This document shows positions 1 through 64,000 of a stretch of DNA of 64,000 bases, piece after piece. Under the pieces are notes generated by a model that saw only the letters and a program-made list of their open reading frames with translations, ran no database searches and had not been told where the DNA came from. The first letter of the stretch is position 1. Every line of letters begins with the position of its first letter. The position numbers and the translations under genes were made by a program. Origin of the DNA: Stenocarpella maydis (lineage: Eukaryota; Ascomycota; Sordariomycetes; Diaporthales; Diaporthaceae); NCBI GenBank assembly GCA_002270565.1, contig NQMI01000018.1:310001-374000 (forward strand). Reading direction: 5' to 3'.

Positions 1-1000
1 AAGAAGCTATAGGTAATAGGGGAAGAGGAGGATGAATTAGAGGATGAAGCTAGGGAGGTGGAAGATAAGGAATTGCTTAATGGTCCCGGGAGAAATAAGG
101 CTATAATACCTGTAAGGGTCCCTAATCTAGAGGATATCCCCTATACTCGCTAGGCTCTATTCAACCTGCTAAAGATTATAGAGTTCTCAACTAATTATCA
201 GACCTATGATATAGCTTAGTAGTGCTTTTAAGAGAAGTTTGTAGATTAGGCGGCGATTATTAACTATCTCCAGACCTAGTACATTGATAAGGAAGAGAAG
301 ATTGTTATTAAATGGGCTGCGCATAAGACCTGCAAGATCCTTAACTTCGGCTTACATGTAACCTCCTTTATGGAAGCTATATACTGGAAGCTGAAGGTCT
401 ATCTTAGCTATGGGATGGGTAACGTTTTATACCTGATTGAGGCTGCTGATGAGATAATTCTTAATAGTTCTCATGCCTTATGCCTTAAGGAAGCCCGTTA
501 GAAGATGTACTCGCTAGAGAAGTTTAATGGGTAGAAGTAGTTGGGCAAGCTTCCGCTTTAAGTTATGTGGGCTGCCCTTGACCTGCTTGTAATGGAGAGA
601 ATTTCCGCTAAGTATATACATTAGGGGAAGATCCTATGGGGCAACTGCTTGCTAGTTATATGTAATTGCCCCATCTATACCCAATTTGGCTTGCCTTATA
701 TAAGCCGAATTGCAGAGAGATTAAAGGCTAAGTTGCCCCTGATAAAGGAGGATATCTATAAGTCTTATTGGCTAGATTGTGACCTCTTGCTTGGAAACCC
801 TCTCCTTTTAGTCCTCTTGCTTAAGAAGGTTACTGCTATAAAGGGAAGACCTTATAATGAGAATATGTTTGGTAAAGATAAAGAAGGGATCCTTGTTAAG
901 TGTGGAAATGCTATAATGGGTAAGAAGATAACCTTAATAACTACCAGTCTGGGTAGTAGGGCAGGCGATAAGATGAGGGTGATTATGGCTTTTGTGTAAT
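1..1000 (+). pseudogene. RIP-degraded MULE-type transposase relic
   Basis: AT-rich stretch with no usable full-length frame. Reading through stops on the + strand, positions about 270-480 give YLQT-stop-YIDKEEK, WAAHK and then NFGLHVTSFMEA followed by WKLKVYL. This follows the pattern of fungal MULE/FAR1-related transposases (YLQ..W...E, then FG..VTSR.EG.H..LK..L). The longest open part (649-996) continues with a region ending in DIYKSYWLD. The interrupting stops are TAG or TAA where Gln or Trp would be expected, which is what C-to-T changes at CpA produce. Family assignment rests on pattern recognition only; the terminal inverted repeats were not found and the left end runs off the window. 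Confidence 0.5.
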
Positions 1001-1659
1001 GAGTTAACTTAGCATTTGAGTGGAATGATGAGACCCTCTAGTCTCTTAACTAAGAGGACTCCTGTAGCAGGAAGAACTAGTGAGAAGCAGTCTGATGGGA
1101 TAAGTAATTGGAGGCAGGGCTTATGAAGCTAGCCACTTGTTAGCTTCTGAAGTGATGATTTGCAGCCTTATTAGCCTTGCTAGCAGTAATGACTGTAATA
1201 CCCGAGCTAGCAGCTAAGAAGCGCTATACGAGCGCTCGTGAGATAGTTAACTAGCTGCTACGGGTAGATATGACTATAGAGGACCTCGTTAGCGATGAGA
1301 AGGAGACCCAGAAGGAAATTCAGGTGCTCGGATTGATTAAGGAACGCCCTATTAAATGAGGAAAGAAGTAGCAAAACACTAGGGAAGAAGAAATGATGGG
1401 GGCAAGCAGAAGCGATAATAGTAGCATTTAGATATAGCGATAGATGTGTAGTTAATGACTGTATATTATTGATTTGTATAGCGAATGGGTGGTGTAATTT
1501 AACGTTGGCGCACAGGGGGTGCACTCGTACCTGTGTACCTTCCGTTTTTTGCTGTGCGAATTTCCGATCTCAAAAATTATACCATTCTGTTCGTCTTTTC
1601 TTTCTCTATCGCTCAATATATCTTTCGCGTCTACAAATCGAATTCTTGCTGCCATAAAC

Positions 1660-3281
1660 AGTCAATTAGATAGCATCCCTTAACGGCAAGCAGCCAGAGA
1701 CCACCATATTTCTTGATATGCCCTACACCGCCGCCTTCTGGGTGTAAAATCCCGAGAGGAATTCAATTACTCTCTTCAGAAGCTAAGCAATATTCAGGAG
1801 TCTTTTTTAGCTAAATAATCCCTTACACAGGGCCATCTGCACCACCCCCCATTACACATTGCTCTCCAGCGCCTTACTGCAAGAATTATTAATAATAGGC
1901 TCCCTAACACCACTCTACACCAACCCATGGGCATTAATTAAGTACGGAAGTTTCTAAAAAGGAATCCATCTATAAAAACCCTTAAAGCTATACATATTAA
2001 ATATAAGCATATAAATAGTGCCAGCTATAAGAATATTAATATTTTCTTTAACCGCCTGGACCTCCTAAAGCTTTAAGATATTCCCCTTAAATTCTAGCAT
2101 AACGCCAATAAGGTAGGCTTTCAGGAAGGCAATGGGGATAATTAATTAGTTATTAGGTCTTTAGCAGTCAACTCAATTGTTAAGAAAACAGCCATCTCTT
2201 GCATATGGTGCATAGGAATTGAGTATATTAATGGGGCGGGCTAGGCAATTCCTCCACTCATTATCTTCTGTGGCAAATCCGTGTAATAATAATGGTTCCC
2301 CACAGATAATTTAGACCTTTAGTTATTTAAAGGCTAGTAATTTAATATATTAAAGAACGGCTAGACTAATAATTCTATTGGATTATAATGGCTAAAGGAG
2401 CTATTCAAGCCAAATACCCGACCCATGGATCCTGAATAATGGAGGGTTCTGCTTCTTAATAGCTACAGCTCGCACACTACTAAAGATTTTATATAGCATT
2501 ACTATAAATCGAAGATTTGGCTTAATTTCTTCCCCCCCATATATCCCACATCCTTCAGCCTCTCAACATTCGTATATTCTCCTCTTTAAAGCGGAGATAT
2601 CATTAGCAATTAGCCCTCTTGGCTATAACCTATAGCATAGAGGAATCCAGTAAGGAATTCTTTCTTCATGCCTATCAAAAAGCATGCGAAATGGCCCTTA
2701 AGAAGACCACTATTAGAAACACTTGGTCTACAACAGGAATTTGGCCTAGAGACCAAATAAAGGTTAAGAGATTACAACTGGTAGCTGAAAATAATAATAA
2801 TATAATTACTAGAGCCCCTACACCCCTAGCAGTTATCCCAATTAACTCAGAACTAGCTGCAATCAATTTAAAAACACCACATTCCTCTAGACACATTCGG
2901 GCAATTCAATTGGAATTACATAGCGTTAGTAACACATATAAGTCCCCCACCATACATCTCTTATTTAAGAAGCTCGGCAAGAGGCTGGATGAGTTAGCAG
3001 TACATATAGCCACAGCTAAAGCTAAAAAGGAGGTCCTTATAGCTTCTTTGGAGCATCAGAAGCTTAGGAAGAAGAGGAGGGTTGTACCAAACCTAAATCA
3101 AGCGTTTATGGACATTATAGCGATTGCAAGGGAGAGGGCGGCGATGGGACTTATAAAAGAAGAGCTGGCGGCAATACTTGAAGGCGATAAGTTAGGGGAT
3201 GATAATGAGGTTAAGGAAATGGAATGTATTATAGTGCACGCTTCAGATAGCAAGGGGTTATTATTTAATTGTGAATAGCTA
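1660..3281 (+). pseudogene. Degraded pogo/Tc1-mariner-type transposase
   Basis: Relic of a pogo-family DDE transposase. Around 2440-2590 a broken frame reads WRVLLLNSYSSHTTKDFI-stop and then FFPPIYPTSFSLSTFVYSPL. This is a mutated form of the family signature WRLL.DGHGSH..F...C......LPPHSSH.LQPLD...F.PLK. An open 219-codon stretch (2619-3278) carries the C-terminal part, with FFLHAYQKACEMAL, TIRNTWSTTGIWP and a basic KLRKKRR patch, matching the fungal pogo tail (AF..A...A+.T.R.I.SGFRATGIWP). Stops again sit at Gln/Trp positions, consistent with RIP. The catalytic Asp of the DG.GSH motif is replaced (NSYSSH), so the protein is dead as read. It lies directly upstream of a 5'-truncated membrane-protein gene. 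Confidence 0.75.
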
Positions 3282-3380
3282 TAATGGTTGTTAAGAAATT
3301 AATTGTTGAAGTTGAGGGTGGTTCCAGAGGAGGTCAGAATTAGGGCCGGTGCGCGAGGGGGTTGGTGCGTGAGTGGGTAA

Positions 3381-4686
3381 GGGGACTTACCATGGGGCTG
3401 GGACGACACGACGATTGTCATTGCTTGGGTATGTCATTTTGAAGCTTATGGTGGGGCGAAGCCCATCCTTAGCTGGAACATTCCACACGTCGAAAACGCA
3501 CCCCGAAATGCTCTTCGCTGTCTGGTTTCGCGCAAGGCTATGTGCTGAATTGAATTTTGACAGGTACTCGCGACCCTCCTCTTTTCCTCTGGTATCCTCG
3601 AAGCTGAACTGGGAGTTGGCAAGCCGTATTGGGCGCTCGAGTTGTCCAAAATAGATGCAAGCTTCATTGTTTTCTTCGCCTTTGAGGCGGTTTACAACCT
3701 GGCCCTCGGGATGATCAAGATTTCAATATGCTTTTTCTATATGCGTATATTTCAAAGCCAGGGATTTCAGCGGGTGATGTGGGGTACGCAGGTATTCAAC
3801 GCGGTTACTATATTGGTGTTCTGTTTAGTAGGCTGGTTCCAATGTCGCCCTCTGGCTTATTTTTGGCAAGGTTGGGTAAGTACAACTCTCCTCCTGTTAC
3901 ACCTGGGCAGTGCCCGGTTGTCTGGTGCAGTTAGCTAACGTGTGGTAGGATGGAGAGCATGAAGGTACCTGTTTTGATATCAATGCTTTTGCTTGTGCAC
4001 ACGCAGCAGTCAACATAGCGATCGATGTTTGGATGCTCATCCTGCCGGGGACACAAGTTTGGAGGCTGAATATGAGCTTCAAGAGGAAAGTTGCAGTGAC
4101 TTCGATGTTTGCCTGTGGTGTCCTGTAAGTCAAGCCCTTAAGTCTTGATCAAAACACCCTACTAATACATGTTTCAGCTTGACAGTAATCAGTATCGTAC
4201 GACTGACATACCTGATTGATTTCTTCGGGAATTGGGCGCGTTCGACCAACACGAGAGGATTATACAACGCTGCTGTGTGGACAACAGTCGAGCTGGCTAC
4301 TGGGATGATAGTCGCCTGTCTGCCGGCCGCGCGAATAATCGTCGTCAGATATGCCATGAAGGTTTGGGACTCAACAGGCTTGTCAAAGTCCTCCAGGCAG
4401 AGTATGTTTCAATCGTCCCCGGGGAATAGCAATCGGCCCAGCAAGAGAGGCTCAGGAAAAGCAAGCGAAATTCTGGCTACCGGTCACTTCGATCGTTCGG
4501 AGCACTGCCACCACGAACGACACTGGCTTGGAAACTTCGAGGCGCGCTCCTGATCCTGCCGGTGAATCCGACATGGAGTTGGTTAGCATTAGGTCGCATA
4601 CGGCCAATGACCCGGAGGCGATTATAGACTTGTCAAGGCTACCAAGTCAGCTAGGCGAGAAGCGACAAACGAGTGAACATGTTTAG
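3381..4686 (+). pseudogene. Pth11-like rhodopsin-fold membrane protein, 5' end missing
   Basis: Reconstructed exons: ..3428, 3564-3875, 3949-4124, 4178-4401 and 4442-4686, with mutually consistent phases. The first piece ends in WDDTTIVIAW, the DD.-I-..A. start of helix 2 in the fungal rhodopsin-fold family (Pth11-like/SAT4). Exon 2 gives GKPYWALELSK and an IKISICFFYMRIF helix. Exon 3 gives DGEHEGTCFDINAF and WMLILPGTQVW. Exon 4 gives VISIVRLTYLIDF and VACLPAARIIVV. Exon 5 is a soluble tail ending in SDMELVSIRS and a stop at 4684-4686. Upstream of 3428 the frame meets TAA at 3378-3380, with neither an ATG nor an AG acceptor in between, so helix 1 and the start codon are absent. The break lies near the end of the pogo relic, suggesting truncation by insertion or deletion. 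The last intron would be only 40 nt. Confidence 0.7.
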
Positions 4687-6394
4687 AACACTTCAATGAT
4701 GACACACATGAATATATAAACACATAGACAAATGAACACCCTCACCGGCGCTTACTTGATGTCTAATTCAGTACTAGCATTGCCCTTCCATTAGTGACTG
4801 TATTTTGTATAAGTCTTGTTTCAACATAGGGAGCGAAATGTTTTTGCGCGGTCCTTGTAGGTGTGTTAAGTGCAGATGCATCGCTGCCGATATTGCGAAC
4901 CATAAATCGCCACACCAGCCAAATCGGAGACACGACCACCAGCCTCCTAGTTCTTGTTGATATAATTCACAGAGTCGACCTTCCTCAACATTCGTGGTGC
5001 AGAAGGAGCGAGAAGACGCAGACCACTGAGCCAAAAGGCCAACTACGAAGGCTTATGCTTACATATGTAGTTAAATGGACTTTCACTTTAGGCGCTGTTT
5101 TAAATATTTACAAGCATACAGTCCGTAGATCCCAGGGCTGATTCCATATGCAAAGTCCTCAGCGAGGTTCTGTTTGATATCTCAAAGCCCGGCGACAGTC
5201 GCCAGCAGTGGTGAAATCTATAAAAAGGACAGGGGAACTGTGACCTGAATACTGGCAACTAGATATAAGAGTTAATTATTGAGCACTAGTACCACGCAGT
5301 AACATTTTCGGCAAGTCTTCAACTCGGAGACTCATATCCAAAGCACAAGCTCATCATCCAGGCGGGGAAGAACCGTCCACGGCGTGGTCTTTGGAAATAA
5401 ATGGGAAGATTCTTGCAACGACACTGGCAGCATATCCATGGAATAATAGTTTCCAAAGTAAAAAGCCATGTGAATCATTAATTGGATACAGTCAGCTATG
5501 TACTTGCTTCCACTTGTTGTGATGATGGGCGTTATGTTTCAAGGACAGTCTTCAAGAACTCAGGTTCCTCACGAAACAAGGCCAGCAATAATTTCCCCAT
5601 GAGGCAAATATATTAAGCATAAAATTAATCATGAGGATTCAAAATGCTAATGCATACAAGCCACGGGTGGGCCTTGTTCCGCGACCAATGTTTTGATGCT
5701 TTGGAGGTTACTCCAGTCCATGGGGTTGGTCACGATTTGCCACTTTGAGCAACGAATGACGGATTACATTGATGCTTTTTGTATGCCAAATTTTCATCGC
5801 TATCCCATCAGAATGATAAGCTAGTGTGTTAACAACAGCGCTGGGGCGTCTCGAAAACAAGAATGAGACTTGCGATTCATGTTTTCGTGTTGGCCAAAAC
5901 GCAGCCCGGAGTAGTCTCATTAGGAGTCAGCGTCATGAGAAAAATCTTGTGCATCAATTTGGTAGTTATGTCCTCTTCAACAACCGGCGGCGGTGAGGAT
6001 CCCCACGCATAATTAGCTGGATGAATAGCAGGACGAGAGTTCACATGTGTAAAAATGCGTTCACGAATGAAACCTTGAATTTATTCTGTGCTTGTAGTAC
6101 TATGACTGCTTTTCTAAATCATATCCACCGCTCCCAATTACAAATACTTATCCAATACTTTAATTTTGCGAAGTACCGGACATGGACACGCACCAGAGGC
6201 GACGTCTTTCTGCCTTGAACTGCCACGTACACCTGTTTTTCTTTTGTGGGGCATCAAATCGGTGAACCGACGGGATTTCCACACGTGTCTTGCAACCCAG
6301 ACGAGATGTCCGAGACTTTGGCCCTCTGGTAAGTCTCGAGGCTCGCCCCCTGGGAATTTTTTGTGGTTTCCCTTTGTAAAAAGCTCGCTGCCTC
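4687..6394. other. Intergenic, no gene seen
   Basis: About 1.7 kb between the broken Pth11-like gene and the 3' end of the MFS transporter. Short open stretches on both strands carry no recognisable domain, and no spliced model with family similarity could be built. No tRNA or repeat was recognised. Confidence 0.6.
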
Positions 6395-8392
6395 TTACAT
6401 GCCTCGTCGGTAAGCCTTCATGAACTTGGAGTACCACTTGCCCGAGTCCTGCGGCGCAGTGACCGCCGATTGGGCGCCACCCTCGCGCGTGGGAACATGG
6501 ACCCTCTCGCCATCGAGACCCGTGTTGGTGACGGCGTTCTGCTGCTTGCCGAGGTAGAAGTCGGGCATGAACAGCGAGGCGATGGTAGGGACGGCGGCCA
6601 GGACGAGGGCGGCCACGGCAATGTGGCCGTTGATGGCGGCGTAGGCGCGGATGGCGGCCTGGCGGATGGGATCGTCGAAGGCATACCCGGTGCGCAGCTT
6701 CTTGATTGACCCGTACAGCTTGTCGATGGTCTTGGGGTCGGCGCCCGCCGGGATCATCTCCTCGTACATGCGCGACCGCATCTCGCTGGTCCAGATGGCG
6801 GACGAGATGGCGCTGCCGACCGAGGAGCCCAGGGTCGACCACAGCGCCAGCAGGGCAATGACTGTCGCCATGTCCTCGTGCGGCACTGCTGCCTGGGTAC
6901 CGACACGCGCGCCGACGACATTGAAGGAGCCCAGGCAGAAGACGAGCTGCGCGGCGACCAGGCGGCCGGTGTCCTGGGTCATGTTGCCGCTGCCGCCGTT
7001 CACCAGGATGCCGTAGGCGATCATCCTTGCCCCGGCGCCGAAAACCATCAAGGACTTGTAGCGGTGAGTGTGGCGCTGGATGAGACCGACAAAGGGGCCC
7101 AGGAGACTGAGGCCCATGGTTGTGATGCCCAGGAAGATGGTCCACTGGTAGGTGGTCCACTCCTTGATGACATAGATGTAAGACGAGAAATAGGTGTTGC
7201 GGACAGCCGAGGCAGTCTGATTGAAGGTGAAGACGATGACACCAGCGATGAAGGCACGGTTCTTGAGCACGCGCTGGGTCATGAGCGGCACGGGTGCGAG
7301 GTAGACCTCGAAGAGGACAAAGGCGATCAGCAGCACGAAGCCCACGACGAGCATGGCGATGATACTCGCGTTCTTCCACCCGCCCTCGGCGTCCTCGGCC
7401 AACGTCAGCGGAAGCAGCAGCAGGGCGAAGGAAACCCCGAGGATGATGAGCCCCAGGATGTCGATGTCGATCAGGCCCTGGTACAAGAGCCTGGCCCAGT
7501 GGGCAGCGCCCTTGCTGGAGATGCCGTCCGCACCGGCGCCGATCCTCTCCCGCTTCGAGCCGGCCATGGTGACCATGCCCATCTTCTCTCCGCGGCGCTG
7601 CATGGCATACAGCGTGAAGATGGCCGGGGTCAGCAGCACGGGAACCATGATGGCGAACATGCCCAGGCCCCAGCGCCAGTTGTCAACGAAGGCCTGGGCA
7701 ATGAAGCCGTTGATAGGCACAGTGATGACGAATGGGACGGCCAGGAGTGCACCGAAGAAGCCTCGCCACTCGAGCGGGGTCAGATCGCCCACGATGATGT
7801 CGCTCAGCAGGTCGAGGCCGGACTTGCCGACCGAGGTGAAGCAGATGCCCACCGTGTATGCGGCAAAGGTGCTGGAGCTGGCGGCGACCACGAAGCCGAC
7901 GACGTAGAAGACGAGGATGACGACGTAGGTGGTAGGCCGCGAGGTGATATCGGCCAGCTTTCCGATAAACGGCTTGGCAATGGCACGCACGATCTGGCTG
8001 GCGGTACTGACGGCAGCGAGCGAGCTGTGCTGTCCAAAAGTGGAGCTGGCCATGGTGGTGAAGATGGTGGACGTGATGCCCTGGTCGAGGGCATATGCAA
8101 ACATGGTCAGTCCGATGGACACGCCCAGCAGCCAGAGCAGGATCTTGCCCGTCGGGCCAGACTGGTAGAGCACCTTGTTGAAGGCCTCAACCTTGGTAAC
8201 ACCCTGCTGGGCACTGGTCGCAACCCTCCCAACGGGCTCGCCCAGGTGTGAGGTGACAGCATGGCGGTCGTTTGTCTTCAGCGGGGAAAGATCGTTGTCA
8301 TCGGGGGCACCATGAACGTTACTACTCGGCTCGCCGGTCGACCGAGAACTTGGCCTGTCACCAGCTGGGTCATTACCAGGCCTGGTCGACAT
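6395..8392 (-). CDS. MFS siderophore-iron transporter (MirB/Sit1 family)
   Basis: Single-exon protein of 665 residues. It has a hydrophilic N-terminus of about 95 residues and then about 14 hydrophobic helices. Family marks are the first helix region LLWLLGVSIGLTMFAYALDQGIT, the QIVRAIAKPFIGKLADITSR loop (MFS signature between helices 2 and 3), LLSDIIVGDLTPLEWRG, the central NASIIAMLVV helices, and TYFSSYIYVIKEW in the second half. These and the length match fungal siderophore-iron transporters (SIT family, DHA/14-TM), which import ferric siderophores through the plasma membrane by proton symport. Neighbours are an ABC transporter (same strand), a hydroxyornithine acyltransferase and a ferrichrome-type NRPS, so uptake of the locus product is the likely job. 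A perfect ATCTGATAA site sits about 640 bp upstream (9027-9035, minus strand), consistent with iron repression by a SreA-type GATA factor. The substrate is inferred. Confidence 0.92.
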   Translation of the reverse strand: MSTRPGNDPAGDRPSSRSTGEPSSNVHGAPDDNDLSPLKTNDRHAVTSHLGEPVGRVATSAQQGVTKVEAFNKVLYQSGPTGKILLWLLGVSIGLTMFAYALDQGITSTIFTTMASSTFGQHSSLAAVSTASQIVRAIAKPFIGKLADITSRPTTYVVILVFYVVGFVVAASSSTFAAYTVGICFTSVGKSGLDLLSDIIVGDLTPLEWRGFFGALLAVPFVITVPINGFIAQAFVDNWRWGLGMFAIMVPVLLTPAIFTLYAMQRRGEKMGMVTMAGSKRERIGAGADGISSKGAAHWARLLYQGLIDIDILGLIILGVSFALLLLPLTLAEDAEGGWKNASIIAMLVVGFVLLIAFVLFEVYLAPVPLMTQRVLKNRAFIAGVIVFTFNQTASAVRNTYFSSYIYVIKEWTTYQWTIFLGITTMGLSLLGPFVGLIQRHTHRYKSLMVFGAGARMIAYGILVNGGSGNMTQDTGRLVAAQLVFCLGSFNVVGARVGTQAAVPHEDMATVIALLALWSTLGSSVGSAISSAIWTSEMRSRMYEEMIPAGADPKTIDKLYGSIKKLRTGYAFDDPIRQAAIRAYAAINGHIAVAALVLAAVPTIASLFMPDFYLGKQQNAVTNTGLDGERVHVPTREGGAQSAVTAPQDSGKWYSKFMKAYRRGM

Positions 8393-9026
8393 TGTCAGAG
8401 TTGCAGCTGTTCAATGTTGTTGTTATTTCGAAAAAGCTTCAGAGTTGCAATACTCCGAAGACAAAGCCAAAAAAGAACCCCCCCCTCCCAAAAAAAAAAA
8501 AAAAAGACCCGAGATCAATGAGGAGTCAGGTGGGAATCAGCCAAGCCTAAGCTAAAGGCTCTTGCAGCGAGGCGAAGGGGACCCAAGACCCAGACGGACC
8601 GAGTGGTTCGATGTGTGCAGCTCGGGAGAGATTGACAGGTCAAAGGTACACGTGAAGGCCCGGACGGTGTTCAGGGCGCGCATGCTGGTAAAGGCGCGTG
8701 GAGCAAGGCCAAGAGCAGAGATGGAAACGGAGAGCTGTATAGGGACATAGGGTGCCGATCGTCCTGGGTGCTATATAGACCCGAGTTCCGGGAGGCTTAC
8801 TAGTTTGTGAGGAGGTGAACCGGGCAGCATGTCCAGTGTCTTGGCGCGGTGGAGTGTGGAAATAGACCGACCCAGAGAGGAGGGCAGGCAGATGCACCCG
8901 CATGTGCGTAGGAACCTTGAGTGAAGGGGGCAACGGCTGGTGTGCGGTGTTGCAATAGGATACGCAGACACCCCACGCCCAGCAGCGAGGAAGAAGAACC
9001 TACTCCCAGGGGGTCCCGTCGTAATC

Positions 9027-9035
9027 TTATCAGAT
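9027..9035 (-). promoter_or_regulatory. SreA-type GATA site (ATCTGATAA)
   Basis: Exact match on the minus strand to ATCWGATAA, the extended GATA motif bound by fungal iron repressors (SreA/Sre/Urbs1). It lies about 640 bp upstream of the MFS siderophore transporter start, in that gene's orientation. Chance occurrence of a 9-mer with one two-fold position is low but not negligible in 1.3 kb. Confidence 0.55.
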
Positions 9036-9536
9036 CAAATCAGCGCGGGGCCGATATAGGAGTTACATCGTGTAGATCAGTGACTAACAAGGATTGGGGG
9101 CTCTTCGGGGGTCTTGGAGGGATATTGGACAAGGCTATTATGAAATCCTGACACTGGCTGCTTGGCATCCATGGTACATGTCAAGGTTTTTGCCTCCCCG
9201 TGGTCTCCAGAACACCATGATCGAGCCGAGGGCCAAGGGAATAACCGGAGCGACTGGAACGGCATAAAGTTCAAAAGCGGAGGAAAATGGGCCTGTCACA
9301 CAAACTGCTCGTGAAGAGGATCCCGCAGCCCCAGTTGTCGTCTCGTGCAATGCACATGTGTCTACAGCCGAGCGTGAAAGAATAGTCTTGTTCCCAAAAT
9401 GGACTCCTGTGTGGTTCTGTTTATTGTTCTTGTCAATTCCTCGGTCCTGCTTGAATATTGCGGCAAAGTTCTGGCCTCTTTTCTCCAAGTTTTATATAAA
9501 ATTAGTAAATGTTGTAGTCTATCCAAGACTATCTGG

Positions 9537-9638
9537 TATTGATGTCAAAAGTGTATTGATGTCAAAAGTGTATTGATGTCAAAAGTGTATTGATGTCAAA
9601 AGTGTATTGATGTCAAAAGTGTATTGATGTCAAAAGTT
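9537..9638. repeat. 17-bp minisatellite, six tandem copies
   Basis: Unit TATTGATGTCAAAAGTG repeated head to tail six times, starting at 9537, 9554, 9571, 9588, 9605 and 9622. The first five copies look identical; the sixth ends in T instead of G. It lies about 50 bp beyond the stop codon of the ABC transporter, so it would fall in or near that gene's 3' UTR. It contains no open reading frame of interest. Confidence 0.95.
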
Positions 9639-9689
9639 ATGTATGATTGTGTCCATTTCTGAACACCACCACATCAGTCGTTAATATCC

Positions 9690-12600
9690 TCAGCGCCTCT
9701 CTCCAACCGTGATCTTAGCCGCGTCACAAAGCGAACGGAAGATGCTATCCCTCTTCGCAAAGAGCTCCGGGATGCGATCGAACTCGGCCACACGGCCGCC
9801 CTCCATCACGACAACACGGCCGCATGTGGCAATGATTGTGTCCAGACGGTGAGCTACAGTCAGCACGGTCGCATCACCAAGAACCTCGTTCAGCATCTCC
9901 TGCAGCTGCGCATCTGCGCGGCCGTCGATTGAGGCCGTGGCCTCGTCCATGATGACGATCTTGGACCGCCTCACCAAGGCGCGAGCAATCGAGATCAGCG
10001 AGCGCTGGCCCTGTGATATGTTGGCTCCATTTTCTTTTACTTCAAAGTCTAGGCTGAGAACCCTCGTCCCGCGCACCGGGTGAGCAGTTTTCTGCTTTTC
10101 GAGTTGGGTGGTGTCCTCGCTGGACGTAGGACTATGGATCGCGCTGCCACCTTCTTGCATGCCCGTCTTCTCGTCCGAGTGCACAAGCGTGACCCTGCTC
10201 AGGCAGTCCTGCAGCCAAGCGTCATCGTATTGCTGGAATGGGTCCAGGTTGTACCTGATCGTGCCGGCAAGCAGGACAGCATCCTGGCTGATGACTGACA
10301 AGCTTGACCGGAGCAGACCAAGACCAATTGTATGTATGTCGACGCCATCGATGACGATCTTGCCACTCGTAGGCTCGGTGTTGCGTAGCAAGGCCGATAT
10401 TACTGTGCGAAAAAGTGGTCAGTAAGGCATTCAACATCGTCGTGTCCATAGTGGAAGCGGAAGAAGTAGCTAAACCTACAGGTAGTCTTGCCTGCACCGG
10501 TGCGTCCGACAATACCAACCTTCTCACCCGGCTTGATGTCAAGTGTTACATCTCTCAGCGCGGGCGGTAGGCCAGGACGGTGGCTAAGAGTGAGTGCCCT
10601 GAACTCGACGTGGCCTGCACCTGGCCAACCCCTTGCTTTCAGGTCACGGTCGACGCCATCAGCCTCATACGCAGGCTCCTGCTCGATATTGTATGCGTAG
10701 TGCAGCATCCGCTCGACCGAGTTCATGTTGTTCTCGATTTCTGCGCTCTGGCGGATCATGTTGCCAAAAACGGACTGGGCCTGGACCACGTACGACAGCA
10801 CTAGACCGCCGGCGGAGGCACTGATGGTACCGCGCAGCCCCACGACGAGCAGGCCTGTGCAGAAGACGAGGCATGCGCCGCACAGGTCCAGGCGCAAGTT
10901 CAGCCAGCGCTGGCAGGCAACGGACAGCCAGTAGGCCATATTCTCGGTGTCGATGCGGCGGGCATTGTCCCCAACGAAGCGGGAGACAGCGCCGAACGCC
11001 TTGAGTGTGGCCAGCCCGGACAACGACTCGCCAAAGTGCTCGTAGATGCGGCTGCGCAGGAGGTTGTTGAGGCGACGCAGCTCGCGGGCCGAGGGGCGGT
11101 AGTACATGCCCGCCCAGGTGTAGGCCAGCAGGAGCACGGCGGCGATGGCCAGGAAGGGCGGCAGGATGATGGAGACGAGGATGATGGTGCCAATGGCCTG
11201 GACCGTCGTGGAGATGAAGAGGCGCAGCGTCTCGCCGACCACGTTGTCCACGGCGTCGGCGTCCTTGCTGAAACGGTGTGTGATGCGGCCCTGCGGCGTC
11301 GTGTCGAAGAAGGCCACGGGGGCGTGCAGCACACGGGCGACGGAGGCGTGGTGCAGACGGTTCGAGCAGTAGAAGCAGAAGAGGGCGAAGCTGGCGCTCA
11401 TGCAGAACAGCCCTATCGACTGGCCGATCCCGAGGGCCGCGTATGCGCCCATGTACTCGGACTCGGTGACAGACGCGTATGTGTTCGCCTGCCAGTACGT
11501 TAGCCAGAGCGGCGAGGTGATGCTCGTGCCCTGGTAGACGATGATGGAGGCCACGAAGAGCGGCACCGTCACGTATGCGTTGCCCATCAAGACGTAGCGG
11601 CGGTACGTTTTGGCACTGACGGATCCGACCAGGCGCTCCTCTCTCTGCATGATCTCTTTCCCCCGGCCCGCCAGCTCTGGCTCCTGGGTTCTGTTGCTGT
11701 CACTGGCTGCCTCCTTTCCGGCGGGGGAGGGTTGGGACACTGCAGAGTCTTGCCTTGTTTCACCTCCTTGATGCTCCTCAGTGGCGGCTTCTTCTTTTCC
11801 AGAAGACCACGAGTCCATGGAGGTGCCCACAAAACGGGTAAAAGGCCCACCGCGCCGGGACAGAACTGCATACTCGCCCTGTTCCACGATTCGGCCCTTC
11901 TCCATGTACACCACGCGATCCGCTTGCGAGGCGAGGGCCATCGAGTGCGTGACAAGCACCACGGTCGCCTCCTTATTACGGCGTGCCTGGTTGACAACCA
12001 TCTCGAACACCTGCTTGCCGACGTCCGCGTCCAGCGCCGAGAAGCAGTCGTCCAAGAGGATCAACTGGCTGCGGCCGTAGATAGCCCTGGCGAGGCTGAT
12101 GCGCTGCTTCTGTCCACCCGAGAGCGACACACCCATCTCGCCCACCACCGTCATGTCGCCCTCTGGCAGTCTCTCCAAGTCCCTGTGCAGACAGCACCGG
12201 GATAGCACCTGCTGGTACCATGCCTGGTCAAATGGCCGGCCAAAGACGATGTTTTCTCTGACCGTCTCGCTCAGCAGCCAGGCGGACTGGGGCGCGTAGG
12301 CGAGCGAAGGCGTGTTGACCTGGCAGTTCCGTGCCTGAACGGGCTGCATGTCTCCCATGAGGGCCCGGAATATCGACGACTTGCCAGATGCGACAGGCCC
12401 AACGATACAGACCAGCTGGTCTCGCTCGACAACAAGTGAGTCGATGTGTAGTCTCTGGGCTTTGTGTTTTGTACTTTCGAGATTTGCCAAAGTATTGTCG
12501 TGAGTTTCTTCCCTGGTCTTTTCATCCTGCACTGTCTCTGAAGTGCTCTGGGTCGAAGTCTCGCTCCTTTCGCCCAAGAGAGCCTCGTCGTCATGGTAGG

Positions 12601-14101
12601 CAAAGGTGGCTTCCTCGACGGCCACCACGGTCTGGGGTTGATTGTGCCCATCAAGTTCCGGATCCGTGCTGTTTCCCACAAATTTCAGAGGTCTTGGCCC
12701 ACCAGCATCTGAAGCGACCATGAAAATAGCCAAGCGCTCGAGCGCCGCCCGGGCATCGGCAATGGCCGACAGCGACGTAGGCAAAGCCTGTAGCGGCGTC
12801 CTTAGCAGCATAAAGAATGTGAGGCCAGAGAAGATAACATCGGCCTTCAGTCCGCCTTGGGTAGCACCATAGGTGACGATGGCCAAAACCGCGGCGATCA
12901 TGGGCGACGTATACGAGACAGCGGTGTTGAGCGCCCTGAGGAGCATCCTCTTACGGATGTAAACAACCTCGTCAGCCCTGAGGTGCCCGATCTTGGCCAA
13001 CAGACTCTTCTCATAGGCATTTGTCTTGACGAGCCGAATCGCCGAGACAGCCTCGACAACAGCCTTGACCCTCGCGTCCGTGAATGGCATGCTGCCCCTG
13101 CGAAGCTTGAGCAGCTTGCCCATCATGAAGGCTTGCAGGGGATACAGGAGAGCCAGGAGGCCGAAGCCCGGCAGGGCGCTGTAGCCCATGGTCCACACGG
13201 TGAGAGCGAGGCACAACAGCATCTGGAGGACGCTGGTCCAGGCCGAGTGGAAGTAGCCGCACACAAAGTCTACGCGCGTCACGTCGGCGCTCATCAGGCT
13301 CATGAGCTTGCCCACGCCCATGTACCCATGGCGGAGCTTGGCTCTCTCTGGAAGCTGGTCCGACGTCGCCCGCCGGTAGATGGTGTGCATGAGGGCGCCC
13401 CTGAGCAGGACGCCGGTCGTGTAAGATCGGTAGAAGCCGTGGACGTTGGCCGTGACGGAGAAGACGAGGACGAGGAAGAGGCCCGTGACGAGGCCGAAGC
13501 CGGCGCGCGTGGCGTGCAGGGAAGGGTCAGACAGGTATGAGATGGCGAAGCGGATGATGAGCGGCGCCACCATCTGAGAGAGGTCTCCGCAGAGCTTTAA
13601 CAGGCCGCCGAGCCAGAACCAGCGGAAGCAGACGTCGTTAAGGGCCATGGTAAGGACGGTTGTGTCGCTCTTGCGCCGCATCCAGAACGGCATCCATGAC
13701 TTGGACTGGGCGGGCATGCTCCTGTTCTTCTCCAGCCTTGCCGCCCAACAGCGCTCGAGTTTGTCGGCATGGTCCTCGGCCCGCCTGTCATCGGGCATAT
13801 CGTACAGGTCGTCAGTCTGCAGAGGCCTGGTGTAGCCTACCCTGAGAGCCGGACTTAGCCATCCGAAAAATAGGATCGAAACCCAGTTGGCGGTCGATTC
13901 TGGCAGCTTGGCCTTTGCGTTGCTTCTGGCCCCATCTTCAGGATCATCCTTCACCTCTCTTGGGTTTGGCTTTTTGAATGACCTTGAGGCAGGTTGGGCG
14001 AGTCGCTTCTCAATGGGACTCGTCGACACAAACGGAACCTTTCTGTACCACTTCCGAGGAGGAAAGGTACCGGTAGAGGTTCCCGCAACATCACTGGCCA
14101 T
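9690..14101 (-). CDS. Full-length ABCC-type ABC transporter of the siderophore locus
   Basis: CDS is complement(join(9690..10402,10480..14101)), 1,444 residues. The 77-nt intron (GTAGGT...CACAG) splits the second Walker A, and splicing restores GRTGAGKTTLISALL. Order: cytosolic N-terminus, membrane domain 1, NBD1 (Walker A GPVASGKSS near residue 567, signature LSGGQKQRI near 658, Walker B ILLDDCFSALD), linker, membrane domain 2, NBD2 (Walker A near 1198, signature ISQGQRS near 1333, Walker B IVIMDEATASID). NBD1 has Asp instead of the catalytic Glu after Walker B, as is usual for ABCC/MRP proteins, which leaves NBD2 as the main ATPase. Such transporters export conjugates or metabolites. Beside a siderophore NRPS it probably moves siderophore, precursor or breakdown product, much as Ustilago fer6 or Aspergillus SitT are placed. 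It is divergent from the acyltransferase gene across a shared 1.15-kb region. Confidence 0.92.
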
Positions 14102-15254
14102 TCTGGGCCCAGGGTTTAGAATGCGCCTGTTACGACATGTGTTTCAGTGTCTTGAAGCGAGCCTGGAAAGAGGAACGAGGTCTTGCGGCTCTTGGGTGGT
14201 GGCTGCTGGTGGCACCTGATTCGGTTACTAGGGGACATTCTCGCTGTTGCCCCTGGCCCCAAAGACCCGCTGCTCGGGAGTACGTGTACAAGTGTTTGGA
14301 TCAGGCAATGAGGTTGGCCTCCGAGGACGGAATGAAAACCATGCGCCACTGTTGGCCGGGAAGGGGGGTTGGGCGTCGGACCCCACGTATGCTTATGGCA
14401 GGTGAGGTGTTGACATCGTCTCGAGCTGGGCCACATGTCCCGGGCGTGGTTGTATTTGGATCAGCTTAATGACATAGGAGAAGGAACTTGCACCGTTCTC
14501 TTGGCAACAGTTCCGCAAGAAAAAAAAAAAGGCGCTTGTTTAGCGGATACCACAGGTCTCGGGCACTAATGCTTGTAAGTCGCCACTACAGTTCTCCCGC
14601 ACTGTGTGTGTGGGCAAAGAAGGTTTGGAGCGATCAGCACCAGTGAATCTGCAGCTCGACTGGCTCGTCCTGTGAATGATGAGCCCTGCGCAAATAGTAC
14701 TATTTCAAATAACAGACGAAATGCTTGTTTGGAGGCAAGTAGTATGTAAAAATATAAGCAAATCCTGCACTATTGATAATGGTTATATTAATATGACTCT
14801 CCTTGCAGAGTGGGCATGTCAGTGGTGCTCGGTGACCAGACTCGCAACTCATGGAGCTACTTGGTAGTGTCGCCGTACATATTCTTGGCATTATTTGGCA
14901 TTGTCAATCGATTTACCCAACGAGCTGGGCAGCGCTGATGCACAGCCATGAGCCAATGCTCGGCATCAACCTTGGAAATTATAAGCAATCTACCCACTGG
15001 CTACTACTTGCACTGGAAATGCAGCAAACGAGTGCCGCCATCTCTATTGGCCGCCGCTCAAACCGATGGCTGCATGTTGCCCACCTAGCCTATTAGTCTG
15101 ATTATTTGAGCCAAAGGTCTTGAATTTGCATGGAAACATCACTGATCCAGTAAGTTAAGCACCCAGAGTGACGGGACTTTATATGTACAGACCAGCATTC
15201 TAATGTACTCATATAACATCGCAGACCAACAAATAGGACAGAGCAAGGTCAAAC
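14102..15254. promoter_or_regulatory. Shared divergent promoter region, ABC transporter / acyltransferase
   Basis: 1,153 bp between two divergent start codons. I found no exact ATCWGATAA. The nearest core is TTGATAAT near 14776. Inverted CCAAT boxes (ATTGG) occur, for example near 15045, which could serve a CCAAT-binding complex/HapX, but these pentamers are common by chance. An A-run lies at 14520-14531. Confidence 0.4.
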
Positions 15255-16562
15255 ATGGCAACACAGGTACAGAGCCAAGCCAAGCTCAGCGGACTTCAGC
15301 CTGCTGATGGGAAGAGCTACCGGTTTGGCGCGTTGGCGCGTACGGAAGCAGTTGGAAGTGTGAATGCAGACGGCGAGAAGACGTCTTTCAGGCTTCCAGA
15401 CGGCACCACCCAAGTATGGATAGCGAGCCAAGGCCCTGGCTTCGTGGTGGGGTCCGGTGACAGGCTGCTGGCCGAATGGAAGAATGACGGGAGAGAAGCC
15501 AGAATCTCACCGGCCATGGTTAACGAGGACAGAGCCGAGTCGGCACGGGTTTTGCGGCTTTCAATCGACGGCTCCCCCCCGGAGCCTGACGCCGACGACC
15601 TCACTCTCCAGCTGGTGTGGGTGTCCATATACGCCCTCTGGTTGCACCCGGCCCACAGACAGGATGGTATTGTCCCCATCTCGGTAGACGGCGAGAGAGT
15701 GGGCGAGTACCTGCGCTGTACCGGCCTCGCCATCGCCTCACCGTTCTCCGAGGACACCTCTGGCCCAGGTACCGTCTACTGGCTCCAACGCGAGGTCTTC
15801 TGGCAGGGAGCTGGCGCGCCAGACAACCAGCACTGGCTCCGCTCCAGGCCCGAGGCGAGCTTCCCGGGCTTCAACGGCAGGCTCGGCGTCTTTGCCAACC
15901 AGCTGGGCTTCACCAGGAAGGGCAACGTCTGCACCGTGCACCCTGTGCGGCCGCCAAAGCCCAAGCCGGGCGCAGTGATCTACTCGAGGTTCATCGTGGA
16001 GCTGGGGCAGCAGCTGGAGATCCGCCACATCAACGCGTCGGACCCGCTGCACTTCCGGACGTATGCGCGCTGGCAGAACTCGGACCGCGTTAACGCAGGC
16101 TGGAGAGAGCGCGGGCCGGACGAGAAGCACCGGGCATACCTGGCGGCGCAGCTGGCTGACCCGCACACCATGTCGTGCGTGTTCCTGTGGGATGGCGAGC
16201 TGGCGGGCTACACGGAGATCGGCTGGGTCAAGGAGGACAACGCAGCGTGCTTCTTTGGCGCGCAGTGCAACATCACCATCGGCGAACACGACCAGAACTC
16301 GCACATGCTTGTCGGCGAGGAGCGCTTCCGCGGCGGCAAGCGCTACGAGGCCGTGGCCACCTCCATCAAGCACACGTGCTTCCTGCGCGACCCGAGGACC
16401 AGACAAGTCGTGGCCGAGCCGCGCCACGACCTGGCCCACGTGCACATCCAGAGCAAGTACCTGCCACAGGAGAAGAAGAAGAGGTTCGACCTGCCGCACA
16501 AGACTGCGGTGCTCTTCGCCCTTCAGCGGGAGCGCTTCTTCCAGGAAGGGCACTTCGTATAG
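15255..16562 (+). CDS. N5-hydroxyornithine acyltransferase (SidL/SidF type GNAT)
   Basis: Single-exon protein of 435 residues. The C-terminal half is an IucB-type GNAT domain: HINASDPLHFRTYARWQNSDRVNAGW, FLWDGELAGYTEIGWVKEDNAACFF, LVGEERFRGGKRYEAVATSIKH, RTRQVVAEPRHD and a conserved end DLPHKTAVLFALQRERFFQEGHF. Proteins of this family transfer an acyl group from acyl-CoA to N5-hydroxyornithine, making the hydroxamate building block of ferrichromes (acetyl; SidL) or fusarinines (anhydromevalonyl; SidF). The N-terminal half (ALWLHPAHRQDGIVPISVDG) is the family's accessory region. The adjacent ferrichrome-type NRPS favours the acetyl/SidL role, but an unusual acyl donor as in ferrichrome A (Ustilago Fer5) cannot be excluded. 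No PTS1 is seen (ends GHFV). The start at 15255 is the first ATG and precedes the conserved region. Confidence 0.88.
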   Translation: MATQVQSQAKLSGLQPADGKSYRFGALARTEAVGSVNADGEKTSFRLPDGTTQVWIASQGPGFVVGSGDRLLAEWKNDGREARISPAMVNEDRAESARVLRLSIDGSPPEPDADDLTLQLVWVSIYALWLHPAHRQDGIVPISVDGERVGEYLRCTGLAIASPFSEDTSGPGTVYWLQREVFWQGAGAPDNQHWLRSRPEASFPGFNGRLGVFANQLGFTRKGNVCTVHPVRPPKPKPGAVIYSRFIVELGQQLEIRHINASDPLHFRTYARWQNSDRVNAGWRERGPDEKHRAYLAAQLADPHTMSCVFLWDGELAGYTEIGWVKEDNAACFFGAQCNITIGEHDQNSHMLVGEERFRGGKRYEAVATSIKHTCFLRDPRTRQVVAEPRHDLAHVHIQSKYLPQEKKKRFDLPHKTAVLFALQRERFFQEGHFV

Positions 16563-18249
16563 GACGACATTTACCTGCTGCAATGCTGATCGAGTGTGCG
16601 TGCTATAGTTGATGGCTCCAGAGCAGAGTGAATCAAATAATCGCCTTCAAGCATATTTCTGCAGCCCTTTGAGGGCTTCCTCGCCGCCGACTACGTGACA
16701 TGCTGACCTCGGTATTTCATTGCTGCAGCCCCCCCTGAAACTACTCGCTCAATCGCTATCTCAAGGTCAATTGAGTCCTGGCACAACCACAGACTCTCAT
16801 GGGTCCTCTAGCCTTCTCTGAGCCTTCCAAACCCATTGCGCGCCACCGTACTCAGTGGACGCAATACATGTGGGCGGTCTGCGTGTTCACGAACCAAAGA
16901 TGCAAGGATCAGCTGCTAATCGAGGTGGTCCGGACATATGAGCTTGGGAAAAGTACATCTATAGCCAGGGCCCCATTGTCGGTGCTCCGGTCCCACGACC
17001 ATGATGGCATCCATCCCATTGCGTCAATTGGTGCTGCGTGCATGGGGCACTTGACGCAATAAGATGGCCTATGTATACTGGTAGCTTTGATTAATGCTTA
17101 AAAGGATATCAGATCCCAGAGAAATATTGCAATATAAAGTGCACAGTGTACCTGAGTGGCCGAAAGTTGTCAGGGACACAGTGCACACCGTACGGAGTAT
17201 TGAGACCAGGATCCCCTGAGCCCGACAGTCTTGCCCAGCTGCCGAAGGTCTTGGCAATCTAATCAGATGAATCAGATAAACGCCCACACCGACGATGCCA
17301 AGGCAGCTCTTAAGTAATACGAACCCTGAATCCCGTCCTGAGAGGGAAATCAAGGCTGCTAATAACGGAGCAGGGCGATATTCACCCGGGATTCACACCG
17401 ATCCTCAACCGTCACAGTCGATTGCTACCTCCTTAATAATACGTGGGTAACTGGTTCCAAACCAACCCCGCTCGCCGAGGCTGTACACTAATATCTCTCA
17501 CATGTGTGCCATGCCGCTGTCTCGGTGAATACTCTAGGGCATCCTTGCAGCTCAGAACCGGAGCGCCGAAGACTAAACTAGGACCTTGCTCCTTGACTCG
17601 AAGCCATTCCGTCATCACGAGGGTCTGACGGATGATCAGATCAGAAAAGTCTGATAATAATGACATCTCATAAAGCTTGCCGAGCGCCGAAAGCTCGCCG
17701 GGGACAGAGCAGACAAAGCCCCCATGCCGTGGGGGTCCCACATTGTGTTGCAAACTGGGCCGAAAGTGCCACCTCAGACAATGCCAGTGGCATGGGGTGT
17801 GCTACTTGGGGCGTCAGTCTTTCCAGGATTCTGTTGCTCAAATTGGTAACTACACTTTTACGTGAGTGAGTTGCGTCACTTTGCAGGACCACGTTAAATG
17901 AGTGACAAGACTCATGGGTTAAGTTTGTAATCGGGTCTCATGCACACGGGCTGGATACGAGCCCTCATGCTCCTAGACCGGAGCAGCAAGGCTGCTCACA
18001 CGACTTGGCCTGGGCACCAGGTTGCGAGACTGTAGAGTGACTTGTAGGGGCACTATAGTTATAGTACCTAGGGTAGGTAGGAAGAACCGAGGCTGCCGTT
18101 GTGCTCGCTGGTGCACTGCCCACTGGCATTCTGCCTCAGGGGATCAACATCTCAAACCCTCCGTCGTAACATCTGCTTGACCATCTCTCACGCTCGTATG
18201 TCACGTGAGATCATACAACCGGAAACCAGACGAGTCCGGGACCTTCAAG
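16563..18249. other. Intergenic/promoter region upstream of the NRPS
   Basis: About 1.7 kb without a supportable gene. It carries the 3' UTR of the acyltransferase and the GATA sites at 17262-17279 and 17649-17657. Several short open stretches show no family resemblance. Confidence 0.6.
17262..17279 (+). promoter_or_regulatory. Tandem SreA-type GATA sites in the NRPS promoter
   Basis: Two 9-mers in direct succession: ATCAGATGA (17262-17270, one mismatch) and ATCAGATAA (17271-17279, exact match to ATCWGATAA). A further 8/9 match, GTCTGATAA, lies at 17649-17657. All are in the 1.7 kb between the acyltransferase stop and the NRPS start, as expected for iron-repressed siderophore genes. Function is inferred from the published SreA consensus. 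Confidence 0.6.
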
Positions 18250-21200
18250 ATGACATCGAAAGTACCCTCACCACCAATCACGGAGCTCAGGCCACTTCAC
18301 TGTCTCCAAGCTGGCTCGTCCCGGAAAGGGGCATCAACACCGGCGGCGGACCGTGTTCAATGGCAAAGTATCCTCTCACCGAGACCGGACGACGAGACAT
18401 GTATCAGAGCATTTGTCAAGCTGGTGTCGCGAATCGTGGTGTTGGAGGATGGAGAGCCATACTGCATCCAAAACCAAACCAGCACGCACGGGATTGGCTT
18501 CATCCTTGCCCATGCAGGCCAAGAGCATTTTCGCTGCGTCGAGTACAACAATGCATCGGATGAGATTCCGACCGACTTCTGCATTGGAGACGGCAGTCCT
18601 ACCGAGGCTGCAAAGGTACGTTTTGGGTAACCTAGGTCATCCTGCAGCCACGTACTTACAGTTTCCTAGCTACATTTTGACGTACCCAGCATGCGTCTGA
18701 GCGCACCCCCAGGTCTCGTGCCTGCAGCAGCGCTTGAAGCCCTTGGTTGCATGCTGGACGATCTCATCCGGAATCTGCAGCAAGGTGGAGATCAAACTGA
18801 GGGCACTCAATGGACAAGACCTTCTGTGCTGAACTTCCCACCAAAGTCCGGGCCTGTCCCCCTTCTTCTGTCTCCTCAGGACGATGCAGAAGACACCCGG
18901 GACGATCCGGCCTTTCTCCACTGGTGGTTTGAACAGCGCGTGGACGAGAGGCCAGATAGGACGGCCATAGACTTCCTTGTCGACCTCGAGAGTGGTGAGA
19001 GGAGGCAATTGACCTATCAGCAGCTCGAAAATGCTGCGAATGCCCTGGCAAGAGAGCTTGTGCGCGTACAAGGCGCACATGCTGCAAGCGATGCTTCCGA
19101 TATTAGGACTGTTGCGGTCATGATGGGGCCTGGCCCAGAGCTGTACACAAGTTATCTGGCGGCTCTCAAAGCCGGCATGGCCTTTTGCCCGATCCCTGTG
19201 GATTCCCCAAAGCAGAGAGTGGATGCAATCGTGGTAGACCTCAACCCAACAGCTTTTCTCGTGGCTGTATCATCGCCTGCTTCGTCCGGGGATCTCGCAT
19301 TCAGTGGGCCTATAATCAATGTGAAAACTTTCATTGCCGTGTGCGACAAGAAAGCGGAAAGACTGGGAGGGGAAGAAGTACCACCTTCGACAGAAAATGA
19401 TGCGGCCTACATTCTGTACACCTCAGGAACCACTGGTACTCCCAAGGGCGTGGCCGTCTCACATCTCTCGGCAGCCTGCACAATCTCTGCCCTGAGCGCC
19501 CACTATGGCTTCACTTCATCCCAGGTCAAAGCGAATTCGGAGCGAAGACCTACGAGATGGTTCCAAGGAGCGGCCCCAACCTTTGACATCTCCCTCTTTG
19601 AAATCTTCTGGACGCTCAGCACCGGCTCAACGCTCTGCTGCGCCCCACGGCACCTCACGCTGCAGGATATCAACAAGGTCGTCACAACGCTGGAAGCCGA
19701 TATCACAAACATCACACCGAGCTTCGCCACCCTGCTGGATCCCTCGTCCATCCGCGGGCTGATGCTCGGCGGAGAGACGCTGAATGCGAGAGTGGTACAC
19801 GGCTTTGCTCAGTACAATCCTTCACCCGACGATGAAGGGGCGTCGGGCATTAGTGGTATTTACAACGGCTACGGGCCCACAGAAACCGCCATCTACTGTA
19901 TTGGGCAGGCACATGTTCGCGACACTCAGCGAGTCTCTATAATCGGCTCACCCCTCGAAACATGCGGTGTACTCATCGCGGACGAGACCCCGACCTCAGA
20001 GATCAGACCCGTGCCTATGGGTGCAACTGGGGAGCTCCTCATCACTGGCCCTCAGGTGAGCAGGATAGGCTACCTCAACAGGCCCGATGAGACCTCCAGG
20101 GCGTTCATCAACGATGATGACACATCCGGGTGGGGCAGGGCATACAGGACCGGCGATCGTGCCCGCATAGTCTGGGACATTTCTGGAAAACCCCTCATTG
20201 AGTTCCTGGGCAGAATTTCAGACGGCCAGGTCAAGCTTAGCGGTAGGCGCGTGGAGCTTGGTGAGATAGAGAGCGTGCTCATGTCTAACGTTGATAACGT
20301 GCGGGAGACCATCTCCTGTGTCTGGAAGCCCGAGAATTCCGCGCCCGGCTCAGAGAAGGTTGTGAACCTCGTCGTCACTACTCCAGGATCGAGCTTCGAG
20401 GAAGTTGTACTCGAGGAGTGTAAGCTGGCAGCTGAGAGGCATCTTCCGGATTATATGAGACCCTTCAAGATAATACATGTCGAGTCTCTCTCACGGACGG
20501 AGTCTGGTAAAGTCGACCGCAAGGCGGCCTCGGCATATGTGCGAGAATCCCTGAAGAGCCTACAGCCGAAGCTTTCGACCCAAGAGATAACAGAGCCGCT
20601 TGAGCCTCTGGCAGAGCAAGATGCACAGCTGGAAGAGGAGTTGCTGGCTATTGTGGCGGACATCCTGGGCGGACACCGGATCTCGGCGCCTACGCCCCTC
20701 GTAGATGCTGGAGTGGACAGTCTGCGCGCGATGAGACTGTTGCGCGAGATCAGGAGGCGATGGCCAGATACGCCAAAGAAAAACCTGCAGCCTTCTCTGG
20801 GGCTCCTCCTTGATGATCAAGCCAGTATTCGCTCTGTCTTCTTCCGTTCGTCATCGACGCACACACCATCAACATGTGGCACTGTTGAGGACAAGACACG
20901 GGCCCGGCTTGCACAGTTCTCTTTTGATCATCTCGCCGAAGTAATCGAAAAGCTCGATGTCACCAGTGAGGCTGACATCGAGATGATTCTGCCAGCGACC
21001 ACCCAACAGAGTCAGCTGGCCATCAGTTTCGCGATGGACAGGGCCAGATACATCAGTCACACCATCCTGAGACTCAAGCCGGACGTCTCAGCTACAGCGT
21101 TCAAGCAAGCTGTCGAGGAGATCTTGTTAGAGCAGGCTATCTACCGCTCCGCCCTGCTGCCATGTGATGACCTGCTATCCCCCTTTGCTCAAGTCATCCT

Positions 21201-24200
21201 GACACCCGAGGCCTGGCGGAGGCTCAAGAAAGCAGATACTGAGGCTTCACAAGTGGTGCATACAAAGGTCAACGGGCCACTTTCTGTGGACAATGCCCAG
21301 ATATGGGTCTCCCTTGCAGAGGAGAACATCAACCTGGAGTCACAGAAGCTTTACCACATACAGTTGGTCGAGGACGAGACTAACCCGAACAGTGATGGGC
21401 TCCTTCTCATCAGCATCGCTCATTGCATTTGCGATGGCGCCTCAATTGAAGTCCTCATGTGCGATATCGCCAGACGTTATGCGCGCCTGGAGCCCATCAA
21501 GAGGCAGACCATTTACGACGCAGTCCTAGAGTGCTACTCCAATGTGGACCCGGCCACAGACGCACAGTGGCGAGAGATCTTGAAGGGCTGGGAGACTGAG
21601 CCTTTTGGGACGCTGAGTGGTAACAATTTACACAGCAACAAGTCCAAACCTTCAGACTGTGCGGTGGCCCAGTACAAGAGTGATCTTCCGTGGCAAGCCC
21701 TCGAGGACAAGAGCAGAGTCATGGGTGGAGGTGCGTCCCCACTGGCTATCCTCCAGGCCTCTTGGTCACTACTCCTGCATCTGTTCTCCGAGGCAGATAC
21801 AGAGGACATCACTTTTGGCAGCGTTGTTTCTAGCCACCTATCTACGACGACACATGCGCCTACGTTCTCTGTCGTGCCCTGTCGCGTGCCGTTGCCTGAG
21901 ACTCAGACCATCAGCCAGCTGATCGAAGGCCTCACCAAGCACGGAAAGTTTGCCCAGGGCCACAGGCACCTATCATGGGGTGTCTTTGAGTCACTTCCGT
22001 ACAATACCGCTCTGGCACTACAGGCGTACCCTGTGGAAGACGGTGGGCTCCATGATGACGATTCCCAAATCCCGTGGACTGAAGTCCGCCATCCAGTCGT
22101 TCGTTACGACTTCCCAGTTTTTGTCGAAGTATTTCCAAATGATCCCTCGTCACCTAACCGTGGCCAATTCACAAACCTGAACTTCAAGCTCACGTACCGC
22201 GTGGGGACACTTTCGGAGCTCTCCGCAAGCTGTATCGTGAAGCAACTGGCCGCTCTGACGCAGACTATCCTGTCTTCATCCCCGGAGGATCCTATCTCCT
22301 CATTGCCAGCACGTCTACCGAGGGAGCTGCTATCTGCCGAGGGCACCATCCCCCAACGGGATGCCCGTACCAACGAGGGCGAGAAGCACTTGGACATACT
22401 CCACGGTCAATTTGAGGCTCAAGCCGTAGCAACCCCTGACCGTCTTGCCTTGACCTTCTACAGCTCGCTGGACTCACCCCCAGCGTCTCTCTCATACGCA
22501 GAACTTGACGCTCTAGCCAATGGGCTGGCGCATATTCTTCGCGAGGAGAACGTCGACGTAATTCCACTTTGTATTGAGCGGAGTGTCGACCTGTACGTCG
22601 CAATACTGGCCGTTCTGAAAGCCGGGTCCGCTTGGTGCCCAATTGACTTGACGTCTCCCGTGGCGCGACGGACGTCTCTCATCGCTAGGACTGAGAGCAA
22701 GGTACTGCTTACGAACGCCGAGTCTTGGAGCCTGGTGGAGCCCTGCCTTGCTGGCGAGGCCTTGAAAGGGATGCGCGTCATCCTCGTGGATCAACACACC
22801 AAACCGGCGTCAGCCAAGCCGAAGCCGCGGGAGGGAATTCGGTCGGGAGCCCTGAGTGGACAGGACCTGGCATATCTACTCTGGACATCCGGCACTACAG
22901 GCGAGCCCAAGGGTGTCATGATCCAACACAGCGCCGCGGCGCAAGCGATGCAAGACCTTCAGGCCCAGGTCGAGCATGACCCCAGGGCCGAACAAGTGCG
23001 CACGCTGCAGCTCTCGGCATACTCATTCGACGTCTTTGTGCAAGACCTGTTCTACACATGGGGCCTGAGCGGGAGTGTCATCAGCGGCACGCAGGAGCTG
23101 GTGCTGGGCTCCTTCGTCGAGTTCATCTGGAAGGCCCGCCCTACACATGCGCACCTCACCCCCAGCTTCGGCGCCAGTATCGCCGTTGAGGAGATCCGGG
23201 GGAGCCCGTTGCAGTACGTGACATTTATTGGCGAGAAGCTGACCGAGGACGTCGCCGAGGCCTGGGCCGCCCCCGGCATCACCACGCGCGCGTACAACAC
23301 CTACGGCCCCGCTGAGAACGCCGTCGTGTCGACCATGCGCCAGTTCTTGGGGAGAAGCAGTGACCAGGCCAAGGCTGCCAACGTGGGTTTCCCCCTCCGC
23401 CAGTGCACTGCATACGTCGTACACCAGGTGCCGACCCCTGGATCTGAGAACAAGCGCTGGGAGCTTGTCCCGCGGTACGGAGTCGGCGAGCTGGCGCTGG
23501 GTGGAGCGCAGGTGGCCAAGGGCTACCTTAACAACCCGGCCAAAACAGCCTCCCAGTTCGTCCTGGGTGGGCCCGGAATCGACGAACGTATTTACCTAAC
23601 CGGTGATATGGTTCGACTGAATGACCATGGTTTTGAATTCCTTGGTAGGAATGACGATCTCGTCAAGATTACAGGTATCCGTATTGAACTGAGCGAGATT
23701 AGTGCTGCCTGCGCAAGCATAAAGGACGAGGACAACGCCATCGAACACGTTGAGACCCTCTACCTCCCGCGGCCAGGCAGAGGGAGTGCAGGCCACAAGG
23801 TCCTTGTCACCTTCGTCTCCGTGAAGAAGGGGGGTGTCGACACCAGCGCCATCCAGGCACAGGTCTTCAAGAGGGCCAGGGACATGCTTCCTACGTACAT
23901 GGTTCCTGGGCATGTTGTCGTTCTGGGCACGACCATGCCGAGGACTGCATCGAACAAGGTCGACCGAAAGGAGCTGCAGGCCATCTATAAGAGCTCGGAC
24001 CTGCAGGCCCTGGCGGGAGGTGGCTCGAATGAAGACACCGACGGCCAGCCGGCCGAGAAGCAGAAATGGACAGATGTCCAACGTGACGTGCTACGGGTTT
24101 TCGGCGATAACCTCAAGGTAGCAGTCGAGCCTCTCTCCCCTGGTGACAGTCTGGCTGGCTTGGGCGTCAGTTCCCTCCAAATCACAAAACTCGCTTGGTC

Positions 24201-27200
24201 TTTGAGGAGAAAGCTCTCTGTCCAGGTTGGCGTGCTCGACTTGATGAGGTGTGAGCTCTTAGGTGAGCTGGTAGACATCGTACTCAGCAAACAAAAGGGG
24301 AATCCCAGGCAGCCGGACCCGGAAGCCAAGGGAGATGGATCTTCAGCTGCCAAAACAACATGGGTGGCTGCCACGAGGGATCTCCTCACGGAGAATCTAC
24401 GTGGAGAAACACTGCCACCAAACAGCTCCCTTCTGCCGGCAACTCCAATGCAGGAATCCCTCATCTTCGAGACGATGCGCGAGCCTAGGGCCTACTGGGC
24501 CCACCGAGTCTTTGACCTGAGCCACCTGGACACCCTGGACGGTGAACGCCTGAAGGCCGCGTGGACTGCGGCCGCGAGCACATTCGACATCCTCCGCACC
24601 AGCTTCGTTCCCCTGGCACAGCTGGAGGCTGTGGTGGAAGGCGAGGGCCAATCTACCAATGGTGTCTCATGGGCCCGTCAACAGGGCCTGCAAGCTACCA
24701 TCCTCCAAGTTGTCCGCAAGGAGGCAGCGGTGCGCTGGAGGTGGCTGTCAGGTGAAGAGGACCAGGACCTGGGGAGATGGGCCAAGGAGCCTGGTATTAC
24801 GGAGTTGACGCCCGTGTCCCCCCCTTGGGCTGTTACTGTTGCGGAGAAAGACCGCAAGATGATGCTGAGTGTGCACCACGCGCTCTACGACTACGATTCG
24901 TCTAAAGCCATACTCAATGTAGTTGCCAAGTTCTACCATCAGGGGACTGCCGCGCATGAGGAAGTGGTGCAGTTCTCCAGAGGCTTGGAACTCGGCTTGC
25001 TGCCCACAACTGCCCAGAGAGACGAGGCTGCCTCATTCTGGACTGAGCGCGTGGCTGGCCTTAGGGAGGCTGCAGGTGCCTTAAACGCGCCGTTTCCTGA
25101 CCTGACACAATCCAGGAAGAAACAAGAACAGAGGATCATTGGTGTGAAGAGAGCGGTTCCCGCGTCCCTCTCCTCAGACCCTCCAATTGGTCTCCCTACA
25201 CTGTTTCAGTCGGCCTTCGGCTGCGTTCTTGCATCCTACCTCGAACTCAAGGCCATTGTCATCGGCCAAACAGTCTCCCAGAGACTTCTTCACCCCGACC
25301 TTGCAAACGTTGCTGGACCAGCCATAGCTACACTTCCCCTGGCTGTTCGGGCCAAGGCACCGTCCGCTGAGGAACTCTGGGCCGAGATGGCCCGCGACTC
25401 TTCGGATCTCTTCCGTGTCACTCACCACCTACATCCGGTGGACATTAAGAGACTACTCAACGGGGGTACTGGAAGCGGTGACGCCCCCTTCGCTGGCGTA
25501 TTCGTCTACCATCCGGGTCCAAGCGACGAAGGTGAGGGTGCCGGTGCAGTAACTGAGCAAAACCTCTTCCGAGAGGTTGAACAGGCTCTGTCACTCAACG
25601 TCGAACACCCTCTTGCATTCAATGTCTTTGAGGGAGGGGGGACAATGGAGCTTACTGGCGACGCGAGACGTATCTCTCAGGCGCAGCTGGAAGTTATGCT
25701 GGACCAGATTATTGACCAGGCCAAGGCCATGAAGCAATTCCCGCAGCTTCCTCTTAGCCAGCTGCAGAACAGACTGGACCGCCGCCTTGTCTCTATCAGT
25801 GGTGAGATCGAGGAGATGATCAACGATGCAGGCTTTGACCCGACGCAAAGCGTCGCCCAGCATGCGATCCAGCATCCAGACTGGATAGCAGCTGAAGAGG
25901 TCCGCACCAGCGACGAGCTGGGCGATGATCAGGACGCCATATCTACCAAGACCATCACATACGCTCAGCTGGACAGACTGGCGAATGGCATCGCTTCCCA
26001 GCTAGCAACCCATGAGATCGGCCTCCGGCAGGACGACGTCATTGCCTTGTACCTGGGGAGGGACATCAAGTCGCTCGCAGCGACCCTGGCTATCTTCCGG
26101 GCGGGCTACATTTACCTTCCCATAGACGAAGACCTGCCCCTTGCACGGAAGCAGCTTTTGATCCGGGATGCTGCCGCAAAGCTTGTCATCACCACCGAGG
26201 GGCTCGCAAAAGATTTGAACATGGACCGTGACGGCCCTCCAGCTCTGCTACTTCCTGAGGGCGAAGAAGAAGTGGGCATTATATCCCAACAGCAGCATGC
26301 TTTGCCTCAGCTCACATCTGCAAGCGCCCGTGGCGAAGGTGGTTACCTGCTCTACACATCAGGCTCCACAGGTCGGCCCAAGGGCGTGCGTGTATCCAAC
26401 CGCAACCTATGTCATTTCGTCTCCTCCTTCTCACTGCGCATGAATGAGCCGGCATCGCCCACGGACGAGCCAGAACAACTGGGCGGCCGCGGGAAGTACC
26501 TCAACCTCACGTCCAGGGCGTTTGACCCGCACCTTACTCAGCTCTTCGTGCCCTGGAACCTGGGTTACCGCGTCGTCATTGGCAACCGGAATGCCCTGCT
26601 AGGCAACCTGCAGCATGCCATCAACGAGCTCGGCATCACACATTTCGGCAGCGTTCCGTCTGTGTTGACGCAGCTGCGCTTGAGACCCGAGGACGTGCCC
26701 TCCGTGAGGGTTGTGACCACCGGTGGCGAGAAGGCGTCGAACGAGTTGTTGGACACGTGGGCAACTGATGATTCTGATGAAGCTGGACAGTGTCCAAGGG
26801 CGAAGCTCATCAATTTCTACGGCCCAACCGAGGTCACAATCGGTTGTCTAGGCCATATTGTGAACCGCGACTCCAACACGCGCAATCTCGGCCTGCCGCT
26901 CAAGGGCCTCCAAGCACTGTTGCTTGCTCCTGGTGGCGACGACGGTGAGCAGATTGTTGCTAGACGGGGTCAGCCGGGCGAGCTCTGTATAGCCGGTCCA
27001 CAGGTGGCCCTGGGCTACCTGAACAGGCCCGCAGAGAATGCCAAGAGCTTCCAGACAACCTCGCTGTTGGGCGACGGCGAGACGCGAATTTACAAAACCG
27101 GCGACATCATGAGGATGATGCACGACGGAAGCCTCGAGTTCCTGGGCAGGGCTGACCAGCAGGCCAAGATCCGCGGCCAGAGACTCGAGCTAGACGAGAT

Positions 27201-30200
27201 TATTTCTTTCCTCAAGGAACAAGCCGCCGGCGAGGGCGAATTGGACTTCGCCGCTGCCGTCGTCGCTGATGAAGGCAACCAGCAGCAGCTCTTCGGATTT
27301 GTCGCACGCAAGGCTCGCCTGAGGAGCGAGCAGACCGCAGAGGTCGAGCTGCTTCAGAGCCCGGGACAAGCGCTGACGTCGCTTTTGAAGAGCCTGGGGC
27401 AGAAGTGCGAGGCAAAGTTACCGGCTTTCATGGTGCCCAAACTTCTCTGGGTCTCGAGGATCCCATACCTGGCTGCCTCAGGCAAGGTCGACACCAAGCT
27501 CTTGACCAAGTTGGCAAATGACTACTTCGCTTCTCAGGATGACAATATCGAGGCGTCCGACGATTCTGGAGTTGACGTCGCCGCGAGCACCCTGAACGCC
27601 GAGGAGTCCCTCGTCGTCGCAGCTGTGGAAGAGGTTGTGGGCCATAAGATCAATGGGAAGGCAACCAGCACTACTCGGCTGAGCATCGACAGCCTTTCTG
27701 CCGTCCACCTGGTCGCTCTCCTGAAAAAGCGCGGCTTCTCAAAAGTCGGCATTTCCGACATCCTGTCGTCCTCGGCCACAGTGGCATCCATTGCACAGTT
27801 GGCTGACCATCACCGCCCTCAAACCACTGCCGGCACGTTGAATCAAGATACGTCAACAAGCAATAAGCTGGAAGAAGTCAAAGCACTCAACCTCAGTAGG
27901 GTATTCACTGGCCAGATGCCCGCCAGCCTAGTTCGGGATAATGTCGAAGCAGTGCTGCCATGTCTTCCACTCCAGGCGGCCCTGGTCGCCCGTTCCATGG
28001 TTTGGATGAGCGCCCATGAAGAGGACTCCGTTTCATCTTCAGATCCAGCAGTCGTCCCATATGTGGCACAATTCAATTACAGTCTGTCTCCTGGCACGGA
28101 CTTGGCCAAATGGCAGAAAGCAGCGGAACAGGTAATCGCGTCCGAGGCCGTGCTGAGAGCTTGTTTCGTGCAACGGGAGGACGACGGCGCAGTCTTCCAG
28201 GTTGTGCTCCATTCCTCTGATTTCTCACCATTTGACACTAAAGGGGAAGAGCCCATTGAAATAGTGGCAAAGATGAGCACACGCCCACCTATCAGAGTAC
28301 GGCTGAGAGAGGAAGGTGGTGAGGCATTTGTTTCGTTGAGTATCCATCATGCCTTGTTTGATGGTGTCGCCATCGCCGTGCTCCTCAAGAAGATCGAAGA
28401 GGCCTATGACGGAGTTGCGCACCAAGACAGCGTGGCCGCTGCCAGCAAGAGTCTCGACGTGCTGACAAGAGTCTCTTCCCACTGTTACCTTTCACCGGCG
28501 CAGCTTGGTTCCACGAAGAGCCTGTGGCAGAAGAAATTACAAGGCATTGAGCCGTGCCATCTCGGCTCCATTGACGAAAGCAAGGGAACAGTTCGCACTG
28601 TCCGGACTCTTGCCTGGACCTTTCCCCAGATCAGGGACAAGTTAAACTCACAGCCCGCTATTGTCTCCGCTTCTTCGGTGTTCCAGGCGGCCACAGCCCT
28701 ATGCCTGTCTCAACTGACCAAGAAGACAAGCTCCGTGGTGTACGGATTTGTGATGTCGCTCCGGCCCTTGCTTGGCCACGTCGCCGAAGGCGGGTTGGAA
28801 GATTTTCTCGGGCCATGCCTCAACACCCTTGTGCAAGCTTTTAGTCTCAAAAAGGACGAGTCTCTGCATGACTTCACCCAGAGGGTCCACCAGACTCATC
28901 TCGACACCTGCCAGGGAACGATGCCTCTGGTAAATGTTGAGAAGGTACAGCGCTGGGCCGGGTCGCAGGACAAGCTGTTTGACAGCCTGCTCAGCATTAA
29001 TGTCGTTCCCGTTGTAGATGGTTCAGAGGCTCTGCCTGGGCGCATGAGTGCTCTACAGACTGAAAGCCGTAGCGACATGGCCTTGGCCTTCGATGTTGAC
29101 CTGCGCCATGACGGCAGCATCGCCTTGACACTTTCCTCCGCCGGGGTTTTGACCGTCTCAGATCTTGAACGGGTCGGAGAGCTGTTTGAGAAGGTCGTGG
29201 GCACATGCATCTCGGTTGATAAGGATGCCAGAGTCGGAGATCTTCTGTCCGCTGATGTTGATACTACTGCGACCGCAGAGCTTGCATCGAGAATCGAGAA
29301 CGACCACAGTCACTCGGATGTCGAATTTGATGCAGCCTTGGCCCGCGTGCTGACTATACTTGGTCGCCTACTCCGCGTGAACCCATCCGACATGAGCAAG
29401 GATAGAACAATCTCGTTGTACCAGATAGGCTTGGACTCTATCACTGTCCTCCCACTTGTCAGGTTAATCAACAAGTCGGAGAGAGTCAAGCTGACGCCCG
29501 ACGCCGTACTGAAGGCTCGGACCATCCATGGCACCGCGAGGCTTCTGCAGCAGGCGAGGGCTAATGCAACCACCAGCGCCAGGAGACCAGAACTTAATTC
29601 GACAGATGAAAACGACACCGACGAGACTAAATACGACAAGACGCTCGGGCGGCTGGCCAGAGATCTCCTTTTCGTGGCGACACCACTCCAGGAGGGCATG
29701 CTCAGCGCCTCACTGGCTACATCGGCCCCGGCCTACACCTACAACCACACTGTGCAGCTGTCGGAGGAGGCGTTGCAGGCAGATACCAAGGGCCTCGATG
29801 AATTCGTCGCAGCTGTCAAAGACACGGTACAGGCGTGCGAGATCCTGAGGACTCGGTTCATCTTCACGCAGGACGACGAGGCACCGTGGGTTGGTGTCAT
29901 CTCCCCAACCGAGCAAAGCGACTTGGTCAGCTGGACGTTCCTAGGTGGAGGCAGGATCCAGCTGAGGATCAGCCACACCCTCTACGACGCAACGTCGATC
30001 CAGACCGTCTGGCGAATCCTGGGCGAGAATTACAAGAGGCGCTTGAGTGGTCAGCATGTTGCGGGCGCCGAGACCGAGGTTGGCCAACGACACGAGTTCC
30101 GGCCATTTGCGAAGGCGGTTACCGCAATGCAGCGGACGTCTGTGGACTTCTGGGCGAAACTGCTGCGCGGCTACCGCTACACCCCGATCGAATTCCCTGG

Positions 30201-32694
30201 GAACCTCTCGGCATCATCCGCTTTCAACTTCACGATCGCAGAACACGAGCTATCGACGCTCCAGGCAAGGTGCAAGACGGCCGGCGTGACAACCAAGGCA
30301 GTGCTCATGCTGGCATGGGCGAAGGTTCTCTCCGAATTCGTATATGGACAGCCGGATGTCGTCTACGGACAAGTCGTCTCGAGTGGACATGGCGTCGAGG
30401 CTGTCGTGGGCCCCACTATCAACACGATCCCCATGCGGATCAAGCTTGACAAGGGACACAGTGTGGCCGACGGACTTACCCAAGCCCAGAAGTTAAGCGA
30501 TGAGGCCTTGGGGTCAAATTCGATGGCGTCTCTGAGAAAGGTCCAGACACTATGGAGATCATCGGCAGAGGACCTTCCTTCAAGCCTGTTCCAGAGTCTG
30601 TTTGTTTTTGACGGTGTCGTGGGCCACGCCCCGGACAACGAAGAAGCTGGCAGCCCGGCATCGTTGTTCAAGCCGGTCCACGAACAGAGCAACACCGGCA
30701 ATGGCCAGCCAGCATATGATGATTATGATCTAATCACCAGCTTCCGGATCGAGAATAGTACACTCCACGGCAAGCTGAGGGCAAGATTGACTAAGGAGGA
30801 GGTGGACACCTTGGGTAGTCACCTCGAAGTCGCAGTGAGGTCGATAATACTGGACGAACTGGAGAAGCCGGCGCTCGATTTCGGTCGCTTAGAGAGCATA
30901 AAGGAGGCCGCAGCCGCAGAGCCTAAGACAACGGCCAGCCGGCCCGAGATGCATAATTTGGCTTCCAATACTGACGTCGTGCTGGGATTAGCCAAGAGCG
31001 TTCTTGGGAAAAGAAGTCAGGGAAAGGAAATTGGTTACAACACGAGGCTGATCAACGTGGGCCTCGACTCCATCATGGCCATTCGTCTCTCGAGCCTGCT
31101 GAGGAAGCGGTTGCGCATGTCTGTGAGCGTCTCCCAGATTATGAAAGGCGCGAGCGTCAATGACATCGTCGCCGCGGACTCAACTAAAGCATCAGCTACG
31201 AAGAAACAACACGAAGACGACAAGCCGACTGTGCAACCAGCCGCAAGGACGCGGTCGTTCACCTTGCGCCAGCAGGCAAAGCTGCTATCTGAAACGGCAC
31301 AAAGACTCGAGCTCGCGGAGGATCTGGTACAGACTGTCCTTCCGGTCCTGCCTGGCCAGCGTTTCCACCTGGAACAGTGGTTGTACAATGGCAAGAGGTT
31401 CTTCGAGGCTCCATGGGTGTACCGAGTCCGGGATTCTCTGGACGCGCAGGCCGTAGAGGCTTGTTGGGCCCAGCTTTGCCGATCTCACGAGGTCCTCAGA
31501 ACTACCTTCTTGCAGACACAAGTGGAGGATGCAGGGCTCGTGCAAGTCATCTTGGGCGAGCAATGGGGCTTCAGGGTGGTTCAGGACTCTGCCAAGCCCA
31601 TCACAGGCTTGATCGAGGACTACGCCCGCGAGGGAAACAACACTCCATCGGACCTAAGGCAGCCACCGGCCTATCTGACTCTTCTTGAAGGCTGCGACGG
31701 CAATGCGGTTGTGCTCCAGCTCCAACACGCGCTGTACGACGCATGGAGCATCAGGATGATTGTCAAGGACCTGGACCAGCTCTTGGCTGGCGGCAACCTT
31801 CAGCCTCGCACTCAGCTCAGCAATGTGGTCCGCCAGATCACGGCGATCAGAGATGTTGATGGTGAGGACTCGTACTGGAGAAGCCACCTGGCGCGGGCTC
31901 AGGACACGCTTCTGGGCGCCCAGGCGGACCCGGACTCCACATCTCCCCTGGGTCCTCACTTCCAGATGAGAAACCAAGATATCATCCCGCAAGCCTCGGC
32001 CGGGAAACTTTGCTCGGCCGGTGGTAGGGCGGGCGCTTCAGCGGCCATCATCCTTGCCTACGCCAGGACGCTGCAGCAGTTCACAGGCCGCTCGCGGCCC
32101 ACCTTTGGGGTCAACCACGCGTCACGCTCGCTGTCTTCGGCAGACGAAGCCCAGACCCTCGACCTGACTGACGCGAACGCCCCGACCATGACCATGACAC
32201 CATTCAGCCTGGACCTGGGCGAGGCGGCAACGCTCGCTGGCGACAGGGAGCTGATCGACTTGGTGCAGGGCCACCTGGCGCAGCTGACCAAGTTCGCGCA
32301 GTCGGACGGCGCGCGGAGGTTCAGCCCCAGGTTCAACGCCTATATCAACATGCTCTTCACCGGGGGCGACAGCACCGCCGAAGATGGTGAGGGGGCCGAG
32401 CCCCGCGGGGACGCAGGGCTGGCGGTCCTCCAGCGGCACAGGCTCGACGAGCGCCTCGCGTCGGAGTACTTCACCGCCGCGCGGCCGGCGGCGTCTATAG
32501 CGTCGACGATCGAGGGGCTCGAGACGGGATGCCTCTGCCCGCACAGGATCTTCTTCAACGTCATCGTGCGCGACGGGTCGGTCAGCGTGGCCGCGAGCGG
32601 GGACGAGGCTCTGTTTGGTGGGGACCGTGCGGCGGTCGCGGGCGTGGTGGATTGCTTTGCTGCTGAGCTGACGAGGATCGTCGAGAATGCTTAA
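18250..32694 (+). CDS. sidC: Ferricrocin/ferrichrome-type siderophore NRPS (SidC/NPS2)
   Basis: CDS join(18250..18615,18670..32694), 4,796 residues. The 54-nt intron (GTACGT...CCTAG) is chosen because it alone joins the frames, giving TEAAK|LHFDVPSMRLS. Start is the first ATG, with A at -3. Domain order with marker residues: A1 (TSGTTGTPKG ~370), T1 (GVDSL ~802), C1 (AHCICDG ~1038), A2 (TSGTTGEPKG ~1526), T2 (GVSSL ~1952), C2 (HHALYDY ~2190), A3 (TSGSTGRPKG ~2684), T3 (SIDSL ~3125), C3 (HHALFDG ~3347), T4 (GLDSI ~3708), C4 (SHTLYDA ~3889), T5 (GLDSI ~4252), C5 (QHALYDA ~4473). No thioesterase is present. This is the SidC/NPS2 layout: three A domains and trailing T-C pairs that load acyl-hydroxyornithine repeatedly, and a final C domain that cyclises the hexapeptide. 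It works in the cytosol on products of the neighbouring acyltransferase. Substrate of each A domain is not read from the sequence. Confidence 0.93.
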
Positions 32695-32925
32695 GCATGG
32701 AAACGTTTTGGGATTGGGCTTGCAGTCAAGGAGGCTTTTTGATTAGTTGATTGAAGGTCGTTGTTGTGAGGACGGTCGGGCTGCAACGAGGAAGGACCTG
32801 CCGAGGGGCTTTATTATTCTGACTTGCATACGAGAGTATCAAAACCACGCTAACAACTCACAAGATACAACACCTTATTTCTAGTTGTCCTTAAATCTAG
32901 CTAATTATATATATTATAATTTAAT

Positions 32926-33017
32926 AATACTTTTAAGTTAACTAAGCTATACATTAAAATAAAAAGAAGAGAGTTTTTTTTCATTTTAATGTAAAGCTAA
33001 TTTAATTTAAAAGTATT
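32926..33017. repeat. 35-bp inverted repeat (hairpin, MITE-like)
   Basis: Left arm 32926-32960 and right arm 32983-33017 are reverse complements at about 31 of 35 positions, separated by 22 bp rich in A/G then T. Both arms end in AATACTTTTAA at the outside. This could be the fused ends of a short non-autonomous DNA element or a chance AT-rich palindrome enriched by RIP. Confidence 0.6.
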
Positions 33018-33157
33018 ATATGTTATGATTATATTAAACCTTTATGGGGTTCAGTAGATAACCTATAGGGTTTATATTAGTAGAGCGGCGCAGAGGCGGC
33101 ACGTAACTAAGTTGCAGTATATAAAGACACTATTTACAAAGAGAGTATAATCACAAG

Positions 33158-33290
33158 CTATAAGGCTATCCAGTTAGTAAGACTAAATACTTATATTAAT
33201 AACTAAAGAGTCTATTCTATAAAAGCTATCTATTATAGTGATAACCATATCTTTATATATTCTAACTCTTCATTCGTCTTTAGTAATAAA
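33158..33290 (+). repeat. Diverged direct repeat, copy 1
   Basis: Segment beginning CTATAAGGCTATCCAG and containing AGAGTCTATTCTATAAAAGC and TATATATTCTAACTCTTCAT. A second copy with scattered C/T and A/G differences lies at about 33625-33745. The second copy runs up to the copia 5' LTR, so copia may have inserted into or next to it. Possibly remnants of LTRs of an older element. Confidence 0.55.
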
Positions 33291-33624
33291 CTATATAGAC
33301 CATTAATAACTTCATTAATTCAACCTAGAGTCATTAGGACCGCTAGCGATCCCATTAGTCTACCCTAGTTAGTAGGGTTCTAACCCTAACCCTACCCTAA
33401 TATATCCCATTATCTTATATTTACAGGGTTGCATTATAGCAGTTATTCTTAGTTACTCTAGATCCTAGGTTACTATTATATTGGTTTATAATACTATCTC
33501 CCTTCTTATTATAATAATCAGAGGGTTCCGAGTCCTTTAAACCTAAGAGATCAAGGGTTTATATTCAGAATACATTATTAGGCGGTTATTGAGTAATATT
33601 ATGAACTTTAATAATAGTCATTAG

Positions 33625-33745
33625 CTGTAAGGCTATTCAAAGTGAATACTTAGATTAATGACTGAAGAGTCTGTTCTATAAAAGCTATCTACTATAGTAA
33701 TAACTATATCCTTATATATTCTAACTCTTCATCCGTTATTAATAG
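33625..33745 (+). repeat. Diverged direct repeat, copy 2
   Basis: Partner of the segment at about 33158-33290, sharing AGAGTCTGTTCTATAAAAGC (one change) and TATATATTCTAACTCTTCAT. It stops where the copia 5' LTR begins. Confidence 0.55.
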
Positions 33746-33748
33746 TAT

Positions 33749-34341
33749 TGTTAAACGGAACCGCTCAGCAGGGCGTTGGTACTCCGTGCAAGGAGTTACC
33801 CTAGACTTCGTTGTAAGGAGTTACCCTAGACTTCCTAGCAAGAGTTCCCTGACTTGCGGTCAGCGTTTCGGGTAGTTTGGGCGCCAAGTGCGGGTGCGTG
33901 ATGCAGATGGTTTGGTGGCGTGAGCTCGATTATTTTGGCTGCTTTTGCCCTTATTTCAGACGCCTCTGCATGGTACCGCCTTTTTTCTTACCCAAAAAGT
34001 ATATTACTTAGTGCATTAGATAGATTGATTTCTAAAGTTTATATTTATTTAATTTGGGTATTGCTATGGCTATGGTTGGCTGGTTCCTTGGAACCAAAGA
34101 TGGTGTGTTGGAAGGGCGAATTTTCCGGCATTTGCAAATTTGCACCAGAGCCTACCGCAGCGTGCCCAGGGGTGAGACGACGTCGGAGGGTATATAAGGA
34201 GGGCTTACAGAAGCCCAACTTAATTCAATACAAAGTTGTCCAGACCACTGTCAATTGTCCGAATTCGCCTCAGGGCACCACACTGCGACCCTGCCGAAAC
34301 ACACGCTGAACTGAATGCTATTTTATAGCACATATTCATCA
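33749..34341 (+). repeat. 5' LTR of Ty1/copia element
   Basis: 593 bp beginning TGTTAAACGG and ending ATTCATCA (TG...CA). It contains a TATA-like GGGTATATAAGGAGG near 34188 followed by a CAACTTAATTCAATACAAAG leader, as expected of an LTR promoter. It is immediately followed, after two bases, by the primer binding site. The first 90 bp contain short internal repeats of AAGGAGTTACCCTAGACTT. Most of the body aligns with the 3' LTR at 41169-41678, with many substitutions. Confidence 0.85.
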
Positions 34342-34343
34342 GA

Positions 34344-34355
34344 GGTTATGAGCCC
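34344..34355 (+). other. Primer binding site, half-tRNA(iMet) type
   Basis: GGTTATGAGCCC is the exact complement of the GGGCTCATAACC anticodon-arm sequence of eukaryotic initiator tRNA-Met. Copia of Drosophila and yeast Ty5 prime reverse transcription from this internal position using a cleaved half tRNA. It begins two bases after the LTR end, as expected for a PBS. Confidence 0.75.
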
Positions 34356-34510
34356 GGCTCTAGCAGTCAGCGCCCTGAAACAACATTGAATTTAGGCCTT
34401 AAACAAGCCTACCTATCTGTACGCTACAGCGCTATTTGCACTGATTAGCGGACCAGCCAAAACATCGCTGGTTTGGGCCTGCAACGCCCAGAAACAACTG
34501 CAAAAAGAGC

Positions 34511-34580
34511 AAAAATTGCTCGCTGGGTAATTCGAACCCACGGCCCTCAGCGCACATTGTGCCGCGGACACCATTTCTCA
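34511..34580 (-). other. tRNA-like B-box segment in the element leader
   Basis: On the minus strand the segment reads ...GAGGGCCGTGGGTTCGAATT..., close to a tRNA T-arm with a Pol III B box (GGTTCGAAT). Flanking TTGCT and AGCAA could pair as a short acceptor. The T stem pairs poorly and no anticodon arm was assigned with confidence, so this is at most a tRNA relic inside the untranslated leader between PBS and gag. Confidence 0.25.
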
Positions 34581-34792
34581 CAATTGCAACTCAAACGCTA
34601 GCAATTTTGTACGAGGGAAAGTTTCACTTCAGAGACTACACGTCAGAGGGTCACGCCTAGGATTTCTACGGAATAGGCACTGAGGAAATATACGACTATA
34701 CTATTGGGTTGCTACGAATCACACTTTCTAGCAATATTCTGCCCCTTATATACCTATTCTCTAGGTGTATTTAGTCTTCCTCAACAGCCAAT

Positions 34793-37700
34793 ATGGCTTC
34801 TAGTGCCCCTGCAGAGGGGACTACCCCTAATTCCCGGGGGAATAGGGCTCTAGCAGAGCGCCTAGATCTGCAAAATCAGCAGATTTTAGACCTAAACACC
34901 CGTTTAGAGTCTGTACAAGAGCTATTAGCTCAGCAAGTAGCCACTAGCAATACCCTTCAAGGTACGCTAGGGGAATTAGCTACTGCTATTCAGGGCCTAT
35001 CGGCCCTAGTAGCCCAGCAGGCGCCCCAGCCTGCGCCTCCGGCGCCTCCGGCGCCTCCAGCGCCTCAAGTGCCCCAGACGGCTCCCTCGGAGCCTATGGA
35101 TGTCGAAAGTCCTTCTACAGGGCCTACGGGCCCTGATCAGGGGCCTACGGGCTCTGATCAGAGGCCTATGGGCCCTGTAAGGCAGCCAGAACCCACTGGA
35201 TTTAGTTCCGATTTTAGTAAGGAGCTCTCTAAGAAGGTATATACCTTTCCAGAGACGTATCGCCTAAAAGGCCCTGAAAATTTCGACCAGTGGAAGCAAG
35301 CGTTTGCTATTATGCTACGGGCTATAGGGTACAGCCAATTTCTCGCAGACCCTTCTATAGCTAATAGCCTAAGTGATAGTGATCAGGCTATTCTCTTAAT
35401 GCTCTTAAGAGATAGCCTATCTTCAAGCCCACAGGCTGCTATTGCTTGGATCTCAGGCCCTGCAGAAGCCTATAAGCTACTAAAGGACCAGTATTCTCAT
35501 TCTATGGGTTTACAGAGAGATTCGCTATATAGGGAATTTCACTCCCTAAAATATGCTTCTGGTACAAACCTAGCGGAATTTAACGCTCGGTTTAATAGCC
35601 TAATCTCTAGGCTACACCTTGCTGGGGCCCAAATAGAGCCAACTGACCTAATAAATCAGTACCTAGGCTCCTTGGAAAGAGCATTTCCACAGTGGGCAGA
35701 GCGGCTCAGAGGAACTATCCGTACGCTAAAAGCTACGGGCCAGCCTACTGATAGGCTAAATCTACAGTTCCTTATGGCGGATATACTAGAAGAGACTAGA
35801 AATCCGTCTTCAGCTTCCTATCAGGTTGCTAAGGGGGGACAGAAACCTCCTTTAGGCCCTCAGGGGCCTAAAAATCAGTCTTCAGGCTCTAAAAGGCCTA
35901 AAAAGACTGGAAACAGAGGGCAGGACCCTAAAAAGGCTGAAGAAAATAAGCCTTATAAGGGATCCAGGGGCTCTAGTGGCAAGAAAAAATCCACAGAGCC
36001 TAAATCGCCCAGTGGGAAGCCCCCTGAAAATTCAGGGGACTACGCCTGTGCTTTAGGCTATTCAGCCTATAAGGATGAAGAATCAGCTCCTAGCAAGAGC
36101 TATTCTTTAGGTGATGAGGCTAGTGATTCAGACAGCTCGTCTATAGCCTCAGAAAGCCCCTGTAAGCTCTGCTATAGGGGTTCACGATCAAGAGGGCCCC
36201 CCAAGAAGGGCCCTAAGCCTTCTAGGCCTTCTAGGCCTACTGCCCTATTATATGATACTGGTTCTACAGTACATATAGTAAATAGCCGTTCTTTATTCAC
36301 TAATTTAGTGACAACCGGCGATTTTGGGTACCTGCAAACAGGTGGGGGTAGGGTATACCCCTCAGGTAGAGGCACTGCTACATTTCAGGTAATTAGCCCT
36401 GAAAGCCCAGCCAAGACCAAGCGTCTAGTCCTAAAGGAGGCACTGTATGTGCCCTCTATGGATATCAGTATTTTTAGTGGCCTTCGCCACTATAGTGCTG
36501 GGGGTTACCTCTCAAGGAATACCCTATATAGGGCTGATGAGCAACCGATCGTGCACCTAGACCCTTCTAAAACGGGATTTTTTATCCCTCAGAAGGGGAT
36601 ACAGGCCCCAGAGACCTATACTACTCAGGCTAATAGTATATACTACGTCCCCAGTAGTAGTACGAACGCCTTGGAGATAGTGCTGCCCCCTTTTAATAGG
36701 GAAGCAGCTAGGGATTATGAGAAGATCCCTACCCCTCAAGAGCCTATTCTTACAAGGGAAGAATTAGGCCCTTCTGGGTCCTCTACAGGCTCTATTGCCT
36801 CAGAACCTAGGCCAGCTTCGCCTATTTCTGAGTTACAGGGTCTTCCGGTACGGGTCCCTCGCACGCCCCCTTCTACAGGTCCTTCCCCGCGGGTAGAACC
36901 GCCTGTAGGAAATAGGGGGGATAGGGCCACAGAGGACCTAGAAGATCTTCTTTTAGAGGGCCTCTCGCCTTCTAAAAAAGCCACTAAACGGCCTATACAG
37001 GCCACTAGACCTTCTGAAGGGTCCCCTAAGCTACTCAAACTAGCCTATCTCTGGCACAAGAGATTGGGGCATATTAGTCTTCGTCTGCTAAAGAAGACGG
37101 CTAAAATAGCCCAAGGGGTACCTAATTTTGATTCGATCTCAGAAGGGGATTTTCTATGCCTAGCCTGTGATAGGGCTAAGGCTGTTCGTAGGCTAAATCA
37201 CAAGCCTATTGATGATCCAGAGGGTGTATTAGACTCTTTAGAAGGGGATACCTTTTCTATTAAGCCTATGCCCTATAATAAGTGCCCTATTGGGCTACTA
37301 ATAGTGGATAGAAAATCTAGGTTTAGGTGGCTTTTCCTGCTAAAAAATCGAGATGGGGACCTAATGATGGATACTATCAAGGGCTTCTTTAGGTCCTTGA
37401 AGGCCCTATTTGGGCGGTACCCTAGGGGCTTCCATTTTGATGGCGGGAAGGAGATAAGTGCCCAGCTACAGGCCTGGCTACAGCATAAGGGCATAGCCTT
37501 TTCAACAAGTAGTCCCTATATTCACGAGCAAAACGGTCTAATAGAACGCTCTATTCGAGTGATTCTAGACCGTCTTAGGGCTACTATGCTTGCTGCAGGC
37601 CTACCGCTATATCTATGGTGTTTTATTATCCCTGCCGTACTTGAGTTAGTTAACTCAACTGCCCTAACAAATAGAGACCTTACAGCCTATCAGGAACTGT

Positions 37701-40700
37701 ACGATGGGCTAGAGCCCTCTAAAACCCATAAACCACTGCTAAAGAGGTACAGGGTTATAGGGGCTCGCTGTGAGGTCTTCCTGCCTGAAGAAAAGCGTCA
37801 GAAGGGCTACAAGCTAGCCCCGAGGACGGAGACGGGCTATTTGCTAGCGGTATTAGGGAATAATACATATCAAGTATATATCCCTAAACGGCATACTGTT
37901 CTAAAGACCTCTATTCTCAAGATCTATGAGGAATTAAGCAGTATAGATACTGGTAGCGGTTTTGGGCCAGAAGGGGTATTAGAGGGTCCCCTAGACCCTC
38001 TACATAGGGATGTAGACCCTACAACCGCTGTACCTATTGGGTCTCAAATAGACCCCCTAGGAGGGCCTCTCTCAGGCCCTACAATACCTGCTGGGTCTCA
38101 AATAGACCCCCCAGAAGAGCCTCTCTCAGGCTTACCTGCACTTTCTGCAGAAGGGGACCCCACTGTGGGTTCCGGGGAATTAGAGGATATAGGGCCTAAT
38201 TTAGGCCCTACAAAGTCGTCCCCAGAGGGTATAGGGCCAACTCTACCTGAAGAAATGGACCTATCATACGCCAAACAGATCGTCTACTCTATCTTCAAAA
38301 GAGCACGCCAAATAGCGTTTAGTACTACAAACGCTGCAGCCCCCCAGACCTGGAAACAGGTGCTAAAAAGCCCTAATAGGGCTAAATGGCTACAGGCGAT
38401 CTATAGCGAATTTGAGCAATTAATTTTGCAAAATACCCTCGAATTTTGGCCAGCAAATCAGCTTCCAGAAGGTCGAAAGCCTATAACCAGTCGACTAGTC
38501 CTACGAGAGAAAAAGGACGAGAATAATAGGGTCTTTAAATTTAAAGCCCGATTAGTAGTCAGAGGATTTCAACAGAGGAAAGGGGTAGATTTTACCGAGA
38601 CCTTCGCCTCAACCTCTAGCCCTCCTACCTGGAGGGTACTACTAGCACTAGCTGCTATTCTTGACTGGGAAATCGAGCAGATCGATTTTATAGGTGCCTT
38701 CCTAAATAGTACGCTGAAAGAACAGGTCTTTATGGAGCTTCCAGAGGGGTTCAAAGAATTTGCCGCCCAAACTAGTAGCCAAATTCATCGGCTATTAACT
38801 AGGGCTGGCTATAACCCCTCTGATCAGCAGATAATTCGGCTAAATAAAGCTCTATATGGCCTAAAGCAGGCCCCTAGGGAGTGGCAACAGATAGTTATTG
38901 ACCTTCTGAAAGGTCTAGGCTTCAAACCGCTACTCTCAGACTCCGCCGTCTTCTACAGCAGGGCGTCAGGCCTATTTATAGTGTCCTACGTCGACGACTG
39001 CCTAATAATAGGGCCTGGAATCTCCAAAATTCAGGCCCTAAAACGCCAAATCCATAAGGCGTATGCTATAGAAGACAGGGGCCCTGCAAGCTTCTTTCTA
39101 GGTGTTCGAATTATTAGGGACCGCCCTAATCGAACCCTATGGCTCTCCCAGAGCCAGTATATTGAGGAAGCTATTAGAACCTTCAACTTAGAGGGTTCTA
39201 GGCCTATTTCAGTTCCTCTCCAGCCAAACTTAGTCAACTTAGGCCCTATCGAAGGGCCTATACTCGACCGAATTCGACACAAGCGCTTTCAGGCTATAGT
39301 NNNNTGGGTCTCAAATAGACCCCCTAGGAGGGCCTCTCTCAGGCCCTACAATACCTGCTGGGTCTCAAATAGACCCCCCAGAAGAGCCTCTCTCAGGCTT
39401 ACCTGCACTTTCTGCAGAAGGGGACCCCACTGTGGGTTCCGGGGAATTAGAGGATATAGGGCCTAATTTAGGCCCTACAAAGTCGTCCCCAGAGGGTATA
39501 GGGCCAACTCTACCTGAAGAAATGGACCTATCATACGCCAAACAGATCGTCTACTCTATCTTCAAAAGAGCACGCCAAATAGCGTTTAGTACTACAAACG
39601 CTGCAGCCCCCCAGACCTGGAAACAGGTGCTAAAAAGCCCTAATAGGGCTAAATGGCTACAGGCGATCTATAGCGAATTTGAGCAATTAATTTTGCAAAA
39701 TACCCTCGAATTTTGGCCAGCAAATCAGCTTCCAGAAGGTCGAAAGCCTATAACCAGTCGACTAGTCCTACGAGAGAAAAAGGACGAGAATAATAGGGTC
39801 TTTAAATTTAAAGCCCGATTAGTAGTCAGAGGATTTCAACAGAGGAAAGGGGTAGATTTTACCGAGACCTTCGCCTCAACCTCTAGCCCTCCTACCTGGA
39901 GGGTACTACTAGCACTAGCTGCTATTCTTGACTGGGAAATCGAGCAGATCGATTTTATAGGTGCCTTCCTAAATAGTACGCTGAAAGAACAGGTCTTTAT
40001 GGAGCTTCCAGAGGGGTTCAAAGAATTTGCCGCCCAAACTAGTAGCCAAATTCATCGGCTATTAACTAGGGCTGGCTATAACCCCTCTGATCAGCAGATA
40101 ATTCGGCTAAATAAAGCTCTATATGGCCTAAAGCAGGCCCCTAGGGAGTGGCAACAGATAGTTATTGACCTTCTGAAAGGTCTAGGCTTCAAACCGCTAC
40201 TCTCAGACTCCGCCGTCTTCTACAGCAGGGCGTCAGGCCTATTTATAGTGTCCTACGTCGACGACTGCCTAATAATAGGGCCTGGAATCTCCAAAATTCA
40301 GGCCCTAAAACGCCAAATCCATAAGGCGTATGCTATAGAAGACAGGGGCCCTGCAAGCTTCTTTCTAGGTGTTCGAATTATTAGGGACCGCCCTAATCGA
40401 ACCCTATGGCTCTCCCAGAGCCAGTATATTGAGGAAGCTATTAGAACCTTCAACTTAGAGGGTTCTAGGCCTATTTCAGTTCCTCTCCAGCCAAACTTAG
40501 TCAACTTAGGCCCTATCGAAGGGCCTATACTCGACCGAATTCGACACAAGCGCTTTCAGGCTATAGTAGGTACCGCTATGTATTTAGTTACCCAAACTAG
40601 GCCTGATATCAGCTTCCCGGTCCAGTGGCTAGCCAGAGCCTTCCAAGCATCTAAATCTCAGCATTTAGTAGCTGCACAGAACCTATTTAGGTACCTAAAT

Positions 40701-41167
40701 AGCCATCGACACCTTGCTATTAGGTATTCTGCTAGGGGTCTCAAAGACTCCCTACAGAGCTCTCTCCTAGAGCCTATAGGCTATTCTGATAGCGACTATG
40801 CTGGGGATAAGGCCTCCTCTAAATCAACGTATGGGTATGTATTTACCCTAGGAGGAGGGCCTATTTCTTGGAAATCAAAGCGAGGAAGCACTATAGCGTT
40901 ATCAACGCTAGAGGCTGAATTTATAGGGCTTATAGAGGCTACTCGGGAAATCCAGTGGCTTCGAGGGCTCTATATAGAACTGAATAGGCCTATTCCTAGG
41001 CCAACTATCCTCTATGGAGATAATACGGGCGCTATCTCCACTGCTAAGGACCCTTCACACCATCAACGAACTAAGCATACGCTTCTTAGGTACCACTACC
41101 TACGTGCTGAAGTTCAGAAGGGGACCCTCGAAGTTAAATACCTCGAGACCAGTAAAATGGTAGCAGA
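34793..41167 (+). CDS. Copia gag-pol polyprotein, interrupted by an assembly gap
   Basis: The first part (34793-39300) runs from Met through gag (DFSKELSKKVYTFPETYRLKGPENFDQWKQ region), protease (ALLYDTGSTVHIV), integrase zinc-binding HKRLGH...CLAC, the integrase core (LIVDRKSRFRWL, FHFDGGKE, EQNGLIERS) and reverse transcriptase (KARLVVRGF, QIDFIGAFLN, LNKALYGLKQ, VSYVDDCLI). After the gap, 39305-40567 repeats 38038-39300. New sequence from 40568 adds the RNase H part (TRPDIS, GYSDSDYAGD, SWKSKRGSTIALSTLEAEF, YGDN, RTKH). The frame at 40568 continues that at 39300 exactly if the repeat is removed, giving about 1,700 residues. No CCHC zinc knuckle is visible in gag. Codon use is A/T-rich at third positions, unlike the flanking genes. 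Confidence 0.85.
38038..39300 (+). repeat. Left copy of the 1,263-bp duplicated segment
   Basis: Starts TGGGTCTCAAATAGACC inside the integrase-RT spacer and ends CAGGCTATAGT in RT/RNase H, at the N gap. Appears identical base for base to 39305-40567. Confidence 0.9.
39301..39304. other. Assembly gap (NNNN)
   Basis: Four N bases separating the two identical 1,263-bp copies. The sequence after the gap restarts 1,263 bp back, which is what two overlapping contigs joined without merging would look like. Confidence 0.9.
39305..40567 (+). repeat. Right copy of the 1,263-bp duplicated segment
   Basis: Identical in my reading to 38038-39300, in the same orientation. It carries reverse transcriptase a second time. 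After 40567 the sequence continues with unique RNase H coding sequence. Confidence 0.9.
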
Positions 41168-41168
41168 N

Positions 41169-41678
41169 CTAGCAAGGAGTTACCCTAGACTTGCGAGTCA
41201 GGCGATTTTCGCTAAGTACGCCCAGTGCGTGCGTGACGCAAGATGAGTTTGGTGGCCGTGAGTCGATTATTTTGGCCTGCATTTGCACCTTAATTCAGAC
41301 CTCTGCATTACCCTTATTTCTTACCCAAAAAGTATATGACTTAGTGCATTGGATAGCCTGATTTCTGAAGTTTGTATGTACTTAATTTGGGCATTGCTAG
41401 GGCTATGGTTGGCTGGCTGCTTGGAACCAAAGATGGTGTGTTGGAAGGGCGAATTTTCCGGCATTTGCAAATTTGCACCAGAGCCGACCGCAGCGTGCCC
41501 AGGGGTGAGACGACGTCGGAGGGTATATAAGGAGGGCTTACAGAAGCCCAACTTAATTCAATACAAAGTTGTCCAGACCATTGTCAATCGTCCCAATTCG
41601 CCTCAGAGCACCATACTGCGACCCTGCCGAAACACACACACGCTGAACTGAATGCTATTCTATAGCACAAATTCATCA
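41169..41678 (+). repeat. 3' LTR of the copia element, first part missing
   Basis: Begins CTAGCAAGGAGTTACCC directly after the ambiguous base at 41168 and ends ATTCATCA, matching the 5' LTR end. It matches the 5' LTR from about 33835 onward, with many differences concentrated in the first half. The last part (from GGAACCAAAGATGGTGTG) is nearly identical. The missing first ~85 bp coincide with the N, so this is probably an assembly loss. Confidence 0.8.
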
Positions 41679-43195
41679 GAATTAATATAAAAGTAGTAGT
41701 ATTTCATATTATTAAATATACTTATTATTTGCTATCTGTATTAAATTATTGCTTAAGTTTAGTATATGCTATAGTAAAGATATCCTTATCTATAATTGAT
41801 TGTATATAAAAATCCTTAGCTTTACCCTTTAATATTGCAAGTAATACTACCCAGAAGTAAGTTGGGTATAGGTAGTTGTTTTTATAAATATTATAAAAGA
41901 GATGGATTTTATTATTAAGTATTTTATTTATTACTCTAGTGAATTTCTCGTTATCTAAGTAGTACTTGGCTATATTAGCAGATATGCCCTTCTCTAGTAG
42001 TATAGTATATAGCTATTGTGGAGGGATTGTAGCATGCTTCTCATAGGCAGCTCGGAATTCCTCCCACTTAAGTGTTGATTTATAGCTATTAGAAGTCTTA
42101 TAGTTATACATGCTCTATAGCTGATGGGATGGGGACTAAGATCTGGGTATGGTTGGGGTAGTGGGTTGTGATATAGGTCTGTAGGTACTTGGGCCTATCT
42201 CTCTGTTGCTACTTGATGCTAGTTAGTATTCCTTAAATGATAGACTGTTATTAAAAGGGATATAATTATAATATCTCTTTAACTATATTATCTATTAGTA
42301 TTAGTATTATGCAGATGCTAGGGCTTTTAATAGGGAATCTGTCTCTAATAGTTCCATAAAGGCCTTTATATTATTATTAACCTATAAGTATATTCCCTTA
42401 CTTTATAGTATCTTCTTAAGGGTAGTAAGAATATTGTGATGGATTGCGTGTGGTCTTGGGTTACTTAGAGCATCTGGATCCGGGTCTACCCTCTATAGAT
42501 TAGGGTTAAGGCTTGTCTTAGCAGTGGCCTCCCTGAGTAATATATCCTTAATTATATTTAATAAGTTGATAGGGTTAAGACTAGTAGTGACTGTTGATAT
42601 AGCTATTAATGTTAATAGCATAGGGGTGTTATCTTTATTATAGGGGTTTGCTATTATAATATGCAGATTATATAGTTAATATATGGTATTATAGTAAAGA
42701 ATAGGGGTGTGCTAGGGTAAAGTAGGAGTAAAAAAGATAGTAATAAGGGGTAGTGAGTGTATAGGGGTAAGCTGTTAGCAGGAGTAGTAAAGATGTGCCA
42801 GCTAGTAAGGTTAACCTTAGCTAGTGTAGCTGATTGCTGAGGGGATTGCCGGGGTAGTTGCTAATGGGTGCTAAAGTAATAATATCTCTAGTATTATCTT
42901 TAAGAGTAGCTATAGGTTAGCAATATTATATAGCCTTATGTATTCTGCGGTTGCTTTCTGATGATACTTAGGGCGTAATGGATGCATATAAGATAAAGGT
43001 AGAGTATAGCGTTATATATATAGAGCCCTCTTCTTCTTATAATGGGTAGTAATAATGTTGCTGAAGACTATTGGAGTGTCTTTAAGGAGTGATGCCGTTA
43101 GTACTGTTAGTATAGCTACTATTAAAGCAGTAATAATCTATCTCTTTAATCCTTGCTAATCTGCGGTCGCTCTTGCAACTACTGATTAGTATTGG
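41679..43195. other. AT-rich RIP-type transposon debris
   Basis: About 1.5 kb with strongly depleted CpA and many TpA steps and no open frame longer than a few dozen codons. It includes the gag relic on the minus strand. GC content rises again near 43,200. Confidence 0.7.
41735..42090 (-). pseudogene. Decayed retrotransposon gag relic
   Basis: Reading the minus strand through stops gives LKWEEFRAAYEKHATIPP, then FYNIYKNNYLYPTYFWVVLL, and AILKGKAKDFYIQSII followed by TIAYTKLKQ-stop-FNTD. The pattern of a W-F motif and L.G.A..FY......F...Y..LK.HF.TD is that of gag-like proteins of fungal LTR elements. The interrupting TAG codons sit where CAG/CAC-like codons would be expected, consistent with RIP. 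It is in opposite orientation to the intact copia element, so it belongs to another insertion. Confidence 0.45.
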
Positions 43196-45409
43196 ATGGG
43201 TTACGTATTGCAATATGAGTGGGGTGTTGTTCTTGTATTTCTCTCTGTTATTCGAGTAGTGGGTGCAGTGGGCGTAGCCCGCCAGCTATCTCGGGTCTAT
43301 ATAGTGGGTGGTAGCTGCTTAGTAAGCAACTACGCCCTCTGGCTACAGTACGGTGGCTGTAGCGATAGCCCACCAATGTGCTGTTGCACACTACTATTGC
43401 CACAATGTCAGCCTTATCGACATCAGTGGCATTCCTGGTGGCCCTCGCACCATACCTTATGCCAACGATCTCACGTGGCTCGGTCAGCAAGAATGGATGG
43501 ACATCGAATACATTTCGAGTAATTTCGTGCTCTTGGACGACCGATCCCGAGAAGCGAAGAGTATTGGGCCGTGGACAGTCGCTTCCAGGTCTGTGATATT
43601 CTCCTTCCATTTCTTGAGCCATGTTCTATTCAAACGCCGAGATTCCGTGCTACTTCAACTTTGGCAATGGAGTATTCTGCGCCAAGGGCTTAAACTAACA
43701 CCAAGCCCGACTAGGATTGTTGGGTAGGGTATCTTCCGAACCCAGCAGCAGTCCCGGAAGCGCTCTTCGTTCCTGAGCTCGCTTTCCTCCGGCTCCACGT
43801 CGTCTCGTGCGCAAGACCCACGTGATGACCCAAGCACTTGGACGAACCTTTGTGGCGAGGTCTGTACTCTACCGTGTGCATCCCGACTACCCAAGCGAGA
43901 CGTGGCCAAAATGGAGTTCTCGTGTGCGTCGTGAGCGACAGCGCGGTTGGGACTACCCTTCGCAGTCTCAAGGTGGCCGGGTTCGCCTCCTCGTGCAAAT
44001 GGTATCGGACGTTCAGAAATATGACTTTGAGGGTGACGAGCTGTATAAACGGCTGCAGGAGGGAAGAGGGGCGTTCTATGGAGCATTTCAGGTTCCTCAA
44101 GAGTTGCGAGATGGATACCGAATACTCTAAGCTGCACCTGAGATGCCAATCATGATCACAGACGCAGCATGTGCAGAGCAAATAGGATACCACAAGAATC
44201 AGAGAACGGGCCCAAATGTCGCCCAAGCATCCTGAATCGGCGACGGAAATCAAGCCAAAGTCACAGTGTGCAGTTTCTGGGAGGACCCCTGAGGCTCGTG
44301 GCAGGCATAACCTCGATGTGATGCGGACTGCACCAGCGAGGGGTGAGTGACAGAGACATCCCGAGGCGTATTGCTTCTCCAGGAACACGATAATGTCAGT
44401 CCAGGGCGACGGGTACGTGATTGTGCACTGCCTGTACCCGGTTTGATCTGCTCGTGATGGAGACATATATCAGTGAAGTCGTCAATAGCGAGTGTCTCTT
44501 GCAGGCTATATATCAGGAATACCACGGGCAGGATAGAGCATAGAGCTCAGTCTTAGAGAGACGGACGGTTCCAAGGCTGGTGCCCATACCGATTGCCTAC
44601 CACCGCGCCTTGGATACATTGTCCTTGACTGGGAAGATCTATTCTTGTCAAACGGGAGTGCCAATGGAGACAGCCCAGAAGGAGAAAGTTAGGCAGGTGC
44701 AAGTTCCCACCTCACCAAATGCCTACTTGCCTTATGGCGTGTCGCAACCCCGTATCTCAGTGACAGGACTCTGGCTAGATTGTCCCAAAGGCGCAGGCAG
44801 TATTGAGCGGACAAGCCAAAGCTGACCGGGAGAACCAGCATTGAACGAGGCTTGTTTCGCCAGCAGCCATAGCAAGCATCACTGATGTTTGGAAACAGTA
44901 GGCAGTCTCAAAATACTGGGAACCGACTGTGGCTGGAAGTATGACGAGCCATGTCATCGCGTGTCCAATGTCCGAAATCCCGCCTGGTAAAATCTCCAAA
45001 TTACCGCTTATGAGTAACTTGAAATGAACCCAGTGACACCCAGCCGCGGATATCTGGAGCGCATCTTCCGAAGCCAGCGGCTGAGAATGATGAGCCTCTC
45101 AGTCTGTCCAGCGAAGATACCACAGCCAGGCGCCACTAGTTGAGCGCAGGGCCGAGGGCCCACGAAACCACGACACCGAAGAGTTGACGTTCAAATGCTT
45201 TCATTTGTTTGAATGCTAATCCGCATCCACCAGACAGCCATCTGGACCAATCGAATCGACGCCGTTGACTGCCATTACTGGACCAATCCCTTCATTCATC
45301 ATCTACCATGAGGGTGTGGTATAGAGGTGTGCGCCCAGTATCGTGGTTCTTTTCCCGCAGACCATAAAGCAAGACCGTTCCCATGCATTCACCAAGAAAC
45401 TGACACCGT
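43196..45409. other. Intergenic, no supportable gene
   Basis: About 2.2 kb of normal base composition. A + strand stretch around 43,430-43,520 reads PRTIPYANDLTWLGQQEWMD, faintly like the Y.GD.D..CNW.G...W end of serine carboxypeptidases, but no catalytic motif accompanies it. If real it is a decayed fragment. Other open stretches overlap on both strands without family resemblance. Confidence 0.45.
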
Positions 45410-46194
45410 TTACACCTCCGTCGTGACCTTCGCCTTGGGGTTGGTGACCTTGACGCTCAGTTGCTTCGCGCGGGCAATGATCTCGACTCGCTTTCGGGAC
45501 GACACGTTGTGGGCGATCCTAAAGCAAAAGTCAGTTCCCTGGTATTTCCTCCTCATCTTCACTCCAGACCTGGTACGGATCGGGGCTATCGGACGTACTC
45601 AGCGGCGTAGGTCTTGTTGTGCATCAGAAGGAGCTCGACGTCTTTGACGTTGTTGACGATGAACGCCTTGTGGCCGGAGGGCATCATGTGGCGGGTCTTC
45701 TTGTTGGAGCCGAATCCGATCTGTAGTCGTAGAGAAAATCATGAAATCAGCCCTGTGTTCCCCTCCATTTCCCAATGACCCCATGCCATGCTCGCCAAGT
45801 CCCTCGCGGATCGGTTGGTTGTCGGGAACGTACCGAGGGCATGGCAGTGTTGCCCCTGAACCGTCTACGGACACGGTTGTCGATACCCTTGGGCTTGCGC
45901 CATGATCGGTCGAGACACTTGAAGCGGTCGCTCTGGTGGCGGTTGAAGAGCTTCGTGCCTGCAAACGAGATTTCGTCAATATTTTGGCCCCACTATCCAA
46001 CGTGTGTAAATTGTCTGAAGACGGCACGGTCAATGTAGCATATTTGTAGTGGCGAAGATGCAGAATCAATCGCCGTTGTTGCTTTCGTGTGTAGAGAATC
46101 GAGATCGTGGCAATGTGTAGGGGGTTGGTTCATCGCTAAATCGGTGGGACGTACGCTTCTTCACGATAGGGACGTGCTTCTTGGCGGCAACCAT
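45410..46194 (-). CDS. RPL32: 60S ribosomal protein eL32
   Basis: CDS complement(join(45410..45518,45599..45720,45834..45958,46155..46194)), 131 residues. Splicing gives [14 protein letters not shown], then [87 protein letters not shown] and [12 protein letters not shown]. This is the eL32 (formerly L32) family over its full length. It is a component of the large cytosolic ribosomal subunit. The three introns are 80, 113 and 196 nt, all GT-AG with GTACGT donors. The long first intron right after codon 13 is usual for fungal ribosomal protein genes. All exon phases agree. Confidence 0.96.
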
Positions 46195-47487
46195 CTTGTT
46201 TAAGGTCAGTATAACGACGAGAAACTGGTGATGAAAGGAGAGGCGCACCTTGACAGAGTTTGGTGTGGGTTCTCCGACGGTCGCTAGGTGAGTGGTAACG
46301 TGGGTTGGGTGGAAGGGGTCGACGACAAGTAGGGTGTCCAGCCCAAAGTTTTCCAGGCGCACACTCTCTCAGGCGCTAGCGGAGAAAAAGCTTTTCCATT
46401 CCGTCCTGCGCAGCCAGTAAGAATGACAGCTAGTAAGCTACTGAACCCCCACCCCCTGCTGGTCCATACTTTAGACCCTAATTTCTAGCGCCTCTGGCCA
46501 CCCAGTGCCACTGGGAACATATTGCGGCCTTTGGTAATAAATGAATACAACGCCTTCTGCTCATTTAGTTTTGCCACTGTGATAGTCCCACACCGCACGT
46601 GATTCCAAGTCGATTTCCGTGGGCTGCTCATCCAGTAAGCCATCAAAAGAGAAGATCCTGATTCTCATTCCTCCCACCTCTGGTCGAGCTGGACAGAGCT
46701 CCACCGTACTTTGGTTACCGTTCACGGGTCTGTCGTGCAGGAGGAAGTGCCCGCAGGAACTGCCTGAGCTCCCGGAGCCGAAGAACGGGATTCGTGATGT
46801 TGCTCGACGTATTAAAGGGGCCTCTACTTACAGGGAACCACGACCCTCTGGATAGTCTCTCACCGGACACCCTCTACTTGGATACCTCTCTTCGGACAAG
46901 CTGTACCAGGATGTATTCTACTGGGCACCCTGCAGTTGGTTGCCTCTCTTCAGACCGTGTACACTCGTACGACCTCTACTCGGACAACCTGCCATAGGAT
47001 AACCCAACGCGGAATAACACCGGGGGGGGGGGGGTTATGTCTCGTCAGACCATTCAATTGCGTCGGGGTGTACGCTGTGGTAATGGGCTATTCTTAGCTT
47101 ATGCTTGTTCTCTATGTATGTGTGAGCAACTGCAGCCTTTGTGGGCTGTGACGGAGTTATCTGACGATCTTATGGGTGCCAGTAGAGCTGAAACTATATC
47201 GGAACGCGGCTCATTCAATGTCCTGGGACTGCCCTTTGGCCTTGGACCGGTTTCTTGTAGAATGCGGATGAATTCCAGCAGCTCTTCATTTGGTCTATCG
47301 GGCTGGATGATTTCCCGCCTTCCTTGCGAAGGTTTTGCATCCAACAATGGGCACATAAAAAAAAGATAAGACCTTAAACCCCCTACCCCTAAAGCCCGAG
47401 TCCGGCGCTTGGTTTTTATAGCCAAACTGCACCTTATCTACGCAGCTGTGCTCGTAGACGTAAAACTACACGCTTCCCAGGCAATGT
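46195..47487. other. Intergenic region between RPL32 promoter and DnaJ 3' end
   Basis: About 1.3 kb. Contains the RPL32 promoter side and a 13-bp G tract near 47022-47034. The open stretch beginning MGCSSSKPS at 46619 starts with GTG, not ATG, and shows no domain. No gene is supported. Confidence 0.6.
47022..47034. repeat. G13 homopolymer
   Basis: Run of about 13 G following ATAACACC. Length may be a sequencing artefact. Confidence 0.6.
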
Positions 47488-48983
47488 TTACTGAGTGGCA
47501 CATTGAGTTGTTCCTTCTTCTTCCTCCATATCTTCCCAATCGCCACCGAACCTCGCATCTCCTGAGTGGGCACCCATCTGTTGTAGCACAAAGGAGTCAG
47601 TTGCAGGTTCATGTAGGATCAGGAGTCGCTTGGCCACTTCTCACCTCCTCGATATCAACATCCTCTTCGTAGTCTACCTCGTCAACCTCCTCCGTGGCAA
47701 TTGGGGGTGCCGGGGGAGGCAGCAGCTTCTGCAGAGCCTCATACGACTTGTCGTCACTCAACCACCCGTTCTCGGGGAACTCGATCTTGGCGATCAGGTA
47801 GAGGTCGCCCTTGGTGTCGCCCCTCTCGAGCGGCATACCCTCCCCGGCAACCTTGATTACCTCGTTGGGCCGCAGGATCTTACCGCGGGGGAAGTCGATG
47901 TGGATTCCGCGCCCGTCAAGGTGCTTCAGGACCACTCTTGAGAATCCGCAGAGGGACTCGGCGAGGGTCACGTTCAGGTCAGCAGACAGGTCCTGGCCGA
48001 TCCTTGTAAAGACGTCGTGCGGCTCCTCGACCAGCGTGAAGATGATATCTCCAGGCGTCTGATCGGGATGCTGGTCAGCCTCGCCCTCGAGCCTGATCTG
48101 CTTGCCCTGCATGGAGCCCCGAGGGATGTATATCTCGAGGGGCTTGATCTCGTCGACGATGCGCTTGCCTTTGCACCTCTTGCAGCGGTCCTTCTCCTTG
48201 TAGTAGTTCCCTGAGCCCTGGCAGTGGTCACACTGCACCTGGGCCCTGCGCACCATTCCCGGGCCGATCTGCTGGAACGCCTCCTGGAAGCCGTTTCCTT
48301 TGCAGCGATCGCAGGTCTGTGGCTTGACCTTCTCTTTGCCGCCGGAGCCCTTGCACTGGCTGCAGAGCACCTTCTTGTTCGCCGAGAACCTGACGGTCTT
48401 GCCCTTATAGAGCTCCTCTAGGGTCACCTTGTACTGCTGCTCCTCGTCGCCGCCGCGCCTCGGCCGCCGTGGTCCGCCGGCTCCGCCACCGACGCCCATG
48501 CCGAACATTTGCGCCAGGATGTCGTTCAGGTCGACTTCGGCACCACCAGGACCGCTGCCACGGGATGGGTCGAAGGCGGCCATGCCATATTGGTCATACA
48601 TCTCTCGTTTCTCGTCGTCGCGGAGGATCTCGTAGGCTTGGGTGGCCTGCTTGAACTTCGCCTCGGCCTCCTCACGGCGGTCCTCGGGAACCTTATCAGG
48701 GTGGTGTTGCAAGGCAGCCTGCGATCAGACAAGGTCAGCATATGCGGTTGACGCCACTAGGCTCGTGGGAGGAGGGGTGCACACCTTCCTGTATGCCTTC
48801 TTGATCTGATCTGCAGTTGCAGTTCTCTCCACTCCAAGCAGCCCTGAATCTTGTCAGTCCGAGTCCTAACGCGGAGGTTGCAGTTTAAGTGGTTCGGGAG
48901 GTTTGGAAAGAACAACACAACTCACCGTAGAGGTCAACATCCTCTTGCCCCCCAGGACCGTTACCGGGTCCGCCACTATCCAT
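47488..48983 (-). CDS. ydj1: Type I (class A) DnaJ/Hsp40 co-chaperone, Ydj1/Mas5-like
   Basis: CDS complement(join(47488..47577,47645..48718,48785..48843,48926..48983)), 426 residues. The J domain is rebuilt across two introns: [47 protein letters not shown], with the HPD motif. Then come a G-rich region ([16 protein letters not shown]), four zinc-finger repeats ([31 protein letters not shown]) and the client-binding beta domains. The last intron (GTGAGA...ACAG, 67 nt) leads to a tail ending QCATQ, a CaaX farnesylation signal equivalent to yeast Ydj1 CASQ; reading through instead would end without it. The protein stimulates Hsp70 ATPase in the cytosol and at ER/mitochondrial membranes. It lies next to and transcribed in the same direction as the U2 snRNA gene. 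Confidence 0.94.
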
Positions 48984-49884
48984 TTTGGGTCTTATTCACG
49001 ACGTTCGCTGTGTGTGATAGAGCAGAGGAAAACTCGGCGACAGAGAATGGAGTTTTGGCGGGGGAGGCCTGGTTGCAGATGGGAGTAGAAGTGACCTAGA
49101 CTGCGAAGGCTGCTGCTGAGGCAGCAGAAGGTGACGGATCAGGCACTCGGGAATCAGAATGGAAGGAATGGTTTTGTCATCCAAGTTGGCTTTAGGCGCA
49201 GCAAAATCCGATGATGCAGGAGATGGAAAATATCCGTAATCTTTCAGCTTGGGTGCAGACAAAAGCGCGAGTTCCCAGGATTACCCCACGCTCCAACTTT
49301 CTCTCCAACTCGAGCACAGTGAAAGTTATCGCTATTACCTTTTTTTCCAGGCAGATCCGAGGTACGTACTCATCCCTCTTCGCCACTGGTGTCCGGCCCG
49401 TCGGTTGTCGTTTCAGGCGTAGCCGGAGAGCAGGTAGGTCGATGCTGACAGCTCTGGGGGTTCGCTAGTCACATGCTGTTAGCCATTGGACCTGGCCTGC
49501 TGAGGCCATTGCTGTCTTTGCTTGGGCATAGCGGCCCCTGCTTGTAGGGCTGACCAGATGCAAAAGTGCAATTTAGTCAAAACGATGCCACCATCTGTTT
49601 ACGCACATGTGTGATGAAACTCTACGTTGAACCGAGAACGACGACTACCTCATGCCCTAGTTACTGATCAGTCTTTCATGCTAACAAAATGTTGTCATTG
49701 TACGGAGCACAAGAAGTGCAGTCGCTCCGTGACCTACGTCAGCCCAGGCGACTTCTCAGCCATAAGGCACAACAGCCCGTACACATCAAGCCAGCACTAC
49801 AACCGGGCGGTGCGACCGCATGACATGGTAGGAGACTCCTTCTTCGCATCCCAGGCAAGCCATAGGAGTACAATGAAAAGAGGT
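48984..49884. other. Intergenic, DnaJ promoter and U2 3' flank
   Basis: About 0.9 kb between the DnaJ start codon and the predicted U2 snRNA 3' end. No protein gene supported on either strand. Confidence 0.6.
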
Positions 49885-50141
49885 TCGCGTCACTCGGAGG
49901 CAGTGTGATACCGAGGACACAGTGGGGGTCGGTCATGAGCAAGCTCAGAGGACCGTCCCCCGGAGGACAAAAATTAGAATAATCACGATTGTACTCCGTA
50001 GAGTACTTTCAGAGATTAAACTGAAAAGAACAGATACTACACTTGATCTAAGCCCTGTTTGACGAAAAGGTGGTTAGCAAGAGGCCCGTGTGGCTTTTTT
50101 TTTTGGTGATTTTGGGGGGCACGTACAAAAGGCAAAGAGAG
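49885..50141 (-). ncRNA. U2: U2 spliceosomal snRNA, split by a 72-nt intron
   Basis: Exon 1 is about 50127-50141 and exon 2 about 49885-50054, both minus strand, mature length about 185 nt. Joining them gives TCTCTTTGCCTTTT|GGCTTAGATC, the usual fungal U2 5' end. Exon 2 then shows AGATCAAGTG (U6 pairing), the branch-site-recognition GTAGTA (50040-50035), stem IIa GTACTCTACGGAGTAC (49991-50006), the Sm site AATTTTTG (49975-49968), stem III CGGTC...GACCG (49955-49930) and stem-loop IV CTCGGTATCACACTGCCTCC, comparable to the human U2B'' loop. The intron (50055-50126) has GTACGT at its 5' end, GCTAACC with the branch A 19 nt from the acceptor, and ACAG at its 3' end. The exact mature ends are estimated to within a few bases. 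Confidence 0.93.
50055..50126 (-). other. Spliceosomal-type intron inside U2 snRNA
   Basis: 72 nt with a consensus donor GTACGT, branch site CTAAC (50077-50073) and acceptor ACAG. It interrupts the loop of stem-loop I. Its removal is required to rebuild the conserved GCCTTTTGGCTTAGATC block. Confidence 0.85.
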
Positions 50142-50546
50142 CTGAGGAGAAAAGAGAGAAAGGAAGGGAAAGGTGACGGTTGAGGAACGTGGTTTAAGTA
50201 TTTCGCAGCAGTGGATTCTGCCGCGGTGCAGACGTTTTTTCACCGCCTTCCCCACTAGGTCGGCGCGGTCCTGAATTGACGGCAGGGCCAGGGCCTACGG
50301 TGAAAGTGCCTACAGTGCATCTCGATTTGCACATCAAATTGAGTTCTGCACAGAGACAGTGCCAACTCACTTCTGCGAACACCACATCCTTCTCCTGTAT
50401 CATAACCTTGTCTGATTTGCTGCTGAGGATATGGCACTCATGCGTTCAAATTTTTCAGAGACCCTCATTTCATATCAACCCTGAAGGTTTCCTCACACCA
50501 CCTCACCTCACTAAGACGCACCCTTTATGGTCTGACCCGCTGCGAG
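50142..50546. promoter_or_regulatory. Divergent promoter region, U2 snRNA / mitochondrial GluRS
   Basis: 405 bp between the U2 5' end (minus) and the GluRS start codon (plus). No snRNA promoter element with a known consensus in this lineage was identified. Confidence 0.4.
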
Positions 50547-53394
50547 ATGAGCAACCTACTGCTCCTGAGGAGAAGGCTGCACCCATGGTCTCTATCCTCC
50601 AGGCTTAGCCAAGTGAGACGATATGCACTGATTGGCAAGCCGAGCCAGAACCAAAAACCAATATGGAGTTTGCCCGATTCTCCGGCACGAACCCGGTTCG
50701 CTCCGTCACCGACAGGCTATCTTCACCTGGGGTCTCTGCGAACGGCACTTTTTAATTACTTGCTGGCACAAGCAACCGGTGGCCAGTTCATTATTCGTCT
50801 GGAGGACACTGACCAGGCACGATTCGTTCAGGATGCGGAGTCTCGCCTGTATCAGGATATGCAATGGGCTGGCTTGACCTGGGATGAAGGTCCGGATAAG
50901 GGGGGACCCTTCGGCCCGTACAAGCAATCTGAACGGCTTGGCCTGTACAGAAAACATGCGGAAATTCTCCTGGAGAAAGGCCATGCCTTCCGCTGTTTCT
51001 GCTCTAAGGAAGACCTCGAATTCAACCTACAGCAGGCTACCAACAGCGGCCTTGTGGCTCATTACCCTGGCACATGCATGGGCATCTCAAGGTCCGAGTC
51101 CGACAGGCGCGCTGCGAATGGCGAGCCGCATGTGGTGCGGTTCAAGACTTCCGAGGTGCCTGTATCTGCGCCAGACCTGGTCTACGGCGCCTACAAAAAG
51201 GCCGAACGCGAGGATAACTTTATCATCATGAAGAGTGACGGCTTCCCGACCTATCACTTTGCCAATGTGGTCGATGATCACTTCATGAAGATCACTCATG
51301 TCATACGGGGCGCCGAGTGGCTCATATCGACCCCTAAACACGTCGAGCTTTACAACGCCTTTGGTTGGCAACCTCCCAATTTTGCCCACGTCGGCCTGCT
51401 GGTGGATCATCAGCGGCAAAAGCTGAGCAAGAGAGACATTAACAACATCGGGATAGCGGTCTTCCGTGACACAAATATCATGCCAGAAGCCTTGCTCAAT
51501 TTCTCAGCCTTGCTGGGCTGGGACCCCAGCTTGCAAAACCGGCCGCATCTGGACAAGAGGGGAAGAATGACGCTGCAGGAAATGAAAGACAACGTGAGCC
51601 AAATTTGCGATGCTTGCTGTGTAATTGCAGGGCTGACTAAAGCAGTTCACTTTGAAATTCACACGAGGAGACATAGTGGTCGACCTGGCCAAACTCAAGT
51701 TCTTCCAGGGCCGATTCACGCGCGATTTGATATCTGGTGAAATCCCGGATCCTCCTGCCCTCAGTCGTCGCATTCTCAGGCCAATTCAGTCTGAGCTGGA
51801 GCAATTAAGCCAAGACATATCGGAAAATGCGCAGTCAGACCTTGTAGCAGAGGTTTTGGATGGCAGACCTAAAGAGTCCATAGATAGGACACAGCACACA
51901 GAGGATTACATCTACCAGGTCGTGAAGGCCTCGAAAAGCCCAATGGAAAATCCTCGCCAGTTCATAAGGGACAACCTTTATGCTTTCTGGCCACCACCGA
52001 CTCTTTCTTACAAGAACAGCTTCGGAACGCTCCAAAGCGGAATACATCGCATTAAACTGGTGAAGAAAACTGAGAGAATATTGAACGTGGACATCTCCAA
52101 GGTGCTGCGATGCTTTAGGCTTTCACTTTCCGAGCTCACAGAGCAAGAATGGACCTTGGAGAATGTTGGGGCCAAGGCCAAGGAGCTTGCTGATTCCGTC
52201 ACGTATTACAACACTGAGAAAGATACCCTATTGGAGAATGGCGCAGGGTGGAAGTTCTTGAGATGGGCCCTCCTTGCGGGAATGTCCGGACTGTCCGTTG
52301 CGCCCACGATGGTGCTTCTGGGGCGGGAGGAAACACTCAAACGCATCCGAAAAGCACGCAAGTGTGCCGTGGTCCAAGAAGAAAAGCTGGCGTCCGAGGC
52401 AAGAAAGGCAGCGACGCTACGAGAGTATGCACAGATGCACGCCAAAATCATGGGGCATTCCACCGGCAGAAGCCAAACGTCAACAGACGACCAGGTGAGC
52501 GAGCCCCGAAATGTGAAGATTCGGATCATTCAAGAGCTACCCAAAGAGGGGCTTACAGGAACTCGGAACGAAGCTAAAGGGTTCTTGAGGCCGAGTCATC
52601 CTGAGCTGCACCTACCAGAAAAAGGGCCCTTCGTGTCCCAGTCCCAGCCCCAGCAGAGGCCATACGTCGTGGAGGATCGAAGACCAGAAGACAGTACGTC
52701 CATGAAGTTCCTGAGCCCCGATGAGTTCAAAACCGGCGCCCGCCACATCTTGAGCAAGGAGGAGCAGCCAGGTCCCGCCAACAGCCTTTCACGGAGGCGA
52801 AGCCAGAAACGCGCCAAGAACAAGTCTGATGCGAAGAGGGCGGCCTGCAGGTCTCCAGCGGCGGACGAAGCAAACCCGTTTGCGCCTGGTGGCTCTTTCT
52901 TCGCGCCCATACCAGAGACAGGAACCAAGCACAGCAAGACCGAAAGCACTCGGCCGCAGACTCTCACGCCGCAACCGCCAGGCAGCGCCAGCAACACTGC
53001 GCAGCCTGGGAGTGCCGAGACCCAGCCCGCATCCTTCCAGCCCATGTCTGATGCCCAACATAGCCTGCATTTCAAACATATGATGCTTCAGAAGGCATAT
53101 GAGCGAAGGAGGCAGGCCGGGGCCGGGGAGCGGCTGAAGTTTGCGGAGCGGAAGCCGGGGCAGCCGGGCGCTGCTGGCGGTGATGCTCCCGGGCCCGCTG
53201 GCCCTTTCTACGCCGGGCCGATGGTGTACCATCCCCTCAGGAAAGAGGTGCATGGAATGGCTTCCAGAGATGTTGGGAGTGAAGGCTCGGAAGCTCCGAA
53301 AGATATTGCAGAAAGGGACAGGGTTGCGCTGGCCGGAGCTGAGCAGGAGCTGCAGGAGTCCTGGGTTAAGCGCGGCAAGTCTATGGGGTCGTAA
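50547..53394 (+). CDS. MSE1: Mitochondrial glutamyl-tRNA synthetase with long C-terminal extension
   Basis: CDS join(50547..51593,51646..53394), 931 residues. The 52-nt intron (GTGAGC...GCAG) joins EMKDN|FTLKFTRGD in frame. An Arg-rich N-terminus (MSNLLLLRRRLHPW) looks like a mitochondrial presequence. The class I catalytic domain shows RFAPSPTGYLHLGSLRTALFN (HIGH-type motif as HLGS), LEDTDQARFV and the KMSKS-type loop KLSKRD, and is followed by the anticodon-binding region ending ...GLSVAPTMVLLGREETLKRI at about residue 550. It charges tRNA-Glu (and in many mitochondria tRNA-Gln) in the matrix. Residues ~560-931 are an added low-complexity tail rich in P, Q, S, R and K, with NPFAPGGSFFAPIP and HSLHFKHMMLQKAYERRRQAG as its most ordered-looking parts. 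Mitochondrial GluRS proteins usually end near 500-600 residues, so the tail is unusual. Confidence 0.9.
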
Positions 53395-53685
53395 GAGAGT
53401 TGGGAACGACATTTGTCTTGATGGTAACCATTATGGCTTTCCCGCCACTTGCCAACGTAACCTGGTGTATCATTATCATACATATACGCATCTAAAAAAT
53501 GGACAATCGCCTCGAAGCCAACGAACTATTTTCCGTCTGAACGCCGTGTCTGTATGCATTCCCGTCGCTTGCCCTCCCTCCCTCGGTGCGGGGACATCGT
53601 CGTCTCATAAAAATTGCCTCATAAAAGCGTGTAATAGGTGAGCCCCATCATGCTGTGCTCTGAAGCACGGCCCGGCGACTGCCGT

Positions 53686-54717
53686 TCACGGGTCATTTGC
53701 CACATCACTGAAGAGCTTCGCCTTCACCTGCAGTCCCATAAGGCCAGTCTTCTCTTTCGCGGCGATCTGCTTAGCATCTCGAGCGAGCTTCTCCACGTTC
53801 TGGTCCACGCCGCCGTCCTTCTCGGAGCCCAATAGGATGGACGAGCCCATCTGCGCACCGCTCCTGCTCTTACGCTGCATGGTGGAGTTGAGCTGCCTGA
53901 CCTTGGAGCCGAGATCCTGCATCAGCTTGCTCCCGAAGTCGCGGTTCGTGATCAGGGGGTTCGCCGACAGCGTCTGGACCCAGTACTTGTTCCACAGGAG
54001 GTCGAGCAGGTGGGCCTCGAGCGTGCTCTTGAACGTCTCGACCTCCAGGCTGTAGTACCGGCTCGCGTGCGCGCCAAAGTCCTCGGCCTTGGCCAGCGGC
54101 ACGGCCTGGAAGGACTCCGAGTCCGTGATCCCGGCAGGCTTGTAGTCCTCCGGGTAGGTCCTGAAGGCGCCGATCTCGACCTTGCCGGCGGCGATGGTGC
54201 GGTGGGGGTCGATGACGACGGCGACGAAGGGGTCGTTGTACTTTTGCCACTGCGCTTGGGTGCCGACGTCGATGCCCGACAGCCAGCAGCCGTAGCCCGG
54301 GTGGCTGTGGTACCAGCCGACCAGGTTCTCCTGCCGCGAGCCCTGCTCTCTGCAGAGGCGCGGGAACTCGACCATGTACTCGTTTGCCTCGTCCTGGGCG
54401 TTGACGCGGGTCTCGGTGCCCTCCACGGGCAGGCGAAATGCGTCTGTAATGACGAGGGCCCCGTTCTCTACGAAGCCCTGCATCAGGCCCATGATCTCGA
54501 TGTTGCCGCCCGACCGCGCGTGCATGACCATCTTGATGAGGGCGATGGCGCTTATGCGCACCTTCTTAAAGTGGTTGGGGTCGGTCTTCCACAGCTTCTT
54601 CTCCTGCAGGGCCTTCTGGCTGTCGGCGTCGAAGTTGTAGAGGGAGTCGCGGGCGGGGTCGATGAGCTTTATGTCGTTCTGGAGCTCCCACTCCTTGAGG
54701 GTGCTTGCTACCTCCAT
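53686..54717 (-). CDS. csn5: COP9 signalosome subunit 5 (JAMM deneddylase)
   Basis: Single-exon protein of 343 residues, full length for the family. The MPN+ domain (about residues 50-190) carries the JAMM zinc site: Glu in EIMGLMQG, then HSHPGYGCWLSGID, the H-x-H-x7-S-x2-D motif with a Cys as in CSN5. KVRISAIALIKMVMHARSGG and the downstream DPFVAVVIDPHRTIAAGKVEIGAFRTYP are also typical. CSN5 is the catalytic subunit of the COP9 signalosome, which removes Nedd8 from cullins; in filamentous fungi it affects development and secondary metabolism. It is convergent with the GluRS gene, with stop codons about 290 bp apart. Confidence 0.96.
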   Translation of the reverse strand: MEVASTLKEWELQNDIKLIDPARDSLYNFDADSQKALQEKKLWKTDPNHFKKVRISAIALIKMVMHARSGGNIEIMGLMQGFVENGALVITDAFRLPVEGTETRVNAQDEANEYMVEFPRLCREQGSRQENLVGWYHSHPGYGCWLSGIDVGTQAQWQKYNDPFVAVVIDPHRTIAAGKVEIGAFRTYPEDYKPAGITDSESFQAVPLAKAEDFGAHASRYYSLEVETFKSTLEAHLLDLLWNKYWVQTLSANPLITNRDFGSKLMQDLGSKVRQLNSTMQRKSRSGAQMGSSILLGSEKDGGVDQNVEKLARDAKQIAAKEKTGLMGLQVKAKLFSDVANDP

Positions 54718-56502
54718 CTTGGAGTGAGTCCGGAGCCGCAGACGGAGCTTAGTTTGTGCGGCGTAGAGTCAGGGTGTATCTGTCGTCCTGGGCGCAAGTG
54801 TGAGAGGGAAGCCTCGAAGTGCTGTGGTCCAGAGCAGTGGGTCGCAGTGGTTGTTTACCTGGCAGAAATACGGAGGCTCTTGCGAGGTTGAGATTGAGGT
54901 AGGCGATGTCACATGGACCCTCAAACAAATAGTGTAAACGGCAATGAGCTTAGGCGACAGGAGCTCTCGAGGTCCAGCGGGGTAAGTGATAAGATAGGCC
55001 CTACAGTTCAATCTCGGCTTGCAACTTGAATGGGGTAAGCCCCATCTGCAACGCTTCCTTAACCCCAGACATCAACCTCGACCTCACTGCTCTTGCACAT
55101 GGAGGACCTCGGTTTGGAAATCTGACGCCGACACCGACACGGGCACTGTCCTCTGCGTTCTCTGTCCTCTTCTGAGCCCAGCTAGAGCTCGGTCTATCCA
55201 TGGAAGACTGTACTGACTGCCAGATTAGCTACTGTTCACGATATCATTCTGGTCCCGTCCCAACCTTGCCAGCCCCAATTACACACTTGGCTTGCTCATT
55301 GTCCTGTGACTGCCAGGGCGAGATTCGTACAGAATGGATCTCACAAGATGAGTCGACAAACACGAGGGCAGTGTTCCAATGGCATCGTGGCCAGTGTGTG
55401 CCTGCCCTGCCCCGGGAGTCTCAAACTCATCACCAGATCTTCGCTCTCTAGCCAACGTCCCCAAAGCATGCACGCACTGCGAACCGTGGAGCGTCACCGC
55501 GGGGCCAGGGCGTAGCTTCTGCCCAGAGCCAGAGCTCCCCTTGCAGCCAACGCCATGGCGGTATGATCTGCAAGTAATGGTCCCCAGGTGCAAGGCCGAG
55601 AATAGCTGCCGTGACGGGCGGTTCGGAGCCTTCCCCACGAAACAGTGGTTCACCACGGGTCTTCGGACGCCAAGCAATATCATCACTCGTTCGCCTCGAA
55701 CCCTCTCATGTACGGATATACCAAACACGTCCTGCCGGGATGGTTGGTGGACCTGCCATGTGAAATCTTGTTTGGAAGTTTTATCCACCTGCTTCTTGGT
55801 CAAACACTGTGCCTACGACCCGGATCCCTGCAGGCAAAACTTCGTCTTAATGGCATTTCGAACGGCCCAGAAAACTATAAGCCGACTGCCGTTCACAAGG
55901 GAGAAAATGGTCTAGCATGTCGCCCTCGGGATTTGAGCAAAAACCCAGAGTCAATCTGCCAACACGCCCGTCTCTTCTCGCAAAACGAAAGCATACCTTA
56001 ACATAGATTGCTACAAGCCATGAGACCTTGCAGGATGCCGCAAAAAAAAAAAGATTGATGCGCCGGAATCATGGTTGCCTCGTCTATGCGTGTGGCCGCG
56101 TTGTTCTCGTTTGGCCAATGGCAAGCGCGCCAGGTGTGATCTCAAGATCCACTAGGGCCGTCTCAAATTGGCCAGAAGCTTTTCTAGGGTCCTGGGGTTT
56201 CCATCTGGTGTGATAGCTTCTGCCATTCGATCTCTGCTGTCGGACGAATCTTCCAGCATATCACATCCCAGAGTGTGCTATTAATCCTTGAATCACGATG
56301 TGCGGCTTCTTCAGTCGCTCGGGACTTGGCTAGGGCGCCATTCACATGCTGGAACAGAGGCGTGTTCTGCACTTGATTCCCAAAAACCAGCGTCGTGGCT
56401 GATACTTTATATACGCAGTCGCCAACTTGGAATTCCGCCGCACTTACACGTCAGGCCTTTTCCTTTGGCTTGCTGACGAGACATGCAACCTGTCCTGAAA
56501 CT
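54718..56502. other. Intergenic, no gene seen
   Basis: About 1.8 kb. Open stretches of up to about 180 codons exist on both strands (for example 55279-55803 minus and 55379-55915 plus) but they overlap each other, are low-complexity or basic, and match no family I recognise. I treat the region as non-coding promoter sequence. Confidence 0.5.
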
Positions 56503-57863
56503 ATGGGGAGCATCGGTGCCAGAATTTCTGCTCATCTGACCTTGGACAATATACGTCGTCAGTCCAATCATGGCCCTGCTCAAGAGGGCGGGCTTACCTT
56601 GTCAGAACAATCAACGCTTACCACCGCCGTGGTGTTTGGATGTCTGGCCACCATATCAGTGGTGATTGCGATTCGCCTCTTGGTCAAGAAGATGATGGCG
56701 CCACACCGCCTCTCTGCAGACGACTTCCTGGTCCTAGTGGCAGCAACATTCACTCTATCCTTCTGCATGGTGTCTCTGGGAGGTAAGTTGACGCTTGGAA
56801 CAGACCATGCCCTACCGTCCATCCCAGCCAGCTGACGTCGTGTTGTGCAGCAACCATGCACGGCCTCGGTCAACACTTATCGGATCTGATCAGCGCTGGG
56901 ATCGACTTGGAACACATATTCCAGTTCATGTGGGCCGGCCAGTTCCTCTACAGCTTCGCCATCGCCTTCGCAAAACTATCCATCATCAGCTCGTACCTCC
57001 GCATCTTTCCGCACAACCGACTGCACAAGCTGATGTACGTGATGCTGGCGGTCACGCTAGCTCTACTGCTGGCATCCGTGATTGCAACTACATTTATATG
57101 TTTCCCTATACAAGCCGCATGGGATCCTACTATTAGGGCACAGGCGAAGTGTTATCAGTTCCCGACATTTCTGTACGCCAGTACAGTTTTGAACATCATC
57201 ATGGATATTGTCTTGTGTACGGCACCACTTCCGTATTTCTTCAGGCTTAGGCTTCCCCTGAGGCAGAAGATCGGGGCTTGCCTCCTTAGCATTGTTGGTG
57301 GATCGTAAGTTTTCTTACCCCTTCCCTTGTCTCCTGATCAACTTCAGCGATTCTTAGACCTTGGTGCATGTGTATGTGTTTTGGCTGACCCCTCTAGTGC
57401 CGTACTTGCGAGCGTGGCGAAGCTGACGCATATACATAAACTGTACAACACCTCCGACATTACATGTAAGCACACTTCCCTCGCTTATAGATGAGATCCA
57501 CCCCACTGATATCTACCTCTAGACGATCTTGCCGATCCGCTAATGTGGAGTCTCCTGGAATGCAGCATGAGCATCATATGTCTATCGATGCCATCACTGC
57601 GGCCTCTGTTCGCCAAGCTGGCCCCATTCGTGTTCTTCGCAGGAGACCACAGCCATCCAAGGGAAAGGGAGACCATAACCTCCTTCTTGGTCGGGTCGCC
57701 GAGGTTCATTCTTCCACCACCACTATCCCCAGCCGCTCTCACCATGTCTGATGACAGCCGACTCTCCGTCTTGTGGTTTGCGACCAGCACAGCCCCAGAT
57801 TCTGGGGCCGCCGTTGGCAAGCTGGCCACAGTGGGAGAGGTCGTTATCGAGGCGAAGGTGTGA
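56503..57863 (+). CDS. Pth11-like rhodopsin-fold integral membrane protein
   Basis: CDS join(56503..56782,56851..57304,57398..57465,57523..57863), 380 residues; all phases agree. Helix 1 is VFGCLATISVVIAIRLLV. Helix 2 is preceded by LSADDFLVLVAA, the family DD motif. It is followed by AGQFLYSFAIAFAKLSIISSYLRIF, LALLLASVIATTFICFPIQAAWDP, CYQFPTFLYASTVLNIIMDIVLCTAPLP and IGACLLSIVGGS|AVLASVAKL. A cytosolic tail of about 100 residues follows. This is the fungal SAT4/Pth11-like rhodopsin family: seven-helix plasma-membrane proteins, some of which sense surfaces or host cues. It has no CFEM domain. It is convergent with the hemerythrin gene, 110 bp away. Its specific ligand cannot be read from sequence. 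A related but broken gene lies at 3.4-4.7 kb. Confidence 0.9.
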
Positions 57864-57973
57864 GCGCCAGGGTTCGCGCAGTCGACGCCACCAAAACTCT
57901 GATGGCCGGAGGGTAATTGCCTGACCGATATGTCCCTCCTTCGCCGGCAAGTCATGGAATGAAGTCGTCCGCC

Positions 57974-58887
57974 TCACATTGGTATCCTCCGGATCTCTTC
58001 GACTGTCCAATGCTTCCGCATGTTTTCTGCGCCGAGCGTCTCCACCTCCTGATCGAGGTGCTTCCACAAGACCCCGCCCCAGGAGTCCATCTTGGTCTTC
58101 AGTACCGGCATCTCCAGGTCGAGCTCCTTGTTCCGGCACTTGGTGAGGTAGTCCTCCATTAGGTCCATGCCCTCGTGGATCTCCTTGTGCTGCTGGAGGA
58201 GCTCGGCAGCGCGCTTACCCTTGCCGTTGCTCTGGAATTCTGGCATCCTGCGGGCGAGGATGGGGAATATGTATGTCTCCTCGATGTTGTGGTGAGTTGT
58301 GAGATGAGATATGAACCCCAGCCCCCGGTCAATGTACTGCTTCAGGCTCATCCCGGCTGGTCTGCGACCGGATGATGCTGCCGTGTACAGCAGGTTCCAT
58401 GTTTGGCGGAAGTGTTCGTGCTAAAGCTAGAATTAGAGACGTGCTTGATAAAGGGGGCGACTATTAGACGATAATAGAGTTCGCTCACAAAGTAATTCAT
58501 ATGCTCAGCCAGCCGGTTGTATTGCTTGAACTCGTGGCCAGACAATGGTGGAAGAGCTGGCTCCGACTTCGACTCGCAGTTGGTTGAAGCCTCAGCCTTA
58601 CCGGGTTCTGCCTCCTCAGGACACTGAGGCCCCATGGAGCCCAACGATTCTTGGGCCGAGGCCTCTGCTGATTGTTCCGGCATGCTGTTCAAGGCGCGAT
58701 GCTGGAAACTGTGGGAGGGCAGATGAAATGAACTTGTTCGCCGTGTGTAGGACCAGGGGGGGAAGATAGTAGCTTTCTGCACTGGCCTACGTCCAAGTCC
58801 TGGCAAGGCTGGAATGGGATAAGTGCTGTCTTGCAAAATCCGTAGACAATTCCTCGGAGCTCTCTTGGCCGAAAGAATGGAGCACAT
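57974..58887 (-). CDS. Hemerythrin (HHE cation-binding) domain protein
   Basis: CDS complement(join(57974..58420,58489..58887)), 281 residues. The 68-nt intron (GTGAGC...TTTAG) joins LAEHMNYF|HEHFRQTWNLLY. The predicted four-helix bundle shows the diiron ligand pattern: H in AEHMNYFHEHF, HHNIEETYIFPIL, QHKEIHEGMD and WKHLDQE. The first ~120 residues are basic and Ser/Pro-rich (RILQDSTYPIPALPGLGRRPVQK), possibly a mitochondrial presequence. Translation might instead start at the Met of MPEQSAEAS (58686). HHE proteins bind non-heme iron or oxygen/NO; the role here is unknown. Convergent with the Pth11-like gene. Confidence 0.88.
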
Positions 58888-60505
58888 GGGAGACGTTCAG
58901 GCGAGGTTACACAGGCGGAATGAGAAGCGAGTAAAGTGGTGAAGACTCGTTGAAACAAAAGGTTCTTCCGAAGCCCTCGATGCGATTTGACAAAGCATTT
59001 GAAATCACTCACGGCCCAATGGGACGGGGTCCCTTGGGCGGTCCACGGCCAGAGCACTCGAGGTACCACTGAAACCCCGGTGTAGGAAGTCCCCAGAATT
59101 TGTCCCGCGCGGCTGCTCCCACTTCTCTGGGCCACTTTACCTCGCTGCCGCCCACGTCGGCCTCGGCCTATCAGGGGTGCCTCGACTGGCTTAATCCGAG
59201 TGATTTTGACGTCCGGGCGCCAGGGAGCGGTCCGGATCTGAATGCGTGCTGGCGCGCGCACGAGAGCAACCTAGTGCACAGTCTTGTACCTCGTCGTCCA
59301 GCATCAGCCTGGTGAGGTGCAGAGAACAGGTCTTGGGAAGAAAAGCTGATTTTCTGAATGCGTTACCAGGTGGCATGTGCTGGTCCTTGGTGTTGACCGT
59401 CTCTTTGAGGGCTTGACCGCCCCAAAAGCGAGGTAGTTGTCTTCATAGAAAAGCCCGTATCCTGCATAAGTACCAAGACATACAGTCTAGTACCGGAACA
59501 GGTTCCTGCAAGGCACCAGCCCCGTCTTCGCTGATCGGCAGAGCCGCTCTGCGCGAGACGGTGCGACTCCGGAAAAGTTCACACTGCGAGAGCAGCCCCG
59601 GGGTCCTCACCCCGGGATCCTGCACGAGATCGACTCTCGCGGTCGAGACGGTCATACCTTACCGTGACCCAAGGTGCAAGGGACAACAACCCGCAGGCGG
59701 GGTGAATCCCACACTGTGCCCGGTATCAACCATTGTACAATGGTCTTCTTTCTTATTCTGCCGAGCCATGTGTTCACTCGCAAGTTCACACCGTCGTGCA
59801 GTGTTTCTTGGCCCAGCCGTAGGAACACTCGGTTCTCTGGAGAGAGTATGGTAAGCAGTGACTCGACTTACATCCGTCTAGTTGGAGACCATATCCACGA
59901 GGAAGCGGACCTCATCGATTGACGTGCAAGTCCTGTTCTTGGAACAATGCATGAGGAGATCAAAAGGCCAGTCGCATACGGAAACCTATTGAGGTGACGG
60001 ACTGCAAGTGTTACCCTGGATAGGCGCAGGTCCCTGAGGCCGCGGCGATAAGTATATACAGTGTCGTGTTTCCCTTCGGTTCCAACATCTACATGCGGTC
60101 GATAGAATCGACACCAGTGGTTAATGGGGCGCTGACTTCCCACCTGACGCCGTGTTATGACCTTGTGTCTTTTTCGAAACATACTCAATCTCGCCACACG
60201 AAGCCCGAACGGTTTTGTTATTCAACGCCATCAAGCCCATCTTCCGTAACCACCACCAGTGAAAGGAAATTATCGAACAGCCATATACTCCGTGAGCCCC
60301 CCACGCCCCTTGCAATGCGCATGAATTGATGTCTTGCCGGAATTCAATCTTGCTCGGTTACACGTACATGGAATGTGCCTGTAGCTCTTTTGGCGGGTTG
60401 AACATTTGCACCGCCACATTTGATACCTTGCCCAAGCTTCAGAGGTGTATACTAGTATCAGAGGTAGCTGGGGTGACTAACTGCAATAGCCCCGGGCAGT
60501 CAGTG
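58888..60505. other. Intergenic, no gene seen
   Basis: About 1.6 kb between the hemerythrin promoter and the 3' end of the FAR1-domain gene. Only short, overlapping open stretches without domain similarity. No RNA gene recognised. Confidence 0.55.
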
Positions 60506-61468
60506 TTACATGGTCGAACCCGTGAGCAGCCTCGTCGTCGCGTCCATGTCGCCCAGCTGCATTTCCATGCCACCCCGTTCAATGGCTTCCATGCGAGCTT
60601 CCATTTGGTTCATCCTACCGTCCAGGATACCAGGAGGTGCGCTCATCATAGGAACTCGGTTTTGAATCATGTGGTTGTGGTGATTTTGCTGGTTCTGCTG
60701 GTTCTGCTGGTTCTGTTGGCCCAACTGGCTCTGTTGGCTTTGCTCGAAAGACTCGATGCGCTTCTCCATGCTATCCAAGCGGGACTCTAACCGGGTGAAG
60801 CCCTGGGACATCTCATGAGTCATGCGATCAATCTTGTTGGTCAGGCTTCGAAGGCTCTGCGCAACCCCCGTGTTCTCCTGACCCGGCGGCGCGGTAGGCA
60901 CCCGGGGCTCGTGGTTATGTCGTGACTCCTGTACGACGAATCGCCATTGGTTTCCCAGCTGTACCTCGCACACGGCTTTGCCACGCCACGGGCAGTCGAC
61001 CTTGCGCGTGCTTGGGTTACGCTTCTTGGCAGTACTGCTGTACTTGACTCCTCCGCGGTCACACACCAGGTCGAAGCGCGTCGGCTTTCCCTCGCGGTAA
61101 TTGCTTGACCTGAGCTTCACGACCCCGTATCCCTGATCTTTTGCCACCCGTTGTACGGCAGTCAAAAGGTCTTCAAATGATCGGTAAATGCCTTCGGGCG
61201 GGGGTGCCAATGCTGGCGCGGGAGAGGCAGGCATTGCGGAGGACGAGGTTCGCGGAGCACTGGAGGGCCCTGGAAGGGACCAGTTCTGAGGCGTCTGGGG
61301 TGGAGCACTCTGCTTTGAGGATGTGGCTACTATCGGGGTTGACTGCGATGCCTGCTGGTTCGTGGGGGGCGGGGGGGTTGGCACGGATGCCGAAGGGGCC
61401 GGTGAAGGCAGGTTCGTCTGCAGCAGCCCCAGTCGGTCGGTAGTCGAGGTAGAAGGGCCAGCGGCAGC

Positions 61469-61508
<40 letters not shown>

Positions 61509-62083
61509 CTCTGGTCGTTCAGCTTTCGCTTCTTGGTCTGTCGCGGCTGAGACTGCGGCGGCGGGGCGGGCACAGACACAGGCGTGGATGAGGTGGGCGC
61601 AGCTGGCGGAAGGGAGACAGGCACGGGCGTGGAAGTTGGTATCGGGACAGTCGAAGTCGGTCGGGATGGCGTTAGTTGTTGCTGTGCCTGCTGTTGCTGT
61701 TGCTGAGCCTGCTGAGCCTGCTGAGCCTGCTGAGCCTGCTGATGCTGCTGATGCTGCTGATGCTGCTGATGCTGCTGATGCTGCTGCTGCTGTTGTTGCT
61801 GCTGCTGCTGCTGAGCTTGTTGTGCCTGCTGATGCTGTTGCTGCTGGACACTGTTCACATGGGGCGGCTGGACCGGCTGCCAATGTTGATGTCCATAACC
61901 ACCTGCTACAGCAGGATGGTGATGTTGTGCAGGAGGTTGAGTGAAAGGGTGGGTTGAATGGTGTGGATGGTATGAAGCATGGGATGTCTGGACAGTGCCA
62001 ACTGGAACTGTGTTGTCGTCGTGAGCGATGCTTGGAAGCCCGCTAGGTACGCTGTCATCGGCCCAGCCAATCATCCGGTCCAT
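60506..62083 (-). CDS. FAR1-domain DNA-binding protein with polyglutamine tracts
   Basis: Single-exon protein of 525 residues. The N-terminal ~290 residues are low-complexity, with long Q and QQH/QQA repeats (positions about 78-140 and 195-210) and P/S/T stretches. A central domain (about 305-400) begins SFEDLLTAVQRVAKDQGYGVVKLRSSNY and includes FDLVCDRGG, RKVDCPWRGKAVC and WRFVVQESRHNHEP. This is the FAR1/WRKY-GCM1-type zinc finger (C..C..H-x-H). The C-terminal part has LTNKIDRMTHEMSQGFTRLESRLDSMEKRIESFE, a likely coiled coil, then QNQQ repeats. FAR1 domains derive from MULE transposase DNA-binding domains; stand-alone fungal versions lacking a transposase core are probably domesticated transcription factors. 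Nuclear location is inferred (KKRKLNDQR resembles an NLS). Confidence 0.85.
61440..61850. repeat. CAG/CTG-rich polyglutamine-coding microsatellites
   Basis: Two clusters inside the FAR1-domain gene, near 61467-61510 and 61678-61850, of imperfect (CTG)n, (GAT/GAG-CTG) triplet repeats on the + strand, which encode Q, QQH and QQA runs on the minus strand. Some runs (TGATGCTGC units) repeat five times in tandem. Confidence 0.9.
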
Positions 62084-63050
62084 GCTGCAACCTCGCGTGG
62101 GCTAAGGTGGAACTGCAAGCCTGTGTGGCAGGCGGGCTGATTGGTCGAGTATGCCTGAGCCGTCAGGCAACGTCCGGACCTGGGCGTGTCGCAACGTGCA
62201 GCAGCAGGAGAGAGGAAGTTTGGTGCTGGTGGTGTGCCGTTCTGCGTGTGTTTGCAGGGTTTTGTCACCGTGTCGAGGGAGAGAGAGAGGGTGGTACGGC
62301 AGTTGGAGTCGAGTGATGGTCAGGGCGAGCGAGCGAACCAGGCCGTTTTTTCCTCCTCTGCTCTTCGAGTGGTGAGCTTTGGTTTTTTTTTCGGGGAGCC
62401 CGGCCAATCTGCTGGCTGCAGGAGGTTGACTGAATTGGTAGCTCGAACCGTCAATACTGTAGAAGATTGGATCCTGGAGAAAACCAAGCCTCTGCAAGGA
62501 GCTGGCCAGATTCGGTGGAACTTTCTTCCAAAGGCTGCTCTGGCAATCTGGTCGTTTGGCATTGGAGCAGGCCGCTGCTTATCGGCCTATCCCCCTTATC
62601 ACAGTCGCAACAGGGGCGGGGCCAGAAAGGCATGGCAGGAAAGCTGGGGTGAGGTTGGAGCTGATTGCAACCCAAGCTGGTCTATCAGCTAGGGTGTGTG
62701 CTTGACAGAGACAGACAGACCGACCGACCGAGGTGACCGACGGGTTGATTGCGCACTGTCTGACCTCAGCTCCCATCTGGGTAGCATGGCTCTGATCCTT
62801 GCTGTCGAGCTTGATCAACCGTCGTCAGTTCACTGCACGAGGAAATTAGGAGACAGCCGGTCGTGGGCTTCAACGACGGTCCGGCCTAGGCTCGGTTTTA
62901 GTTTTGGGCCTTCTTCCGGGATGCCGAGCCCTCCCTATTCCTTCGCGTGACACAGTCAAGCCAGAGACTGCTTGGTCTCGATCCTCCCAGTCCCGAGCGG
63001 TCAGATCGCATGCCCACCCTGCCAGCACCACCTCCCAACCTGTCACCACA
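62084..63050. promoter_or_regulatory. Divergent promoter region, FAR1-domain gene / small unknown gene
   Basis: 967 bp between two divergent start codons. It contains CAGACAGACCGACCGACCGA-like short tetranucleotide repeats near 62711-62730. No gene is supported within it. Confidence 0.45.
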
Positions 63051-63526
63051 ATGGCCAATCCAAACCAGAAGGCAGCTGCAGGACAGCAGTGGGATGAGGC
63101 CGAGATCGAGCGAGCACTGAAGCGACTAGGTGAACTCCACCACCAGGCAAGTCCTTCCGACCAATGTCCCAGCGCTACAAAGGTCGCCTACTAATGGTAT
63201 GATCCCCAATAGATGCGCAACCTGCGCTCGACTATTCCCAGGGCCATGGAGCCCCTTTCCATTCACTCCCCGCGTATGTGGAGTGGTGCCACATCTCAGC
63301 GACCGCTCTTCGCTGACCAGCGCACTTAGCCGAAGCGGCCCTTGCGGCCCTCCAAGAGACCACCAAGTCTGCCTACAGCGAGATCAGAGACTACAAGCAG
63401 GTGGCCACGAACGATGAGACGGCGAGAGTCCTCGAGCATGCGAAACAGAGCCGGAAGGACAATCCAAAGGGCATCAAGCCGTGGAGGGCAAGAGATGACC
63501 CAGACTGGTTGACGACCAACGGCTAA
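63051..63526 (+). CDS. Small helical protein of unknown function, with a GC-AG intron
   Basis: CDS join(63051..63146,63213..63273,63330..63526), 117 residues. The first intron has a GC donor (CAG|GCAAGT) and AATAG acceptor, the second GTATGT...CTTAG. Splicing gives WDEAEIERALKRLGELHHQ|MRNLRSTIPRAMEPLSIHSP|EAALAALQETTKSAYSEIRDYK, ending in RKDNPKGIKPWRARDDPDWLTTNG. The continuous helical heptads across both junctions support the model. I do not recognise the family with confidence. The pattern L..LR..IPR...PL...SPEA...L......EI..F recalls small fungal Mediator-like subunits, but that is a guess. No membrane segment or signal peptide is visible. Confidence 0.72.
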
Positions 63527-64000
63527 GGCAGCGACGCTTCTGCAATCATGGACGAATCGTGCTGGCGGTTTGAATACAGAATGCATTGAGAATTTGCGGT
63601 CACAGGACGTGATTGTAGTCATGCAAGCGCAGACCGCAGGTAGAGGGACAACGGTGCCACTCAGACTTGACAGGTCCGCCATGGCGCACAGTAATCGGCG
63701 ACGGCGATGGATTGGTTAGGCCAAGAAACGACTTTTCATGAAGAAGGTTAGGGCCTTCCAGGTCTTCGCGTCTAATGTGGACAGCCACCATCATCTAAGG
63801 CCGAATACGCCAAATGTGAGGAGTGGCAGACGGCCGGGAAGGCCAGCAAGAGATATGGGTATCTTGCCAGGGAGAGAGCATGGCCAGAATGGCTCATCAG
63901 TGAAGCTCTCATACAATTCCCCGGGCAGCAATGCCTATGGACTCATCTCCAGTAGGTGGGTCAAAGTTATGGAAAGGGACATTCGCAGAGCCTAAACCGC
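63527..64000. other. 3' flank, no gene seen
   Basis: Window end. A short open stretch at 63738-63995 shows no domain; it may be intergenic or part of a gene cut by the window edge. Confidence 0.45.

Follow-up and report, generated by a model that had tools for sequence, protein, structure and literature searches.

The U2 snRNA gene found in a 64-kb window of the Stenocarpella maydis genome (the window being the whole stretch of DNA analysed, 64,000 nucleotides) carries a 72-nt insert with GT-AG ends in the apical loop of stem I (minus strand, 50143-49878). As judged from its sequence and from its two paralogues, it is very probably a working U2 gene, transcribed into a precursor from which a short spliceosomal intron in the loop of stem I would be removed. 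The gene of the window is referred to as L002, and the paralogues elsewhere in the genome as L001 and L003.

Layout of the interrupted U2 gene

Analysis of the window with cmscan yielded a match to the U2 model RF00004 at 49878-50074 on the minus strand (129.5 bits, E 5.2e-26), which was the sole Rfam match reaching its gathering threshold in the 64 kb. The match covered model positions 1-192, and its 129.5 bits compare with a cut-off of 46. The initial annotation had held that the unspliced locus does not match U2 and had proposed an Rfam covariance search. Since the search, run with the insert included, returned the match at 129.5 bits, the statement was too strong; what stands of it is that the locus truly matches RF00004 only from GGCTTAG onward, the first 20 matched bases (50074-50055) being intron, and the alignment flags non-standard pairs in stem I. 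For annotation this is a warning, as the U2 model mistakes part of the intron for the 5' end of the gene, which nevertheless scores as intact.

All features of the gene lie on the minus strand. Exon 1 (50127..50143; 17 nt, AGCTCTCTTTGCCTTTT) ends with GCCTTTT, and its presumed 5' end was placed by identity with L001 and by promoter spacing. The 72-nt GT-AG intron (50055..50126) reads GTACGT...TTGCTAACC...AAACAG, and is also read as GTACGT...TTGCTAACCACC...AAACAG. It comprises the putative 5' splice site GTACGT (50121..50126; GTAGGT in L001), the putative branch site CTAAC inside TGCTAACC (50073..50077), with the branch A at 50074 and 19 nt from the acceptor, and the putative 3' splice site CAG inside AAACAG (50055..50057). 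Exon 2 (49878..50054) begins with GGCTTAGATCAAGTGTAGTA, shares its 3' end with the Rfam match and contains the rest of stem I, stem IIa and stems III and IV. The alignment places the branch-site recognition sequence GTAGTA at 50040-50035 and the Sm site at 49974-49968. As the initial annotation had stated, the later U2 landmarks are in place: GUAGUA, stem IIa, the Sm site and stems III and IV of L002 were all aligned to RF00004.

Joining GCCTTTT to GGCTTAG gives GCCTTTTGGC, which is also found in U2 genes on contaminated MAG contigs (L028 and L031). The third MAG-contig U2 gene, L029, is cut by the contig end; it shows the loop CCTTTTGGC, which is common to all three, while its preceding bases lie off the contig. 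The minimum-energy fold of the joined 5' ends of the split copies contains the same stem I as the intronless L003, and L002 therefore has the 5' domain with stem I after exon joining. The earlier claim that joining the flanks rebuilds the 5' end of U2 was thus confirmed.

Relatives outside this genome were sought in collections of viruses and prokaryotes only. U2 patterns of 34 and 30 bases had no matches in viral contigs, and a 25-base U2 pattern had none in prokaryote contigs. Shorter U2 patterns matched one viral contig and four stretches on three prokaryote MAG contigs (five matches). The stem I loop is present in three of the five MAG matches, and one match begins after the loop; the latter repeats the letters of L031 on the same contig and may be the same gene. 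Two candidates, the viral-contig match and L030 (minus strand of a MAG contig), were rejected as U2 since they do not continue like U2.

The U2 gene is flanked on one side by an open frame for a DnaJ-type protein (47609-48724, minus strand) and on the other by open frames for a glutamyl-tRNA synthetase (50427-53394, plus strand, two frames). Among the 120 matches listed for the synthetase, the best named ones are from two members of the Diaporthales, with 79% over 80% of the query for Cryphonectria parasitica and 86% over 71% for Cytospora mali. The synthetase gene contains an intron of 52 nt, read by eye as GTGAGC...GGCTGAC...CAG at about 51594-51645. A reverse transcriptase domain of the Copia type (PF07727) is encoded by an open frame about 9 kb from the U2 gene (39300-41246, plus strand).

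Paralogues and splice signals

The genome searched comprised 53.5 Mb on 312 contigs. In the whole-genome search with RF00004, in which 46 of 1047 first-look candidates were scored, three U2 loci were found, all above the cut-off: L001 (C246, 130.8 bits), L002 and L003 (C243, 127.1 bits). Genome-wide matching of a 23-base U2 core with up to two mismatches returned the identical three loci and none further. L001 is split at the same base as L002 by an insert of 65 nt, GTAGGT...GTGCTAACC...AAACAG. L003 has no insert and reads GCCTCAATGGCTTAG; here the model spans the true 5' end with zero stem I pairs flagged, although the stem I loop is altered (TCAAT where the others have TTTT). L003 is intact and possesses the promoter and the 3' hairpin described below.

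Exon 1 of the two split copies is identical (17/17), and L003 agrees with it in 15 of 17 ungapped columns. The first 170 bases of exon 2 are identical at 157 positions between L001 and L002. In comparison, the introns (40/64), the upstream regions (76/129) and the downstream regions (84/199) of these copies have drifted. The split position common to L001 and L002 is one shared insertion by descent, not two independent insertions.

Both inserts have the form GT...CTAAC...CAG and contain the same TGCTAACC, with the branch A 16 nt (L001) or 19 nt (L002) away from the acceptor. When the introns were aligned, all 13 core signal bases (GTA-GT, CTAAC and CAG) agreed, whereas outside the core 27 of 51 aligned bases did (Fisher p 0.0009; nine gap columns, all outside the core, were excluded). 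This comparison indicates that the signals were maintained once the gene had been duplicated; it is no evidence of two insertions. For fungal introns, a branch sequence RCTRAY and a branch-acceptor distance of 6-36 nt are given in PMC5832005, where U3 intron acceptors favour CAG over TAG by 129 to 8, and the pattern GTRWGT accounts for 88 of 136 canonical U3 donors. The RCTRAC branch, the CAG and the distances of 16 and 19 nt of the U2 inserts fit these published limits, and the donors GTACGT and GTAGGT are each one base off GTRWGT, the commonest U3 pattern given there. With GT-AG ends and a CTRAY branch 6-36 nt from a YAG acceptor, the insert of L002 has the features of a spliceosomal (U2-type) intron, and, lying within the mature U2 sequence, it classifies as an mRNA-type intron as far as the letters of the DNA can tell.

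The bare pattern GTANGT-CTAAC-YAG occurs twice in the window, as compared to a mean of 1.27 and a maximum of 5 in 30 simulated sequences, and it is uninformative by itself because the window count is near the simulated mean. With donor and acceptor fixed, the chance was about 5e-7, calculated as the product of three separately estimated chances; the joint event was seen in none of 400,000 trials, which are too few to measure it. Counted by hand, UGCUAAC of the intron can form six pairs, one of them G-U, with the GUAGUA region of the very U2 that it interrupts. In a DNA search of the genome for the many similar copies that an introner-like mobile intron would leave, each U2 intron matched only itself at E <= 10, a result that speaks to close copies and that diverged copies could escape since very common words are skipped and neither intron (40/64 identical) recovers the other.

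Promoter, 3' hairpin and stem III

Upstream of exon 1, the promoter element GGCAGAATC (50214..50222, minus strand) is located 79 nt before the exon, followed after 13 nt by the TATA-like TACTTAA (50194..50200, minus strand). A further upstream box, GGCGGTGA (50240..50247, minus strand), has exact or near-identical counterparts preceding other small-RNA genes of the genome. With gene starts taken from alignments and by eye, the position of GGCAGAA relative to exon 1 is -78 and -79 in the two split genes; relative to the gene start it is -82 in L003, -85 in U1, -84 and -87 in U4 and -90 in U3. GGCAGAA was absent upstream of the U6 locus L004, where related boxes are present, and upstream of the U5 locus. 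The combined pattern GGCAGAATC-N8-30-TAYTTAA has six sites in the 53.5 Mb, while the reversed control gave none. Five of these sites adjoin two U1 genes, both split U2 genes and a U4 gene. At the sixth (L024), the gap is 29 nt instead of the 13-14 nt seen at the other five, and Rfam gave no match at E <= 0.01. L003, U4a and U3 have variant boxes and are missed by the pattern.

The second U1 gene, L020 (G000:C50), was found by the promoter pattern alone. It is absent from the genome listing for RF00003, which contained L010 and the weaker L011 (28.8 bits), and both U1 genes score below the Rfam U1 cut-off. A similar 3' hairpin was seen at L020 by eye.

Downstream of the window's U2 gene, a 3' flanking hairpin with a CUUG loop is followed by GAAGAAGG (49838..49868, minus strand). 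Hairpins of this kind, with a CUUG or UUUG loop and then a purine-rich GARGAAG-like run, were found at eight of the nine genes examined, namely U1 (L010), U2 (L001-L003), U3 (L018), U4 (L013 and L014) and U6 (L004); the same search did not find one at the U5 locus. The hairpin of the window (49868-49838) pairs worst of the eight, at five of nine positions. Over all eight, 79.2% of the cells were paired, as compared to 60.7% in shuffles (0/500 as high) and 33-54% in slid versions, and the covariation score was likewise reached by 0/500 shuffles. Two of the five measures were weaker, namely two-sided changes (115/500 shuffles) and further pair types (33/500). All these statistics are partly selected, since the hairpins were picked by a search favouring pairing. 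RNase III-type 3' processing of snRNAs is known from yeasts, and by analogy the shared hairpin may be an snRNA 3' processing signal of this fungus.

Within stem III, two-sided changes were observed in four of 14 pairs, which was reached by 4/500 shuffles and 0/6 slid versions in this small test of three sequences. Further pair types, one of five measures, were not above the shuffles (326/500). Unpaired cells numbered two of 42; both belong to the intronless L003 and none to the split copies.

Because of the usual promoter spacing, the shared 3' hairpin and the compensatory changes in stem III, the split copies do not look like pseudogenes. The central claim of the initial annotation, a U2 gene interrupted by an intron of the spliceosomal type, is well supported by a second split paralogue, by kept splice signals, by a promoter and a 3' element shared with other genes and by compensatory changes, all of which are features of the sequence. 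The initial annotation had also reasoned that an intact, intron-free U2 copy in the genome, together with a lack of spliced reads from this locus, would make it a pseudogene. The first half of this combination is present in the form of L003. It is improbable, all the same, that L003, intact and with its own promoter and hairpin, supplies all U2 and that the other two genes are silent relics or pseudogenes: the split copies retain exon 1, the 3' domain and the splice signals besides the promoter and the compensation in stem III, while it is L003 that holds both unpaired stem III cells and the changed stem I loop.

Still less probable is a longer U2 that retains the insert and thereby has a widened stem I loop. 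GCC and GGC could pair around the insert, and the minimum-energy fold of unspliced L002 indeed keeps the outer stem I pairs around it. In addition, the part of U2 that forms helix I with U6 belongs to exon 2. Removal of the intron ahead of pairing with U6, which the initial annotation took to be obligatory, may accordingly not be required, as the insert occupies the apical loop of stem I and the outer pairs form around it in the predicted fold of L002. A retained loop would, however, not account for core splice signals that were kept while the remaining insert drifted and changed its length, and in the predicted minimum-energy fold of unspliced L001 stem I is lost. For the split copies, a mature U2 that begins within the insert or at its last bases, with a new 5' end lacking stem I and no intron, is extremely unlikely, for although RF00004 can be aligned in that way, GGCAGAA would stand at about -160 and -168 from exon 2, whereas its 78-79 nt from exon 1 are near the 82-90 nt of the intronless U2, U1, U4 and U3, exon 1 is identical in both split copies (17/17), and donor and branch sites have been kept.

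Proposed expression and relation to known systems

For a U2 precursor with a short spliceosomal intron, we infer the following course of transcription, splicing and 3' processing, including the order of events. The shared snRNA promoter would drive Pol II transcription of the precursor; the transcript would begin some 78-79 nt after the first base of GGCAGAA, and its first exon would measure about 17 nt. Spliceosomes whose U2 came from L003 or from transcripts spliced earlier would recognise GTACGT, TGCTAAC and ACAG, and GCCTTTT would be joined to GGCTTAG with restoration of stem I. The 3' end would then be made at or near the downstream hairpin. Making U2 from the split genes would require spliceosomes that contain U2, as the initial annotation pointed out, but since the intronless L003 is present, there is no strict chicken-and-egg problem and the supply of U2 does not depend entirely on its own splicing.

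A tentative and rather doubtful extension is that two of the three U2 genes are splicing-dependent and the intronless copy is the constitutive one that starts the system. Positive feedback would in that case link the amount of U2 to splicing capacity, with the branch site read by the encoded RNA, and, together with the inserts in U6 genes, the active-site RNAs might largely be products of splicing.

Rhodotorula hasegawae is a basidiomycete yeast. An mRNA-type intron in its U2 snRNA gene was described by Takahashi et al. (1993), as cited in PMC2586383; U2 introns as such are therefore already known, and the Rhodotorula hasegawae gene is likewise a fungal U2 gene with a spliceosomal-type intron. 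Here, in contrast, the host is a filamentous ascomycete, and two of three U2 paralogues are split while one is unsplit. Searches of an open-licence library gave no title or abstract that reports a U2 intron in a filamentous ascomycete, the Rhodotorula hasegawae case being the one U2 intron traced, which is weak evidence of absence as subscription papers are mostly outside such a library. The case appears to be new for filamentous ascomycetes, with split and unsplit U2 paralogues in one genome. Their presence side by side offers a natural, genetically simple setting for studying the entry of introns into genes for spliceosomal RNAs, a possible feedback of splicing on the supply of its own components, and the splicing of an snRNA precursor whose first exon has only about 17 nt.

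For the U3 snoRNA of Pezizomycotina, PMC5832005 describes eight genomes that contain paralogues with and without an intron, as is the case here for U2 within one genome. U3 is not part of the spliceosome, so that its introns involve no self-reference, unlike those of U2. A single U3 locus was found in the present genome by the RF00012 search; the fungal U3 model aligned to it end to end and no intron was seen.

U6 differs from U2 in being a Pol III gene. Fungal U6 introns (Schizosaccharomyces pombe; Canzler et al. 2016) are likewise spliceosomal introns in a spliceosomal RNA gene. Intron-like inserts were also observed in U6 of this genome, in four of six matches: L005, L006, L007 and L009 (contigs C167, C21, C301 and C68 of G000, respectively). 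Several of these inserts hold, by eye, a stretch resembling the tRNA B box. L004 is intronless and divergent, with upstream boxes of the snRNA type and the 3' hairpin, and L008 looks degenerate; only L004 and L005 of the six matches passed the Rfam U6 cut-off. Three inserts are located between GAT and TAGCATGG. L006 contains two inserts, the second of which splits the ACAGAGA box, and its joined sequence is that of a normal U6 up to GGATGAC.
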